The notes below the pieces were generated by a model. It was not told the DNA's origin. It searched no databases and saw only the letters and a program-made list of their open reading frames with translations. Source: Xanthostigma xanthostigma (Eukaryota; Arthropoda; Insecta; Raphidioptera; Raphidiidae). Taken from it: a DNA stretch of 64,000 nt. Position numbers and translations under genes: made by a program. The stretch is taken from positions 37,542,001-37,606,000 of the forward strand of contig OY754466.1 in the NCBI GenBank assembly GCA_963575645.1. Direction: 5' to 3'. This document shows, one piece after another, positions 1 through 64,000 of the stretch; the stretch's first letter is position 1; each line of letters starts with the position of its first letter.

Positions 1-40
1 CTGAAGAAGACGCAATTTAGTATCAAAACGTTGGTCATTA
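1..40 (+). repeat. Penelope-like hammerhead-type fragment
   Basis: The window opens with CTGAAGA followed by a short spacer and TCAAAACGTT. This resembles the CUGANGA/GAAA pair in the Penelope-like repeats at 1462-1775 and 42876-42910, but the second core motif reads AAAA instead of GAAA. It is probably the end of a decayed copy cut by the window edge. Confidence 0.3.
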
Positions 41-120
41 TGATTAAAATTTAAAATAATTGTTAGGTATTCTATTGCCATGAAGCACGTTTTCCTAAAG
101 TAAATATTTTTTTTTTGTTA

Positions 121-621
121 TCTAAATATATAAAAGCAAACCGTGACTGACTGACTGATTGATTGACTGATCTATCAACGCACAGCTCAAACCACTGGAC
201 GGATTGGGCTGAAATTTGGAAAAAAGATAGTTATTATGACATAGGCATCCGCTAAGAATAGATTTTAAAAATTCATTCCCTAAAAGGGTGTAACGGATTA
301 AAAATTTGCATGGAGAAATCATAAAAGATAGATGTATCAATTCGAAAATGCGCAGGATTACTCCTGTCAACAAATAAATAAACACGTGTTTCATGTTTTT
401 TTCAAAAACAACCCCTTCAGAGGGTGAAAAAAGGTAAATAGTCTAAAATTCAACATGGGTGTCATTTTCAAGGTTTGTCAGGACGTTGATCATGTGAATG
501 TCATCAATTTGGAAATTTATTAGGGGGGGGGTCTACGTCGAAAAAGGAGTAACTATTCCAAATAATGGGAATGCATCCGTGTTACGTATCAATCGCGTGC
601 AAAGCCGCGGGTAACGGCTAG
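121..621 (+). mobile_element. Non-autonomous Helitron, complete ends
   Basis: It starts TCTAAATATATAAAAGC and ends with a short hairpin (AGCCG, 6 bases, CGGCT) followed by CTAG. It lies exactly between A (120) and T (622), the Helitron insertion rule. The 5' part carries the GACTGACTGACTGATTGATT block and a CAAACCACTGGACGGATT block also present at 23357-23470 and, more diverged, near 61633. No coding sequence is seen. Class is from the termini, which is a well-established Helitron signature. Confidence 0.75.
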
Positions 622-1080
622 TTTCAAATAAAATGCCAAAGTTAAGCGTTGGTTTCTCTATAAAATAATATTAATATAGATATTTTTACAAAGTATTAGC
701 TTAGAACTTATTTAAAACAATACCTAGAAAACCTTTTGAAACTTGTGAATAAACAAAATATAATAGGTACCGTATAATTGTTATTTTTTTAATAGTGCTT
801 CAGCAAATTCACAAAGTCCGTCAATTTTACATTAAAATATTAATAATAAAATAATGTTTTACCAACCCACCTGTTAATACGTGTATCACAAACTGACGAT
901 ATTATTATTTTCAATATTGTTTCAAATGTATTTTAATTATTTTTTTTTTAATACGTAGCACAATTTAATTTTGATTACATTTCTGATAAATATTCCATAA
1001 ATATGTATTTTGACAAGTGAAATATTTAATTAATAGACATTGTTATTTCTATTCCATTACCACAATTTTTTATTTATCTA
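622..1080. other. AT-rich spacer
   Basis: Very AT-rich DNA with short homopolymer runs. No open frame with protein character, repeat terminus or RNA gene was recognised. Confidence 0.5.
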
Positions 1081-1390
1081 CTAGCTGTAACCCGCGACTT
1101 CACCCGCATGAGTTTTACATTTGCGCGGAACCCTAATTCTTTTTCTAAAATAAAAGTAGCCTAAGTTACTCCTTATAAAATTAGCTATCTGCCAGTGAAA
1201 GTTTCGTAAAAAATAAAAATCGATCCAGTCGTTTCGAAGATTAGCCGAAACAAACAGACAGACAAACAAAAACTTAAAAAATTGTTTCTTTTATTATAAG
1301 TACCGTATATACTTTCATATGCATTTAGTAAAAAGCTGTTATTTTGACATTACAAACAGACACTTAAATTTTATTTATTTGTACAGATAC
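1081..1390 (-). repeat. Dispersed repeat with Helitron-like end (minus)
   Basis: Starts CTAGCTGTAACCCGCGACTT, the reverse of a CTAGT-type Helitron 3' end, and contains AACAAACAGACAGACAAAC. The same sequence recurs at 40980-41890, where a MITE has inserted into it. The match continues past the polypurine block into TTTTGACATTACAAACAGAC, so the unit is at least 300 bp. The Helitron assignment is an inference from the terminus. Confidence 0.55.
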
Positions 1391-1429
1391 TAGAGTTGTC
1401 TAAACTTATTCGTTTACAATTTATTATTT

Positions 1430-1775
1430 TCAAATCTTTGATTAACGTCTGATTAGAACTCTTCAATAAATAAAATTATCGACCAATTTTTCAGACAATA
1501 TATTAACAAAATATAATTAATACATTTACATTTCGATCCCGATTTGGATCTTCTTCAGAACGGATCTAAAAATATAAAAAAAAATTCAATATTAAAAAAA
1601 TCTTTCACGAATTTCGTTAAAAATAAATAGATACTAAATAAGTATTAATTTTTTTTTTTTATATTTTTAGATCCGTTCTGAAGAAGATCCAAATTCGGGA
1701 TCGAAACGTTAATGTATTAATTATACTTTGTTAATATATTGTCTGAAAAATTGGTCGATAATTTTATTTATTGAA
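1430..1775. repeat. Penelope-like inverted repeat with hammerhead-type cores
   Basis: Two arms (about 1430-1576 and 1655-1775) are inverted copies of one sequence. Read outward on the plus strand, the right arm contains CTGAAGA, a GATCC/GGATC stem and GAAAC; the left arm has the same on the minus strand. The distal part (AAAAATTGGTCGATAATTTT type) is shared with 42301-43030, which also encodes a Penelope GIY-YIG remnant, and with 49470-49655 and 63898-63970. Hammerhead motifs in the terminal repeats of Penelope-like elements are established; activity here is not implied. Confidence 0.6.
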
Positions 1776-1834
1776 TTTATTATTTTAATTACTTTGATAT
1801 TTTATACAATTCATGGGTAAACGAAATATAAGTA

Positions 1835-1857
1835 GGGGAAGGTGGGGCAAAGTGGAA
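1835..1857 (+). repeat. Left TIR of the Tigger-type element
   Basis: 23 bp, exact reverse complement of 4396-4418, with TA immediately outside. Confidence 0.92.
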
Positions 1858-2028
1858 TGCAGGGCAAAGTGGAACGACGTCAGTTTCTTAATAGTGAGCA
1901 GCTCTATCTAGCCGCGTTAGCTGGTACACAACATATATCAAACAGACAAACCTCAGTCAGCAGTTACAATACCGCATCTTAATTTTTTTGACAGTTATTG
2001 TTATTTTGTGATCTACAAGTATTTTCAT

Positions 2029-2294
2029 GTAAGTATTTGGTTACATTGATTTAAGTATACAGTTAGTTTATATTACTGCAGTCATTAGACATTTTTACTG
2101 CCATTAACATATGCTTTTCCCTTGTTAATTATGATATTTTTTTCATCGAAAATATTTTGGGTAATTTTTTAGGTTATTTTCAAACTAAAAACTGTCCGAA
2201 GGGCAAAGTGGAACGGGGCAAAGTGAAATAAGTTAACACTTCCTGTCATATTTTTTATTCACAATTTTAACTGTCAATCATTATTTTTACACAG
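2029..2294 (+). other. Possible 5' UTR intron of the transposase gene
   Basis: A strong donor GTAAGT at 2029 and an acceptor TTTTTACACAG ending at 2294 lie just upstream of the start codon, with AT-rich sequence between them. This would place a leader intron six bases before the ATG. It is inferred from splice consensus only. Confidence 0.4.
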
Positions 2295-2300
2295 GTCAAA

Positions 2301-4136
2301 ATGGTGAGAGAATATACACGCAAAACTTTGCAGCAAAAATGGACCCAGCAAGACATGATCGGTGCTATTACTGCCGTAAGAGAAGGCAGAATGAGTTACA
2401 AAGAAGCAGCAGAACATTTTGATGTGCCTTCTACAACATTGTTTCGACGTGCAAAGAAAGAAGGAGAAGTGGACACTGTGTCCGTAAAGCAACTAGGAAG
2501 ATTTAGGAAAGTTTTTACGGAAGCGGAAGAACGTGATTTGGTAAACCACTGTTTATTTATGGAAAGTAGATTTTTTGGATTGAGAATTTCTGATCTGAGA
2601 TATCTAGCGTACCAATTCGCCATGCAAAATAACAAACAAAATTCATTTAATGTTGAAAAAGGAAGGGCTGGAAAGGATTGGATTGCCAGTTTTCTTAAAC
2701 GACATCCAGAATTATCATTAAGAAATCCAGAAAACACTTCACTTGCCAGAGCAGCTGGGTTTAATAAACAAACTGTTAGGCAGTTCTTTGAATTGTTATT
2801 AGAATTGTTTGATAAATACAAATTTCCTGCAAGCAGAGTCTATAATGTAGACGAAACGGGTATCAATACTGTCCCTAATAAGCCTTCAAAAATTATTAGT
2901 TTAAAGGGAAAAAAACAGGTGGGAAATTTAACCTCAGCAGAAAGAGGTGTTACCACAACTGCAGCTGTTTGTTTCAATGCAGCAGGACAGTATATTCCGC
3001 CATTACTAATTTTCCCTAGAGTCCGAGAAAATCTAGAGCTATTAGAAGGCTGCCCACCAGAAACTGTAATGGTCTGCCATCCTTCTGGCTGGATGCAAAC
3101 AGAAATTTTCTACCCAAAATGGTTCCAGCATTTTCTTCGCTATTCAAAACCCTCTGTAGACGATCCCGTCTTGTTAATTCTTGATGGGCATTCAACTCAT
3201 ACAAAAAACGTGGAGCTAATTCACGCTGCCAGAGAAAATCACGTGCATATATTGTGTATTCCTCCCCATACTTCACATCGTCTACAGCCTTTGGATGTGT
3301 CTTTCATGTATCCTTTGTCGACTTTTTACACCCAAGAATGTGAATTATGGATGAGACAAAATCCAGGTAGAGCAATTACGATTCGTCAAGTAGGTAAACT
3401 CTTTGGAAAAAGTTACTTGAAAGCTTCTACGCCACAAAATGCCATTCATGGATTTAAAAAAACCGGAATTTATCCTCCAGATCCAAATATTTTTCCAGAA
3501 GAAGCATTTGCTGCCAGTAAGACAACTGATCGAGATTTTATACCCGAATCTAGAGAAGAACCTACAGATGCTCTCAGTTCAAAAGATACACCAAATGCTA
3601 CCGGCTCAGAGGAATTAACGGTTGCTGCATCAGGTATTTCGAGCATGGACGCAGGTCCTTCATGTTCAGGAATGCAAACACCTCAATCTAAGCCTGCTGT
3701 CAGAAATTATATTAGTCCAAAAGACATCATACCGGTACCCGAAGTAAAACCTACTGGTACGCCTAGAAAGGCTTCAAAAAATCGTGGTAAGACCGCTGTA
3801 CTTACGTCTAGTCCATATTTGAAAGAATTGCAGGATAAAATAGAAACAAAAACTGTTCCGAAGAGAAAGTTGTTTTCAATTTCGTCCACTGTAACTCTAC
3901 CAAAACAAGCTCACAAAAAGGGAAAAGTGAAAAATAAAACACCGGTTCCGAGGCAAGATCCTACTTCCAGCGATGAAGAGGATACGACGTGCATTTTTTG
4001 CAAGGGCGATTTTTTGAAGTCGAAACCAGGAGAAGGCTGGATCACATGTTATAAATGTCAATTTTGGGCGCATGAGGAGTGCTCCGGGTACGACAGTGAT
4101 GATGATAAGCCGTATATATGCGATTTTTGTCTGTAA
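2301..4136 (+). CDS. Pogo/Tigger-family transposase with C-terminal PHD-type zinc finger
   Basis: A 611-residue protein expected to bind the element's ends and catalyse cut-and-paste transposition in the nucleus. Residues about 10-55 form a Psq/CENP-B type helix-turn-helix (MSYKEAAEHFDVPSTTLFRR). Residues about 68-140 fit the CENP-B/Tigger second DNA-binding region. The DDE_1 catalytic domain follows, with the triad readable as D184 (YNVDETG), D295 (LLILDGHSTH) and D332 (LQPLDVSF), a DD36D spacing. A low-complexity linker (about 400-555) is rich in Ser, Thr, Pro and Lys. Residues 558-611 form a C4HC3 finger with C564, C567, C583, C586, H591, C594, C607 and C610. All key residues are present and there are no stops, so it may be functional. 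The start is the first ATG after the putative leader intron. A host-domesticated gene is the alternative, but the TIRs at 1835 and 4396 argue for a live transposon. Confidence 0.93.
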   Translation: MVREYTRKTLQQKWTQQDMIGAITAVREGRMSYKEAAEHFDVPSTTLFRRAKKEGEVDTVSVKQLGRFRKVFTEAEERDLVNHCLFMESRFFGLRISDLRYLAYQFAMQNNKQNSFNVEKGRAGKDWIASFLKRHPELSLRNPENTSLARAAGFNKQTVRQFFELLLELFDKYKFPASRVYNVDETGINTVPNKPSKIISLKGKKQVGNLTSAERGVTTTAAVCFNAAGQYIPPLLIFPRVRENLELLEGCPPETVMVCHPSGWMQTEIFYPKWFQHFLRYSKPSVDDPVLLILDGHSTHTKNVELIHAARENHVHILCIPPHTSHRLQPLDVSFMYPLSTFYTQECELWMRQNPGRAITIRQVGKLFGKSYLKASTPQNAIHGFKKTGIYPPDPNIFPEEAFAASKTTDRDFIPESREEPTDALSSKDTPNATGSEELTVAASGISSMDAGPSCSGMQTPQSKPAVRNYISPKDIIPVPEVKPTGTPRKASKNRGKTAVLTSSPYLKELQDKIETKTVPKRKLFSISSTVTLPKQAHKKGKVKNKTPVPRQDPTSSDEEDTTCIFCKGDFLKSKPGEGWITCYKCQFWAHEECSGYDSDDDKPYICDFCL

Positions 4137-4395
4137 ATTTTTGTTTGATAAATATATTTTTTAAAAAAATCATAATTCCATTTTGCCCCATACATCATTC
4201 CACTTTACCCCTTAGGTGGGGCATTCCGGAACGCGATGTGTCAATTGTTTTTTTTTTTTTTTATCTAAAGACTATTTGGAATCAGGCTCTCATATTTATA
4301 TATGAAGTGGCAAAATGACCCATCTTTGGATTGCAATAAAAAAAACAATTTATATTTTATTCATTTTGCTGTGAAAAAATATAATCTAAAATCCG
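4137..4395 (+). other. 3' region of the Tigger-type element
   Basis: Non-coding sequence between the transposase stop codon and the right TIR. It holds reverse-oriented subterminal repeats (TTCCATTTTGCCCC near 4176, TTCCACTTTACCCC near 4198) and an AATAAA at 4335-4340 that could serve as polyadenylation signal. Confidence 0.6.
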
Positions 4396-4418
4396 TTCCA
4401 CTTTGCCCCACCTTCCCC
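4396..4418 (-). repeat. Right TIR of the Tigger-type element
   Basis: 23 bp, exact reverse complement of the left TIR, followed by TA. Confidence 0.92.
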
Positions 4419-4420
4419 TA

Positions 4421-5149
4421 TCCGTATAAAATTTTATATTTTCGCTCGCAGAGTATTGAATTAGGACGTTTTTACCTTCTTACGTTACTTGAATACATAA
4501 CAATACTTTCGTGTTTCTTTTTCGTTTCATTTCCAATGTTACGTCATATGTAAAATCTCAAGTAGCAATTTAGATTTGTATACAAGAATATGTATAGAGA
4601 CAGCAAGTATTGCATACATATGTCTGTATTAAAATTTAAACTAATCTTATATAACGTCGACTTGTAGGTATAGTGCAGAAACGGACTGAGATAAAACGTC
4701 CTTTGTTTTTTGACAGGAAGAGCGAGAGAGAGATTGTATATTATAGATGTCCGACAACATAGGTTACTAGCGTCCGCCTTTGCTTTAGATAGATAGATAT
4801 ATTTAACACAAAGATAGTACAATACCGTGTACATAACTGACAATAAAACCAATTAAATTTTTTTTCAATTGTATAAAAACAGTTATTTGATAAAATTATC
4901 CTCGACGGTTTCTTAAAAGTTCTGTTGCAACATTTTGATCTCAAAAAAATATTCTGTTATTTTAAAGATATTGATTTACAGCAAGGATTAAAACCGAAAT
5001 CATTCTTTCAGCATAAAAAAAGAAACCAAAACCGAATGATTCGAGGGTATTAAAATCGGTAATCTCAAAAATATGTACCTATTTTAAATTTTTGTGATGT
5101 CCCGCGTTTAGGGAAAATCCCAATTTCTAGAAATTGTCTAGCTCGAAAG
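4421..5149. other. AT-rich spacer, nothing recognised
   Basis: Short open frames on both strands have low-complexity composition. No repeat termini or RNA genes were recognised. Confidence 0.5.
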
Positions 5150-5152
5150 TAA

Positions 5153-5563
5153 AGGCCGCTACACACGAGGCTGGTTTTGCTGCTGGAATCACTGCCGACT
5201 GGCGCGAAGATGAATATGACGTCACTGCGGGCTTGCGTGCTGACCACGCACGCAAGTCCGTAGTGACGTCATGGATTTAAAAATTAGAACCGGGACTAGT
5301 TTTCCTGCTTGTTTAGAGCAAACCCAATCAGAAAACAGTATCTTGTCACGTGGGCGACATGAGCAAACGCTCACAAACAAACGTCATAGTGTGTTCTGTT
5401 CAGAGACAATGAGCGTTCACTTTTGATAACATTCCAACTGTCACCGCACACGCAACAAATAATCTACAAAAATAGCTTCAAAACCGAAAACAAAAGCCAT
5501 CACGAATCCCAGCAAAATTTAGTAGGGAATCTAGCGGCAAAACCAGCCTCGTGTGAAGCGAAC
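5153..5563 (+). mobile_element. Harbinger-like MITE (family H1), 3' end damaged
   Basis: Begins AGGCCGCTACACACGAGGCT after TAA (5150-5152). The right end mirrors this (GCAAAACCAGCCTCGTGTG) but diverges before the last bases. The interior contains TTCTGTTCAGAGACAATGAG, shared with 10385-10711, 25940-26481 and 45061-45386. Assignment to the PIF/Harbinger group follows from the TAA/TTA duplications of the complete relative at 25940-26481. Confidence 0.7.
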
Positions 5564-5602
5564 ATGTGACCAAACCGAAATCGAAACCGAACGTTATTTT
5601 GA

Positions 5603-5949
5603 CTAGCGGTCCCGCCCGGTTTCACCAGGGTGCAAAAGAACGAATGGGGGAGAGGGACATGAGTAAGCACATTGATCTTAGTTTGCCGAGATGAATGTTG
5701 TGTTCAAATTTCATGATGATCGGAGTTACCGTTTTTGCCGGTTTTTGCCGGACGGACAAATTTTGAGATACATTTGCAACAGTTTTCATTGATGCTCCGC
5801 TCCAATTGGTCATAGCGTGATATTATATAACCTATAGCCTTCCTCGATAAATGGGCTAACCAATAAAAAAACAAATTTTGCAATTTCCTGAGATTAGTGC
5901 GTTCAACCAAACAAACAAACAAACTCTTTAGCTTTATATATCAGTATAC
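5603..5949 (-). mobile_element. Non-autonomous Helitron (minus strand, tRNA-less variant)
   Basis: Reads CTAGCGGTCCCGCCCGGTTT at the left, the reverse of the 3' hairpin plus CTAG end, preceded by A. It ends near the reverse of a TATACTGATATATAAAGC 5' terminus followed by the GTTTGTTTGTTTG block. It belongs to the same family as 18386-19107 and 32134-32753 but lacks their tRNA-like core. Confidence 0.72.
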
Positions 5950-5954
5950 TGCCC

Positions 5955-6166
5955 TAAAAAGGCAAAGGGCAGTAAGTGACATTTGTTGACAAAATGAGTT
6001 CATACTAAGCAGTAAGTGCTGCAGCAATAATTTTATTGTCTTTAAAAAATGTTTCCCCCATGTTTTGGTTTCCATAATCTAAAATTCTGGACGGCCAAGA
6101 CATTTTTAGTAAATCTTGATTTACTCAAATTCATAAGTTAGTCACTTACTGCCTTTTGCCTTTTTA
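5955..6166. mobile_element. MITE with 25-bp TIRs
   Basis: AAAAAGGCAAAGGGCAGTAA at 5955 is matched in inverted order by TTACTGCCTTTTGCCTTTTT ending at 6166. About 210 bp, no coding potential. Superfamily unknown. Confidence 0.6.
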
Positions 6167-6174
6167 CGGAAGTA

Positions 6175-6230
6175 TAGATATTCACCTTTATGTTAAAAAA
6201 CAGCGAGTAAAGCCGCGGGTAAAAGCTAGT
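6175..6230 (+). repeat. Helitron 3' end fragment
   Basis: AGCCGCGGGTAAAAGCTAGT closes at 6230 with the hairpin plus CTAG pattern, close to the 3' end of the Helitron at 121-621. Nothing recognisable is left of its 5' part. Bases 6231-6525 show no feature. Confidence 0.5.
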
Positions 6231-6525
6231 TATTATTACGAATAAAGATATCGTTTCGTTACCACCTGGTGCCAAGAGATAAGGTAAAGTGGCCCGACTG
6301 TGTATACGACTTAATTTATTTTACATCACTCAAACTTGTTACTTTTAAGATGACATCAAATATTGGAAAACTGTAGCTAAAGTGCTTTGGCACTCTAATA
6401 AACACACACCTGATGGTGAAATTAAAATACGCCAAATAATAATTATTATACTATGAAAAATATTTTAACGTTTCAAAATTTTATACCTTATCGCACCAGG
6501 AAAAATGTATAATGTCGCAAATAAA

Positions 6526-6636
6526 AAAATTCCAGCCAATTGGGCGACGGGACCAAATGTTGACATTTGATATAGTATACCTAATAAAGAAAATAAAACT
6601 TTTGATAATCGCGTAGGTGACGCGGGTAATGGCTAG
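6526..6636 (+). repeat. Helitron 3' end fragment
   Basis: Contains AATTCCAGCCAATTGGGCGA and ends GACGCGGGTAATGGCTAG before T. The same end occurs at 14966-15068, including the TATTCAATATGAT sequence just outside, so the shared unit extends beyond the CTAG. Confidence 0.55.
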
Positions 6637-6838
6637 TATTCAATATGATTATTTTTATATTTACAAAATCAGTTACGCGAATGAAAGGTAGGTACTTTTC
6701 ATTATTACGAGTAATTACGGTAATGTTTTTAATTGAATTTCAATTTCCATAGGAAATCCCTCTTGAAGACCCATCAACAAAGGTTTAATCCAATTTCTAT
6801 CCTTGCATTTTTAATTTTTCCCTAAAATTCATAATATA

Positions 6839-7193
6839 CAATAGAACCTGGATAAGTCGAAAACTTCCAATCTCGAAAAAATATTTTGTTTCGCTTCCTT
6901 TCAAGTCCCAAAACGTCCATTACTCAAAATCTCAATCCTCTACAGATCGAAATAATCAAGCCGTTTCGGCACATATTTTCCCTCTATAACTTGAAAAAAT
7001 AAATTGGACCTCTGTATCTCGAACATAGCGATGTTCACCAGCTCAAATTTAGTTAAAATGAATCTTAATCTTACAAGTCGAATATTTTCTTACAAAATTT
7101 GCCTAAGTCTAAATTCTTCATAAGTTGAAAACTCTATAAAAACTCGAATTTTTTTACGTTTCCCTTGAAGTTCGACTTACAAAGGTTCGACTG
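6839..7193. mobile_element. Tigger/pogo-like MITE
   Basis: A 355-bp element flanked by TA on both sides. The left end CAATAGAACCTGGATAAGTC and right end GGTTCGACTG are imperfect inverted repeats of the GAACCT...TCGA type seen in Tigger-derived MITEs. The interior contains repeated AAGTCGAA/TCGAAT-like motifs. Confidence 0.7.
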
Positions 7194-7195
7194 TA

Positions 7196-7854
7196 TATCG
7201 ATTCATTTTTTAGTCTACATTCTCATCAATTAATTAACACTATTATTTTTAGAATTATAATTACCTACTGTATGGATATTTCTCGTTCATCCTTGTTTAA
7301 TTTTTGTAAACAAAATTATAATTTCACACAAAACCATTTCATATTGTAGCTTTTTGAAAAGGTAAGATTCTGTTCCATTAAACGAAATCATTTTTAGATT
7401 GATTCTAGTTCATAATTACTCCTAAAATTGAAATCGAAAATCGCGAACACCAGTTGTCGGTTAGTCTGTACGTACGTCCGAGCGCTACAGATCGCAATTT
7501 TGGTCCAATATTTAAGACTACAAAAGAGAAAGACAGTAAATTTAGACCCTAACATGTGTTAAAAGGCTACGAAGACGCACAAACATACAAGTAAACACGC
7601 ATTACACCCATCCACCCACCAACTCCGTCAGTAGTCGGGTAAAAAATACGTTGGATTTCGTGTTTTTCTAGAACATTTTATATCGCTAACTGCAAAGCAT
7701 ATTATATACAGTGCTAATGATCATTGAGTCCGAGCACATTTTTTTTATTTTCTTTTTCTGTTTTCTTCTATAAACCATTTATGTATTTCTTTTCTATTAC
7801 AAAAAAAGAGCGTGTTTTCACTATCTCCAGTTTCAGTGGATCTAGTCGATTATA
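7196..7854. other. Spacer, nothing recognised
   Basis: AT-rich, with a moderately GC-richer patch near 7440-7630. No gene or repeat terminus was identified. Confidence 0.45.
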
Positions 7855-8358
7855 AATAGGTCATATGCATGATTTTTTTTTATATTTTTAATAGATTATT
7901 TAGTCAACCATAATACGGAAAAAAATTGATAATCATTTAAAAATGTAATATTATCATAAGAAAAAAAATATTAAATTCTACATTCAAAAATAGACAGTTT
8001 AAACAATCGGCCATGTTCGCGGGCTTATGTGACGTCATGATATACGATGCATGCCAACCTTGATGTCAAATTGTCAATGTTCTAAATGAAGTTTATTTGT
8101 TGTTTTCTCTAAATACTGACATAATCTTACTGTGAGACGACACAGTCGTCATGAAAACTGTTGTTGATATATACTCTGACGTCACGATGCGTTTAGAAAA
8201 TTCGAAAGTAGCGCTTATTTTCTACATTTCTTTTTTATTATTTGTATTTTTTTCAGTGATTAGATTAATAAAATAACTATTACGTTATGATCAAGAACTG
8301 AAATATATTTCGAAATAAAAATTTTAACCAATTTGGAGTTTTATGCATATGACCTATT
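7855..8358. mobile_element. MITE-like element with 16-bp TIRs
   Basis: AATAGGTCATATGCAT at 7855-7870 is the exact reverse complement of 8343-8358. The 504-bp interval has two TGACGTCA-like motifs and no coding sequence. The target duplication is unclear, so the superfamily is not assigned. Confidence 0.55.
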
Positions 8359-8575
8359 ATGAGTATCATCACTACAGAATCCTGGCTGAATCATTTATAT
8401 CATGTAAAGATGGAATATTTCGGAGGAAAATTGTCGAATTATTAAAATATTTCGAGAGGTTATTCAGAATCATTCGAATGAATTTCCAGTAAAAAATTAT
8501 TAATTAGTATACTACGGCCTTTCTTTACTCTTTAAAACACTGCATGTAATTGTCTCTCTAGATTGCATTTCATTA

Positions 8576-8700
8576 ACTCTGAATAAGCTGTCTGAGAACG
8601 GTAAAAAAATCGTCACTGCCTTGCGCAGTAGTATCGGTTTTTGAGCTACTGCGCAAGACTCGGTTCTGATGTTACCGTTCTTAGACAGCTTGGAACAGAG
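8576..8700. repeat. Fold-back element, GCGCAGTAG type
   Basis: The arms CTGTCTGAGAACGGTAA and TTACCGTTCTTAGACAG are inverted. Inside lie a second inverted pair around TTGCGCAGTAG and CTACTGCGCAA. The organisation matches 62501-62644, which uses GAACGGT and TACTGCGCATGCGGG in the same order, so the two are probably one family. Confidence 0.6.
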
Positions 8701-8818
8701 CTATTGTATTGATGATTAGTTAGTATTTGCATCTGTTCCATGAAGCACTGCATGCAGGGGAGTCTCTCAAGTCTCATAAACGATAACCATAGAGCTGAAT
8801 TAATCTAACTACCTATAA

Positions 8819-9280
8819 TCTATATAAATAAAAATCAGATGCCATAATATGTATGACGGAGCATCACTTGAGAACTAGTCGAGCGATTTGGCTGATTTTT
8901 TTGTTGTGTTTGTAATGACCAGGACAAGATTTGTATGAAAGAAAATTTTCGGAAAATCCACCAGAAAAGTCGAAAATTTGAACGGTATTTTTATATGGAA
9001 ATTTAAATTAAAAAATGTTACAGGCAATTTAATGGTTCTGCTGTTTTTGTAAATAAATATATAGGTAAAAATTATATATAAAATACAATGGAGTCGAAGG
9101 CTCCAATACTATTGTCGTTGTCGTGTTTCGTGTCAATCGCGTGCGAAAGCGTGGGTAACGGCTATTATTAATAAATATATTACAACGCTCTTCAAATACG
9201 GCTCTTATTCCATAAAAAAGTCCGATGCACCATAATATGTCTATATCTTTATTCCTGGCGATGCCGGACCGGGCCGCTAG
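8819..9280 (+). mobile_element. Non-autonomous Helitron
   Basis: Begins TCTATATAAATAAAAATC after A and ends GGGCCGCTAG before T. It contains GGAGTCGAAGGCTCCAATAC and an internal GCGTGGGTAACGGCTATTAT that looks like an older Helitron end overrun by a longer one. The 33776-34051 sequence is a relative. Confidence 0.7.
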
Positions 9281-10202
9281 TTCGTAATAATAATCATACC
9301 GAATGCGTAGACAGACCGAATGAATTGTGTTTTCACCGCATAGTACCTAGCCAATTTAGATACTAATGCATTGCACAGTTTAAGTATGATTGCTTACGTC
9401 TTTTATCTGCGTAAGTACTATCAAGCACTCAAGACTGACGATCGTAATCGAGAGCAAATTCATTCGAAAGTTGATACAATTTTGTTCATTCACACCTCGT
9501 GTTATTATTATACATCATGTGGAGGAATCATTTCGAATTAATCATTCGATTATCAAAATCAGTTGAATAGCAGCCCTTGGATTATTAAAATCAATGATTA
9601 TTCCCAACTCTGCTACCATGAGTCGAGTTTTTCAAACGGACAGGTCAACGATTCATTTAAAGTTCCGACTTTCGAGCGTTAAATTTATATTGGCGATGCA
9701 ACTGGAGCGCATTCAAGATACATACGCCATTATAAAATTTCCTTTCTAAAGGTTTAGCTCTGATGGCAATACAACTGAATGAAGAAATAGAAATAAAATA
9801 GCAACGAAAAATAAAAAAGGTTAGGTATTCACCTAGTTTAGTGAAATCTCGAAACATGAGAACCTATATTACATAGATTTAATACCAGTTCTTATCAAAT
9901 GATCCAGAAATAACAATTTGTAACAAAATTATTATTATTTTATTCAACATATTAACGTAAGTTTGTAACATGAATATTATTTAATTCAACACATCTATTA
10001 ATTTAAGTTTTTTAACATGAACACTACTTCCTAGTTCATACGCTCCGCTGCCATCTTGCCTCTGTTTCTCCACATGACCACCAGGGTACACCAGTGGCGC
10101 CGTGGCTTTTTAAGACGTGGTGTTACAAATTTTATTTTTCTACATCTTACCATTTAGTATTTAGTCAGTTTAGTAAATCAGGAAAATTAATTACTACATA
10201 GT
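9281..10202. other. Spacer, nothing recognised
   Basis: No feature recognised. A GC-richer patch near 10045-10115 has no intact frame that I can defend as an exon. Confidence 0.4.
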
Positions 10203-10340
10203 TTAAAACAAAATCGCTGCTTTCCTGTCTGTTTTTACGCTTATTTCTTCTAAGCCACGCAACGGATTTTGAAACGGTTTCCCCTAATAGAAAGAGCGAT
10301 AAACGAGGAAGGTTTGTGTATATAATTTGTATAAAATGGC
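10203..10340 (+). repeat. Helitron-type fragment
   Basis: AAAATCGCTGCTTTCCTGTC, CAACGGATTTTGAAACGGTT and a TAATAGAAAGAGCGAT block match, in order, the sequence expected on the opposite strand of 49655-49770 (AAACCGTATGAAAATCC, CTCTTGAATCCCTCC). It is a fragment without termini. Confidence 0.45.
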
Positions 10341-10384
10341 TGAATTATGAAGGTGGTTTGTCAAAAAAAAAAAAACTGTTTTCG

Positions 10385-10711
10385 TACACTTACATGGCTA
10401 ACGCTTCCGTGGGGTTGGATTTCGTAACGGCTTTTATGTGTTCGTTCCACGTTCTGCGTGTATTGAAGTTGGCTTTGTAGATGGATTTGGTGCGCGCACA
10501 GTGAAAGTTCGAATGTTAACAAAAGTGAACGTTTATTATCTCTGAACAGAACACACACTATGACGCAATGTTTGTTTGTGTGTCTACGTCGCCCACATGA
10601 CAAGGTATTGTTTTCTGATTGGTTCTTGCTCAAAACAAACAGACAAACAAGCACGAAAAATAATCCCATCAACAATTCCAGCGGCAAAACTAGTCTCGTG
10701 TGCAGCGACCT
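10385..10711 (+). mobile_element. Harbinger-like MITE H1, 5'-truncated
   Basis: The right end (AGTCTCGTGTGCAGCGACCT) is followed by TTA at 10712-10714, and the interior block around TCTCTGAACAGAACACACAC matches 25940-26481. The left TIR is not found. Confidence 0.65.
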
Positions 10712-10854
10712 TTACTCTCAAGTCGCGCCTTAAGAAGTACTTCAAAAGTAAACAGAACAATAACCTTGATTATAAAATTGATCAATTTCATAATCTATTA
10801 TGTTAAATATCAATACGCACGAACAATATTTTATCTAGTCGTTTACTGAATACC

Positions 10855-11000
10855 CTGTAATAGATAGTATGTCGTGCGACTAGTGACAGAAGGAGAAGAT
10901 TCCAAGAGCGTGAAATTTGCCGCAGGAACGTAGCGAGTGCGGAAACACGCGAGTGGAATATTCTCCTTCGATCAATGGTCGCGCATAATACTTTATTCAA
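10855..11000. repeat. Hairpin-type repeat with GTAGCGAGTGC loop
   Basis: AGGAGAAGATTCC pairs with GGAATATTCTCCTT around GAACGTAGCGAGTGCGGAA. The outer sequence GCGCATAATACTTTATTCAA resembles the sequence beside the hairpin at 45445-45592. Probably one non-autonomous family. Confidence 0.45.
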
Positions 11001-11800
11001 CTAGTACAAGTAGTATGTAATCGGGGCCCTGATAAAAGAGGGAAAAATAATAAATCACTTCATTGATTGACGTACCCACCGCCCTCGATGCACACAAGAT
11101 GGCCCTGACTTTCGCTGAATTGCGATGTTGTTTTCATATATACAAATCGCTACCGCGTTCCTATTGGTCCAGAAACTATGCAGTAATACATTATCGTACA
11201 GTTTCGGCTCATTATTAGCACTCTACTATGAAGTAATTTATTATTTCTCCCGAATTTAGCACGGCCCCGAAATTATATATATTACTCACGCGTGTTGAAT
11301 AAATTCATATTTGATATTTATATCCATTTATGGGTTATGCATGAAGGTATGACGTTGCAGAACCTGCTACATGCTATGTCAATGTTACCGAGATACATGC
11401 TACATACAACATCATTGTAATAATTTATTTACCAAAGCGAAATTTTGTATCTATCTTCGTTCTCCTTATAAGTGCATACATACATATTTATGTATTGCGA
11501 ACGGTTTATACAGGGTGTAGTTTCTTTCGAACATGTTAACCAATGATTTTGTTTTTTTATTAACAAGAAAAACAAAATGGGATTTGGCATCTGTGGCCAT
11601 TATAGCTACAAAAGTGACATAATATAGTATAAAAAATGTACCTACATATGGTAATAATATATAGGTAAGTATATTACAGGTATTTAACCAATGAATAAAA
11701 TAAATTAATAGTTTCATTACGGAATCAGAAGTTACGGTTTCTAAATACAGAAAAAAATAGCTATAGTTTGCTATTAAACTCGGATGGCTCAAAGATGACA
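11001..11800. other. Spacer, nothing recognised
   Basis: AT-rich, with no recognisable gene, repeat end or RNA. Confidence 0.45.
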
Positions 11801-11806
11801 AGATGA

Positions 11807-12091
11807 CCTAAACTTAGGAAAGTGGTTGGGCTCTTAACCGGTCATGCACTCCTGAGAAAACATCTACACACAATGCGGATACGTCAGGAATCGACACACT
11901 GTAGATTTTGCGAAATGGAGGACGGAACAGCCAACCATTTACTATTCGGATGCGAGGCCCTAGCCTACAGGAAAACAACGATCTTTGGATACATTGATGA
12001 GAGCGGAGTAATTCCTCAGGATAATCTAGTCAAGAAATCTTATGAAGTTTATGAGGAGATCCAAACTATTGAAGAACTAGATCCAGGATAG
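11807..12091 (+). pseudogene. 5'-truncated LINE: C-terminal end of ORF2
   Basis: The frame opens after a stop at 11804 and reads KVVGLLTGHALLRKHLHTM, then CRFCEMEDGTANHLLFGC and EALAYRK. This is the LTGH...HL...CRFC...H.L..C zinc-knuckle-like tail found at the C-terminus of ORF2 in RNase H-bearing non-LTR retrotransposons of insects. Reverse transcriptase and endonuclease domains are absent, as expected from 5' truncation during target-primed reverse transcription. The following 75 bases (to about 12170) end in TTTATTTATTCATTCATTG, a plausible 3' tail. It cannot make an active protein. The clade is not assigned. Confidence 0.8.
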
Positions 12092-12170
12092 GGGAGAGCA
12101 CAAAAAATTATTTTAGGATGACGTGCATAACGAGCTATTAGGCCATTAACCCTAATTTATTTATTCATTC

Positions 12171-12937
12171 ATTGCTTTTAAATTATGAAAAACCCATTGT
12201 TGACGTTACAGTGCAGTATAGAAAAATTTAATATAACAGCAAAATAATAGGTAGCTATTTGTTTGTACTTATAAAAAAATATAAACAAAAATAATTGGCC
12301 CTCGCTATACACTTGAGAATTTTTATTAGTTTTCAGACCTCTAATCCAAAAAAAATACTTTAAGTTAAGAGCAGGCTATTCAGATATTCTAGTTGTGGCA
12401 CTTCATTTAGGAAATTTCAATTTAATACTTGCCAAATCGCATACTTAGAAAAAGCTATTTTTTTATTGATTTAGAGCGAAAAAGCGATTTAAAATTAAAA
12501 TAAATCTTGTCTCAGTTCTAAACTTTTTTAAATACATATTTTTAGTAGGTATCCAATTAAATATTTTAATAAATCCTGCAAAAATATACTCTAAATTAAT
12601 TCTGTATCATCAGTATACGGTACATATACTGAAATATTATATTTCCTGAAAAGAAAACGTCTGCGTGTTAATATAAATTTTTAATGAGAAAAATGGAATG
12701 TACTGCCGTAGAAAAACAAATATAAGTAGGTTAACAATTTTCGGAATATAACATATTACATTTAGGTAAAATATACAGGATGAATGAAATAATCTCACTT
12801 ACAACTTCTTCCTGTCAGTGTTGCGGGATGGATTAGATATAGTTTTTTACTGTCAAATTAACTCGTTGTATTACGTCAGCGAGCATCGCCCTCGCTATAC
12901 ACTTGAAAATCAGTTACACAATGAACCCATTATGTAA
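12171..12937. other. AT-rich spacer
   Basis: No feature recognised. The phrase CCTCGCTATACACTTGA occurs twice (near 12300 and 12890), a small duplication. Confidence 0.4.
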
Positions 12938-13140
12938 TAGTGATGTAACGACTGTCAATTTTGAGACATTGATTATATTTTTCGACGATATTCGCGAATG
13001 TGAATATTCAGTTTTCAAATCTGGTTCTCTTTCTCCAAGGTTAAAATTTTGCAGCTGATTGGCCGCGCAAGTCGCACTCACACATTTGTAGTGGTTCTGG
13101 GTACTAGGTTGGTTATTAGTACTAAGTCTAAAGCTGTATT
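12938..13140 (-). repeat. hAT-like repeat end
   Basis: TAGTGATGTAACGACTGTCA begins a block that matches, in reverse orientation, 44205-44371 (TCGCGAATGT, CAGCTGATTGG versus CAATCAGCTG, GGTTCTGGGTACTAGGTTG versus AACCTAGTACCCAGAACC). It is one end of the family whose longer copy is 43349-44371. Confidence 0.55.
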
Positions 13141-13449
13141 ACTTAATATTAAGTAGGTAATTTTTATTTGCAAGGCCAAAAAGTTGGATGCATAAAGTCA
13201 GGAGTAATAAAACATGCAATACAAAATAAAATATTCATATAAAAAAAGTACATAAAGGCTGATAAACGTAATAATTTAAAGTAAAATTTTTAAAAAATAA
13301 GAAAAAACTTCTGTAATAAAATTAATATTTTTTGTCTTATTTACCTAAAATTATTTTCACATTTTTTTAAATGCGATTTTTTTCTGATATTAATGTTCGT
13401 TTGAATTTTGCGAATGCGATGTCAAAAAAATAGTTCTAGTATCTACTTA

Positions 13450-13725
13450 AATATCGACCTGTAACTTAACTTTACCCTGCCATCTACCTATCGCCTTTAA
13501 TAATAAATTATAATCCAACGCATACATAAAGGAAGCATCACGTGCTGTCATTTAACGAAATATCGGTAACTAAAATTCACCCTGTTATCCAGATGTCGCT
13601 TTTAACTAAAGCCATGCTTAATCCAACGCACTCAAACGTAACGTCCTCCCATAAAAGTGTCGCGCGGTTTTACTCCCAGCCAAACGCGCCATTAGACGTT
13701 TCACATCAAAAATAAACTACGCGAA
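13450..13725 (-). repeat. Fragment of the GTGAAACATCTA family
   Basis: ACGTAACGTCCTCCCATAAA, AGTGTCGCG and CCAAACGCGCCATTAGACGT followed by TTCACATC match 37690-37952. It is one end of the element described at 36941-37952; the other end is missing here. Confidence 0.55.
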
Positions 13726-14181
13726 GCCCAATTAATGAAGATGCCGCCGGCCTTTGAAATATAATATAATAATTATCAAGGTTAGCTAAAGTTAAAAAAT
13801 ATGAAAGATAATATTTATGTGCGTTTTTATATAGCGTAAAAGAAAATTTCGCACCCTGTTATAAAAAGTTTGCAAAAAACATACCTACATAATTTAATTT
13901 AATTTTCATTTGCAGGCTTCTCATATGTTCATACAGTACAGAGATAGAAAAACTCTTTGCGTAGGTACGACAGGAATACATGACCTTTGGGAAAGGGCGT
14001 AAATAAACCTTTATTGGGACAGCGATGGAGGCTTTTTTTTGTCAAGAACAAAAACTAAATTTTCACATTATATCAATTCGAAACATAAACAAAAAATGAA
14101 ATATTTTAATATCTATACGTCGCAATGTTAAATTTTTTTTTTCTCAGCAATTTTTTTCGTTTTACAATACTACAGAACTAA
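13726..14181. other. AT-rich spacer
   Basis: No gene or repeat end recognised. Confidence 0.45.
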
Positions 14182-14183
14182 TA

Positions 14184-14835
14184 GACTGGTTCACAAGTTC
14201 AAAAACGTGTTATGGCTTGAAATAGCTCGTACAAAAATGACCGATGGCTCATTGTATTCAGAATGACGTCTAGAAAAATGTATAAAAATATTTTATTAGC
14301 ACATAAGAAATTTCAAAAGTTATAAACAAATTAAGATGAAAGAAAAAAGGCATTTAGTTTTTCGCTACTATTTCAAAAACTACAAGCGATAGCCAAACTC
14401 GGAAAAAATATTCTTAAAATGGAGGAAATTTCCAATAATCTATCTCTATTATTAATAGTTTTAATTTAACGCTAAAAATAGGGTTTCGCGCGGCCGATAC
14501 AGATCGTGCGCACAGCCTTGTTGAAACAATACAACACATAAAATAGTTTTTTTATAGTACTAAATAACAATTTAAAAATTTGAATAAACTATGGTGTCAT
14601 CTTAACACTTCAAAGAATAAAGTTTCGTTGAAAAAAAAAATTCTAAATTTATTTTTAAATAAGTGACGCTATTGTCAACTATTTTTTTTTTCGAAAAACC
14701 GTCTCCATTGGCACCAACAAAAAATGTTTAAATAATTGGCTTATAATTTTTTTGCTTCATGGAGCCAATGAGCCATCGGCCATTTTTGTCGAGCTATTTC
14801 AAGCCTTAACACGTTTTTGAACTTGTGAACCAGTC
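14184..14835. mobile_element. MITE with about 65-bp TIRs, TA-flanked
   Basis: GACTGGTTCACAAGTTCAAA at the left is mirrored at the right (TTTGAACTTGTGAACCAGTC), and the pairing runs inward past GCCGATGGCTCATTG-type sequence. TA lies directly outside both ends (14182-14183 and 14836-14837), which suggests a Tc1/mariner-type mobiliser. No coding sequence. Confidence 0.75.
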
Positions 14836-14965
14836 TATAAGGTGTATCATCATTTGCTATTTTCTGAATGTACAAAAAAATGTTTAAATTTTAAGTCGGT
14901 CATGGTGACAATAATCATTAGTCATCTAAAACTAAATCAACTAAACATACGAAACTATTAAAAAA

Positions 14966-15068
14966 TTCCAGCCAATTGGGCGACCCAACTTCAAAAATGT
15001 CGACATTTGATTATAATAAAGAAAATAAAATTTCTGATATCGCGTGAGGTGACGCGGGTAATGGCTAG
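14966..15068 (+). repeat. Helitron 3' end fragment
   Basis: Same sequence as 6526-6636, ending GACGCGGGTAATGGCTAG before T. Confidence 0.55.
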
Positions 15069-15129
15069 TATTCAATATGATATTTGCTATTCATTGTCAT
15101 GGTTACCTACATAATATGTTCACGTCATG

Positions 15130-15365
15130 TAAAAATATGAGAAAAAACAACGTTATAGCATATATATCCTTTGCGCATGCGCCGATTTTCCTCAAAAACA
15201 ATAGGGCTCTTCACATTTTCATATCAAACATCCATCCAAAATTTGGTTTCAATCCGCTCATCTGTTTGACCTGTATCGTGTTCACAGACAGACTAACAGA
15301 CGCACAGAGTTTTTCCAAAAATATGTTTTTTGGATTCGGGGGACCTCAAAACGAAAAGATATTGT
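15130..15365 (+). repeat. Dispersed repeat, GCGCATGCGCCGATTTTCC family
   Basis: Contains TTTGCGCATGCGCCGATTTT, CAATAGGGCTCTTCACATTT, CCAAAATTTGGTTTCAATCC and ACAGACAGACTAACAGACGC. Related copies are at 19960-20215. The order and wording are like the 3' region of a non-LTR or Helitron family, but the class is not established here. Confidence 0.5.
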
Positions 15366-15369
15366 AAAA

Positions 15370-15958
15370 TTTTTGAAAAGTGATTTTTGACCTAAACTAG
15401 TACCATTCCCCACTGTGGGTTGGAATGGTAAAATATATTTCCAATGGGGCACTCACCGAATACTGTGTTGTCTGTACACAGTATTTTGAAATCGTCCAAT
15501 GAATGTTCACCTAATAGATACTTTGTTACTTCCTGTCGTTTTAACTAAATATATGTTGCTATCTAATAGCAAACAACTGCGTAAAATTGAGAGAAGGCTC
15601 CGTGTGTTCGCAGAACTGAGGGAAAATCAATTATCTGACAATAAAGCACTCTTGTGTACATCAAATGACATGTACAAAACAATATAGGTACAGAAGCTGT
15701 TTCAAAAATAATAGCTAACATAAAAAATCTCACTCTACTCGATGAGACCTAGTCATAAATAAGTAAGTGAGAAATAATTTATTTGCATAGTCAGAAAAAT
15801 TGGATACAAAAAGTCAGATTACAATTCAGGCACAATTGGATTTTTGAATTATTTTTTTTTTTACTCGAATGAAAAGATCACATTCAAGTTTTATAGTAAA
15901 ACTACTGGTATTGTTTTGTTTTTTTTTTAATTTTTTAATTAAATTATTTTTAAACTAA
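15370..15958. other. Spacer, nothing recognised
   Basis: AT-rich sequence without recognisable features. Confidence 0.45.
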
Positions 15959-16190
15959 TGGCGTTTTCGACTTAGATAACTGCCCCGGGGCAGGGCACGC
16001 CGAATGGGTAACTATTGGTTAAAGAAATTTATTTATACATATAACTAGTGTGACCTGTGCGAATTATTCGCACTAATTATTATACAGCTTGTAAGAAGAT
16101 AAATATACCTACTACTATACTATACTAAACAAGTATAATAATTATCTTCAGTATAAAGTAGTGTTGATCCAATAGAATGTTAAGATGAAG

Positions 16191-16380
16191 GAAGGTTTTG
16201 GTTGAGGATCATAAAATAAGCTTTACCAATGTTTCGCTAGTGGCCAACGTTTCGAAAAATTTATTTTCATCTTCAGGGCCTCGAGCTGGTCAAGTGGTGG
16301 TGAAAATAAATTTTTCGAAACGTTGGCCACTAGCGAAACATTGGTAAAGCTTATTTAATGATCCACAACCAAAACCTTCC
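16191..16380. repeat. Nested fold-back with hammerhead-type core (Penelope-like)
   Basis: The arms GGAAGGTTTTGGTTGAGGAT and ATGATCCACAACCAAAACC are inverted, as are the inner AAACGTTGGCCACTAGCGAA blocks. On the minus strand the left arm reads GGCCCTGAAGATG, a GAAAA/TTTTC stem, then GAAACGTTGGCC, which fits the CUGANGA, stem II, GAAA hammerhead core. The right arm has lost the CTGAAGA portion. Confidence 0.5.
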
Positions 16381-16486
16381 TTGATCTTATAATAATTATC
16401 ACTTTACAAAATTATTTTTTAAACATGATTGCAGGTATTCAATTCGTTTCTAATTTTGCACACTGCTTATAACGTTCTTCTTTTTG

Positions 16487-16790
16487 TTGTATTACAATAT
16501 GAAGCACAGATGACAGATCGAAGAAATATTTTACTAAAATTGTCATATAGAGTCGCAAGTAGCAAAAGCGTTGAGCTAAGCCGTCAGATGGCATCATGCA
16601 GCATTGCTGTGACGTTGTTCAGCGTTGCTCGCTGTTTCAAAATTACAGCCGTCAGATGGCAGTATGCAGTATTGTGTCTGTTGTATTACAATATGAAGGT
16701 CAGATGACAGATCGAAGTGTTGATGTTGTTTCAAAATTAAAGCCGTTAGATGACAGACGTTGTTCAGCGTTGCTGTATTTTAATTAATTT
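16487..16790 (+). repeat. Two imperfect tandem copies inside the TAA-flanked element
   Basis: GTTGTATTACAATATGAAG followed by a CAGATGACAGATCGAAG block occurs near 16487 and again near 16679. CCGTCAGATGGCA and GACGTTGTTCAGCGTTGCT also repeat. It is a local duplication with no coding interpretation. Confidence 0.55.
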
Positions 16791-17109
16791 ACAAAAACAA
16801 AAGCAATAATAAATTTTTTAGTTGTCGATGTCAGTAGAGCAAGCAATTATCTGTAAAATGATATATAATTTATGTGGAGAAATTGTGAGGTTTTTTCTAA
16901 AAAGGGAGGCAAACATCTTTAACCTTAGCGTATATTAATATATTATATGATTATAACCAATAGTTACCGGTTATATAGTCGGCCTGCCCTGGGAGTTATC
17001 GATGCCGAAAACGCCATAAGTTCCGATAACGCGTCAAAAACGTGTGACGTCGTAATGTTTTATGGTCCTTATATCCATGGTTACTTTGATTGTACCTATA
17101 TGTATAATA

Positions 17110-17145
17110 AATAAAATTTTCAACCAATTTTTCAGACCAATTATT
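17110..17145 (-). repeat. Penelope-like terminal fragment
   Basis: AATAAATAAAATTTTCAACC followed by AATTTTTCAGACCAA matches the distal part of the repeats at 1462 and 49470. Confidence 0.4.
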
Positions 17146-17424
17146 AAAAATTAATCTTTCTCAGAATAATACCTACGCTAAAAAAATATAAATAATGATT
17201 TTTTAATTAGTTTGTGATAAATTAAAAATGGTTGAGTTTAGGTAATTTTCAATATCAATGGCTTTTGATTTTTTTGACATTTGTTAAATACTCCATTAAA
17301 GATTATAAATAATAGCCAAGCAATAAATTGACAGCTGTTCCCTTCACTACTATTCAACGGAACGAAGCAATATCTGTAATCTACTAACTTGAAGCATAAC
17401 AGGGACTGCAATTCCTAGTAGACC

Positions 17425-17983
17425 AAGATCCCAAACCCACCAGACCTACATCATTTCAGTGCTGCTAAGATTTTATCAGTAAAAGTACAGTATTTAGTTA
17501 AAAACATGTGCCAATTTGCCAGCTTGAAAGCGGGGGCTTTTTAGAGATAAAGGTACATAAAACACGTATTTACCTACGTACGCAATAATATTATGCATGC
17601 ATATGAGTGCGAGTGAGAGAAATAGATGATTTTTTTGACAGATTCGTGGAATGTAGGTTGTTTATTTGTTTCCATAGATTTTTTATCACTTAAACTCACG
17701 GACTACTTTATGTGTGTACGCAAATAAAAAACCTAAATTTCATGAAGCTGTCAAAAAAATCATCTAATGCTCTCACTCGCACTTATACGCAGACATAATA
17801 CCATTGCGTACGTAGGTAAGCACGTGTTTTATGCACTTTCAGAACCATTTATCTCTAAAAGTGCCCCGCTTTCAAGCTAGCAAATTGGCATACGTTCTTA
17901 ACCAAATGTTGTAAATTTTACTGATAAAATCTTAGCAGTACTGAAATGATGTCGAACTGGCGGGTCTGGGATCTTGGTATATA
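17425..17983. mobile_element. MITE with long (about 230 bp) inverted arms
   Basis: GACCAAGATCCCAAACCCAC at the left is mirrored by GCGGGTCTGGGATCTTGGTA at the right. The pairing continues through TAAGATTTTATCAGTAAAA, AATTTGCCAGCTTGAAAGC and GATGATTTTTTTGACAG before a central loop near 17650-17740. It is almost entirely fold-back. Confidence 0.7.
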
Positions 17984-18385
17984 GACAAATACGGCTGGTA
18001 ATTAATATAAGAGTGATTAACCATAGATTTTTGAAACTTATACCTCTACCCTATTAACGTGTACTGCTTTGCATGCCACCCAATACGTCATGATCTCTCT
18101 GACTGCTATAAATACAATTTATTATTAACAATCGACCCGTAACGTCCACCGTAAAACGATCGATTTACGTTCTGTATTATTTTACGATGATAGTAAATAA
18201 ACAGCAGACAGCGTTAACGATTTTCACAGCGATAACATTAAAATGAATACGCTAAATTATTAATTTAACACTACGGATAATGCAAAATGGTAATGATGAC
18301 AAAATATAATCCCACTCCAGCGATTACCTACATTGTCACATCACATCTATCACAAATAATGTTTTGTCACGTAAATAATAATATA
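17984..18385. other. Spacer, nothing recognised
   Basis: AT-rich sequence without recognisable features. Confidence 0.45.
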
Positions 18386-19107
18386 TCTATACTAATATAT
18401 AAAGCTGAAGAGTTTGTTTGTTTGTTTGGTTGAACGCGCTAATCTCAGGAACTACTGGTTCAAATTAAAAAAAATTTTTTTTGTTGGATAGCCTATTTAT
18501 TGAGGAAGGCTATAGGCTATATAAAATCACGCTACAACCAATAAGAGCGGAGCATCTATGAAAAATGTTGCAAAATGTATCTCAAAAATAAGCTTCTATT
18601 TAGGTGAAATGCCGTAACTAAATATACCAATATTAGCGTTGTACATTCACAAGCCCGGCTGGCTCAGTCGGTAGAGCATGCGTCTGGAGTTATCAGGGTC
18701 GTGGTTTCGGGCACCACGTTGGGCGAATATATTTTAAATTTTTTTTTATTTTGCTACATTACGTTTTTCTAAGTTTTACATTTAAATTTATTTACGACTA
18801 ACTAAAATTAAATAAATCTAATTAATAGCTCATTTGAAAACTGTTATAACTATAGGTACCTATATAAAAACAATTTTCCTACAAATATTTATTATATTTT
18901 ATTAATTACAGTAATTATTGATTTAAAAGAAATTTATTACTTCAAAAAAGTGTAAAAACTGCTTTTTATCGACAAAAACTTTTGAACGGTAACTCCAATC
19001 ATCATGAAATTTGGACACAACATTCATCTCGGTAAACTAAGATGAACGTGCGTACTCATGTCTCTCCCTCCCCCATTCGTTACTTTGCACCCGGGTGAAA
19101 CCGGGTA
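18386..19107 (+). mobile_element. Non-autonomous Helitron carrying a tRNA-Lys-like core (copy 1)
   Basis: Begins TCTATACTAATATATAAAGC after A, then the GTTTGTTTGTTTGG block and GCGCTAATCTCAGGAACTAC. A 73-base tRNA-like sequence lies at 18653-18725. The 3' hairpin half ACCCGGGTGAAACCGGG is present, but the final CTAG is lost where the sequence changes at 19107. Copies 2-4 (32134, 43569, 59259) keep it. Confidence 0.75.
18653..18725 (+). repeat. tRNA-Lys-like sequence inside Helitron (copy 1)
   Basis: 73 bases with the layout of animal tRNA-Lys(CUU): GCCCGGCTGGCTCAGTCGGT (acceptor and A box), GGGTCGTGGTTTCGGGC (T arm and B box, damaged), and CCACGTTGGGCG (3' acceptor strand). The anticodon arm is scrambled, so this is a tRNA-derived sequence and not a working tRNA gene. 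Confidence 0.7.
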
Positions 19108-19319
19108 CCTATATATATCTTCTTCCAGTTAGGGCGAATAGTAAAATACTAGCCGTCCTGGGAGCATATTCTCAGCTTTTTTTCGTTATAATAGCGAATT
19201 CGTTATAGGTACTGCAAGAACACGTTTTTTGATTAGTCGGTGGAGGAAGGATTTTCAGCGGTAGATCCGTTAAAAAAGCTCAATGCGCATGTGCGCAAAA
19301 CCACGTGTTTTTATTAAAT

Positions 19320-19513
19320 ATATAACCTCAATAATAAACGTCCACTTTTGTAACATTTCTGTCACTGCGCGCGCACTAAACCTACCTGAAAAAACAAGAT
19401 TGAAAAGACGTCTCGTGTGAAGCGAGCACATAAGAGCAACCACGAAATCCAGCACTAGAAAACTATAGTAGCAAGAAATCTAGCGACAAATCTAGCTTCG
19501 TGTGTAGCGATCT
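19320..19513 (+). mobile_element. Harbinger-like MITE H1 fragment
   Basis: AAACGTCCACTTTTGTAACA, AAGACGTCTCGTGTGAAGCG and the right end TAGCTTCGTGTGTAGCGATC, followed by TTA, are diverged versions of family H1. Confidence 0.5.
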
Positions 19514-19785
19514 TTATAAATGTGAAGCTAGCCGTAGGTAGGTAAAAAGTTAACGTGTAATTCCGGACGTCCTGTACATGTATACATAATAATGTACTAC
19601 ATACACCTGGCAGTTGTGCGTGAGAGAGGGGAACCGGTAGACAAAGAGCATGCTTCAGACAGGTATCCAAGCAACCCCCGAGACACGAGCATCGTGCCAT
19701 TCCCCTTCACTCCTCAGTTTGCCAATCTCTCCCCCGACACTACACACAATGTGTAGACGGGGTGGCAAAAAAAGGACAAATTAAA
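19514..19785. other. Spacer, slightly GC-richer
   Basis: A less AT-rich stretch with no defensible coding sequence or RNA. Confidence 0.4.
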
Positions 19786-19850
19786 AATTGGTTGTCTGTA
19801 AAGTCGGTTTACGGACGATAGTTTTACGTGATAACGTATTCCGTAATACA
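19786..19850 (+). repeat. Dispersed repeat Z, 5' block
   Basis: AATTGGTTGTCTGTAAAGTC and GGTTTACGGACGATAGTTTT match 55345-55410 and 57805-57875. In the 57.8-kb copy this block is followed directly by the 3' block described at 20620. Confidence 0.6.
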
Positions 19851-19954
19851 TAACCTAAATTTATATAATAATTATAATAATTCGAATCTATGATATTGCA
19901 TCTTTCGCTTCAAATTTAGGTAAATTTTATTAAGTAGAATAATAAAATAATATT

Positions 19955-20215
19955 ATATAAAAAACAACTATGGCATGTATCTCTTTTGCGCATGCGCCGA
20001 TTTTCCCCAAAAAATTTACAAAAATTTCTAGTAAAAATAGATAGAGTAAAAACCGTTTTAAAAACTATATTATTATTATATAAAACATCATTATAAGAGA
20101 TATATTCTTTTACGCATGCGCCGATGTTCCCCAAAAACAATAGGCCACTTCATATTTGCATATCAAACATCCTCCCAAAATTTGGTTTCAATCCGCTTAT
20201 TCTTGGTGTCGGAAT
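19955..20215 (+). repeat. Two partial copies of the GCGCATGCGCCGATTTTCC repeat
   Basis: TTTGCGCATGCGCCGATTTT near 19985 and TTTACGCATGCGCCGATGTT near 20107. The second continues into CAATAGGCCACTTCATATTT and AAAATTTGGTTTCAATCCGC as at 15130-15365. Confidence 0.5.
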
Positions 20216-20619
20216 GATAAGAAATGTCAAAAGTGACGTTTGCAACTGTCAAAGTATTATGTTCTAATAATAATTAGTTATTCCAATAGTTAACTTAGAA
20301 GGCGTTGCATTTCACAAAATACTAATGTCAAAAAATTGAATTAAACATTAGAAATGCAGCCGTTTTCATGTTAAACAAGACATACGTTATTTTCTAATTT
20401 CCATGTACGGCAAACAAAGACGACCGACCGCGTCGCGCCATGCATTAGACAACATTGCATTTATATTTTATACAGCTATTTTTCTATATAAATTTGTATA
20501 AAAAAACTGTTTAGGCAAATTCTGTTATACGAAATCTATGTAAAATGTTCTCCTCTTTCGTTTAAGACTGGTTTCAAACCGATCTGATTTAAATTGAGCG
20601 AGAAATTAGCAAAAAGCAC
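20216..20619. other. Spacer, nothing recognised
   Basis: AT-rich sequence without recognisable features. Confidence 0.4.
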
Positions 20620-20762
20620 GCACAGGGTCAGGCGGAACGTTACGCGTTACGCGTTACGAACGTTAGGAACGTTACGTTACACTTTTTCGTGCATGCAGTC
20701 GGTGTTTTATCAATTTATAAGATTGGTAATTCATCAATTTATAAGACGTTATCACGTCAAAA
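20620..20762 (+). repeat. Dispersed repeat Z, 3' block
   Basis: A run of short GTTACG-based repeats is followed by ACACTTTTTCGTGCATGCAG and ATCAATTTATAAGACGTTAT ending CACGTCAAAAA. The same 3' block occurs at 55940-56036 and 57935-57998. Here the CATCAATTTATAAGA part is duplicated. Confidence 0.6.
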
Positions 20763-21082
20763 ACTTCACTTGCGCACGACGGACATAATCCGAGATCGGA
20801 AGTAGTTGGTTCGAAGTGGTTACGGCACAAAAGTAACTGCTGGGTCTCTTTGTTTGTTTCTAAGGCGTGAAGGCAAGACAATTATAACCAGAAACCGAAT
20901 ACACCCATACGGCCGCTCTTTATACGGCATTTCGCTATAACGGCCTTCTTCAATTATTAAGGCACGTTTTCGATTTACGGCCTAAAATGTTTCGCTATAA
21001 CGGCAAACAAAACTTTTTTTCGATGTCGATATATCTACATGTTGCCAATCTTGCGCAAGCGCAATCTCGTTGGACAATTTTT

Positions 21083-21164
21083 TAAGCCAGGCCCATCCTT
21101 ACCAGCGAAAAATGATGACGACAGTGATCTGCAGGTTACCATTTCTTCATCGTTTTCAGATTAA
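21083..21164 (+). pseudogene. Possible C-terminal remnant of a Tigger-type transposase
   Basis: The frame reads KPGPSLPAKNDDDSDLQVTI, then SSSFSD and a stop. An acidic DDDSD stretch close to the C-terminus, at the expected place just before the 3' region of a TA-flanked Tigger derivative, suggests the tail of a transposase ORF whose body was deleted. The match is short and is an inference. Confidence 0.35.
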
Positions 21165-21392
21165 AGTCATTAAAAAAAATATGTATGTATATATACACAT
21201 ATTTTATATAACATGAAGTTGTTTCATTTTTGTTTATAGATTATTGTTGGTTATTATTTTATGTACAAATGTATGTACTTGTTACGTATGTATTTTTGAT
21301 TTAAATAAAATAAAAAGATTAAATGCATTTTGAATGATAAACATGTTATATATTTAACAAATTTGGAACCGATCCCATTGAATTTGTATTAG

Positions 21393-21770
21393 AATTAGAG
21401 CTGTAAAAGTAACGAGAAATTGCGTACCCGTATGTATTCGTTACTTAAAGAACCAGTATAAGTACCCGTTACTTTCGTATCGTTACGTTACTCGGTACTT
21501 TTCATACGACATACAATCGTGTACTTAACAGCATCAAGCAATAAGCATCAGAGAACATAAGCATGTAGCTTCGCATCGAGGGGCGTCGCATACGTGATAC
21601 GATATGACTTCGTTCGTATAACGTATAACCGCATCAAACGAGTCGAACTGACATGGATGCGAAAGATGCGAGTAACGAAATGAATTTATAAGTAACGATT
21701 TGTTACTTCGAGTCAGACGATGTACCCGTTACTCAGTAACGAATACATACGGTTTGTTACAGCTCTAATT
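21393..21770. mobile_element. MITE nested in the Tigger derivative
   Basis: AATTAGAGCTGTAA at 21393-21406 is the exact reverse complement of 21757-21770. Inside, the arms keep pairing through CGTATGTATTCGTTAC, and GTAACGA/GTTACTT motifs repeat many times. AGAGCTG-type ends suggest hAT, but a clean 8-bp duplication was not found. Confidence 0.6.
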
Positions 21771-21856
21771 AGACTAATTGATTCTTTATACGGCTTTTCG
21801 CTTTGCGGCCAAGTTTCGTGGAACGTATCTAGGCCGTAAAGCGAGGTATGGGTGTA

Positions 21857-22216
21857 ATGCTGTTTCTAATGCCGAGAGATTAGGTAAAGCGAGCGTCTAC
21901 GAATGTGCCTGTGTACACACTCGGCGTGGCTCGGCTTCACTGTCCATTTAAACGGCGCAGTTAAATGTATCTGGACGTTGTGTTGCTGCTGTTGCAGCTT
22001 ATTATTCATATAGCTATTACAAATATATTTATTAATAAAAAAAAATCAAAAAGTCCTGGAAGCCAAGAAGATAGTGGATGGCTCATTTGGATTATCTTCT
22101 AAGAAATCAATTAGGTACTGTGTCATTGGTCCAGTCCGCCATATTTTTTTATCATTAAAAGTTATTTACACTTTAACCAACAAAAAATTCGCACGAGGCG
22201 ACGAGTGTGTAGGTAC
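21857..22216. other. Spacer, nothing recognised
   Basis: Mixed composition, with no defensible gene or repeat end. Confidence 0.4.
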
Positions 22217-22219
22217 TGA

Positions 22220-22294
22220 GGGCTAGTGCACATGAAGAGCGTTCAACGCGCGTTAGGCTAACGCGCGTTGAACGCTCTTCATGTGAGCTAGGCC
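22220..22294. mobile_element. 75-bp hairpin MITE (copy 1)
   Basis: GGGCTAGTGCACATGAAGAG runs into AGCGTTCAACGCGCGTTAGG and is followed by its inverted copy, ending GTGAGCTAGGCC. The whole element is a near-perfect palindrome of about 37-bp arms, flanked by TGA on both sides (22217-22219 and 22295-22297). Copy 2 is at 57012-57087. Confidence 0.7.
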
Positions 22295-22320
22295 TGACTG
22301 TGCTCGTACCGCCGCTCGGT

Positions 22321-22582
22321 TCCTTTGCAGTTGCTCTTGTGAATGTATTTATGTGTTGTTTATTAACCTTTTGTGAAGTGTTAAGTTGTAAAACATTAAA
22401 GCTAGTGAAAGTTTTGTGTGCAATCGGGCTAGGATAAAACATTAGATATTATTTTAATGAAACTTTTTTTTTGACGTTTACACTAACGCCATCGGTCGGT
22501 TTTTTGGATGAACGTCACAATATTCAACAAAAATACCAAGGAGTATAGTGCAGTGTGTATTTATTCTTCAACTAACTATTTT
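22321..22582 (+). repeat. Segment duplicated at 50633-51284
   Basis: GTGTTGTTTATTAACCTTTT, GTTTTGTGTGCAATCGGGCT, AACGCCATCGGTCGG and GAACGTCACAATATTCA all recur in order at 50633-50815. After the MITE at 50822-51234 the match continues (GGAGT.TAGTGCA). This copy is the empty site for that MITE. What the duplicated unit is remains unknown. Confidence 0.7.
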
Positions 22583-23354
22583 ACCTGTTAATTTGGTTGG
22601 TGAATTGAAAGTAAATTTTATTGTAACGAATAAACTTGTTCCAAGATTAGTAATTTCTATCTTTAATAGTGTTCGATGAATATGGCCATTAATAAATGAT
22701 AATTCTCTCGCCGCGATAGTGGAAGTTTCGGGTTGGGATTTGAGTTCCGACAGTGACATTGTTATGGATAATAAAATCGCATTGTAACTTCAACAAAGAG
22801 TGTTTCATAATATTATAGGAGACTAGCTATTTATTTATATTGTATATTTATAGCCTCACGTCTTAAAGAATGTAGTAAATTATTCTACGATAATATTTTT
22901 TCTGGCCATTTTGGAGCACGTTTGTGCGTGTGTGTGAGTATACAAACGTGTATGTATGTTTGCTCATGTCTGCCAATGGCATTGCCCACCTGGTAGCGCC
23001 TGTTATGTATGTTCCAGGATTGTTTCGGCTTTCCCGTGACGTGTTTGGACTAGAGATGACCAAAAAGGTCAATGTTAAAATGTTTACAATCGGTATTGAA
23101 AACAGCCTCCAACTGCAGAGCCACCGACGGTCAAGTAACATCAACAATGAGGGACTTGCGACAATTTTACTGTTTCAAAGCATAATGCCCATAGAAGCTC
23201 GTTTCAGAATGTCAGTAATCATAAAAAGGGGTCTTGATTTCTGGAAAGAGTCGAATTGATGCCCGCGCACAAATTAGATTAGATTATTGTAGATTATAGA
23301 CGTAAAGTTTCATCACGGTCGGGCATAGTAGATACATTCAAGTTGATTATTCAT
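22583..23354. other. Spacer with unassigned short frames
   Basis: An open frame at 22924-23259 (+) and overlapping minus frames have no recognisable domain. Composition is less AT-rich than the surroundings. Not called as genes. Confidence 0.4.
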
Positions 23355-23356
23355 AA

Positions 23357-23470
23357 TCTAAAATTCTAAAAGGAAATCGTGACTGATGGACTGACTGACT
23401 GATCTATCAACGCACAGCTCAAACCACTCGATGGATTGGGCTGAAATTTGGCACACAGATTGTAATAAAC
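23357..23470 (+). repeat. Helitron 5' fragment (121-621 family)
   Basis: CTGACTGACTGATCTATCAA and CACAGCTCAAACCACTCGAT followed by GGATTGGGCTGAAATTTGG match the first 130 bases of the Helitron at 121. The 3' end is missing. Confidence 0.6.
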
Positions 23471-23835
23471 CTGGAGTTCAAGTTTTAAATAAAACTAATC
23501 TGTTCTATTTCATACAACTGGTTTATTCGTAATGATTAAAATAAAAATATAAAAAAGACCTTGTATTCTGTTCAATTAATAAAATAAATGGTTTACATCA
23601 TTTTCTTATTTATATTACATAAATAAAAAGTAATTCTATTCTATTGTACACAGTATTGTATGACGTAAGAAATCAACTGTTGTTTAGATGTCGTTTCCAT
23701 AGTAACCCTATTACATTTTTGCTAATAGTCGCGAACAACTATCATTCGTGTTTTTACGTATAACCTCAAAGCTTCTTGCTTGGAATTTGTTTGTGTTTTT
23801 ATTTAATTAATAAATGTTTTTAATAATTATGCTTA
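23471..23835. other. AT-rich spacer
   Basis: No feature recognised. Confidence 0.4.
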
Positions 23836-23996
23836 CGACCGAGGTATGCAGAAAAATAGTATACACCACACTGGCCGAAACTGTGATAATTTGTCTTTCG
23901 CGCCATGATGCCTTTAGTTTCGCCTCAGAAATTATTGCGCGCAGGGCAAGAATATCACACTTTCGACCCTTGTAGTGTAATATATTGTTATTTTTG
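23836..23996. repeat. Diverged relative of the 24629 hairpin repeat
   Basis: GTATACACCACAC.GGCC near 23859 and CCCTTGTAGTGTAATATA near 23968 match the two ends of 24629-24800 (GTATACACCACACGGGCC, CCCTTGTGATGTAATATA). The middle is a diverged fold-back here. Confidence 0.45.
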
Positions 23997-24456
23997 AAAA
24001 ACGCTGACTTCTCGCCTATTAACAAATATTTTATAAATTCATATTTTTTTCCGCTGGAGTTTTCTCTGAAATATTTTGATAGAGCAAAAAGTTAAATTAT
24101 TAGGTATATAATAATAACTATAAACTATATTATAATTGTAGTACTCTAATATTTCTATACGAGAGGTGTTCCTTGAGAAGTTTCTCTAGATCACTGGTAT
24201 AAATAATTTATCTCAGTTTTTTAAATTTATTTTTGAATACGATAGGAGCAGTTTTCAAAGTGCAGCAGAAGTAATGTATTTTCAACTTCCCCTTGATCCC
24301 CTTCCATTTCCTCGATCGAAAGTACGTACTTTCGTCCCTTATAATTAAAGCTTGTCTATATTCAGTACAAGAATTTTTTTAAATTAATTTTAATTAAGAC
24401 ATTTGTGACGAACTCCTGCTGTATAGCTATTATGGAGAATAAATTTATCTATCTGT

Positions 24457-24603
24457 AGCAGGGACGAAAGTTTGACATTTACTCCCTGTTATTTATTATA
24501 TTAAATGACAGCGGTAACCCTAGTTACGAGTATAAATACGCATGAAAAATTCTTTCCTCCCGCCGTTCTCACTGGGAGTAAATGTCAAATTTTCGTCCCT
24601 GCT
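24457..24603. mobile_element. 147-bp MITE with about 30-bp TIRs
   Basis: AGCAGGGACGAAAGTTTGAC at the left is inverted to TCAAATTTTCGTCCCTGCT at the right, with one mismatch in about 30 bases (ATTTACTCCC / GGGAGTAAAT inside). No coding sequence. Confidence 0.65.
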
Positions 24604-24628
24604 GATGAAAGTACCTACGTACTTTTGA

Positions 24629-24780
24629 GCGGATATGAAGAAAAATCGTATACACCACACGGGCCTTAAAAGTTGCGGCCCTGCGCGTCATGAGCCCGAA
24701 GCGAAGCCGAGGGCATCATGACGCGCAGGGCCGCAACTTTTAAGGGCCGTGTGGTGTATACGATTTTTCTTCATATCCGC
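24629..24780. repeat. 152-bp near-perfect GC-rich hairpin
   Basis: GCGGATATGAAGAAAAATCG, TATACACCACACGGGCC and GTTGCGGCCCTGCGCGTCAT are mirrored to the last base at 24780, with only a few mismatches. The loop is about CCCGAAGCGAAGCCGAGGG. Such a structure can form a cruciform or, if transcribed, a long hairpin RNA. Confidence 0.75.
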
Positions 24781-24799
24781 CCTTGTGATGTAATATACT

Positions 24800-25449
24800 A
24801 TTTTTCATTGGTTGAGCAGCGTATCTACTCTGCGTGAGAATTAGGGACAAAAACTTGTAAATACATGAGTAAAATCAGTTGAAAATACATGCATTCGACT
24901 GTATTTTTAATTTTTAATAAATATTCCAGTCATACTTTAATACAAACAGTCACAGAAGTTGTGTAATTTACGTAAACCTGCATTGGTCTACTAGATCGAT
25001 ACAAATGAGCAAGTGAAACATATTCCAAAACTAATTTACGAAACTGCTTATGCACCTGTAAATCTGGTAAATATCCTGAGATATCTCGGGTTCACGAATG
25101 TCATGAAAACTATAAAAGCAGAAGTTTGACTGAGAAAGGTGTCATATACATTGTTGTAACTTTTGCGACAACATTAATATCTTTACGCTACGATATTTTC
25201 TTGATACTTTTGTTTTTTATGACTTAGCACTCAAGAAACAGACTTAATTCAATTTTAAATTTAGTTGAGAGCACACAATTTCCCATCTGTTTTATATCGA
25301 AATTTATTAGTGTTCTTGTTATTTATTTATTTAATTTTTATTTAATGACATATTTCATAATTTCATTAGACACCAGTGCAGTGTAGCGTTTTAGGGGAAG
25401 TTTAGAGAGTTCTAAAAGAGACTTTCTATTTTGTTCAGACGACATCTAT
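24800..25449. other. AT-rich spacer
   Basis: No gene or repeat end recognised. Confidence 0.45.
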
Positions 25450-25541
25450 AAAAGAGATGTAGGTAAGTAATAAATTGTGAACTAATCATATAAAATTCTA
25501 TATGATTAGTTCACAATTTATTACTTACCTACATCTCTTTT
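25450..25541. repeat. 92-bp palindrome
   Basis: AAAAGAGATGTAGGTAAGTA, ATAAATTGTGAACTAATCAT is followed by its inverted copy with almost no loop (TATAAAATTCTATA centre). Arms of about 43 bp appear perfect or nearly so. Confidence 0.75.
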
Positions 25542-25936
25542 TTCATAATATGAGGTATAGTAGAGGATCACGCCTAAAATATTATTATAGATTTTTTGTG
25601 TCAAATATAAGCTAATGATTTCCTCTTGAGCCGCTACAAGACGCGTCAGATCTTAAAAATGTTAAGCCTCACAAAGCCCGTCTGAATATTAGGTATAGTT
25701 TACGGTAGATCTATACTGAAAAAAGCTTTAAAATATTTTTGAAAAATTTGCGATATTATCTTTTGTTTGAGACCAAAACGGACCCTGAACGTTGAAAAAT
25801 AAAGTCGGAACAGTGTAAAAACGAACACTTGCTTTTCACAGATGAGGAGTATTATTTTTTGTCCAAATCGGCTGCGTATAAATTCCGTAAGATGTATATT
25901 TTATTAACAATTAATGTGTTATCAATATTTTGTGTG
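25542..25936. other. AT-rich spacer
   Basis: No feature recognised. Confidence 0.4.
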
Positions 25937-25939
25937 TAA

Positions 25940-26481
25940 AGGTCGCTACACACGAGGCTGGTTTTGCAGCTAGATTCCTTGCAAGATTTTGCTGCTAGGT
26001 TTCAATCGTGCTGTGGCGCTGGGTTTCGTGATGGCTTTCATGTGAATTCACTTCACACGATGCGTGTACTGAAGCTGGTTTTGTAGGTGGGTTTAGTGCG
26101 GCAGCGCAGTGACCGTTCGAATTTTAACAAAAGTGAACGTTTATTGTCTCTGAACAGAACACACACTACGACGCCATGTTTGTTTGTGGACGTTTGTCCA
26201 TGTCGCCCACGTGACAAGATACTGTCTCCAGATTTGTTGTTGCTCAAAACAAGCGCACGAAAAATATCCCCAGTTCTAATTTTTTTTTTTATTTAAATAA
26301 AACACGCTCAGCATCTAAGGCTATTGCGTGGATATATTGTTATCAGGTAAGGTATTACAATAATAATTTATGATTACACCGTTCTAATTTTGAAATCCAT
26401 CTTATCACCACGCACGCGAGTGACGTCATTTCCATCCTCGTAGCCAGCAACGATTCTAACTAGCCTCGTGTGCAGCGGCCT
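25940..26481 (+). mobile_element. Complete Harbinger-like MITE H1
   Basis: Begins AGGTCGCTACACACGAGGCT and ends AGCCTCGTGTGCAGCGGCCT (inverted repeats), with TAA on both sides (25937-25939 and 26482-26484), the target preference of PIF/Harbinger. It is 542 bp with no transposase. The interior includes TCTCTGAACAGAACACACAC and an AGATTCCTTGCAAGATTTT block. It is the reference copy for 5153, 10385, 19320, 31719 and 45061. Confidence 0.78.
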
Positions 26482-26582
26482 TAAGAGTTAAAAGAATGTA
26501 CTTGGTGTGTCGTCAGACAGAAAAACAGAGAGAGAGAGAGATTGAGATAGTTCTCTTAACATATTTTATCTGTACCTACCTA

Positions 26583-27077
26583 CCTATATTATATAAAAAT
26601 CTCACGTTGATGTTCGTCCGCGCTAATCTCCAAAACCACTGAACCAATTTTAATGAAATTTTGTAAATGTGTCTTGCTTGGTCCAATTTACACAATACGA
26701 CAGGTTTTAATTTTTATTGCAAGAAACACAGAGAGAAACTATTCTTATAATTTGTTTTGTTTTGTAACATTTTTGTGGGAATAAAATTTATTATTATTTA
26801 TTATTATTATATACATATATAAAGTATATCTATATCGGGTCTTAGTATCTAACATGTAGCGACATCTCATAGAATTTTTTCAAAGCTATTAGTTCAGAAG
26901 CAAACAAACAACACTGTTTTAGTACCAAATGGTGATAGAATACACTCAAAGCTACTAGTTCAGAAGGAAGTCTGGTAGAGTTTGCTCAAAGATATTAGTT
27001 GAGAGGCCGGGACGCAAACGAAATACATTTTGCAGAACTATATATCGCATCCGGGTGAAACCGGGCCGGGCCGCTAG
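26583..27077 (+). mobile_element. Non-autonomous Helitron
   Basis: Starts in ATATTATATAAAAATCTCAC, contains repeated CAAAGCTATTAGTTCAGAAG-type units and ends CCGGGTGAAACCGGGCCGGG with CCGCTAG before T. The 3' two-thirds match 39970-40234. The exact 5' base is uncertain. Confidence 0.65.
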
Positions 27078-28560
27078 TATATGGTAAAATTTATCCAAAG
27101 CAGAATAAACAACTCCGCAAAAACATCTCTAAAAAGAATTAGAAAGAAAAAACAAAACTGTATAAATTAAATACAAAAAGGCGATATGATTTGCATAAAC
27201 AATTACCTCGAACTGTACAGATTGTTATTTACGACACGGGAACCTCTATCTGATTATACTTTATAGCGATATCGGCACAATATTCCCCTCTCTTTCTCTC
27301 GTCCGCCGTCTCCTCGTCTGTGTGTAGCACACGCTCTATATCATCTCTGGTTGCCATAGAGACACGTTCAGTCAGAGAGCACCGCAAAAAGAGATGGACG
27401 ATACATATTCGCGTTTAGGGTTGGGTTGTGATGCAATCAACTGTTCAATTTTATAAACCGTTCGCGCATAATCATGCCGTGCAAAGTTAATTCGAATGTA
27501 CAATATTTTTTTTTTAAACGGAATGAATTACTTTTTTTATTAATCGAGAATTATTTAAAATAAAATGTGAGCAAATTTGCATATGCTCGTATTCAAATGA
27601 CACTTTTAATTATATACGTACTAACAAAAAACGTCTATACTAAGAAGGTTAGTGGATTACAAAGGTTACCTCGATTCATCTGCCAAATCAACGTAAGAGC
27701 GGGCATGACGTCGGCTGGTGGACCGTTAATATTTTTATTAACCTAAAATGATAATGTGACGCACGCCACTGATACTGCGCGCATTGGTGGGAGCAGGTGA
27801 AAGAGTTTTTGTGAAAGTAGGTTTAAAATTCTCGATATAATAGACCACGCATGCAGTTCACGGGCAGACAGTTCACAGTCAACACACACTGTTAAATAAC
27901 GCACGAGTGACATAAATGATTGTGTTAACTTATATAAATCTGGATCGAGATAAATACATCTTGTAAATAGTTGCGTTCTCTGTATATATAGTGTTTTGTG
28001 TATTTTTATTACTTCATAGAAGTTGTTGTTTTCTGTTACATTATTGTTATTTCATTTTCCATTATAAACATGATGTATAATACGCGTCACGAATCTAAAA
28101 GGTTCGGAAGTTAGTCACAAACAGCGTCGCAAAGGCACATTTTAGAGCCGTTCAGACTTCCACCACCTCCCAGCTACCTGCACGGAACATTCGCTCGCCG
28201 GTGATTGGCCGTGATCGCTCGTTGCCTTTGTCACTTGTCGCTTTCCTGCTTTAAAGTACAGTCGAGTACGCTATTGTCAAGTTATTGTTATTTTTTGTTG
28301 AGTTGCGAGTTTGTAGTTTTTCAACAGACTGTACAAGCGCAAGCCCGCATTCGCATCTAACCTCCGAGCCTTTTAGATTCGTGGCGCGTATTATACCTAC
28401 TTTATTCTTTGTTTTGTTAACATTTAATAAATATTTTCACCACAACAAAGAACAGTTTTTGCGCAGTTTTGTTACAATAATATCAAAAATGTCATTTATA
28501 TTAAACCAGTTCAATTAATTAAAAATAATATCAACATTTTGTATTTTGATTTCTTTGAAA
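27078..28560. other. Non-repetitive spacer, no gene recognised
   Basis: This is one of the longest stretches without recognised repeats, and it is locally less AT-rich (about 27280-27430, 28130-28400). It could hold host regulatory or exon sequence, but no open frame has a recognisable domain. The frame at 28285-28518 looks incidental. Confidence 0.4.
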
Positions 28561-29125
28561 TTTGTGAAATAATGCTATTAAAGTTTATGAACAGCCGTTG
28601 CCACATAATCTGCTGGATGACGTCATTCCCCCACTAATGTCCAACGGAACGAGGTAACTTTTGTAATAAGCTAACTTGCCTAGTAACTGATAAGTGTGTG
28701 CAAGGGAGAGATGACGAGAGAGAAACAGAGAGGGGCAGAGAGTGATGTGAGGACGATGTTGATTTATCAAGCCCTGCAGCAGTATCAAATCAGCATATTA
28801 GTAGCTAAAGTTGCCCTGTATGGAGTATATATTATTGAAAGAGCCGCAATGCAAAGCGCGTGTCTCAAAAATCAGTAACAATAATTTGTGAAAGCGCCAC
28901 AACTAGCGCTATTCTCAATACGAACCAACGAAAAAGAGTGCGTTGGCAATACAGAACTTTTCCGACACAATTACGCGTTTGTTGATCAAATTCTCGCATT
29001 CTTCGAACTGTTTTAATCTGATTCTAACATTTGTAGGGTTTTTCTAAGAATCCATTGCCAGCGTCGGTCTGGACTTTTGGCGGTGGGCCGCCGCTCCTCC
29101 GTGGACCGGTCCACTACGGTCCGGA
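28561..29125. other. Spacer with unassigned short frames
   Basis: Contains ATGACGAGAGAGAAACAGAG and a GC-rich stretch (29055-29125, GGTGGGCCGCCGCTCC). Small overlapping frames at 28585-28878 have no recognisable product. Confidence 0.35.
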
Positions 29126-29741
29126 TTTTTGAAGTGAAAACTTCTTTAGCGGCGTTGTACACTTTATTTGTAATGGGTAAAAAATGTTAAACTCGCGTCA
29201 GATTGAAAATTCGTAAGACCTGATCGAAAATTCGTAAGACAAAATTCGTAAGACGAAAACTTTTGTACACTTTTTTTGTAATGGGTAAAAAATGTTAAAC
29301 TCGCGTCAGATTGAAAATTCGTAAGACCAAATTCGTAAGACCTGATCGAAAATTCGTAAGACAAAATTCGTAAGACGAAAACTTTTGTACACGTTTTTTG
29401 TAATGGGTAAAAAATGTTAAACTCGCGTCAGGACACGTTACCTGATCGAAAATTTGTAAGACGTTAATATTCATGTTTTCACTTCTGCCGGCACTCCCGG
29501 AGTGCAACCCGTCTTTTTTGAAGTGAAAACTTCTTTAGCGGCGTTGTACACTTTTTTTGTAATGGGTAAAAAATGTTAAACTCGCGTCAGGACACGTGTC
29601 CTGATCGAAAATTCGTAAGACGGATGGAGAGTAGAGGTATGGGTAAACTGATCGAAAATTCGTAAGACGGATGGAGAGTAGAGGTAATATTCAAGTTTTC
29701 ACTTCTGCCGGCACTCCCGGAGTGCAACCCGTCTTTTTTTT
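29126..29741. repeat. Complex tandem repeat array
   Basis: A unit starting TTTTTGAAGTGAAAACTTCT at 29126 and ending GGAGTGCAACCCGTCTTTTT occurs twice (about 390 and 225 bp; the second starts at 29516). Inside, TGTAATGGGTAAAAAATGTT, AACTCGCGTCAG and GAAAATTCGTAAGAC repeat several times. The first unit has expanded internal copies. Confidence 0.75.
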
Positions 29742-29947
29742 ACACGGCCTCGTAGAGGCATTTGATAATTTTCCCGGTAATTTTTTTTAGGTCCCAGGTC
29801 AAAAAAGTGTGTTCGATTTTATGTTAGGTTCTTGCGAATCTCGATTTTCTGGATATTTACCCATGTACATTTATCACTCTTTTGCTTTAATGCTCCATGC
29901 TGCCCTGATAGATGTATGTATACCTAGATAAATTTCATCAAAAACAT
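29742..29947. other. Spacer
   Basis: No feature recognised. Confidence 0.35.
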
Positions 29948-30165
29948 AAATGATAAAAAGGGGTCAAGCTCGATACAAAGAATAAATGGGTTTGCCGGTT
30001 TTGCCGAAAAAAAGAAGTTAGAAGTTTTCACTTGCCAAGTGTACCTACATACACGAGTCAGTTAAACATAAAAAAATGTCTTCTAAGATTTTACTTTTTT
30101 CCCGTAAAGCCGACAAACCTACTTGATCTTTGTATCGAACCCCTCTTTCACATTTATTTTTTTAG
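29948..30165. repeat. Inverted repeat
   Basis: GGGGTCAAGCTCGATACAAA with GGGTTTGCCGGTTTTGCCG at the left is imperfectly inverted to CGTAAAGCCGACAAACCTAC and TTTGTATCGAACCCCTCTTT at the right. Arms are about 55 bp. Class unknown. Confidence 0.55.
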
Positions 30166-30324
30166 TGGGATTTCAACACTTTTTGTAAAATTATGTTCTT
30201 ACTTGTTCTACTTTAATTAAATTATATACCACACTTAATTCTATCACACCGACTAGACGCGAATAGTCTTCGAACAATCAGTTACGTCAGTCAGTCAGGC
30301 TCAGTCAACCAGTGAAAGTACAAA

Positions 30325-30890
30325 ATCGTGATTTTTGGACACTCGTATATCTTGGACACTATTCCACCTAGATATATGAAATTTGGAAAACTGCTTCTTT
30401 GTGGTAACCTTAACTACCCTGAAAAAAGTCAGTTCTGTAACGTAACTAGTCTCGGAGATAGAGAGGGGTCGAAATGGTTCGTGTAAATCATATATCTCTA
30501 TTAATTAACTATGTATATGAAGCATTGTCTATCTACTCAATGTACGGTGAGTGAAGGCAACAAAGCGTATCGAAAATATATCTGCGTCTCTTTCTTCGAT
30601 GTAATTCCCTGATTTCTCCGATGATAGAATTCGTTGATGTACTTGCATACCTACTTTGTCTTTTTCTATGAACTCAACATGGGCGTACCCAGCTTTTGAC
30701 CCAGGAGGAAGCAAATTAGAAATATTTTAACCCGGGTTCCCGCCTTAAAAAAAAGACGGAAATATATATTTGCACCTTAATGGTTCGATTGCGATTTTCT
30801 TCGTATGCTCGGTATAGAATAAAAGTAATTATATGGTGTAAATGTACTTTGCGAGAACTTGGTCGACGCACTCCGTGTGCTACGATAATA
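30325..30890 (+). repeat. Dispersed repeat D with internal insertion
   Basis: AATCGTGATTTTTGGACACT, CTATTCCACCTAGATATATG and GTCGAAATGGTTCGTG match 35681-35845. The continuation CTTTGCGAGAACTTGGTCGA appears only at 30846, so about 360 bp (30485-30844) separate two parts that are adjacent at 35681-35880. The inserted part contains an unassigned frame on the minus strand (30714-30529). Confidence 0.5.
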
Positions 30891-31289
30891 AAGACCAATT
30901 GTACACGCTGCAAACACAACCATATTTATACCAACACATGTGACAGCGAGGTTTGTGAAACCGGAGGATTGTCCAGAACTTTCTACTCTCATATTTCATC
31001 TACGCCTTCTTCCCTTCATTCTACTTCCTCATTAAATTAGTTACAGCGGAACATTTTACATTCATTTTGTAACGAAATAAATTAGTCAAACGTATTTAGT
31101 TAACCTGTTTCATGTAATAACTGTGTATAAAGTTGACTGAAACACCGAGTATAAGGTTACACTTCAAAACAAACTTTAAACAATCAAGTGTCTGACTCAA
31201 TATCGTAAATTATATAGCGAGTAAACTCTAACAGTGGTCGTCAACTTGTTTCAATTAACGACCATCCTCGTTAGTGCGACATTATTAAT
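30891..31289. other. Spacer
   Basis: No gene recognised. Overlapping frames here have no domain. Confidence 0.35.
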
Positions 31290-31618
31290 ATTATATGAAG
31301 ATGCTGCCTCTCGCCGAGAAACGGTAATTCCTGTACCGGCCATCTTGTTGAGGTTTTCCATGGTTTCCTCAACAATTCCAGATAAATATGGAGATGGTTC
31401 CTTATTCAAGGCCATGCCCGATTACCTGTCAAACTCCTATGCTAAAAATTTGCCTACTTTATCCTAATTTCCTAAAAATTCCTTCATTCGCCCATTGCTA
31501 TTAATTAAGTTGAAGTTTAAAAATTGTATAAAAAAAGGAAGTGTATACTAGATAAAAAATTGTAATGATACGAATGGCGTCTTTTATGACATAAAGTCGA
31601 GAAACGGACGTTAAACGC
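31290..31618 (+). repeat. 3' end of a non-LTR retrotransposon (probable)
   Basis: CGGTAATTCCTGTACCGGCC, ATCTTGTTGAGGTTTTCCAT, GAGATGGTTCCTTATTCAAG and AACGGACGTTAAACGCG, running straight into an ATT microsatellite, have the order of the 3' untranslated end common in lepidopteran LINEs (GACGTTAAAC next to a simple-repeat tail). No ORF remains. Recognition is from general knowledge, not alignment. Confidence 0.5.

Positions 31619-31669
<51 letters not shown>
31619..31669 (+). repeat. (ATT)n microsatellite
   Basis: About 16 uninterrupted ATT units, directly following the putative LINE 3' end and best read as its tail. Confidence 0.9.
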
Positions 31670-31670
<1 letters not shown>

Positions 31671-31718
31671 GAAAAAATATGCAGGTATTTTTTTTGTGCT
31701 ATATTAACAGAGAATATC

Positions 31719-31850
31719 TAAAGGTCGCTGCACTAGATTCCTTGCTAGATTTGACTACTAGGTTTCTAGAGCTGGTTTTCCTGATTGCTTTTTAGTGCTC
31801 TCTTCACAAAAGACGTCTTTTCAAGTTTGTTATGCGTAAAATCAAAATAA
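31719..31850 (+). mobile_element. Harbinger-like MITE H1, 5' fragment
   Basis: Follows TAA and reads AGGTCGCTGCACTAGATTCC, TTGCTAGATTTGACTACTAG and GTTTCTAGAGCTGG, diverged from the first 110 bases of 25940-26481. The right end is missing. Confidence 0.5.
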
Positions 31851-32133
31851 TCTAGTGGCGAATGTCGGTGAGTGCCAAGACTAGGGACGTTGTGGCGTTT
31901 ACGTTCATTTATTATTTACGCAAAAATAGTTCTTTAACACATTTATTTTGAGAATATAATTTATTTCTTACGACTTAGCATATGCATTTGACATGTAATT
32001 GTCTAAGTTCTGAACATTTTAGACTGATATATATAAATCTTTAATATCATAAAGTTCATCTGTTAGTTAGATTACCGTTTATTACGTATTTTCGTTATGT
32101 TTTGAAAATAAAAAATGACTTCGATATTGCTAA
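31851..32133. other. AT-rich spacer
   Basis: No feature recognised. Confidence 0.35.
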
Positions 32134-32753
32134 TCTATACTAATATATAAAGTTGAAGAGTTTGTTTGTTTGTTTGTTTGAACGCGCTAATCTCAGGAAC
32201 TACTGGTTCAAATTGAATAAATTTTTTTTTGTTGGATAGCCCATTTACCGAGGAAGGCTATAGGCTATATAATATTACGCTACGACGATTAGGAGCGGAG
32301 TTTTAATGAAAAATGTTGCAAAAAGTATCTCAAAAATAAGCTTCTATTCATGTGAAATGCACTAACTAGATATACTCATATTAGTGATGAAAGAAAACAA
32401 CCCCTGGTAGATCAATCGGTAGCGCATGCGACTGTCAATATCAGGGTCGTGGGTTCGAGCCCCACGTTAGGTGAATATATATATATTTTATTTTTTATTT
32501 TTTACATTGCTTTCTTCTAAGGCTTACATTTAAATTTATTTTAATTTTATTTAATTCATTTAAAAAAAATTATTCGTTAAAAAAAGTTTAAATACTGCTC
32601 TTTATCGACAAAAACTTTTGAACGGTAACTCCGATCATCATGAAATTTGGACACAACATTCATCTCGGTAAACTAAGATGAATGTGTGTACTCATGTCCC
32701 TTCCTTCCCCATTCATTCTTTTGCACCCGGGTGAAACCGGGCGGGACCGCTAG
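32134..32753 (+). mobile_element. Non-autonomous Helitron carrying a tRNA-like core (copy 2)
   Basis: Begins TCTATACTAATATATAAAG after A (32133), ends GGGCGGGACCGCTAG before T (32754), with the 3' hairpin CACCCGGGTGAAACCGGGCG. Same family as 18386, 43569 and 59259. 620 bp, no ORF. Confidence 0.82.
32399..32473 (+). repeat. tRNA-like sequence inside Helitron (copy 2)
   Basis: ATCAATCGGTAGCGCATGCG (A box region) is followed by CTGTCAATATCAGGGTCGTG and GGTTCGAGCCCCACGTTAGG. The B box GGTTCGAGCCC is intact. The anticodon loop reads CTGTCAA (GTC at the anticodon place), but the stem is mismatched. Confidence 0.65.
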
Positions 32754-33409
32754 TAATCGATAAAAAGTATAATGTTTGAATAAAATCTACATACTGACAA
32801 TCATTATAAATTTCATTAGAAAACTCTATGGATGAAGATTGAGCCGAATCGGGATCTTGTACTATTATTACACAATCATATAGGTATATACATTTCACAA
32901 CCGATATACTTTCCAAGGCATCTTGAGTTTTCGGTGATTTAGGATTTATGAATCTTCTTCGTTGTTCTATCGTTAGTGAAATCCCAAATCCGTACAGCCT
33001 GTACATTTCAAATCAATGTGCATTGGTTGAAATAACCGTCTGCTGGCATCGTCGATTTGTAGAATATTTTTACATAAAATTTTCCTTGTTTATTATTAAA
33101 GTACTATTTGAAAAATGACCTACGTGAAGCATAACATGACGAACGTTGACCGATTGTATACAGCTGTTAATGTGTTAATACTCTGTGGTTAAAATTCACT
33201 CGGAAATTCAAATGTGAAAAAATTTTACTCTCGAAGAAATGTACAATAGGGCCCCCGTAACCGCGGGGTTGTGTTCAATCGAACATACCTAGCAAAATTT
33301 AAACAAAATAAAATGAATGAAAAATGTTCTGCTGTAAGGATTATTTATTTAAAATTATAATGAAACAAAGTGTACCTACGTGATTAGACTAAACTACCAA
33401 CCACGAAGT
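32754..33409. other. Spacer with an unassigned minus-strand frame
   Basis: A minus frame (33006 down to about 32755) has balanced amino-acid composition but no recognisable domain; its last 15 codons run into the Helitron. It is not called as a gene. Confidence 0.35.
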
Positions 33410-33675
33410 CTATAACCAGGAGTCCCAGCTCGAGCGTAGCGGTGGGCCGATATCTGTCGCATGAACCAATATGGCGTCAGCTACTGGGTAACGCATACAC
33501 GTTCATGGCTTACACGTGTGTAGAGTCCGTGAAGTTAAACAACTTTGGTAACTATGGCGAAAACAGGTGGAAAGAACCGAAGTTTTCCCAGGTAGTGATA
33601 ACAGCGCCATCTCGCGTGCGCCAGAAAACGGTCCGTCTCGAAACACAACAAGCATAGGTCTCCTGGTTAAAGACT
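33410..33675. repeat. Possible short element with 15-bp imperfect TIRs
   Basis: GTCTATAACCAGGAG at 33410 is imperfectly inverted to CTCCTGGTTAAAGAC ending at 33673. The interior is GC-richer than the flanks. No clear target duplication. Confidence 0.35.
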
Positions 33676-33775
33676 TTATAAAAAAATAAAAATGGAATGC
33701 TGATCGTTGCTAAGCGCATAATTACTTCAGAACGGCTGGGCCAATAAATCCGAATAAGGTTTTAAAGGAAAGAAA

Positions 33776-34051
33776 AATTGGAAAAGTTGCCCGGAATCGA
33801 ATTGAGTCGAAGGCTCCATTACCGATGTCTCTGTCGAGTGGTGCGCAAGACTGCAACACGGTGGAGCCGAAGACTTTAGGTACTAGTATTATCGCTGGCG
33901 TGTTTCGTCTCAATCGCGTGCGAAGCCGCGGGTAGCGGCTATTATTAATAGATATATGACAACGCCGTGCAAATACGGCTATTATTCTATAAAAAAAGTT
34001 CGATACAGCATAATAGCTACAATTCCGGGCAAAGCCGAACCGGGTCGCTAG
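33776..34051 (+). mobile_element. Helitron 3' part (8819-9280 family)
   Basis: AATTGAGTCGAAGGCTCCAT, CAATCGCGTGCGAAGCCGCG and the close CGAACCGGGTCGCTAG before T match the 3' part of 8819-9280. As there, an internal GGGTAGCGGCTATTATTAAT looks like an older terminus inside a longer element. Confidence 0.65.
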
Positions 34052-34109
34052 TTGTTAATCGTATTCAGCTACATTTTTGTATTTCTTTCAACTGTTTGTT
34101 TGCCTAGAC

Positions 34110-34361
34110 CAGGCCCTGGGCAAATGGCGGCCCGCAGCACAATTTTGTCCGGCCCGCGAAGCATTTTATAAATTTTAGAAAAATAGTAAAGAAATGCGGA
34201 AAATAGAATGTGAGGACCTTTTTTTTTTGGTCTCCAAATGCGGAAATAGAATGTGCTCTGCAAATTTTTGGCCCGCGGTCAAATTTTCATCAGCTATACG
34301 GCCCGTGGTCGAATTTTCATCAGGTATGTGGCCCGCCGATCAAAAGATATGCCCGCCCCTG
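34110..34361. mobile_element. hAT MITE with exact 8-bp target duplication (copy 1)
   Basis: CAGGCCCTGGGCAAATGGCG at the left and GATATGCCCGCCCCTG at the right form short imperfect TIRs. The 8-bp duplication GCCTAGAC flanks both sides (34102-34109 and 34362-34369). GGCCCGC motifs repeat inside. It shares its ends and an interior block (TTTTATAAAT/ATTTATAAAA near GGCCCGCGAAGC) with 62668-62925. Confidence 0.85.
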
Positions 34362-34369
34362 GCCTAGAC

Positions 34370-34738
34370 CGTTTCGCAAGCTTTTTCCGAACCTCGCATA
34401 AGTGAAGCCGCGGATACAGGGGACCCACTGTATTCGATTTTTTCATTTCATTTTATACATTGGTGTAATTATAGTGAATGTAGGTTAACGCGAAGAGATT
34501 TCACATTATGAACACCTGTTCCCCATGATTTACATAACAATGTTTGGATAATTTAATGATCGGTAATATGTTCGCTGACACATTTCGAAAAGTTTTCACT
34601 CATGAACCAGATTGTTAATATCCCAGCGCTTAATATCAATTTGTATATTAAATCTATACTTACTATAGTTTTCCTGACGTTATTCATGACAGCAAACAAA
34701 CTGCCTTACTGACATCTGATGACGTGTATTCCCATTTT
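34370..34738. other. AT-rich spacer
   Basis: No feature recognised. Confidence 0.35.
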
Positions 34739-35128
34739 GATGTGAAACATCTACTGGCGCGTTTAGGTGGCAATAAAAACGTGCAAATGCCGTGACGCTC
34801 GACGCTGTTCATGACACGTGTTACGTTTAATTTATTTACAAGAATTTCGTTACATGACAGCGCGAAAATGCGTTTTGGCACTTGATGTGTGTATGCGTTG
34901 GATTATAATATAGCTTTTGCTGATGGCGACATCAAACTTACATTTGTTAGTTACTAGAATAGTAATTTGAGTAGCGCTGCTTGTAACTTAAAGTTAGTTA
35001 CGGCAAACATGGCGTTTATTGATGGCGATATCTAACATACATTTATTAGTTAGTACAATAGTCATTTAAGTGGCGCTGCTTGTCACTTAAAATTGGATTT
35101 GGCAAACTTAAATTTATGTTTCACATCT
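34739..35128 (+). repeat. GTGAAACATCTA family, left end copy
   Basis: TGTGAAACATCTACTGGCGC, ATGACACGTGTTACGTTTAA, TGATGGCGACATC and AGTAGCGCTGCTTGTAAC match 36941-37170. The last two blocks occur twice in tandem here (near 34920 and 35020). TGTTTCACATCT at 35116-35127 may be its inverted right end. Confidence 0.5.
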
Positions 35129-35237
35129 GCCGGGAGGCCCACGACGGCTCCTCTTTTTCTCAATACTTTTTTACCTTTTCTATATTTTCATTTCACTTAT
35201 AGTAAATTAGATTCAAAATATTAAAATCATTACTATA

Positions 35238-35340
35238 CTAGCTGTCCGATCTGGCTTCGCCCGAATTTGTAGACTGCCTATTAAAAATAACATGTCTAAT
35301 ATGAGATACAAAATACTGACTGCCTTTCACGTCTCATGTT
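35238..35340 (-). repeat. Helitron-type end fragment (minus)
   Basis: ACTAGCTGTCCGATCTGGCT then TCGCCCGAATTTGTAGACTG matches the left edge of the repeat at 46044 (CTAGCGATCCGGTATGGCTT). It is the reverse of a CTAGT-type end. Confidence 0.5.
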
Positions 35341-35680
35341 TTTTTTTTTTGAAAAATCGAGCGTTTAAATTTTAAAATTCAAAACTTAGAAACTCTTACC
35401 TTATATTGAATGCTCAACTATTTATTAATTAATTAATTGATTAAGGGCTAAATCCTAGTGTAATACTCGTTAAATTAATTCGTTGTTCTGCCCTATGAAA
35501 ACCGAACCAAGATAACATATTAGCTGATATCATAAGGCTTAATAGTCTTAATACTATGTCGGTTAAAATAGCTTCGCAAGTCTTGCCAAACAAGTAAAGG
35601 ATTTCAGGCTTGAAAATTTTGCTTGAAGGGGCGGAGGTTGTAGAAGCATTTAAAGAATACCTACTACTTTATGATGAGTG
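35341..35680. other. AT-rich spacer
   Basis: No feature recognised. Confidence 0.35.
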
Positions 35681-36100
35681 CCCAGAATCGTGATTTTTTA
35701 ACAATTATATCTTGGAAACTATTCCACCTAGATGTATGAAATTTTGAATACACATTCTTTATAGTAACCTTAACCTCCCTCAAAAAATTCAGTTCTGTAG
35801 GGTACCTAACCCCGGAGAAAGAGTTCGAAATGGTTCGTGCTTTGCGAGACCTTGGCCGGCCCACCCCATACGCTATGATTCAGAAAGAAACATTTCAACT
35901 GATTTTTAACCGACTTCAAAAAAAGGAGGAGGTTCTATACGTTCGACTGTATATTTTTTTTGTTTTTTTTTATGTATGCTCACCGATTTCTCCGTCAATT
36001 ATGGACCAACTTTCAATTTTTTTTTATATTCGAAAGAGTGCACTTCCGAGGTGGTCCCATCGGAACCAAGTCAGGATCTGATGGTGGAATCCGGAGAAAT
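35681..36100 (+). repeat. Dispersed repeat D, contiguous copy
   Basis: Matches 30325-30485 and continues without a break into CTTTGCGAGACCTTGGCCGG, then ACCGACTTCAAAAAAAGGAG and GAGGTTCTATACGTTCGAC. This last wording is a frequent lepidopteran repeat. Class unassigned. Confidence 0.5.
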
Positions 36101-36184
36101 CGAGGGAAACTCTCAAATTTCAAAGGCACGCATACTTGGCCTACCCATTGCAATACTTTGTCTAACACTAAAAAGAGAAAAACA

Positions 36185-36438
36185 AAATATTTTTAACAAA
36201 AAAATTGAACCGACTTCAAAATATGCACTAAAAAGTAAAAAATAATAATAATTATTATTTTTGGAGTCGGTGTCAGCCAAAATGAAATCTATTCCGAGAA
36301 CTAGAGACATGTAAGATTTAAATTGCTACTTTCGAATTCCGATGTGACACCGACTCCAAAAATAACAATTATTATTATTTTTTACTTTTTAGTGCATATA
36401 TTTTGAAGTCGGTTCAATTTTTTTGTTAAAAATATTTT
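36185..36438. mobile_element. MITE with about 95-bp TIRs
   Basis: AAATATTTTTAACAAAAAAA, TTGAACCGACTTCAAAATAT, GCACTAAAAAGTAAAAAATA and TTTTTGGAGTCGGTGTCA are mirrored at the right end (TTGAAGTCGGTTCAATTTTT). The loop is about 70 bp. Confidence 0.65.
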
Positions 36439-36940
36439 ATAGAAAGTCTTGTCAGTTATCAACTCATTAACAATATTATTTTAACCGAACTGATGTTATA
36501 ATACGAGTCTACGACTACATTTCCAACAGGTTAAAAACCACAGATATGAAATAAAAAATAAATAACGCTATTCGGCCAATGTCAAATTTAGCAGCCCTTT
36601 TAAGTGTACGTCTCTTTTTAATTTATGTGATGTTAAAGTTAGAAAGTGACAAAAAATTAACAGGACTGTAAATTCTTACAGAATAGCATCATAATTTTCA
36701 CTCTAATTGGACATTTTAACAGGATATTCACTTTTAGCTACATACTATTCCTGGAAATTTATAATTAATTTGCAGAAACTAAAACTATACTACTTATTCA
36801 TTTGTAAGCAATATGATTACATAACTGATCCTACATGAGTACCAATATTTGAATAAGTCTACATATTATACCGTAACATAATGATAAAAATAAAAAATAT
36901 AATTTTAATTGGGGTTGCTTTTGTTTTCGTTTTTTTTAGT
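36439..36940. other. AT-rich spacer
   Basis: No feature recognised. Confidence 0.4.
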
Positions 36941-37952
36941 GAAACATCTACTGGCGCGTTTGGATGAAACATGTAAATGTCGAGAGACAATGTTCATGGC
37001 ACGTGTTACGTTTAATTTAGTTACTAGAGACCAGAATTTAGTTAGATATTTGTTATAGCGCTTGCTGTGTGTATGCGTGGTATTATAACATGGCTTTTGT
37101 TGATGGCGACATTTAACTTACAATTATTATTTACTAGAATAGTCACTTAAGTAGCGCTGCTTGTAACCAATATTGCATAAAAATATTCGTAATTTATAGA
37201 TACTAGGTATATGGTATTTGTGAGTTATTTTTTATTTTAGTTAAATTTCATTTTAGTTAGATTGTTAAAAGTATTCAAAATAAATAATAATAAAAAAATA
37301 TTATAGATTCTAAACAATGAAGACAATTTGGAATCAAGGCAATATAAACAGTTCTTTGAATAGAGTTTTTTTTAATATTTATGACGAGTTTTATGAATGC
37401 AAACAATTGAAATAGGATTACATTTTAGCATTTATTGACTATTATTCATGCGCATTGGATTGGAATATACCGCATTCAATATTTCCTGCAAATAACTTCA
37501 AATGTACACGTGTAACTTAGTAGGTATGTTGTTTTATTCTTTGTTATATAAAGATACATAATTAATACTAGAATATAGTGTTCGTCAGTAAATAAATTTT
37601 AAAAAAATCTGAGCTTTTGTGGGACGCCTAACATAAATTTAAGCGTTTCGTCTTGTCAACTAACAAATATTCTTGTAACTAAATATCGCCCTGTAACTAA
37701 ATTTCAACCAGTAACAAAATTTTGCTCTGTCATCTAGTTGTTACTTTCAACAAAAGTCAAGTTATAATACAACGCATACACGAAGCAAGCGTCACGCGCT
37801 GTCTTCTAACGAAAAACTAGTTGTCCTGTTATCTAGATGTCGTCTTTAACCAAAGCCATGTTTAATCCAACGCACATAAACGTAACGTCCTCCCATAAAA
37901 GTGTCGCGGCAATTTCACTGCCTTACTCCCAACCAAACGCGTTATTAGATGA
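36941..37952 (+). mobile_element. Non-autonomous DNA element, GTGAAACATCTA family
   Basis: GTGAAACATCTACTGGCGCG at the left is imperfectly inverted to AACGCGTTATTAGATGAATC at the right. The right third (ACGTCCTCCCATAAAAGTGT, TAACCAAAGCCATG) matches 13450-13725 and the left quarter matches 34739. About 1 kb, no transposase ORF. Another end fragment is at 59037-59075. Boundaries are approximate. Confidence 0.5.
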
Positions 37953-38011
37953 ATCGCTTTCTTATGCACTAAAAAGTAGAAAATAATTTTGAACATTTTT
38001 AAAATAAATAT

Positions 38012-38061
38012 CATTGGGCGCTCATAAAAACAACAACTAATATTTTATGAGCGCTCAATGG
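38012..38061. repeat. Short hairpin
   Basis: CATTGGGCGCTCATAAAA and TTTTATGAGCGCTCAATG form an 18-bp stem with a small loop. Confidence 0.55.
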
Positions 38062-38340
38062 TTTTCATTTCATTAAATGTTATAGGCTATAGCAATTTGC
38101 AGACCAGAAATACTGTTTCTATTCTTTTAAGAGAAAAGTAGACAATTGAATCACAATTAGATTGACTGCGTTTGATGTTTACAGTACACTTTAATGGTTC
38201 CTTGAACTACTATATCAAAGGAAACTTTGCGAGGACAGGGCCGGATTGAAATAAGTTACATAATCTAAAAATTGAGTTTCATCAATTTACAAATTTTAAA
38301 AGATATATCACATCAATTCGGTTAAACTAAGGTAAACTTA
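38062..38340. other. AT-rich spacer
   Basis: No feature recognised. Confidence 0.35.
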
Positions 38341-38543
38341 AATAAAAAATATAGAATAGTTACCTACTTCTTACCACAACAGTTTTATTAGCGGATGTAC
38401 ATTTCGGGAGCTATGCTCTCATCTTCAGCAAACACTAAAAAAGTTTAGTGTTTGCTGAAGATGAGAGCATGAGCTCCCGAAATATACATCCGCTAATAAA
38501 ACTGTTGTGGTAAGAAGTAACTATTCTATATTTTTTATTTTTG
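38341..38543. repeat. Long fold-back with hammerhead-type core
   Basis: Two arms of about 95 bp (TTACTTCTTACCACAACAGT type outside, AAACACTAAA at the centre) are inverted almost without a loop. The right arm reads TTTGCTGAAGATGAGAGCAT, GAGCTCCCGAAATATACATC; the left arm is the same in reverse. The CTGAAGA, GAG/CTC stem and GAAA spacing recalls the Penelope repeats, but the stem is short. Confidence 0.6.
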
Positions 38544-38865
38544 TTTCAACCACAGTGCTCTTAATATTTGTAGTAAGGTAAACTTCATAACATAGAGTTT
38601 TCTTCTGCATTTTTCGTAAGGTTCGCGAGCTAAATATAAAAAAGAGAGAAGTTATACTTCTTCCTCGGTATATTTTATAGTTATTGGAACAGAAGCAACA
38701 CCGTTTTATCTATTTTTATTGTGACAACGTGTTAATTAATTTTTCCACAATAGTACCACGGTTGTACTTATTTCTTTTTACCCCCTCCACTTTTAACGTC
38801 ACGTTTTCCACAATAAATGATCGGAATCACTCTTATCTACAGATCTTAAACAAGTTTAAATTCCA
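38544..38865. other. AT-rich spacer
   Basis: No feature recognised. Confidence 0.35.
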
Positions 38866-39405
38866 AAAAACTCGGGTCGCAGTGCCAAAACCTGCCGACA
38901 ATATAGTGGATTTGCTAATACAAGCAATGTGAGTTTATTATGCGAACTTAACTTTGTTTTTGGACAAAATACATCCCTCAAATAGTTTTTTTTTTTCATA
39001 GTTACAATATTACTATCAATCCAACGCATGCACCAAATTAAATACATCATTCTGTAAGTAAATCCATATTCACAAACTAACGTTTTCATAAAAGTTGTGA
39101 GTCCGGTCCTGTCGGGTCAATTTTATTAAAACTCTAGCAACACATTTTGATATTTACTACTAAGTTAAATTTCAATTTTGAAACGATTCTGAGAACTTTT
39201 TCGATATTTTGAGGCTCAAAAACTTTTTTCAACCCCTAAAAACTATCCCTAAGGATGTTCCAGCGTAACTAAAGAGTCAAAGTAGTGTTTGAATTTTTCT
39301 CTGTATGCTCAATTCTTCTAATATGAAACGTCGAGAAATTTCTTTCTGACTCCTAGGTTATGCCATCCGACCGACGCCAATAGTGTACCTATATATGCCA
39401 TAAGG
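38866..39405 (+). repeat. Dispersed repeat Q (copy 1)
   Basis: ACTCGGGTCGCAGTGCCAAA, GAACTTAACTTTGTTTTTGG, GTCCGGTCCTGTCGGGTC, TTTTTTCAACCCCTAAA and GCCATCCGACCGACGCCAAT recur in order at 51808-52540. Non-coding. The class is unknown. Confidence 0.65.
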
Positions 39406-39409
39406 CAAA

Positions 39410-40234
39410 TCTTACACTAACAATATATAAAGCTGAAGAGTTTGTTTGTTTGTTTGTTTGATTGAACGCGATAATCTCAGAAACTACTGGTTTGAAATGA
39501 AAAATTATTTTTGTGTCGGATAGTCCATTTATCGAGGAAGGCTATAGGCTATATAATATCACAATAATAGTAGCGGAGCATCAATGAAAAATGTTGCAAA
39601 AACGGGAAAAATTATTCCTTTTGAGAGCTTCCGTTGTGTGCGTTGCGATAGGATAGTTTTTATTAAATACTAGCCGCTATCCGCGGCTACGCCCGCGATT
39701 GAGATGGAAATCGACTTTTGACATGCATATCAGGGGTTGAGGTATTGCACATATTTTGACAAACAATTTTCTTATTTTTCGTAAAAAATTTTTATTTTTT
39801 TTAATAAAAAGTATCCTATGTTACTTCTAATACCTTCAAGAGTGTATGTGCAAAGTTTCATGATGATCGGTTAAGTAGTTTTTGCGTGAAAGCGTAACAA
39901 ACAAACTTACATTCGCATTTATAATATTAATATGATATGATAATAATATGATTTTGTACAAGATTATGGTGTTTTGTAAAAATGAACTGTTTTAGTAACA
40001 TGTAGCGACAAATTATATAATTAATTCAAAGCTATTAGTTCAGAAGCAAAGAAAAAAAACTGTCTTAGTACCAAATAGCGTCATCTGATAGAATTCACTC
40101 AAAGCTATAATTAGTTCAGAAGTAAACCTAGTAGAATTTGCTCAAAGCTATTAGTTCAGATGCCGGGCTGCAAACGAAATATATTTTGCAGAATATGTCT
40201 ATCGCACCCGGGTGAAACCGGGACGGGCCGCTAG
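39410..40234 (+). mobile_element. Non-autonomous Helitron, interrupted
   Basis: Begins TCTTACACTAACAATATATA, followed by GAGTTTGTTTGTTTGTTTG as in the tRNA-bearing family. Its 3' half matches 26583-27077 and ends GGGACGGGCCGCTAG before T. A second Helitron sits at 39670-39935 in the opposite direction. It is a chimera of two family types. Confidence 0.68.
39670..39935 (-). mobile_element. Helitron nested in a Helitron (minus)
   Basis: CTAGCCGCTATCCGCGGCTA at the left (after A) is the reverse of a hairpin plus CTAG end. The right end ATAATATTAATATGA before T is the reverse of a TC-type 5' end. It contains CAAAGTTTCATGATGATCGG. Confidence 0.68.
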
Positions 40235-40737
40235 TATACTAATAAAGAAAATTATAGAAGTTGTGTAGTTTGTAACTACTGTTATCCCCTCAAATTCGAC
40301 ACTGTTTGTAAGTGCTCTATTTCAAACATACACCTGACAAAGAAAATAAACAAAAATCACATTTGCCAATATTAGATAGATGTGTATCCAACGCCAACAA
40401 TAGAAATTGAACAAATTACATATATTATGGCAACAAGTTGAAAGGCGAGACTAACGCGGCCAATTTACAGCGTGTACGTGATTGGCATTCAAAATTTGTT
40501 AAAGCGTAGTTTATCTACAGTTTTAGAGTAGATATCATACGGAAATTTCACCTTTAAACTTTAATCTTTGATAATCTGAGTTTATTTACTTAGCTCATTT
40601 TCAGTTCTTTTCCGTTTCATAGGCCTAGGATTTTGCATTTCTAAAACTATACATTATCTAAAGCTATACATTATATATAGAGGAACAAATAAAAAATACC
40701 TAAGCAAACAAAAAAGTATGATCTAACTGTTAAAAAA
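40235..40737. other. AT-rich spacer
   Basis: No feature recognised. Confidence 0.4.
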
Positions 40738-40900
40738 ACAATTTTTTAAAGCGCTCGTTAAGACGCAACCATCCGCAATAGCCCGCTCGCGCGTTCTGAG
40801 CCCGCGCGACAAGCAGCCTGTGATAAGTCGTTACTCGTTGGAGGGAGAACCAGTGAGCGGATGTGTCGGGTTAAAGTCCCGACAGTGAGATTGTTGGAAA
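40738..40900. other. Isolated GC-rich stretch, unassigned
   Basis: CAATAGCCCGCTCGCGCGTT, GAGCCCGCGCGACAAGCAGC and GGTTAAAGTCCCGACAGTGA stand out from surrounding AT-rich DNA. There are no stop-free frames with domain character and no canonical RNA-gene boxes. Confidence 0.4.
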
Positions 40901-40979
40901 GTAATTTTTTTATTATATAATATTGTAACTGTAATAATGTGAAATCTAATAATTGACATCAATTTTTTTTTCAATGCGA

Positions 40980-41890
40980 ATGTATTTTGACGAACTTCAG
41001 TTTTTAATAGCCTAAGCTACTCCTTATAACATTAGCTATCTGCAGTCACGTCAAAATCGGTCCAGTCGTTTAGGAGATTAGCCGGAACAAACAGACAGAC
41101 AGACAAAAATTTTAAAAATTGTATTTGTTATAAGTACCGTACCGTACCTATATATACAGGGTGTTCCATTAAGAATGGGACATAGAACAACCGCAGATTC
41201 ACCATTTCAAAATAAAACGATTAAGCGAAATATGCTTAGATAAAATGTTACTCGTTTTCGAAATACGGGGTGTTGAAGTTGAAAACTGAAAAATTATTAA
41301 TGTCCATAATTTTTTTAATACACCGTATAATTTTACTCAAATCGGCACACTTGTTAAATATCATAAAATCCACCTAACAATAAAAAAAATAGTTCAGTAC
41401 GCTCTACCAGTGGCGTACGGCAGGAGTAAGTAATGCTTGTACCCCTTCTAAATGTTACGCCGCTGTCTAAATTTTAATTTTGACTATAATTTAATTTTTT
41501 TTGATATTTTCTAAGTCAATAATGTACACTTGTTAGTTTGTTGTAAAGTCATTGGTTTTCGAGATATTCGCAGTTAAAGATAGATAGACATGTACTTTTT
41601 ATTTGTATTATTATTAATAATATTCATTTTTACAATTTTGTCTTAAAAAAACTGCGAATATCTCGAAAACCAATGACTTTACAACAAACTAACACTGGTA
41701 GAGCGAGTAACATTTTATCTAAGCATATTTCGCTTAATCGTTTTATTTTAAATTGGAGAATCTGCGGTTGTTCTATGTCCCATTCTTAATGGGACACCCT
41801 GTATATATAAAGCTATTATTTTGACATTGCAAACAGACACGTAAATTTAGTTATCTGTACAGATAACACAATTTTGAAGACGCGAAATCA
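40980..41890 (+). repeat. Dispersed repeat (1081 family) interrupted by a MITE
   Basis: TAAGCTACTCCTTATAACAT, TAGCCGGAACAAACAGACAG and TATAAGTACCGTACCGTACC match 1140-1310. After the MITE (41157-41801) the match resumes with GCTATTATTTTGACATTGCA, as at 1335-1390. Confidence 0.6.
41157..41801. mobile_element. Mariner-like MITE with about 90-bp TIRs
   Basis: CAGGGTGTTCCATTAAGAAT at the left is inverted to ATTCTTAATGGGACACCCTG at the right, with pairing continuing past GAATCTGCGG and AAGCATATTTCGCTTAATCG. TA stands on both sides (41155-41156, 41802-41803). A second inverted pair (41519-41575 and 41647-41698, around AAAACCAATGACTTTACAAC) makes most of the element fold back. The 1081-1390 repeat lacks it. 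Confidence 0.78.
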
Positions 41891-42300
41891 GAATCTTGTT
41901 ATCGGCGCCGATGAATCCAGCTACGTCACTGACTTTTATCTTACATATATTTAATAGATTTGCATAAAAACACGGTCTGCTTACACAGCATATTCCAATT
42001 AAAAGTTTTTTGGTTTACGTGTAATCCCAGTTCTAATCAAAAAACACTCAAATGATTTCGTCATTATAATAACCACTGTTAGAGAGAAGGTGCGCAAATA
42101 ACTGGATTCCGGTGTTATTAATTTTGTTTGCGAAAAAATTATTTTTAATGGGCCGTCCTGCAGTCTTTTATAGCATTATCAGAGAGCTCATATCCAACCG
42201 AAAATACTAAAAAATAGGTTTAAACGTGGCGTGAAAAAATTATAAATTATTGGTGTTTGTTGTCACGTGACTTGAAAGTAATTTAGTTAGGTACGTTTTC
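41891..42300. other. Spacer
   Basis: No feature recognised. Confidence 0.35.
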
Positions 42301-43030
42301 AAATAAATAAAATTATCGACCAATTTTTTCAGACTGTTTGTCCAAACTAAAAGAGCTCTTAAAACAAGAATAAAAGAGCACCAAAATAACCATACATACT
42401 CCCTGATAAACAGAACGTTATAACTAAACATAAATTCGTGCATGACCACAAAATTAATTGGGATAGTATAAAAATTTTAGATAATGAAACAACTTTCTTT
42501 AAAAGAGGTATTTCGGAAATGTTACATTAAAGCTCAATTAGATACGGAAAATTTCAGAAATATTTATGATATTATTTTGAAATAATATTTTGTTTTTAGT
42601 GAATTTTTTCTTTCTTTTTAGACACTTAGATATCAATGACTACATATTAAAAATTGTTTGTTATAAATTTTCTATTAATATTTCAAAAATAAAAAATTCA
42701 ATCTTTATTCTATTAGAAAATAAGTTAGATAGTAATTATTACTTCCATGAAAATAATAATAGTTTATTACTTGCACGAAAATACAGTTATTTATAAACAA
42801 ACAAAATACACATAAATGAAAGTATATAGGTTCCTTCCAAGGACAACCATTCATTTTTATATTTTTGAGATTATTTCTGAAGAAAATCCAAATCTGGACC
42901 GAAACGTCATCTATTGAGTTATTCAATTATAATTTATAATTTTTTGTCAATATACAGTCTGAAAAAATTGGTCGATAATTTTATTTATTTGAAGAGTTCC
43001 ATTCAGGCGTCAATCTAAGATTTGGATTAC
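42301..43030 (+). mobile_element. Penelope-like element remnant
   Basis: An ORF remnant (42336-42586) is bracketed by inverted copies of the terminal sequence (AAATAAATAAAATTATCGAC at 42303 and GTCGATAATTTTATTTATTT near 42973). After an AT-rich stretch, CTGAAGAAAATCCAAATCTG and GACCGAAACGTC at 42876-42910 form a hammerhead-type core. This copy ties the non-coding repeats at 1430, 17110, 49470 and 63898 to a Penelope source. Confidence 0.7.
42336..42586 (+). pseudogene. C-terminal remnant of a Penelope polyprotein (GIY-YIG endonuclease region)
   Basis: Read across two frameshifts, this encodes KTRIKEHQNNHTYSLINR, then TKHKFVHDHKINWDSIKIL followed by DNETTFFKRGISEMLH, then a short tail (LDTENFRNIYD). 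The pattern R..EH...H....H.I.WD..KILD.E....KR...EMLHI is the C-terminal part of the GIY-YIG endonuclease domain in Penelope-like elements, where it nicks target DNA. The reverse transcriptase part is absent. Frame changes lie near 42417 and 42526. Non-functional. The family identification is from recalled conserved residues, not a search. Confidence 0.68.
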
Positions 43031-43348
43031 TTACGTTTTGTTTATCAAGTATTTATTAAATTCCTTAAAAATAAAGAAAAATATTGTATTCTTTTAGTAT
43101 TTCTATCATAGAAACTACCACTCGTTAAAATTTGAATACAACATCCCTCTACAAGCAAATATGAGCGTGTTAAAAAGAAGTATAATGTGATAGACGTCAT
43201 TACAAAAAAAAAAACGCAAAAAATAATATCGATGTATCCCGAAGAACAACATCGATATTTTTCAACATCGACCTTTTTTGTTAATCACTTTTATTGTTTA
43301 CTAAAAAATAGAAATGGAAAACGAATTCGCTTAACAGAATTCCAGCAC
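43031..43348. other. AT-rich spacer
   Basis: Contains a small ATATCGATGT/ACATCGATAT inverted pair near 43230-43260, otherwise nothing. Confidence 0.35.
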
Positions 43349-43568
43349 TAGTGATGTAATGAATATTCGCATTAATGCAATCGAAAAATTCATGCAAATA
43401 TTTAGCCAATATTAGAATCAGAAAAAATATTTTTTGACAAAAAACATTAATTTCATAGCAGTTTTAAGACAAAAATTTTTCTTACACCTTTCTTAAAAAA
43501 TAATTAAATTTTTCGTGCAGGTAACCTTGAAATTATATCTTAATCGGCCTTTACTTTAACATCTATAT

Positions 43569-44189
43569 TCTATACTAATATATAAAGCTGTAGAGTTTGT
43601 TTGTTTGTTTGTTTCTTTGAACGCGCTAATCTCAGGAACTACTGGTTCAAATTGAATTTTTTTTTTTGTTGGATAGCCCATTTATCGAGGAAGGCTATAG
43701 GCTATATAAAATCAGGCTACGACCATTAGGAGCGGAGCATTAATGAAAATTGTTGCAAAATGTATCTCAAAAATAAGCTTCTATTCAGGTGAAATGCACT
43801 AACTAAATAAACTCATATTAGCGCTGCCAGAATACAACGCCGGCTAGCTCAATCGGTAGAGCACACGACTGTCAATTTCAGGGTCGTGGGTTTGACCCCT
43901 ACGTTGGGCGAATATATTTTTATTTTTTTTTATTTTCTACATTGCTTTCTTCTAAGGCTTACATTTAAATTTATTTTAATTTTATATAATTAATTAAACA
44001 AAAAATTATTAGTTAAAAAAAGTATAAATACTGCTTTTTATCGACAAAAACTTTCGAACGGTAACTCCGATCATCATGAAATTTGGACACAACATTCATC
44101 TCGGTAAACTAAGATGAATGTGTGTACTCATGTTCCTCCCTTCTCCATTCGTTCTTTTACACCCGGGTGAATCCGGGCGGGACCGCTAG
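43569..44189 (+). mobile_element. Non-autonomous Helitron carrying a tRNA-like core (copy 3)
   Basis: Begins TCTATACTAATATATAAAGC and ends GGGCGGGACCGCTAG before T, with the ACACCCGGGTGAATCCGGGC hairpin. 621 bp. It is closely similar to 32134-32753 through most of its length. Confidence 0.82.
43838..43910 (+). repeat. tRNA-like sequence inside Helitron (copy 3)
   Basis: 73 bases: GCCGGCTAGCTCAATCGGTA gives an intact A box region, then GAGCACACGACTGTCAATTT, GGGTCGTGGGTTTGACCCCT and ACGTTGGGCG. It is one of the two copies closest to tRNA-Lys at the acceptor and D arms. Confidence 0.68.
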
Positions 44190-44371
44190 TCAGGTAATAA
44201 AGCTTTAGACTTAATATTAAAAAGCAACCTAGTACCCAGAACCAATACAAATGTGTGGGTGCGACTTGACAGACAATCAGCTGTCAAATTTTAACTTTGG
44301 ACAAATATAGCGCCAGATTTTATAACTGAATATTCGCGAATGTATAAAAATTGGCATTCGTTACATCACTA

Positions 44372-44850
44372 GAAACATTGCATACATAACATATGCATCA
44401 GTAAAAAAGAACAACAGTCCTTGTTTCTAAATGCAATTAGCGATAATAACAACAGTTCAGCAATTAGAACCATAAAACTCGTTTCTCGCAGATGCAGTTG
44501 CATATAGCATGTTCAAAAATCACCATATTATGGACCGCTGTTGGTATAGTGCCCGCGGTGAGAGTTGAAGCCAGGCACGTACGTCATCAATAATATGGTA
44601 GTGAACGCCTTCTTGCCCGCAGACAGTGGCGTGTGGAATAAATTCGACATATCCATTTATAGCAGTAGAATAAAACTAAACACTCGACGCACATGGATCT
44701 TCGAAACAGCCAATAGCAAGGTAGAAGGCGGGCGCAATGCGTTCACGTCACTATGACGCGGTGGCTTTATCTTTCGCCGCAGCTATTCTATTTTTATAGG
44801 GTTCCGTAACGAAATTGTTCGTCCATCCCGTTAAAAAAAAGTATTCGCAT
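44372..44850. other. Spacer, locally GC-richer
   Basis: The segment 44520-44780 is less AT-rich and has an open frame (44565-44756) without a recognisable domain. A promoter or exon is possible but unsupported. Confidence 0.35.
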
Positions 44851-45060
44851 CTGCTGTTCAGGTCTAATGCGCAACTTTTTTCATATTTTTCGTGTGGTGG
44901 GAGCGCATTCGGTGACAAAACTTCGAGATTTTTTAAGAAAATCTACGACATTTTCGTCTAACAATCTATTCGCGTTACATGATCCATTAAAAGCACAAAG
45001 TGTCGAAGCTTTTTCACAATATTGTCAAAGTAATCCCACTTTATTGGTCAACAAAAATGT
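44851..45060. other. Spacer with unassigned frame
   Basis: The frame at 44867-45100 has no recognisable domain and runs into the MITE. Confidence 0.35.
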
Positions 45061-45386
45061 GTTCGCTTCACACGATGTGTGTATTGAAGCTGATTTTTAG
45101 ATGGGTTTGGTCTGCGCGCAATGACAGTTCGAATGTTAACAAAAGTGGACGTTTATTGTCTCTGAACAGAACACACACTATGACGCCATGTTTGTTTGTG
45201 TGACTATGTCGCCCACGTGACAAGATACTGATTGGTTCTTGCTCAAAACAATTAGACAAACAAACACGAAAAATAGCCCCGGTTCCAATTTTAAAATCCA
45301 GATTTAATCACGCACGCGAGCCTCGTAGACAGCGCAAGTTCCAGCAACGATTCGAGCGGCAAAACCAGCCTCATGTGCAGCGGCCT
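45061..45386 (+). mobile_element. Harbinger-like MITE H1, 5'-truncated
   Basis: CTTCACACGATGTGTGTATT, TCTCTGAACAGAACACACAC and the right end CCAGCCTCATGTGCAGCGGC, followed by CT and TTA (45387-45389). It matches 26040-26481. Confidence 0.7.
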
Positions 45387-45444
45387 TTATAATTATACGA
45401 ATTCATTTCTAAATAAATTAGTTGGGTAATAGTTATTGGCGTAA

Positions 45445-45592
45445 CTAGTAGTCTAAGTCATTCATGGCGTGTCATTTTCAGCACGAGTCGTAGGTGCGCA
45501 GGCACGAGCGAAGCGAGTGCATACTGCGCACCGGAGACGAGTGCTGAAAACATCGCGCTGACAGTTCATGACTTAGCCTACAAGTTGCGCCC
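45445..45592. repeat. Hairpin repeat with GAGCGAAGCGAGTGC loop
   Basis: TAAGTCATTCATGGCGTGTC, TTTTCAGCACGAGTCG and GTGCGCAGGCACGAGCGAAG are followed by inverted counterparts (CGAGTGCTGAAAA, TTCATGACTTA). It resembles 10855-11000 in loop and in the following GCGCCCATAATTTTATTCAA. Confidence 0.55.
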
Positions 45593-46000
45593 ATAATTTT
45601 ATTCAACAATTGCGCGTTATTCATGTTTTAATTATAATGAGATGTTGTAAATATCTATTTATTTTTCAATATAAAAAAAACTGTCAATACTAACAGCACC
45701 AAACAGCACGATTCAATGTTTTGGTTTGAGGTTAGCCGGTTATGAATAAACTCCATGTCGAAAACATTTGGCCTCTCAATTTTAGTCTCAATGGGTAACA
45801 ACGGAGTTGTTGTTACCTACTATTTCGTTACGACTCAGAAAATAGTTACGTTTATTTTCATTACTCCACAATGGCCGAGCTAGTAGGAATCTTCATTGAG
45901 TTATGACAAGTAATTGTCACCAGTCGGTAAATGGCTATTTAGGGTTCGGTTTTTAGGCATAATAAAACATGAATAACGCGCATGAGTTGAATAAATATTA
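45593..46000. repeat. Inverted repeat pair, GCGCGTTATTCATGTTTTA
   Basis: TATTCAACAATTGCGCGTTA, TTCATGTTTTA near 45601-45632 is inverted to AAAACATGAATAACGCGCAT, GAGTTGAATA near 45964-45993. It may be the ends of a roughly 400-bp MITE that includes or borders the 45445 hairpin. Confidence 0.5.
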
Positions 46001-46115
46001 ATAAATCATTGGCGACTCAATTTTTTTTTTTTATTATTATTCACTAGCGATCCGGTATGGCTTCGTCGAATTTGTAGATTGCCAACATTTTTTTCGTCGA
46101 CTTACTTTGCAAAAT

Positions 46116-46419
46116 TTATATCCACGAAAAGCACTTAACATTAAAATGGGTATAGTAAGCTATCCTTAAAAGATAGACACATATGCCATCGCGGACATTT
46201 TTCATTGTTTTGTTATATATGTTACCGGCCAAACCCGATTTCAGGACAAACTAGTTTGGCCTAGGCCAAACTAGTTCTACAAACCAGTTTGGCCTAGGCC
46301 AAACTAGTTTGTCCTGAAATCGGGTTTGGCCGGTAACATATATATTATATCTCAAAGGGATTATTTTTACCATCTTCAGCAATCATTGTCATGATTATGA
46401 ATTATACCTATACATATAA
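46116..46419 (+). repeat. 304-bp direct repeat, left copy
   Basis: Starts TTATATCCACGAAAAGCACT and ends ACCTATACATATAA. It is identical by eye to 49151-49454 over all 304 bases, including a 129-bp palindrome. Confidence 0.9.
46215..46343. repeat. 129-bp palindrome, left copy
   Basis: ATATATGTTACCGGCCAAAC and CCGATTTCAGGACAAACTAG are mirrored at the right. The inner part has two copies of AGTTTGGCCTAGGCCAAACT, itself a palindrome, separated by TCTACAA. It can fold into nested cruciforms. Confidence 0.85.
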
Positions 46420-46449
46420 TAGTTCAATCAACGAAGACCAAAAACTGCC

Positions 46450-46704
46450 AAATAGGGGAAATAATTCGTGTAAAAGCGATTTTTGGCATAGTTGTAGGGG
46501 AGGGTGTCTGAAGCAACATACTCAAAGTACTGATGGATGGGGGTGGAGCTAAGGGGTGGGGGGTGGCGTTAAGGTCCCCTTTTAAAGTTTTTCTTATTTA
46601 TCTCGTAAACGGTGGCTCAAAACAAAAAAATTTTTTACTCAAGCAATCTACATAAAATTCTCTACAAAAAAGGTCCTGTACACTTTTTCGGTGGGATCAA
46701 TATT
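46450..46704 (+). repeat. Left long TIR of the nuclease module
   Basis: AAATAGGGGAAATAATTCGT to GGGATCAATATT, about 255 bp, inverted to 48877-49133 with few differences (for example GAGGGTG versus GATGGTG). Confidence 0.85.
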
Positions 46705-46844
46705 TAACGAGATATCAAAGAAGAAAAGTTAATTATGCTCAATTCTCGCGTTTTTACGTATTGGTTCAAACTGCTGGCGCACACAGCACGTTTCTGTAGC
46801 GTCGTCGGCTGCAAGGGACTGGCGCCAGAGGGGGTACAAACTGT

Positions 46845-47482
46845 TATTTTTTAATAACAGTTCCGTTCCGTTCCTGTTCCGCTTACGGAACAGTTCCAAA
46901 AACCTGTTACTTTTTAACAGTTCCAACGTTGGAACCTTGACATTCTCGGAATAGCTAGTAACATGCAACTTATAAAAATTTCAAATTATGAAATGTGTAT
47001 GATTTGTATTTTTTCGTGAATTAATTCTATTATTCAAGTTTAATAATTTAAGGTACCTAATTATTAAAAATATACTTTTACAGAATGTAAGTAACAGTTG
47101 TTCTGCAGAATGCTTATACTATCACAAAATCAAATAATATTATTTCACCACAGTTCAATATTATTCGCGTATGTAATATAAAATTAATAAGCCGTCCAGT
47201 TTTGTCTGAAACTTTGCGACGCATGTTAATGTGATACTAAAATCGACTTTACGTACAATGTACGCTAGGCGTAGGTGAAGAGCATAACTGTTGCAGTTTG
47301 CAAAGTAGGTACAATAATAATTGACAACGGGAACGGAGAATGTTTATTTTATGCAGAAGAACGCCCGTTATGTTATTCGGAACAGTCGAAGCAATGGAAC
47401 AGCCCGGAACAGGTATTTTATTATACTGACAACTGTTCCAATCTGTTCCTCGTTCGAAACCGTTCCAAAATAACTGTTCCTA
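46845..47482. repeat. GTTCC-rich nested insertion (probable)
   Basis: The left edge has TAACAGTTCCGTTCCGTTCC and TTACGGAACAGTTCC; the right edge has GGAACAGCCCGGAACAGG, CAACTGTTCCAATCTGTTCC and AAATAACTGTTCCTAG. Inverted GGAACAG/CTGTTCC motifs at both edges suggest a small DNA element of about 640 bp inserted within the module. Exact termini are unresolved. Confidence 0.45.
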
Positions 47483-47548
47483 GTATTTTGTATCATCTCT
47501 CACTGGCGGCAAGGTCACCGCCAACCAATCACGACGCACACGTGGAGT

Positions 47549-48884
47549 ATGAAATGGAACCCGTCCTCCAACGTTTCTACGATTTGCCATCAAAACATTA
47601 CCTACGTCCAGAAACATTACGGTCCAAACTGTATGGTGGTTTTTGATGGTTACAGTGATGTCAACAGCACTAAACGAGCAGAGCAGAAACGACGAGGTCT
47701 GACTAAAACGTCGGTTGATATTAACTGTAACGAAAATACGATCATCACTGTTAAACAGGAGCATTTCCTCGACAACGAAAAAAATAAAACGAGGCTGATT
47801 CAGTTCCTCACCGAGAAAATGACAGCAGCAGGGATTGAAACAACTGTTGCAACAGGAGATGCTGATGGTACTATTGTCAGATGCGGGTTGGATAAGGCTG
47901 CCATCCATCCAACTGTTGTAATAGTTGGGGAAAATGTCGACTTGATAGTCCTCCTCATGGGATTGGCTCCACCAAATATTAACGTGTTCTTTATGAAACC
48001 AGGGCGTGGAAAGGTGGAAACCAAATTGTTTTCAGTGCGACAACTTCAACAGTTTCCACTTGCCAAGACAATTCTCCTTCTCCACAGCTTCTCCGGATGC
48101 GACACCACCACTGCAATCCATGGAAAGAGCAAAGTGGGAATTGCTAAGCTGTTCACGGATAAACCAGACCTGACCCAAAAAATCTCAGACATTTTTAATG
48201 AGCCTTCAACATCACCTGAGAGTATTGAACAGGCCGGCGAGAAACTGTTTCTGGCCATTTACAAAGCGTCTAACCAGGAACAAAATCTAAATAAATTACG
48301 ATACTCAGCTTTTTTGAGAGCATCAATGAATCCGAAATCAGATCAGGCCACTCTTCGTCCTACCAGAGAAGCTTCAAAGCAGTATTCGTTGAGAGTGTAC
48401 CAACAGGTATCATTAACCACAGAAGTTGTCAAATATATATTAAATATATATTTGAGCTAAATACTTACGTTGATCTTATTACATCTTTTACAGATACAAC
48501 AATGGCTCAGCAAGCCCCTACCACCTACTCAATGGGGCTGGGCCAGAAGAGACGATGGCATTAAAGTCGGTGACAACAAACGATCCTGTGGCACCTGACT
48601 CCATACTCAACAGCATATTTTGCCGATGTAGAACTGGGTGTGGGGTGCGATGCGGCTGCCGGAAAGCAGGAATTGCCCGCTCCAGTGTTTGCGGGGTATG
48701 CTCCAGCTCATGCACTAACGGAGCCCCAATCGAAAACACCGTCGACGATGATGTTGATGATGATATTATGTTAGATTTAGAAGATAATTGGAATTTTTTT
48801 AATACATGCCATACCTACTCAAAGAACTGTATCTTTATTTTATTATTGATTATCTTCTTTCCTTCACGGGTCATTCAATATTGA
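47549..48884 (+). pseudogene. FEN1/XPG (PIN-like) nuclease with cysteine-rich C-terminus, frameshifted
   Basis: Exon 1 (47549-48406) encodes 286 codons. Conserved acidic motifs follow the order of the FEN1/XPG fold: VVFDGY (D33), TGDADGTIV (D104, D106), VGENVDLIVLL (E128, N129, D131) and HSFSGCDTTTA (D185). The usual VG(E/D)DTDLL has become GENVDL, so one metal-binding acid is Asn. A GT-AG intron of 87 bases (48407-48493, phase 0) joins RVYQQ to IQQWLSKPLPPTQWGWARRD. Near 48550 the frame must shift by one base to continue as APDSILNSIFCRCRTGCG, VRCGCRKAG and an acidic VDDDVDDDIMLDLE tail. The frame is open upstream of the ATG for at least 20 codons, so this ATG is not the ancestral start; the N-terminus is missing. 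Proteins of this layout are multi-copy and uncharacterised in many invertebrates (recalled, not searched). Substrate and partner are unknown. Confidence 0.72.
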
Positions 48885-49133
48885 TCCCACCGAAAAAGTG
48901 TACAGGACCTTTTTTGTAGAGAATTTTATGTAGATTGCTTGAGTAAAAAAATTTTTGTGTTATGAGCCACCGTTTACGAGATATATAAGAAAAACTTTAA
49001 AAGGGGACCTTAACGCCACCCCCTACCCCTTAGCTCCACCCCCATCCATCAGTACTTTGAGTATGTTGCTTCAGACACCATCCCCTACAACTATGCCAAA
49101 AATCGCTTTTACACGAATTATTTCCCCTATTTT
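48877..49133 (-). repeat. Right long TIR of the nuclease module
   Basis: AATATTGATCCCACCGAAAA to ATTTCCCCTATTT, the inverted partner of 46450-46704. The pseudogene's terminal codons overlap its first bases. Confidence 0.85.
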
Positions 49134-49150
49134 TGCTTCTTTGAGTGAGC

Positions 49151-49454
49151 TTATATCCACGAAAAGCACTTAACATTAAAATGGGTATAGTAAGCTATCC
49201 TTAAAAGATAGACACATATGCCATCGCGGACATTTTTCATTGTTTTGTTATATATGTTACCGGCCAAACCCGATTTCAGGACAAACTAGTTTGGCCTAGG
49301 CCAAACTAGTTCTACAAACCAGTTTGGCCTAGGCCAAACTAGTTTGTCCTGAAATCGGGTTTGGCCGGTAACATATATATTATATCTCAAAGGGATTATT
49401 TTTACCATCTTCAGCAATCATTGTCATGATTATGAATTATACCTATACATATAA
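49151..49454 (+). repeat. 304-bp direct repeat, right copy
   Basis: Same sequence and orientation as 46116-46419, offset 3035 bases. It continues (ACCTTTCTCTTGAA) into the rest of the Helitron-type host repeat, as the left copy continues outward on the other side. Confidence 0.9.
49250..49378. repeat. 129-bp palindrome, right copy
   Basis: Same palindrome as 46215-46343, with no difference seen by eye. Confidence 0.85.
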
Positions 49455-49469
49455 ACCTTTCTCTTGAAT

Positions 49470-49655
49470 TAAATAAAATTGTCGACCAATTTTTCTCAGA
49501 CCAATATATTGACAAAAAATAAAAAAATAACAAATCAATATAACATAAGATGACGTTTCGATCCGGATTTTTTTATTTTTTGTCAATATATTGGTCTGAG
49601 AAAAATTGGTCGACAATTTTATTTATTTGAAGAGTTCTATTCAGACGTTTATCAA
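49470..49655. repeat. Penelope-like inverted repeat inserted in the Helitron-type repeat
   Basis: AAATAAAATTGTCGACCAAT and TTTTCTCAGACCAATATATT are inverted to AATATATTGGTCTGAGAAAA and TTGTCTACAAT-like sequence at the right (GGTCGACAATTTTATTTATT). A partial hammerhead core (GACGTTTCGATCCGGATTTT, reverse) lies inside. CTTTCTCTTGAAT stands on both sides, like a 13-bp target duplication. Confidence 0.6.
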
Positions 49656-49790
49656 AGATTTGACTTTCTCTTGAATCCCTCCGTCCATTGGTGAAAACCG
49701 TATGAAAATCCGTTTGGTAGTTTTTGAGTTTATCGCGTTCAGACAGACGCGGCGGGGGAACTTTGTTTTTATAACACAAAATTTAAATAT

Positions 49791-50632
49791 AGCACTCATT
49801 TTTATTTCACACTGTATAAATCAAATATTATAAGATACTATTTATATATTAAACCTAACTTGTTTGATATTTATTTATATTGCCAAGAGAAGAAAAGAAC
49901 ATAATATTAGAAATTTACATAGTTATTTTAAAATATCACTAAATTTAATTACACACGACATAATTCAAAATCTATTTTTAACTTCCATGTTCACAATATA
50001 TAAATTGTTTGAAAACAAGAAACAGTTACATATCCCCACTTAAGCGAAAATATATATTATATATTTTGTCAAATATATTAATAATGACGTTTACACTAGA
50101 ATCTAGTGAATATTTATATAGGTGTGAAATGTGTTTTTAAATATTCTCTTTTTAAAATTGTCTCTTAAATTTTGTTTACGAACTATTTTTAACACATAAA
50201 TAACATTAAAGTTTCACTGGCTATTTACAAAAAACAAACTAAAGAGCATAAGAAACTTGCAAAAGTACTAGTCCAATAAATGTGCCAATATATAAACGAA
50301 TTTGTTTTGTAACAAAATAAAAATTAATCTCTTAAAATGATTTAATTTTAGTAAGCCCTAAGCGGGTAATTTTGTTAAAATTTAAGTGTCCTATGGCCAT
50401 ATTCACCGAGCCTAAGTAGTTATTTATTCGGTTCATTTGTTCTTATCCTCAGAATAAATAGCGATATTTCAATTCACCAAGCATAATTATGTTTACTGCA
50501 GGTATAAATCCATTCTGTCTTATTTCCAAGGTATAAATTTTTATTCGCTGATAAAATAATAATGGCCGCCACATAGATCATAATACCTAACCTACAAGCG
50601 TGGAGTATTTTATCTACAGTTTTGTTCTTGTG
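49791..50632. other. AT-rich spacer
   Basis: Very AT-rich. No feature recognised. Confidence 0.45.
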
Positions 50633-51284
50633 AATTACGTATGTGTTGTTTATTAACCTTTTGTGAAGTGTATAGTTGTAAAACATTAATGTTGGTGGAA
50701 GTTTTGTGTGCAATTGGGTTAGGATAAAACATTATTTTTGAAAATTTTTGTTTTCACGTCTACACTAACGCCATCGGTCGGATTTTCGGGTGAACGTCAC
50801 AATATTCAGCAAAAATACTAAAGGCGGCTTTACACAGGTGTAGTAGCTAAAGCAAGTAACTTGAGCAAGTAACTAAATTTTAGTGAATTACCGTTTAGTT
50901 AGTGTTTACACACATTATCAATATTTTTAGTAGCTAAATTAATATTGTTATTGTTATTTTAAATTCCTTCAAAGATCACTAATCAAGTCAACCACACTGT
51001 ACTAAACTGGAATTGTCCAGACGGGTTTAGTGCACGTTTTAGTTGCTACGACGCGTGGTGGGGGACCAACTTGCTTTAGTGAATAGGATGACAAGCCAGC
51101 TACTTGACTAAAACTTTTACTTAAACGCCAGTACTTTACTATACTAAACTGAATGTTCACACAATGCGAGTAGCTAAATTTAATTACTTGCTTTAGTTAC
51201 TTGCTTTAGCTACTACACCTGTGTAAAGCGGCCTTAAGGAGTGTAGTGCAAAGTGTTTTATCCTTCAAATAACTATTTTGAAAG
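50633..51284 (+). repeat. Segment duplicated from or with 22321-22582, carrying a MITE
   Basis: GTGTTGTTTATTAACCTTTT, GTTTTGTGTGCAATTGGGTT and GAACGTCACAATATTCAGCA precede the MITE, and GGAGTGTAGTGCAAAGTGTT follows it. Without the MITE the two segments align end to end. Confidence 0.7.
50822..51234. mobile_element. Harbinger-like MITE with verified empty site
   Basis: AGGCGGCTTTACACAGGTGT at the left is inverted to ACACCTGTGTAAAGCGGCCT at the right, pairing over about 50 bp (AGTAGCTAAAGCAAGTAACT). TAA flanks both sides (50819-50821, 51235-51237). The paralogous segment at 22548-22555 reads ACCAAGGAG where this one has ACTAA, MITE, TAAGGAG, supporting the 3-bp duplication. Confidence 0.85.
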
Positions 51285-51807
51285 TCAAATAAATGCATTA
51301 GAAAACATAACATGCACAGATCTCACACAAGAATAAATTCATTTTCTTTAGTTCACTCATTATAATAAACTGTCACATGAAATAAATAAATCATAAATGT
51401 GATTAAAGCATATACAGCTTTTATTTTCTGCCACCAGAGAGCACTAGAATCAGTTCCCATGAAGAATACCAAGCGGCAGAATATTGGGACGACATAATTT
51501 GTTTTGCGCGTCAGCTCCTAGGTTATCCGAACATAAATTAAGAAGTATATTGCTAGCAAGTCGCAACTGACAATCTCCACATCATGACAGCCAAATACAA
51601 ATAGGTCGATCGGTAGTTTTAATTTGATATCATTCTTCAAGAAAGTACTTACAAGCGGCTTTTTTTAGCAATATACCTATAAAATTAAAATATTAATAGT
51701 AAAAGAAACTAGCTATATCCCTTTATTTTCTTTATCTGAGATTAAAATCTATACTAAAAACGAAAAAATATTTTTTAATAATTTAGGTTCACAATTTAAA
51801 AAAAAAA
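51285..51807. other. Spacer
   Basis: Moderately AT-rich. No feature recognised. Confidence 0.4.
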
Positions 51808-52540
<733 letters not shown>

Positions 52541-52657
52541 AAAATGTGGGTTGTAAACTCTAAAGTCTCTAGATTTGCCAAGTACCGTAATCTCTTGTAC
52601 CCATCTGCTAGAGAGAGAAAAGTTACCTTACAATTAATCAAATTTTTTAATGTGACA

Positions 52658-53256
52658 TAGTGATGTGTCCACATGACTCTTTATTGGGAGCTGGCTCCGT
52701 GCGCTCCGCTCACTAAAAAGAGTCGGTCAGAGGGAGTCGTTCAAAAGAGCAACACTAGACGCACTACACAAGTGTGCAGATTTCAGAGGTGTGAACTGTC
52801 ATCATGCATGCTCAGGAGTCACGTAGCATTGCACAGCACAATACACACTCAGCTCTGAGCTCACTTTAATATGATTCTGTTCTTATATTATTCGCATTTC
52901 GGATAAACTATAAAGTATATAATAAAAGCTTAACAATAATAATGTTTATTGTTACAATATTATATCTTTGTCAACAACGTCAATGTGAATGGTTTAAGTC
53001 ACTGTAAGTTTAGTACCATTACGCTTACAGTGTGTCATTCAACATTAAATGACTCAGCAAAGATAACTCCGTATGTGCAAAATTCACTAGTGCCTCTGTG
53101 GCCTGTGCTGTGTGCGCTCTGTAAATGTGCGCATGCAACAGTACAGAACAGCTCAGCACAGAGCAATGGCGCTCGGAGTGAGTCATTCACAAAAAAAAAG
53201 CGACTCAAAAGGAGTAGTTCATTATGAACGACTCGTTTAGGAGCGACACATCACTG
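52658..53256. mobile_element. hAT-type non-autonomous element
   Basis: TAGTGATGTGTCCACATGAC at the left and GGAGCGACACATCACTG at the right are short TIRs of hAT type. Flanks are ATGTGACA and ATGTGATA, a 7 of 8 match for the hAT duplication. 599 bp, with internal repeats of GAGT/ACTC motifs. The frames inside are not transposase. Confidence 0.7.
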
Positions 53257-53264
53257 ATGTGATA

Positions 53265-54262
53265 ATGCATTTGTGTTTTAAAAATAAATACATTATATAA
53301 TTTATTGTTTATATTATGCAAAGTTTAATATTGCAAGGAATTTGTTTCATTATATTTTGCTGCATGTCAACGCGGATGTCAACTAAAAATTTGTTTCAGT
53401 AGTCATAAACGCATAAATTGTGTTGTTTTGTTATATGTAACACAGTAAGTTGTAATTTATATTTTAGCAGATTAAAATTGTCACTTCTATTTCTGCAATT
53501 TCTTTTCATCATAACAATTACAAGATAAATATGTTACATAAACTCAACTGAATATTACAAAATGCATAAAACTGGGTCGGGGCAAGTCACGCATAAGTTA
53601 CGGGGCCGTAACCAAGACTAAGTCCCAGAAGGGGCTCGTATATATTCATTTTGTATGTGTGTAGGTACACGCGTTATGTCCAATGCCATTTTTCCGTGGC
53701 AAAATGAAAAACAAACATTTTCATTTGTGTAAGTAAGGTTTATTACTATGACAAGGTTTAGTACTATGATGATAATATGTCAAATGAGCACAGTTACGCC
53801 ATCTCTCGATGTAAAAATGAAAAGCCAAAATGTATTTGGTGGATTGTCTGTCTCACGAAGTCGATCTACCGATTTCCGTGAAGTACAAAATAAAATATTA
53901 TTTAAAAAAAAACGAGTGTGCTTTAGACCACACGACTTACTAAAACTTCTTCCTGCCATAATTTGTTATTATTCACCCGAAAATTCACAAAATATGAACT
54001 TTAAAATGATTTAACAATTTTATTCACTTTAAACGTATAATATTTAATGTATTGAACAAAATATTAATTTATAAAATTGTTCAAGAACGAAATGAACAGT
54101 CTAATGTAAGAAGAAAGAAATATAAACATAAAGATAACGAAATCAAAAGTAATACATTGCAATTACTTAGCTCTTGTTGGATTTTAAGCGTAAATCTTTA
54201 TGAAATATTATATAGCTCTGCAAGTTAAGTAGGTTTACAAAACTTTTTTCTGTCACCCGATA
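53265..54262. other. Spacer with unassigned frames
   Basis: 53570-53645 is GC-richer (GGGTCGGGGCAAGTCACGCA). The frame at 53748-54014 is basic but matches no domain I know. Confidence 0.35.
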
Positions 54263-54360
54263 GCGCCGCTGGCAAGTAAAGTATGTGTCATTCTATTGTT
54301 AGTAATGCTTATATTTTCGGCCATTTGATGGCGCCACTTGCCAGTGAAGTATTTGTCATC
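54263..54360 (+). repeat. Imperfect tandem duplication
   Basis: CACCCGATAGCGCCGCTGGC and AAGTAAAGTATGTGTCATTC are followed by GCCATTTGATGGCGCCACTT and GTGAAGTATTTGTCATCC, two copies with a period of about 70. Confidence 0.5.
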
Positions 54361-55344
54361 CTCTTTGATCTTTCTATCTTCACTAACTTATATATCTCTC
54401 TCAACTTCCGTTCACCTCGCCCGATCACACTTCCGTAAATCTCTCGTCCAGGCACAAGTTTTACTTCAAAAAGATAGGTATAAAAGTTTTTTAAGGAGAA
54501 GAAATAATCGTGGTTGCACTTGTTGTAGGAAAGTACATGTACTCGAACCCACTGGCAGATATAAACCAGATTATTATTTTTTATTTTTAAAGGAGTATAT
54601 TATAGACTCTCAACAGCTGAGATTTAAAATGTCTACAATTAAAACTCCAAATTAGCGCTACAGTACATTATGATCTAAGCAATTCTGTAAAAGGACTAAA
54701 AAAATATATTATAAGTACGTTATTTTTAGACTCTGCTAATTAGTCTCGACTCTCGGTTTTAATTAGCTAAAATCATTGTGCGTTTACTTACATAATTAAT
54801 CAATAAGGGATAAACACAAAGTTGTTAAAAAACATGCTCGACATTTATTTGCGAATCTATGTATTAATACGGGAAAAAAAACTCGGTACTGCTTTTTAAG
54901 CACATTGCACGCACGGAGGAGTATGAGATTTGACAAAGTTAAAGTTCATATGGTGAAGGACTGGCAAATGATTTTATTTTATAGTTTAAAGGTTATAAGA
55001 AAAAGTGTCCATGGACACACAGCCTAAAAAATAATAGCTTTCTAGCTACAGATATGTTCAGCGAGATTTTAGAATTGAATTGAATTCACAAACATGTTCC
55101 ATGTTCAAATGATATACTTTTTTTTTTAAATAGAAAAAATAGTCGAAAATTAGGTAATGTTGGAAGACGTCATCCTGTATAAAATAATACTGTCATATTT
55201 GGATTCAGTTCACCCGAAAACATATTTCTATAGGTAGAGCTTAGGATTTTTTAAGATTGTGAATTCAATAGATATCCCTATATCAATAATCTCGCTTATT
55301 ACGCGATAATGGCCATAGAAGCCGATTCGCTCCTTTTAAAATAA
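54361..55344. other. Spacer with an unassigned frame
   Basis: The plus frame ending at 54655 has an Arg/Cys stretch (RRRNNRGCTCCRK) but no recognisable domain. Otherwise AT-rich. Confidence 0.35.
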
Positions 55345-55410
55345 AAAATTGGTTGTCTGTAAAATCGGTTTACGGACGATAGTTTTACGTGATGTATTCC
55401 GCTCGAAAAT
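55345..55410 (+). repeat. Dispersed repeat Z, 5' block
   Basis: AAATTGGTTGTCTGTAAAAT, GGTTTACGGACGATAGTTTT and ACGTGATGTATTCC. The 3' block of the same repeat is at 55940-56036, with about 530 bp between them that may be insertion. Confidence 0.55.
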
Positions 55411-55939
55411 CATATTTAATAATACATAACCTAAATTTTAGTAGCTGTCAAACTATATTTTTACCGACTAATAATTTGATCAACCAAAACAAAATACATA
55501 TTTTTAAGCAATTATAAAAGACATTTAAAAGAATGTATATACGTATATTATATATTTGTTAACAAACCGATATAATTTATCTGCTGTTATGAAATGCAGA
55601 TCCATTATCGTGCGTTCAGTTATACTTTGGCTTGGATGCATCGGTAATAATTATATGACACAAAATTATCCGTGCAAAAACGAACAAATAACGATGTATT
55701 ATCTGAAAAATTGCTTTAAAAATTCGATAATTTATGACATTTTTATTAGATATCTTGATTTTAAGTCTTAATTTTCACGGTTTATAAAACAAAGGCCATC
55801 TGTCAGATGTAGCTTTCGCTGGAACAGCCGAAAAAAATGTTGAACGCACACTACTCTCTGACGTCACGCGAGAAGAGTGAAATGCGTACAAGCCGACGCC
55901 GATCGTGCTTCTCTATCGCTTATACTGCGCTCTCACTTG
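55411..55939. other. Sequence between two halves of repeat Z
   Basis: AT-rich with a GC-richer end (55850-55940). No feature recognised. Confidence 0.35.
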
Positions 55940-56036
55940 CACGCACAGGGTCAGGCGGAACGTTACGGCGTTACACTTTTTCGTGCGTGCAGCTGGTGTT
56001 TTCATCAATTTATAAGACGTTATCACGTCAAAAAAA
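55940..56036 (+). repeat. Dispersed repeat Z, 3' block
   Basis: CACGCACAGGGTCAGGCGGA, ACACTTTTTCGTGCGTGCAG, ATCAATTTATAAGACGTTAT and CACGTCAAAAA, as at 20620-20762 and 57935-57998. Confidence 0.6.
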
Positions 56037-56541
56037 AAAAAATAACAATAATCTCGCTAAACATATCTTTAACTGAAAATCTATTGGTTTTTAGGCTATG
56101 CGCCCGTGGACACTTTTTCTTAGTGACCTTTAAACTATGAAATAAAACCATATTCGAGCAATTTAACCGAGAACCAAATCCCATAAGGATTGTGCGGGTC
56201 CTTTTTGTATATAATATGTGTTACAAATACATTAAATTAAATAAAATAAAACATACGTTTATACACTGCAAAAAAAAAATTCATTGTTTACGTTAATACA
56301 CTGTAAAAAATAGCGAAATAAATGCAAAATGAATCACCGGGCCGCTAGATATGATTAAACGGCGACTATTGACCTATTTTATAAATATATATTTTTTTTG
56401 TATAATATTTGGCTTCTATTTTAGGCGAATGTCTATCTTTGTTCTCGGTGTAATGAAAATTTAAATTCTATATCTTTTGTTGTTAATATAACAACTTATT
56501 ATTAGGCGATAAATCATAACTTTAAATTGCTTGGCTTTTAG
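56037..56541. other. AT-rich spacer or intron
   Basis: Contains a tiny Helitron-like end CACCGGGCCGCTAGA at 56336-56350. If the following exon is real, this is part of its upstream intron. Confidence 0.35.
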
Positions 56542-56789
56542 ATGAAAAGTTGCTGAACATTATTGATAATGAAACAACAGAAGCATGCATGCAGTTAGTA
56601 CATAACATGTTGCGAGATGAGGCGGGGGGCAGGGCGGTACCTACGGCGTCTCTGATGGCCGCACACGTGTCCGGCGCGAATAGACAACCCAGACACAAGC
56701 ATACACGGCGCGATCAGATGTTCATTGTATACGATTTGCGACGTGAGCGTCGCCGTCAGGCCAAGCCGCCGCGGTGGTGCAGCTGTTGA
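56542..56789 (+). CDS. Possible terminal coding exon, unknown protein
   Basis: After an acceptor-like TTGGCTTTTAG ending at 56541, the frame opens EKLLNIIDNETTEACMQLVH and runs 82 codons to TGA. It is markedly GC-richer than its surroundings, with G/C at many third positions (GCGGGGGGCAGGGCGGTACC region), unlike every repeat in the window. The C-terminus is basic and ends RRERRRQAKPPRWCSC. I recognise no domain. There is no ATG placed as a natural start, so it would be the last exon of a gene whose upstream exons lie outside or are unrecognised. It could also be an intergenic GC island that is open by chance. Confidence 0.4.
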
Positions 56790-57008
56790 CGCCGATCACT
56801 CAGAATCACCATCACACTAAAGTTGATTCAGTGTTGCCAATGTTGTCCGAAGAAAACATACTACGTTTGTCATTTCCTCAAACAACTTAATTTACCAAAG
56901 CTTTATAATATATTAATCCTTCTCTTCCACATGTTTTATTGGTGTGTAAATCATGAAAATTATATTTGAGATAGGGTTTTATTACTATAGAGAAAGTTTT
57001 TTATTTGA
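56790..57008. other. Region after the possible exon
   Basis: AT-rich with no strong AATAAA signal. It could be 3' UTR if the exon is real. Confidence 0.3.
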
Positions 57009-57011
57009 TTA

Positions 57012-57087
57012 GGGCCTAGCACACATGAAGAGCGTTCAACGCGCGTTGGCCTAACGCGCGTTGAACGCTCTTCATGTGTGCTAGGCC
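57012..57087. mobile_element. 76-bp hairpin MITE (copy 2)
   Basis: GGGCCTAGCACACATGAAGA, GCGTTCAACGCGCGTTGG and its inverted copy to CATGTGTGCTAGGCC. TTA flanks both sides (57009-57011 and 57088-57090), a PIF/Harbinger-type duplication. It matches copy 1 at 22220-22294 over most bases. Confidence 0.78.
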
Positions 57088-57157
57088 TTAATCTTGGTTG
57101 ATAAAGAACCACGCACAAACCTTATGGGATTTGGGTTAAATTGATCGAAAATGGATT

Positions 57158-57567
57158 TATAACGTTCTGGTTTGGATTATTATCTCGTAAGAAATTGCAA
57201 ACTTCATATATAGCATTGTTTGAACGAAATGGCCGTTAAACCGGGTAACTTATGCCAAATAAGTGTATCTTTCTAAAATAAGCATTCATTTGTGCAAAGA
57301 AACTTTTTTCGTAGCAAAACTCACATCAAGTCGTCAACAAAATTTATTTTCACGCAGACAACCAGTTTTTTCATGCAAGACGTCAATTAGACGCAAATGT
57401 GTTCTTATAGTCAAAATAGCTTTACTTTACAAAGGTAAGTCTATTTACACTAATATGTTCTGGTTTGGATCATTATCTTGTAAGAAATTGCAAACTGCAT
57501 ATATAGCATTATTTTAACGAAATGAACCTAAAACCGGATCACTTATGCCAAATTAATATATCCTCCC
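57158..57567 (+). repeat. Two direct copies of a 110-bp unit
   Basis: GTTCTGGTTTGGATTATTAT, AAGAAATTGCAAACTTCATA and AACTTATGCCAAATAAGTGT at 57158-57268 recur with small changes at 57457-57567 (GTTCTGGTTTGGATCATTAT). About 190 bp separates them. Confidence 0.65.
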
Positions 57568-57804
57568 CCCACGTGAGATTGGATGAGGTTCGGCTTGACA
57601 CCTTCCCCCCTTAAACGCCTCACGTAATTTGTAAAATAAAAAAATATTCATATTGGCAACAGGGCCGATAATATTTACGTAGCATCCTGCTATGTTAACG
57701 GTTACTACGTAGATGGCCACTTGCTTGTTATAACTTTAAGTTAACAGCATGAGTGATCAACATATTTTGCAGCACAACTAATTTCACCCAGTTTTAAAAT
57801 TAAA
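57568..57804. other. Spacer
   Basis: Includes a short GC-richer stretch (TCCCCCCACGTGAGATTGG). Nothing recognised. Confidence 0.35.
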
Positions 57805-57998
57805 AAAAAAAATTGGTTGTCTGTAAAGTCGGTTTACGGACGATAGTTTTACGTGATAACGTATTCCGGTCGAATATCCAGGCAGAACGTGACACATTTC
57901 GGAACGTGACACATTTCGGAACGTGACACATTTCGGAACGTGACACTTTTTCGTGCATGCAGCCGGTGTTTCATCAATTTATAAGACGTTATCACGTC
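57805..57998 (+). mobile_element. Dispersed repeat Z, compact full copy
   Basis: Joins the 5' block (AATTGGTTGTCTGTAAAGTC, GGTTTACGGACGATAGTTTT) to the 3' block (ACACTTTTTCGTGCATGCAG, ATCAATTTATAAGACGTTAT, CACGTCAAAAA) with a short tandem array between. It is a small non-coding unit of about 194 bp whose class (SINE-like or MITE) is not determined. Confidence 0.6.
57884..57951 (+). repeat. 17-bp tandem array
   Basis: GAACGTGACACATTTCG is repeated three times with a fourth changed at its end (GACACTTTTTCG). Other copies of repeat Z have GTTACG-based repeats at the same place. Confidence 0.85.
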
Positions 57999-58709
57999 AA
58001 AAAATGCTTAATTAACATTAAATAGAAACTAAAATTTAAAATTATAATTCAAAATCTTCACTTTATTGTTAAATGCTGTCCTGGGAGTACACAAGAGAAA
58101 ACAAACAATGTTGCTATTTATTATTTAGCATTTCTTTGCTCTTGCGATTTATAAAAATTTACGAATATCTTCGGGATCAACATTAAGATAGTTCATTAGA
58201 CAAAAGTAAGCGGAATAGTAAGTAGATACCAACAGTTAGAGATTCTCCGTTCATTCGACTATACCCAACACATCTATGCATTAATATACAGATACATAAA
58301 TCGGTAAAAAATCGGTTTTTACAATGCATTAGTTTTTAATAAGAAATGCACATTTTGATTGTTAATATCTCGTTTTACAGATGGTGAAAAAATATATTTT
58401 TTGAAATTAAATATCTATAAGGCACTTTTATTAACCTTATACTTCGATTTTATTAATTTCCTATAAGAAAAGCCGTTTCACGAGTGAACTGCCTTGAATA
58501 AGACCGTTTTGGATTTGTCTGCCACTCCTAGTGTAGCGTAATGAGTGTTTACGAATGTTTCTAAGTAAACTTCTGTATCCAAGGCCGACAAAATAATGTT
58601 AACAAAGAACATAGGTACAAGCATGCAATATAATTACCAATGATGCAAACAAACAAACGCCATGTTCGCAATTTTAAATTACAAGCAGCACCACTTAAAT
58701 GACTTCTTA
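57999..58709. other. AT-rich spacer
   Basis: No feature recognised. Confidence 0.4.
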
Positions 58710-58903
58710 TAGTGCTAACACACGGTCGAACTTGGTCCGGTCCGACAACGGACATGGTACGGCGGATCTTGCAACAGACGACCGAATCTGTTCCCATCGA
58801 ACCGGGCGGACACGCAGACTACTGTACAGACGAACAGATTTGGTACGGAGCGGACCAGATCCGCTGTCCGCTTCGAACCAAGTTCGACCGTCTGTTAGTA
58901 CTA
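58710..58903. mobile_element. MITE with about 30-bp TIRs
   Basis: TAGTGCTAACACACGGTCGA at the left is inverted to TCGACCGTCTGTTAGTACTA at the right, continuing through ACTTGGT. TA lies outside both ends. 194 bp, rich in GGTCCG/CGGACC motifs. Superfamily not assigned. Confidence 0.7.
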
Positions 58904-59258
58904 TAATACTTAACTAATAAAATGTCAGTTAGATATCGTCATCAGCAAGAATTATGTTATAAATCCATGATGCACAGCAAGAGCTAAGACACATTTTCTC
59001 GCCGTCATCATACACGTAGCACGAACAGCGTGGTTTGCTCCCATCCTAACGCGCCACTAGATGTTTCACATCAACAATCTAATAATTTAAGAAAAATTTC
59101 TTGTCAAAGCTTGCAATAAACTAAGACGGACTTATATACATATATTAACCCATTATATTTTCTCTTCTTTTTTTTGTCTAATTTATTTTCACGAATTCTG
59201 TTTTGCGTAAATGTAAATAGTATAATTGTTTTTCTTTTAAAAAATTGATCAAAATCTA
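58904..59258. other. Spacer with a GTGAAACATCTA-family end
   Basis: AACGCGCCACTAGATGTTTC followed by ACATCA at 59050-59075 is the inverted end of the 36941-37952 family. The rest is AT-rich. Confidence 0.4.
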
Positions 59259-59752
59259 TCTATACTAATAAAGCTGAAGAGTTTGTTTGTTTGAACGCGC
59301 TAATCTCAGGAACTACTGGTTCAAATTGAAAAAAAAAATTTGTTGGATAGTCCATTTATCAAGGAAGTCCATAGGCTATTATATAAAATCACGCTACGAC
59401 CATTAGGAGCGAAGCATTAATGAAAAATGTTGCAAAATGTATCTCAAAAATAAGCTTCTATTCAGGTGAAATACACTAACTAAATATACTCATATTATAG
59501 CGTTGAAAGTACACAACCTCAGATAGCTCAATCGGTAGATCATGCGACTGTCAATATCAGGGTCGTGGGTTTGAGCCCCACGTTGGGCAAATATATTTTT
59601 ATTTTTTTTTATTTTCTACATTGCTTTCTTCTAAGGCTTACATTCAAATTAATTTTAATTTTATTTAATTAATTAAAAAAAATTAGTGTACTCATGTTCT
59701 CCCTTCCCCATTCGTTCTTTTACACCCGGGTGAACACGGACGGGACCTCTAG
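59259..59752 (+). mobile_element. Non-autonomous Helitron carrying a tRNA-like core (copy 4)
   Basis: Begins TCTATACTAATAAAGCTGAA after A and ends GGACGGGACCTCTAG before T. It is shorter than copies 2 and 3 because about 100 bp before the 3' hairpin (the CGACAAAAACTTTTGAACGG block) is missing. Confidence 0.78.
59516..59588 (+). repeat. tRNA-like sequence inside Helitron (copy 4)
   Basis: ATAGCTCAATCGGTAGATCA, TGCGACTGTCAATATCAGGG and TCGTGGGTTTGAGCCCCACG followed by TTGGGC. The A and B box regions are recognisable. The acceptor stem is broken at its 5' side (CCTCAGA). Confidence 0.65.
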
Positions 59753-61632
59753 TTATATATAAAAAATATGTTTCAATATCTAAAAGAACGCGATCAACGC
59801 GGTTATAAACCACTATAGTGCGTAAATATTTGTAATGCAAACAATATACAACCTGTTCAAAAGAATCAGATGTCACCTTTTGTTTTGAAACAAAACAATA
59901 TCAAGAGATAGAAGTCGAAAGATAAACAGAAGCAAGAAGGTTTCTTGTACGGATGTGTGAACGGAAGTTTAATGGGATGTTCAACTTAATAAACAGGATG
60001 TCATTAATAAAGTAAATTTAGAAAAAATGCTAAACATTTTTCATATTTTTTTGGCACCACATGAATGAATATATTACACAATGTTAGTAGTATAGGTAGT
60101 TGTAATTGTAGGAATGCCTACTATCAAAATATGAATATTGTATAAAAAGGTATTTTTATTGAACTGACTTTAAAAAAACGCCTTTTAAAAGGATAACATA
60201 AGCTCTCTGTTTGACGATCATCTATATTTAATTAGAAGTCGGCGCATTTATCTTTCTGTTATATTCTGTAAAACGAACGGAATTGTATATCCGTTTATAA
60301 CCGATGCCGATGATGATCACTGATCCCGAGAGTGAAGTACTATTTGCTAACCTTCAAAGTGCTAAAAAAAATTATTATTAATTTGATGCTTATAATTTTC
60401 GGTTGATTAGAGGAGAATTTAAAAGTGAGCAATAACTAGATAAAATGTATAGCTATTTTGGCCTGGCAATCACTGTTTTTAGAGTTTTTTTTTGTTACTA
60501 CTTGTAATTTTTATGATCTCAAAGATATAGCAATTATTGGCTAATGTTCCTCTAGTTAGAACATTTAAGTTACCACAGAAAAAAATGTTAACTCATATTT
60601 CTTCATAATAAAAGCTATTTTGGAAAAAAAACCCTGTCAATTCCTTAAGCGGACAAAAACTATATCGTTTCCCCTATATGACAATGATAAATGCTTAGTT
60701 GTACTAATGTGCTGACAGTGATTGCAGCACAGAGCCGATCCAAATAACACGCTATAATTTGTGAGTCAGGAGTTGTACTGTGTAAACCGGGGATATCTGA
60801 CGATGACGTTTCATGTGCTGTTTAGGAGCGCAAAACAGCATCTGAGCGCAAGTAAATCTGCCACACAGAACATACACAAGTTTTGTAGTCTGCCAGGGGT
60901 TGTTAAACTTTAGCGTTAATTATTATTACACTATTTTCTAACAATTAATATTGGTCAAATATGGAAAATATAATTCTTCCTAAAATTATGACGTACCGAA
61001 GATTTTGGTTGTTCTGCAGCTCCGCAGTGCTCATTAAAGAACCGTCACTGAACGGAAGATATCCTAACAAATTGTTTAAAATCTAGTGTTTAAGGTTAAA
61101 TAAAGTTTCGATTTCAGTATGTAAGCAAAACGTTCATAATTAGTTAAATATAGAGAAAACATAAATATCCACTTACTTATAATAAATGCCGCCAATTTAT
61201 TTTGTGAGAAAATCGTCTGTAATGTTACTCTAAACTACTTAGATATACATATATATATATATATTATAAAAGTAGTTTACCCTTTGAAATTGGCATGCGT
61301 GATTGATTCTATGCCAAATTCAAGAGAAAAAGAGAAAGATATATTACGAGAGAGACAATTAAAGGTGTATCTAGACTGAATTTATTGGTTGAACCTGCAC
61401 ATATTCTATGGAATTGCAACGAATTATCGTCACATTTTTTAAATGTTCGAAGCTACAGCATATGCGTTAGCAACGGTCAGACAACGTTCAAGAACTACTC
61501 CTAAGGTGATTTCTTCCGCGAACTGAGATAGCGCAAATTCAGAAGAATAAATTTGCTCCTAGACACATTAAGTATGTGATTTAGGAGTTCGCTATCGCAG
61601 TATGTTTACTTATCAATTATTTCATCTCCTTA
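59753..61632. other. Long AT-rich spacer
   Basis: About 1.9 kb without a recognised gene or repeat end. A small inverted pair (GCGAACTGAGATAGCGC near 61518 and GAGTTCGCTATCGC near 61586) is present. Confidence 0.45.
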
Positions 61633-62100
61633 ATAAAACTCTGAACACTTACTGACTGACTAACTGACAGACAACGCACAGCCTAAACCCTAAACTGATG
61701 AGTCTGGAACAGGGGTGGCGAGTCTATGATACGCGTGCTACATGTGGCACGCGACAGATTATTATGGACACGGCATTGATTGAGGTGTAAAATCGAAATA
61801 ATTAAAAATATGCTAGATGTCGAAAAAAATTGACTGCTATCACCAAATAACAAATACGAAAAAGTTTCATGACGCTCAGTATATTATCGAAATTATTCTT
61901 TTCATCTATGTTTGATTAATTTTTTTGACAACTAAATTTCTTTGTTTGTCGTCACATCATGGCTACATTACAAATTTTTGATAAAAATTGGCACGTAGAT
62001 GTAGAAAGGTTCGCCACCTCTGGTCTAGAAGCATAAAATTTTACACAGGAGTTCTTTATATAACGTAAACTGAACCTCGATAAATGTATTGTTTTCTGCA
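61633..62100 (+). repeat. Helitron 5' fragment interrupted by a hAT MITE
   Basis: ACTTACTGACTGACTAACTG and ACAACGCACAGCCTAAACCC precede the MITE, and AGCATAAAATTTTACACAGG follows it. The wording is that of the 121-621 family 5' region. No 3' end was found. Confidence 0.45.
61710..62022. mobile_element. hAT MITE with 8-bp target duplication (copy 2)
   Basis: CAGGGGTGGCGAGTCTATGA at the left and AGGTTCGCCACCTCTG at the right are short TIRs. Flanks GTCTGGAA (61702-61709) and GTCTAGAA (62023-62030) match in 7 of 8 bases. 313 bp. Confidence 0.78.
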
Positions 62101-62500
62101 CATCATTTTGACATATTTTTAATCAGGGTAAATATTTTCGTAACGGTGTTTATCTCTACTTTTTTTAAATAGTAGACATGTAAATATAGGCTATATCTTC
62201 AGGATATTTTTGTTATTCAAAATATTATTAACTAAATCAAGCAAATATTTCAAGATAAGATTTTTTTGTCATAAGACATGAAATAATATATTATGTAGGT
62301 ACAACTTATTACAAATATTTAATATGGTGTTCCTGTAACCTCCCACAATATTTTTTTATGTATTGGATACACTGTCTTATTATTTCTATAAAATTAGTTT
62401 AAATAAATTATTATTTATAATAAAACACGCAACTGGTACTGCTCTCAGATTTCGATGAGAGACGTATAACATAGCTTATCATGGACACATCATAAGTTGG
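62031..62500. other. AT-rich spacer
   Basis: No feature recognised. Confidence 0.35.
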
Positions 62501-62644
62501 TTCCAAGCAGCCAGCGAACGGTTTCGAAACCGACACCCGCATGCGCAGTAGGTAAAACGAAGCTGTTAGTGGCGATTTTAGAACACGTTTTAGCTACTGC
62601 GCATGCGGGTGACGGTTTCGAAACCGTTTGCTGACTGCTTGGAA
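62501..62644. repeat. Fold-back element, TACTGCGCATGCGGG type
   Basis: TTCCAAGCAGCCAGCGAACG, GTTTCGAAACCG is inverted to CGGTTTCGAAACCGTTTGCT, GACTGCTTGGAA. A second pair (CCCGCATGCGCAGTAG / CTACTGCGCATGCGGG) lies inside. It is related to 8576-8700. Confidence 0.68.
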
Positions 62645-62667
62645 TGAACTTCATATAAAGTATAAAC

Positions 62668-62925
62668 CAGGGGCGGGCAAATCTTTTGATCGTCGGGCTA
62701 CATTGCTGATGAAAATTTGACCGTGGGCCAAAGATTGGGGGAGCAACAAAAAATCTTTTTTCGTCTGTTGTGGCCCTTGCTATTTACTATTTTTCTTAAA
62801 AAAATTTTAAGCGCCAAATTATATTGGCAAACTATTTTCGCTCTTATTAATCATTTATAAAATGCTTCGCGGGCCGGATAAAATTCTACTGCAGGCCGGA
62901 TCTGGTCACGCGGGTCGCCATTCTG
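62668..62925. mobile_element. hAT MITE with exact 8-bp target duplication (copy 3)
   Basis: CAGGGGCGGGCAAATCTTTT at the left, GGGTCGCCATTCTG at the right, flanked by GTATAAAC on both sides (62660-62667 and 62926-62933). It shares CTTTTGATCG.CGGGC ends and a TTATAAAATGCTTCGCGGGC block with 34110-34361 (there in the opposite orientation). Confidence 0.85.
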
Positions 62926-62933
62926 GTATAAAC

Positions 62934-63897
62934 AATGACCACCCTTGGATCTTCAATTCAATTCAATTCTTTGTTCATTTAAAGGCAGTCAAAGTTGCCA
63001 AACAATGGTGAACAGATACAATAAAATAATGAACTAAACGACAAAATTGTGTATTATTGTAATCAATGTAATTGTGTAATTATTGATTAAATTTTTCTTT
63101 TTAATTTATTTTTCTTAATTTGTTTTCAAACCCTCAATACATTATTACGTCGAAAGAAAGATTTCTTACAAGAGATATTCGCGAGTAGTTAACTTTTCTC
63201 AAGCCATGAAATCGACGTTTGCAATAAATTGAAATACACAACTTAGCCTTTTGCATTCGGAGCATTATGTGACTCAGCGTTAATTTAATCTTAAGTGCAA
63301 GCGCCCCTTTAGTCGAATAATTAATGTGGACGCATCGCAGCATACCTGCAACCTCCTATTTTGTGTCGATGTGACGTATGTAACGCTAATCCAAGTATAA
63401 TGTAAGCTGTCCATAATTGCCTATTACTCGGAACTATAATGTGTCCAAACTGTCAACATACCAAATTAAATATCTCTAAGCTCGTTAATCCCTAAAAACT
63501 TGTGAAATCATTCGTTTAATAACATACTATTGTTGATTAGAACAAAACAAACTTCGTTGTATAAATCACAATAATAATAATTAATTCATTTATTCAGTAG
63601 ATCTAGAAGTTACTTAGTACACGTTATACATACTCGCACAATAATAATTAATGAATTAATGTATGACACGCATGCGCTGAGTACAGCGATATGACGTCAC
63701 AAGTGGTTGAATGGCTTCTGATGTTTTAAACATTTTAAAACAATAAAATCAAAATGCGTGACTTGCGAGTTTCTCAATCTTTTTGGTAATTATTTACAAG
63801 TGAGACTCCAGATCATTATAACTCCAAATATTTTTTTGGTGGTTCAGGGTCATTACTGAGTGTTTCAATAATATACCTACTTTCAAGGCGGGGAGAC
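62934..63897. other. AT-rich spacer
   Basis: No gene recognised. An AATAATTAATTCATTTATTC / TAATAATTAATGAATTA inverted pair lies near 63571-63660. Confidence 0.4.
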
Positions 63898-63970
63898 ATA
63901 TTGTCTGAAAAATTGGTCCATAATTTTATTTATTGAAGAGTTCTAATCAGACGTTAATCAAAGATTTGAG
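63898..63970 (+). repeat. Penelope-like terminal fragment
   Basis: ATTGTCTGAAAAATTGGTCC, ATAATTTTATTTATTGAAGA and GTTCTAATCAGACGTTAATC match the distal end of the repeats at 1430-1775 and 42960-43030. Confidence 0.55.
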
Positions 63971-64000
63971 ACATATTTCTCCCATCATAATATGCATTTC

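Follow-up and report, generated by a model that had tools for sequence, protein, structure and literature searches.

Long host-DNA duplications beside transposon copies with a shortened right end in Xanthostigma xanthostigma

In the genome of Xanthostigma xanthostigma, three copies of one transposon family have an intact left end, a right end that has lost its terminal TA, and an abutting, identical or nearly identical duplication of host DNA, a combination that is absent from the ordinary copies we examined. A transposase is usually taken to leave target duplications of near-fixed length, as a signature. In this family, by contrast, duplications measure either 3-4 bp or 67-313 bp, and among the copies examined the length class tracks retention of the last two bases of the right terminus. 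The long duplications probably arose because joining of the two ends was uncoordinated, one end being integrated and the other end-joined. We hold this explanation with somewhat better than even confidence, a judgement that also covers the assignment of the first such copy as a non-autonomous member of an AcademX-like group of cut-and-paste DNA transposons.

That first copy lies in a 64,000-nt stretch of the genome (GCA_963575645.1, contig OY754466.1, positions 37,542,001-37,606,000, forward strand), hereafter the window. Two 304-bp segments in the window agree at every one of their 304 positions, with no matching base beyond either edge, and both abut an element with inverted repeats (Table 1). 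A sequence-only reading had described these identical repeats around a module and likened their geometry to a target duplication of abnormal length. Both points are borne out. Two further loci of the family, unrelated to this one, have the same geometry, with duplications of 313 and 67 bp, so a one-off rearrangement is not the explanation. The 255-bp terminal inverted repeats (TIRs) of that reading are real (46450-46710 pairs with 48871-49132, in two blocks, at 97% complementarity), but the element extends beyond them at both ends. Its start falls at 46420 in all 40 scored relatives (of 134 candidates, window included), and these relatives led us to reject a 3-bp TGC duplication outside the inner TIRs, with the module lying between two older tandem repeats.

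Table 1. Features of the long-duplication locus, in window coordinates
Feature	Position	Strand	Basis or remark
Duplicated host segment, left copy, 304 bp	46116..46419	+	identity 304/304; continuous with left flank in 10/10 paralogues
Palindromic short repeat in left copy, 131 bp, older passenger	46214..46344		absent from aligned host paralogues
Transposon copy of 2731 bp (TAGTTCAATC...GAGTGAGC), complete at the left terminus and without TA at the right	46420..49150	+	family alignment; right-end census
Left terminal inverted repeat	46420..46710	+	strongest homology to right TIR at 46450-46710
Nuclease-like ORF fragment, 286 aa	47549..48406	+	part of C-terminal region (from ~residue 1061) of the C5 copy's 1444-aa protein
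Cysteine-rich C-terminal piece, another frame	48555..48884	+	in the C5 copy, region within one ORF
Right terminal inverted repeat	48871..49150	-	
Duplicated host segment, right copy, 304 bp	49151..49454	+	directly after GAGC; right-flank continuity in L024 and L078
Palindromic repeat in right copy, identical to that in left copy	49249..49379		

The repeated bases are duplicated host DNA, as the host runs uninterrupted across the left edge of the repeat in all 10 host paralogues examined, 9 of which were chosen as best matches to a query spanning that edge. At the right edge, continuity is found by BLAST in two of the 10, and the sequence is recognizable by eye in the alignment in six. The flank belongs to a very high-copy repeat (2027 candidates at first look; 40 scored). 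The 131-bp palindrome carried within each copy is a separate short repeat, present at many other places. Insertion had been proposed to occur perhaps at this palindrome, yet the palindrome is not needed, because the 313-bp and 67-bp duplications contain none (the longest exact inverted match is 59 bases in the window duplication, versus 8 and 10, respectively); palindrome-driven breakage was rejected on the same ground. Insertion into an older tandem duplication predicts the same three bases on either side of the element; these were not seen, and the idea was rejected.

The family is represented by at least 64 left and at least 65 right ends in the genome, with termini of the form TAG...CTA (more fully, TAGTTCAATC and TAGCTCACTC) and TIRs of ~280-290 bp. 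Among the 31 other copies read at both ends, the target duplication is 3 bp in 29, 4 bp in one, and missing from one, an ordinary-looking copy in a satellite (L039). Shuffled pairs gave 2.8 on average, against the 29 of 31 copies with 3-bp repeats outside the terminal TAs. Two related families in the same genome, with termini TAGTGCAGGC and TAGTACAGTC, have 3-bp duplications as well (CAT and GAG, one copy each), and the window copy itself has no 3-4 bp duplication. Long duplication is thus not the normal insertion mode of the family. The sequence-only reading had named ordinary short duplications, or none, at other copies as the finding that would count against it, and this is largely what the family shows. 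A TA target duplication, as made by Tc1/mariner elements, was rejected: empty sites in the satellite are matched best when both TAs are left out, the 3-bp repeats lie outside the TAs, and each terminal TA is part of the element itself.

The census of right ends provides the main evidence. Three of the 65 exact right ends lack the terminal TA (62 carry it, by subtraction), and all three abut long direct repeats: the window, C10:8840225 (313 bp, 312 identical) and C5:19376221 (67 bp, 67/67 identical). With their repeats, these loci span C3:37588116-37591454 (window), C10:8839912-8843272 and C5:19370523-19376288. The giant duplication therefore recurs and goes with loss of the right-end TA, and a unique accident at the window locus was rejected on these two further cases. 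The TA is present in all 31 other copies read at both ends. An abutting long flank repeat is absent in 28 of them, with flanks compared over 1.5 kb for 20 copies and up to 0.6 kb for 11; the remaining three lie in a 165-bp tandem satellite. The association between TA loss and long duplication is 3/3 versus 0/31 (p = 1.7e-4), or versus 0/28 with the satellite copies removed (p = 2.2e-4). Without the window, which suggested the test, it is 2/2 versus 0/31 (p = 1.9e-3) or versus 0/28 (p = 2.3e-3). The three duplicated segments show no relationship with one another or with the element, and there is a 3.3% difference between the window and C10 elements, so the three events look independent.

A single break point directly after GAGC fits all three right ends. 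All 64 exact left ends begin with TAG, with none lacking it, and the left end is complete at each of the three long-duplication loci; the bias toward the right end, 3/65 versus 0/64, is not significant alone (hand arithmetic, one-sided p ~0.12). Uncoordinated integration should also yield target deletions. None was seen in a search able to find only right ends intact up to GAGC.

The hallmark of uncoordinated integration, an intact left TAG with a lost right TA and a duplication of 67-313 bp, is present at all three loci, and from it we infer an order of events, an overhang and a repair route. Transposase would first join the left end to its target in the usual way; at the window, the element starts directly after host ...ATATAA. 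The unjoined right end would then lose its last two bases, which may represent a single-stranded overhang, left by cleavage 2 nt inside the element. A 2-nt overhang at the excised end is a feature of other DDE transposons, and by analogy we borrow it for the AcademX-like family. The right-hand host end would be extended leftwards by copying host DNA (304 nt at the window), through strand displacement from a nick or through invasion of an uninterrupted chromatid. Finally, cellular end joining would connect GAGC to the extended host end with 0-1 bp of microhomology, giving the order left flank, host segment, element, host segment, right flank.

The same product, TA loss included, could come from later damage, an account that we consider unlikely and still take seriously. 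Here a normal insertion with a 3-bp duplication (TAA in the window) would be followed by transposase cutting the right end only; the host end would copy 67-313 nt from an element-free homologue or sister in aborted synthesis-dependent strand annealing, and would be end-joined to the cut right end. Aborted repair synthesis with end joining after Drosophila P element excision is documented in part of PMC3330096, and the host trinucleotides at the three left ends, TAA (window), TTG and TTA, all occur among normal duplications, as this account would have it. Against it, we reason that an element-free template would be required at all three loci, along with two events per locus.

We regard as improbable a built-in second mode of insertion, in which the element's own flap-type nuclease would cut the displaced target strand far off after strand transfer of one end. 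That distant cut would receive the other end, shortened by precisely the 2 nt of its overhang, and duplications of tens to hundreds of bases would be a regular minor product, not a repair accident. 

The nuclease of AcademX elements is XPG-type. The window element is an internally deleted derivative of a 5632-bp copy (C5) with one long 1444-aa ORF, the last part of which is a nuclease-like stretch, and so it is not the nuclease-only module first described. The ORF once read as a FEN1/XPG-like nuclease gene is present, but neither Pfam nor the PDB gives an XPG/FEN1 match for it up to E = 10; likewise, no Pfam model matches the 1444-aa ORF. Acidic motifs like those of FEN1/XPG can be seen by eye in P0003/P0004. 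A single-sequence AlphaFold model of the nuclease-like fragment has a pLDDT of 37.7, too low to be of use. Rfam gave 0 matches, and a search for relatives in viral_contigs and genome_contigs found none. The nuclease may have a part in insertion.

We give little credence to the idea that an excised element was captured to fill a host break with overlapping ends, the overlap coming from distant opposite-strand nicks that are filled in, and both element ends being end-joined. Paired nicks with overhangs do lead to tandem duplications in mammalian cells, as part of PMC8355091 describes. The target-preference score of the window's left-end site depends on the width used, falling from percentile 0.95 to 0.46, and its modest value at large widths would suit capture. 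Known sites, scored by leaving one out, average 0.64 to 0.86 across this range of widths. Such capture predicts equal damage to both ends, whereas the left end is complete in all three cases, as it is in all 64 exact left ends. A crossover on homologues between copies separated by a few hundred bp, or insertion of the two ends into two sister chromatids, would by established genetics also place the element between two host segments. Both are very improbable: they predict a complete right-end TA at all three loci, where it is missing each time, and the right side at C5 begins CGGGCG, unlike the AT-rich targets of the family. An assembly artefact that joined two haplotype pieces with their overlap uncollapsed is scarcely credible, given that three unlinked loci share one structure, each ending at the same element base, and that the window contains no N.

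The two outcomes in this family give sequence-level evidence from a natural genome that a eukaryotic DNA transposon can fail to join its ends in concert, and the loss of TA hints at a second-strand cut site 2 nt inside the end. The idea is open to assay, since one copy has an open 1444-aa frame. More broadly, a transposon insertion can come with a direct duplication of hundreds of host bases, and such copies will escape annotation that requires a short target duplication.

Among known systems, AcademX elements are described in part of PMC10045372 as making target duplications of 3-4 bp and encoding a nuclease. The X. xanthostigma family resembles them in its short duplications (3 bp in 29/31 copies and 4 bp in 1/31, with 3 bp also in the two related families), and its terminal inverted repeats, and may also do so in its single long ORF, the C-terminal part of which is nuclease-like. 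It differs in that a minority of copies, 3/65 exact right ends, are 2 bp short at that end and carry duplications of 67-313 bp. Uncoordinated joining of retroviral ends leads to target duplications and deletions of various lengths (PMC2857682, in part), and insertion of the second end by host enzymes is possible (PMC7912079, in part). These sources share with our loci one correct end, another completed by host repair, and a target rearrangement of varying length. In the portions of them that bear on the matter, the retroviral phenomenon is known from mutant viruses, drug treatment and altered conditions, whereas ours concerns standing genomic copies of a DNA transposon; the three known cases here all involve the same end, 2 bp short, and have so far been duplications only. 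The filling in of paired nicks by CST-Pol alpha likewise has overlapping broken ends filled in and end-joined into direct duplications, but the breaks treated in that part of PMC8355091 are made by nickases, not transposons. IS481EU transposons, with target duplications of ~4, 15 and 25 bp within one family according to part of PMC10045372, are similar in having several lengths in a single family. The lengths given there are discrete and no greater than ~25 bp, whereas those of X. xanthostigma are 3-4 versus 67-313 bp and are tied to a defective terminus.

The window element is a copy of an otherwise ordinary transposon that makes 3-bp duplications; the long duplication around it is seen in a minority of copies, those in which the right end is defective. 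The sequence-only reading had proposed that identical 304-base direct repeats flank a nuclease module in the manner of a giant target duplication. The repeats are just as described: once aligned, the two match at 304/304 positions, with a sharp stop on either side in the pairwise comparison, and strong inverted repeats lie between them. As geometry the proposal stands, but long duplication is not the family's usual result: the flanks of 29 of 31 other copies carry ordinary 3-bp duplications, and outside satellites long ones adjoin 3/3 right ends without TA and none of the 31 with it.

The genome searched comprises 623 Mb in 28 contigs (C-numbers), with the window at C3:37542001-37606000. A query from the element's left end, 46420-46720, gave 134 candidates, and all 40 scored, the window's own included, start at 46420. 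Thirty family loci were compared, the window's and 29 others (L-numbers stand for loci, both of this family and of the host repeat treated below); the latter are ~95-99% identical to the window element over the first 1.8 kb, and a few have insertions or rearrangements. Both ends were read for 31 copies besides the window's, in batches of 20 and 11, and TA follows the right end in 31/31; comparison of flanks shows that this TA is part of the element. Directly outside TAG...CTA an exact 3-bp duplication is present in 29 of these 31, against an average of 2.8 matches for shuffled end pairs, while L047 has a 4-bp duplication and L039 none. No abutting long flank repeat was found in 28/31 copies (flanks of 1.5 kb for 20, at most 0.6 kb for 11); at L031 a 161-bp flank match (83%) lies more than 1.3 kb from the element on either side. 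The remaining three, L029, L036 and L039, are inside a 165-bp tandem satellite, so flank similarity there is uninformative; this satellite has been the target of at least three copies of the family. A 32nd copy of 7281 bp (L028 with L100), with the duplication AAT, is lengthened by nested insertions, one of which has a reverse-transcriptase frame (RVT_1).

The right end of the window element reads GAGC and then TTATATCC, with TA missing. In a genome-wide census for such ends, the 65 exact matches to TTTGCTTCTTTGAGTGRRC were followed by TT once (the window) and by a base other than T twice, leaving 62 with TA by subtraction. Long duplication recurs in the family, which was unexpected: a 2735-bp element at C10:8840225, 96.7% identical to the window element, lies between 313-bp direct repeats that agree at 312 bases, and the 5632-bp element on C5 between 67-bp direct repeats identical at 67/67 positions. 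In all three the duplication adjoins a complete left end TAG and a right end GAGC, and the duplicated segments bear no relation to one another. Outside satellites, abutting long duplications occur in 3/3 copies without the right TA versus 0/31 with it (p = 1.7e-4, or 2.2e-4 without the three satellite copies), where the three are the only long-duplication cases known. The exact list of 62 TA-ended copies includes 31 for which both ends were read: 30 from the 31 pairs, together with the 7281-bp copy. With the window element excluded, since it suggested the test, p is 1.9e-3, or 2.3e-3 when the satellite copies are dropped too. By exact patterns no left end lacks TA, with 64 beginning TAG and 0 without (the C5 copy, one base different, falls outside these), and the bias towards right ends (3/65 versus 0/64) may be chance.

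Comparison with host paralogues indicates that the window's 304-bp repeat is duplicated host DNA. The host repeat at the left junction is very abundant, with 2027 first-look candidates in the genome, 40 of them scored. The ten paralogues compared were L024 and, as the best matches to a junction-spanning query, L076-L084. The left edge of the segment is crossed by the match in 10/10, and the right edge also in L024 and L078 by BLAST; by eye, right-edge sequence is discernible in 6/10. In L024, L076, L078, L082, L083 and L084 (6/10) sequence of the right flank begins no more than a few hundred bases further on, so no 2.7-kb element intervenes there. The palindrome within the duplicated segment is a short repeat in its own right, with matches at many other genomic sites and none in the aligned paralogues, so it was in the segment before duplication.

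We lean, with moderate confidence, towards uncoordinated joining in a single integration, with the left end joined by transposase and the right by the cell. Such joining would be expected to leave the left end complete, the right end two bases short and a host duplication of variable length. Some DDE transposons make their second-strand cut ~2 nucleotides inside the end; were this so here, trimming of an unjoined right end would remove exactly TA. The host duplication suggests that the cell then joined the right end to a host end overlapping the left flank, an overlap that copying of 67-313 nt could provide. All three break points fit loss of exactly two bases, with 1-bp microhomology alternatives of one base lost in the window and three in the C5 copy. 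Target-preference scoring of the left ends gave no clear sign either way that these are ordinary transposase targets. The same product could result if the right end was cut later and repair synthesis then aborted, a pathway described for P-element excision (PMC3330096); we consider this a rather doubtful second choice. A crossover joining two insertions, a separate chromatid as target for each end, or an old tandem repeat as insertion site would each predict a complete right end, contrary to the missing TA, and these are disfavoured. Assembly error appears unlikely, with three loci sharing the same element end.

The C5 copy has a single open frame of 1444 aa and is the one full-length copy of the family among 32 scored protein matches (of 773 candidates, so that counts are lower bounds); it is itself among the three long-duplication cases. 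The same matches include at least three more frames that are long and related, at 39-41% identity (on C4 and C10 without stops, on C8 with one), at least three partial related frames (39-49%) and, mostly at 85-95%, short copies retaining residues ~1061 to 1444. The window module is built like the short copies: its two ends and, in two frames, the nuclease-like end of the protein have counterparts in the C5 copy. We read it as a non-autonomous derivative by internal deletion. The XPG/FEN1 resemblance of the nuclease-like part is one of motifs recognised by eye: Pfam and PDB gave no such match, and single-sequence fold prediction was of useless quality.

Elsewhere in the window, an open 611-aa frame with DDE_1 and a psq-type HTH (Pfam), and a PHD finger below the Pfam cut-off, looks like a pogo/Tigger-like transposase, seemingly intact. 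Five related repeats share a CACCCGGGTG-type hairpin, followed in four by a ...CTAGT end, and we take them to be possible Helitron 3' ends.

Positions of the features discussed, in the window and elsewhere in the genome
Sequence	Position	Strand	Feature
Window	2301-4136	+	Putative pogo/Tigger-like transposase frame
Window	~19064-19129		Hairpin repeat
Window	~32700-32765		Hairpin repeat
Window	~40181-40246		Hairpin repeat
Window	~44136-44201		Hairpin repeat
Window	~59699-59764		Hairpin repeat
Window	46116-46419		Left 304-bp repeat
Window	46214-46344		131-bp near-perfect palindromic short repeat
Window	46420-49150		Window element
Window	49151-49454		Right 304-bp repeat
Window	49461-49634		Hairpin (68-bp arms) immediately beyond the right 304-bp repeat; not in host paralogue L024
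C10	8840225	minus	Element with 313-bp duplication
C5	19370590-19376221		Element with 67-bp duplication (G000)
C10	15187703-15194983		7281-bp copy

The related C4 and C10 elements have termini TAG...CTA and 3-bp duplications, CAT and GAG, and no long abutting repeats were found in the flanking stretches compared. AcademX transposons are described with duplications of 3-4 bp and an encoded nuclease (PMC10045372); the window element's family shares the duplication length and has a nuclease-like stretch in its frame, and on these grounds we file the element as AcademX-like. As for the long duplications, the second end in retroviruses is reported to be insertable by host enzymes (PMC7912079), and uncoordinated end joining is described there as producing target duplications as well as deletions, of differing length (PMC2857682). 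No deletion counterpart was found among the copies of this family compared here.
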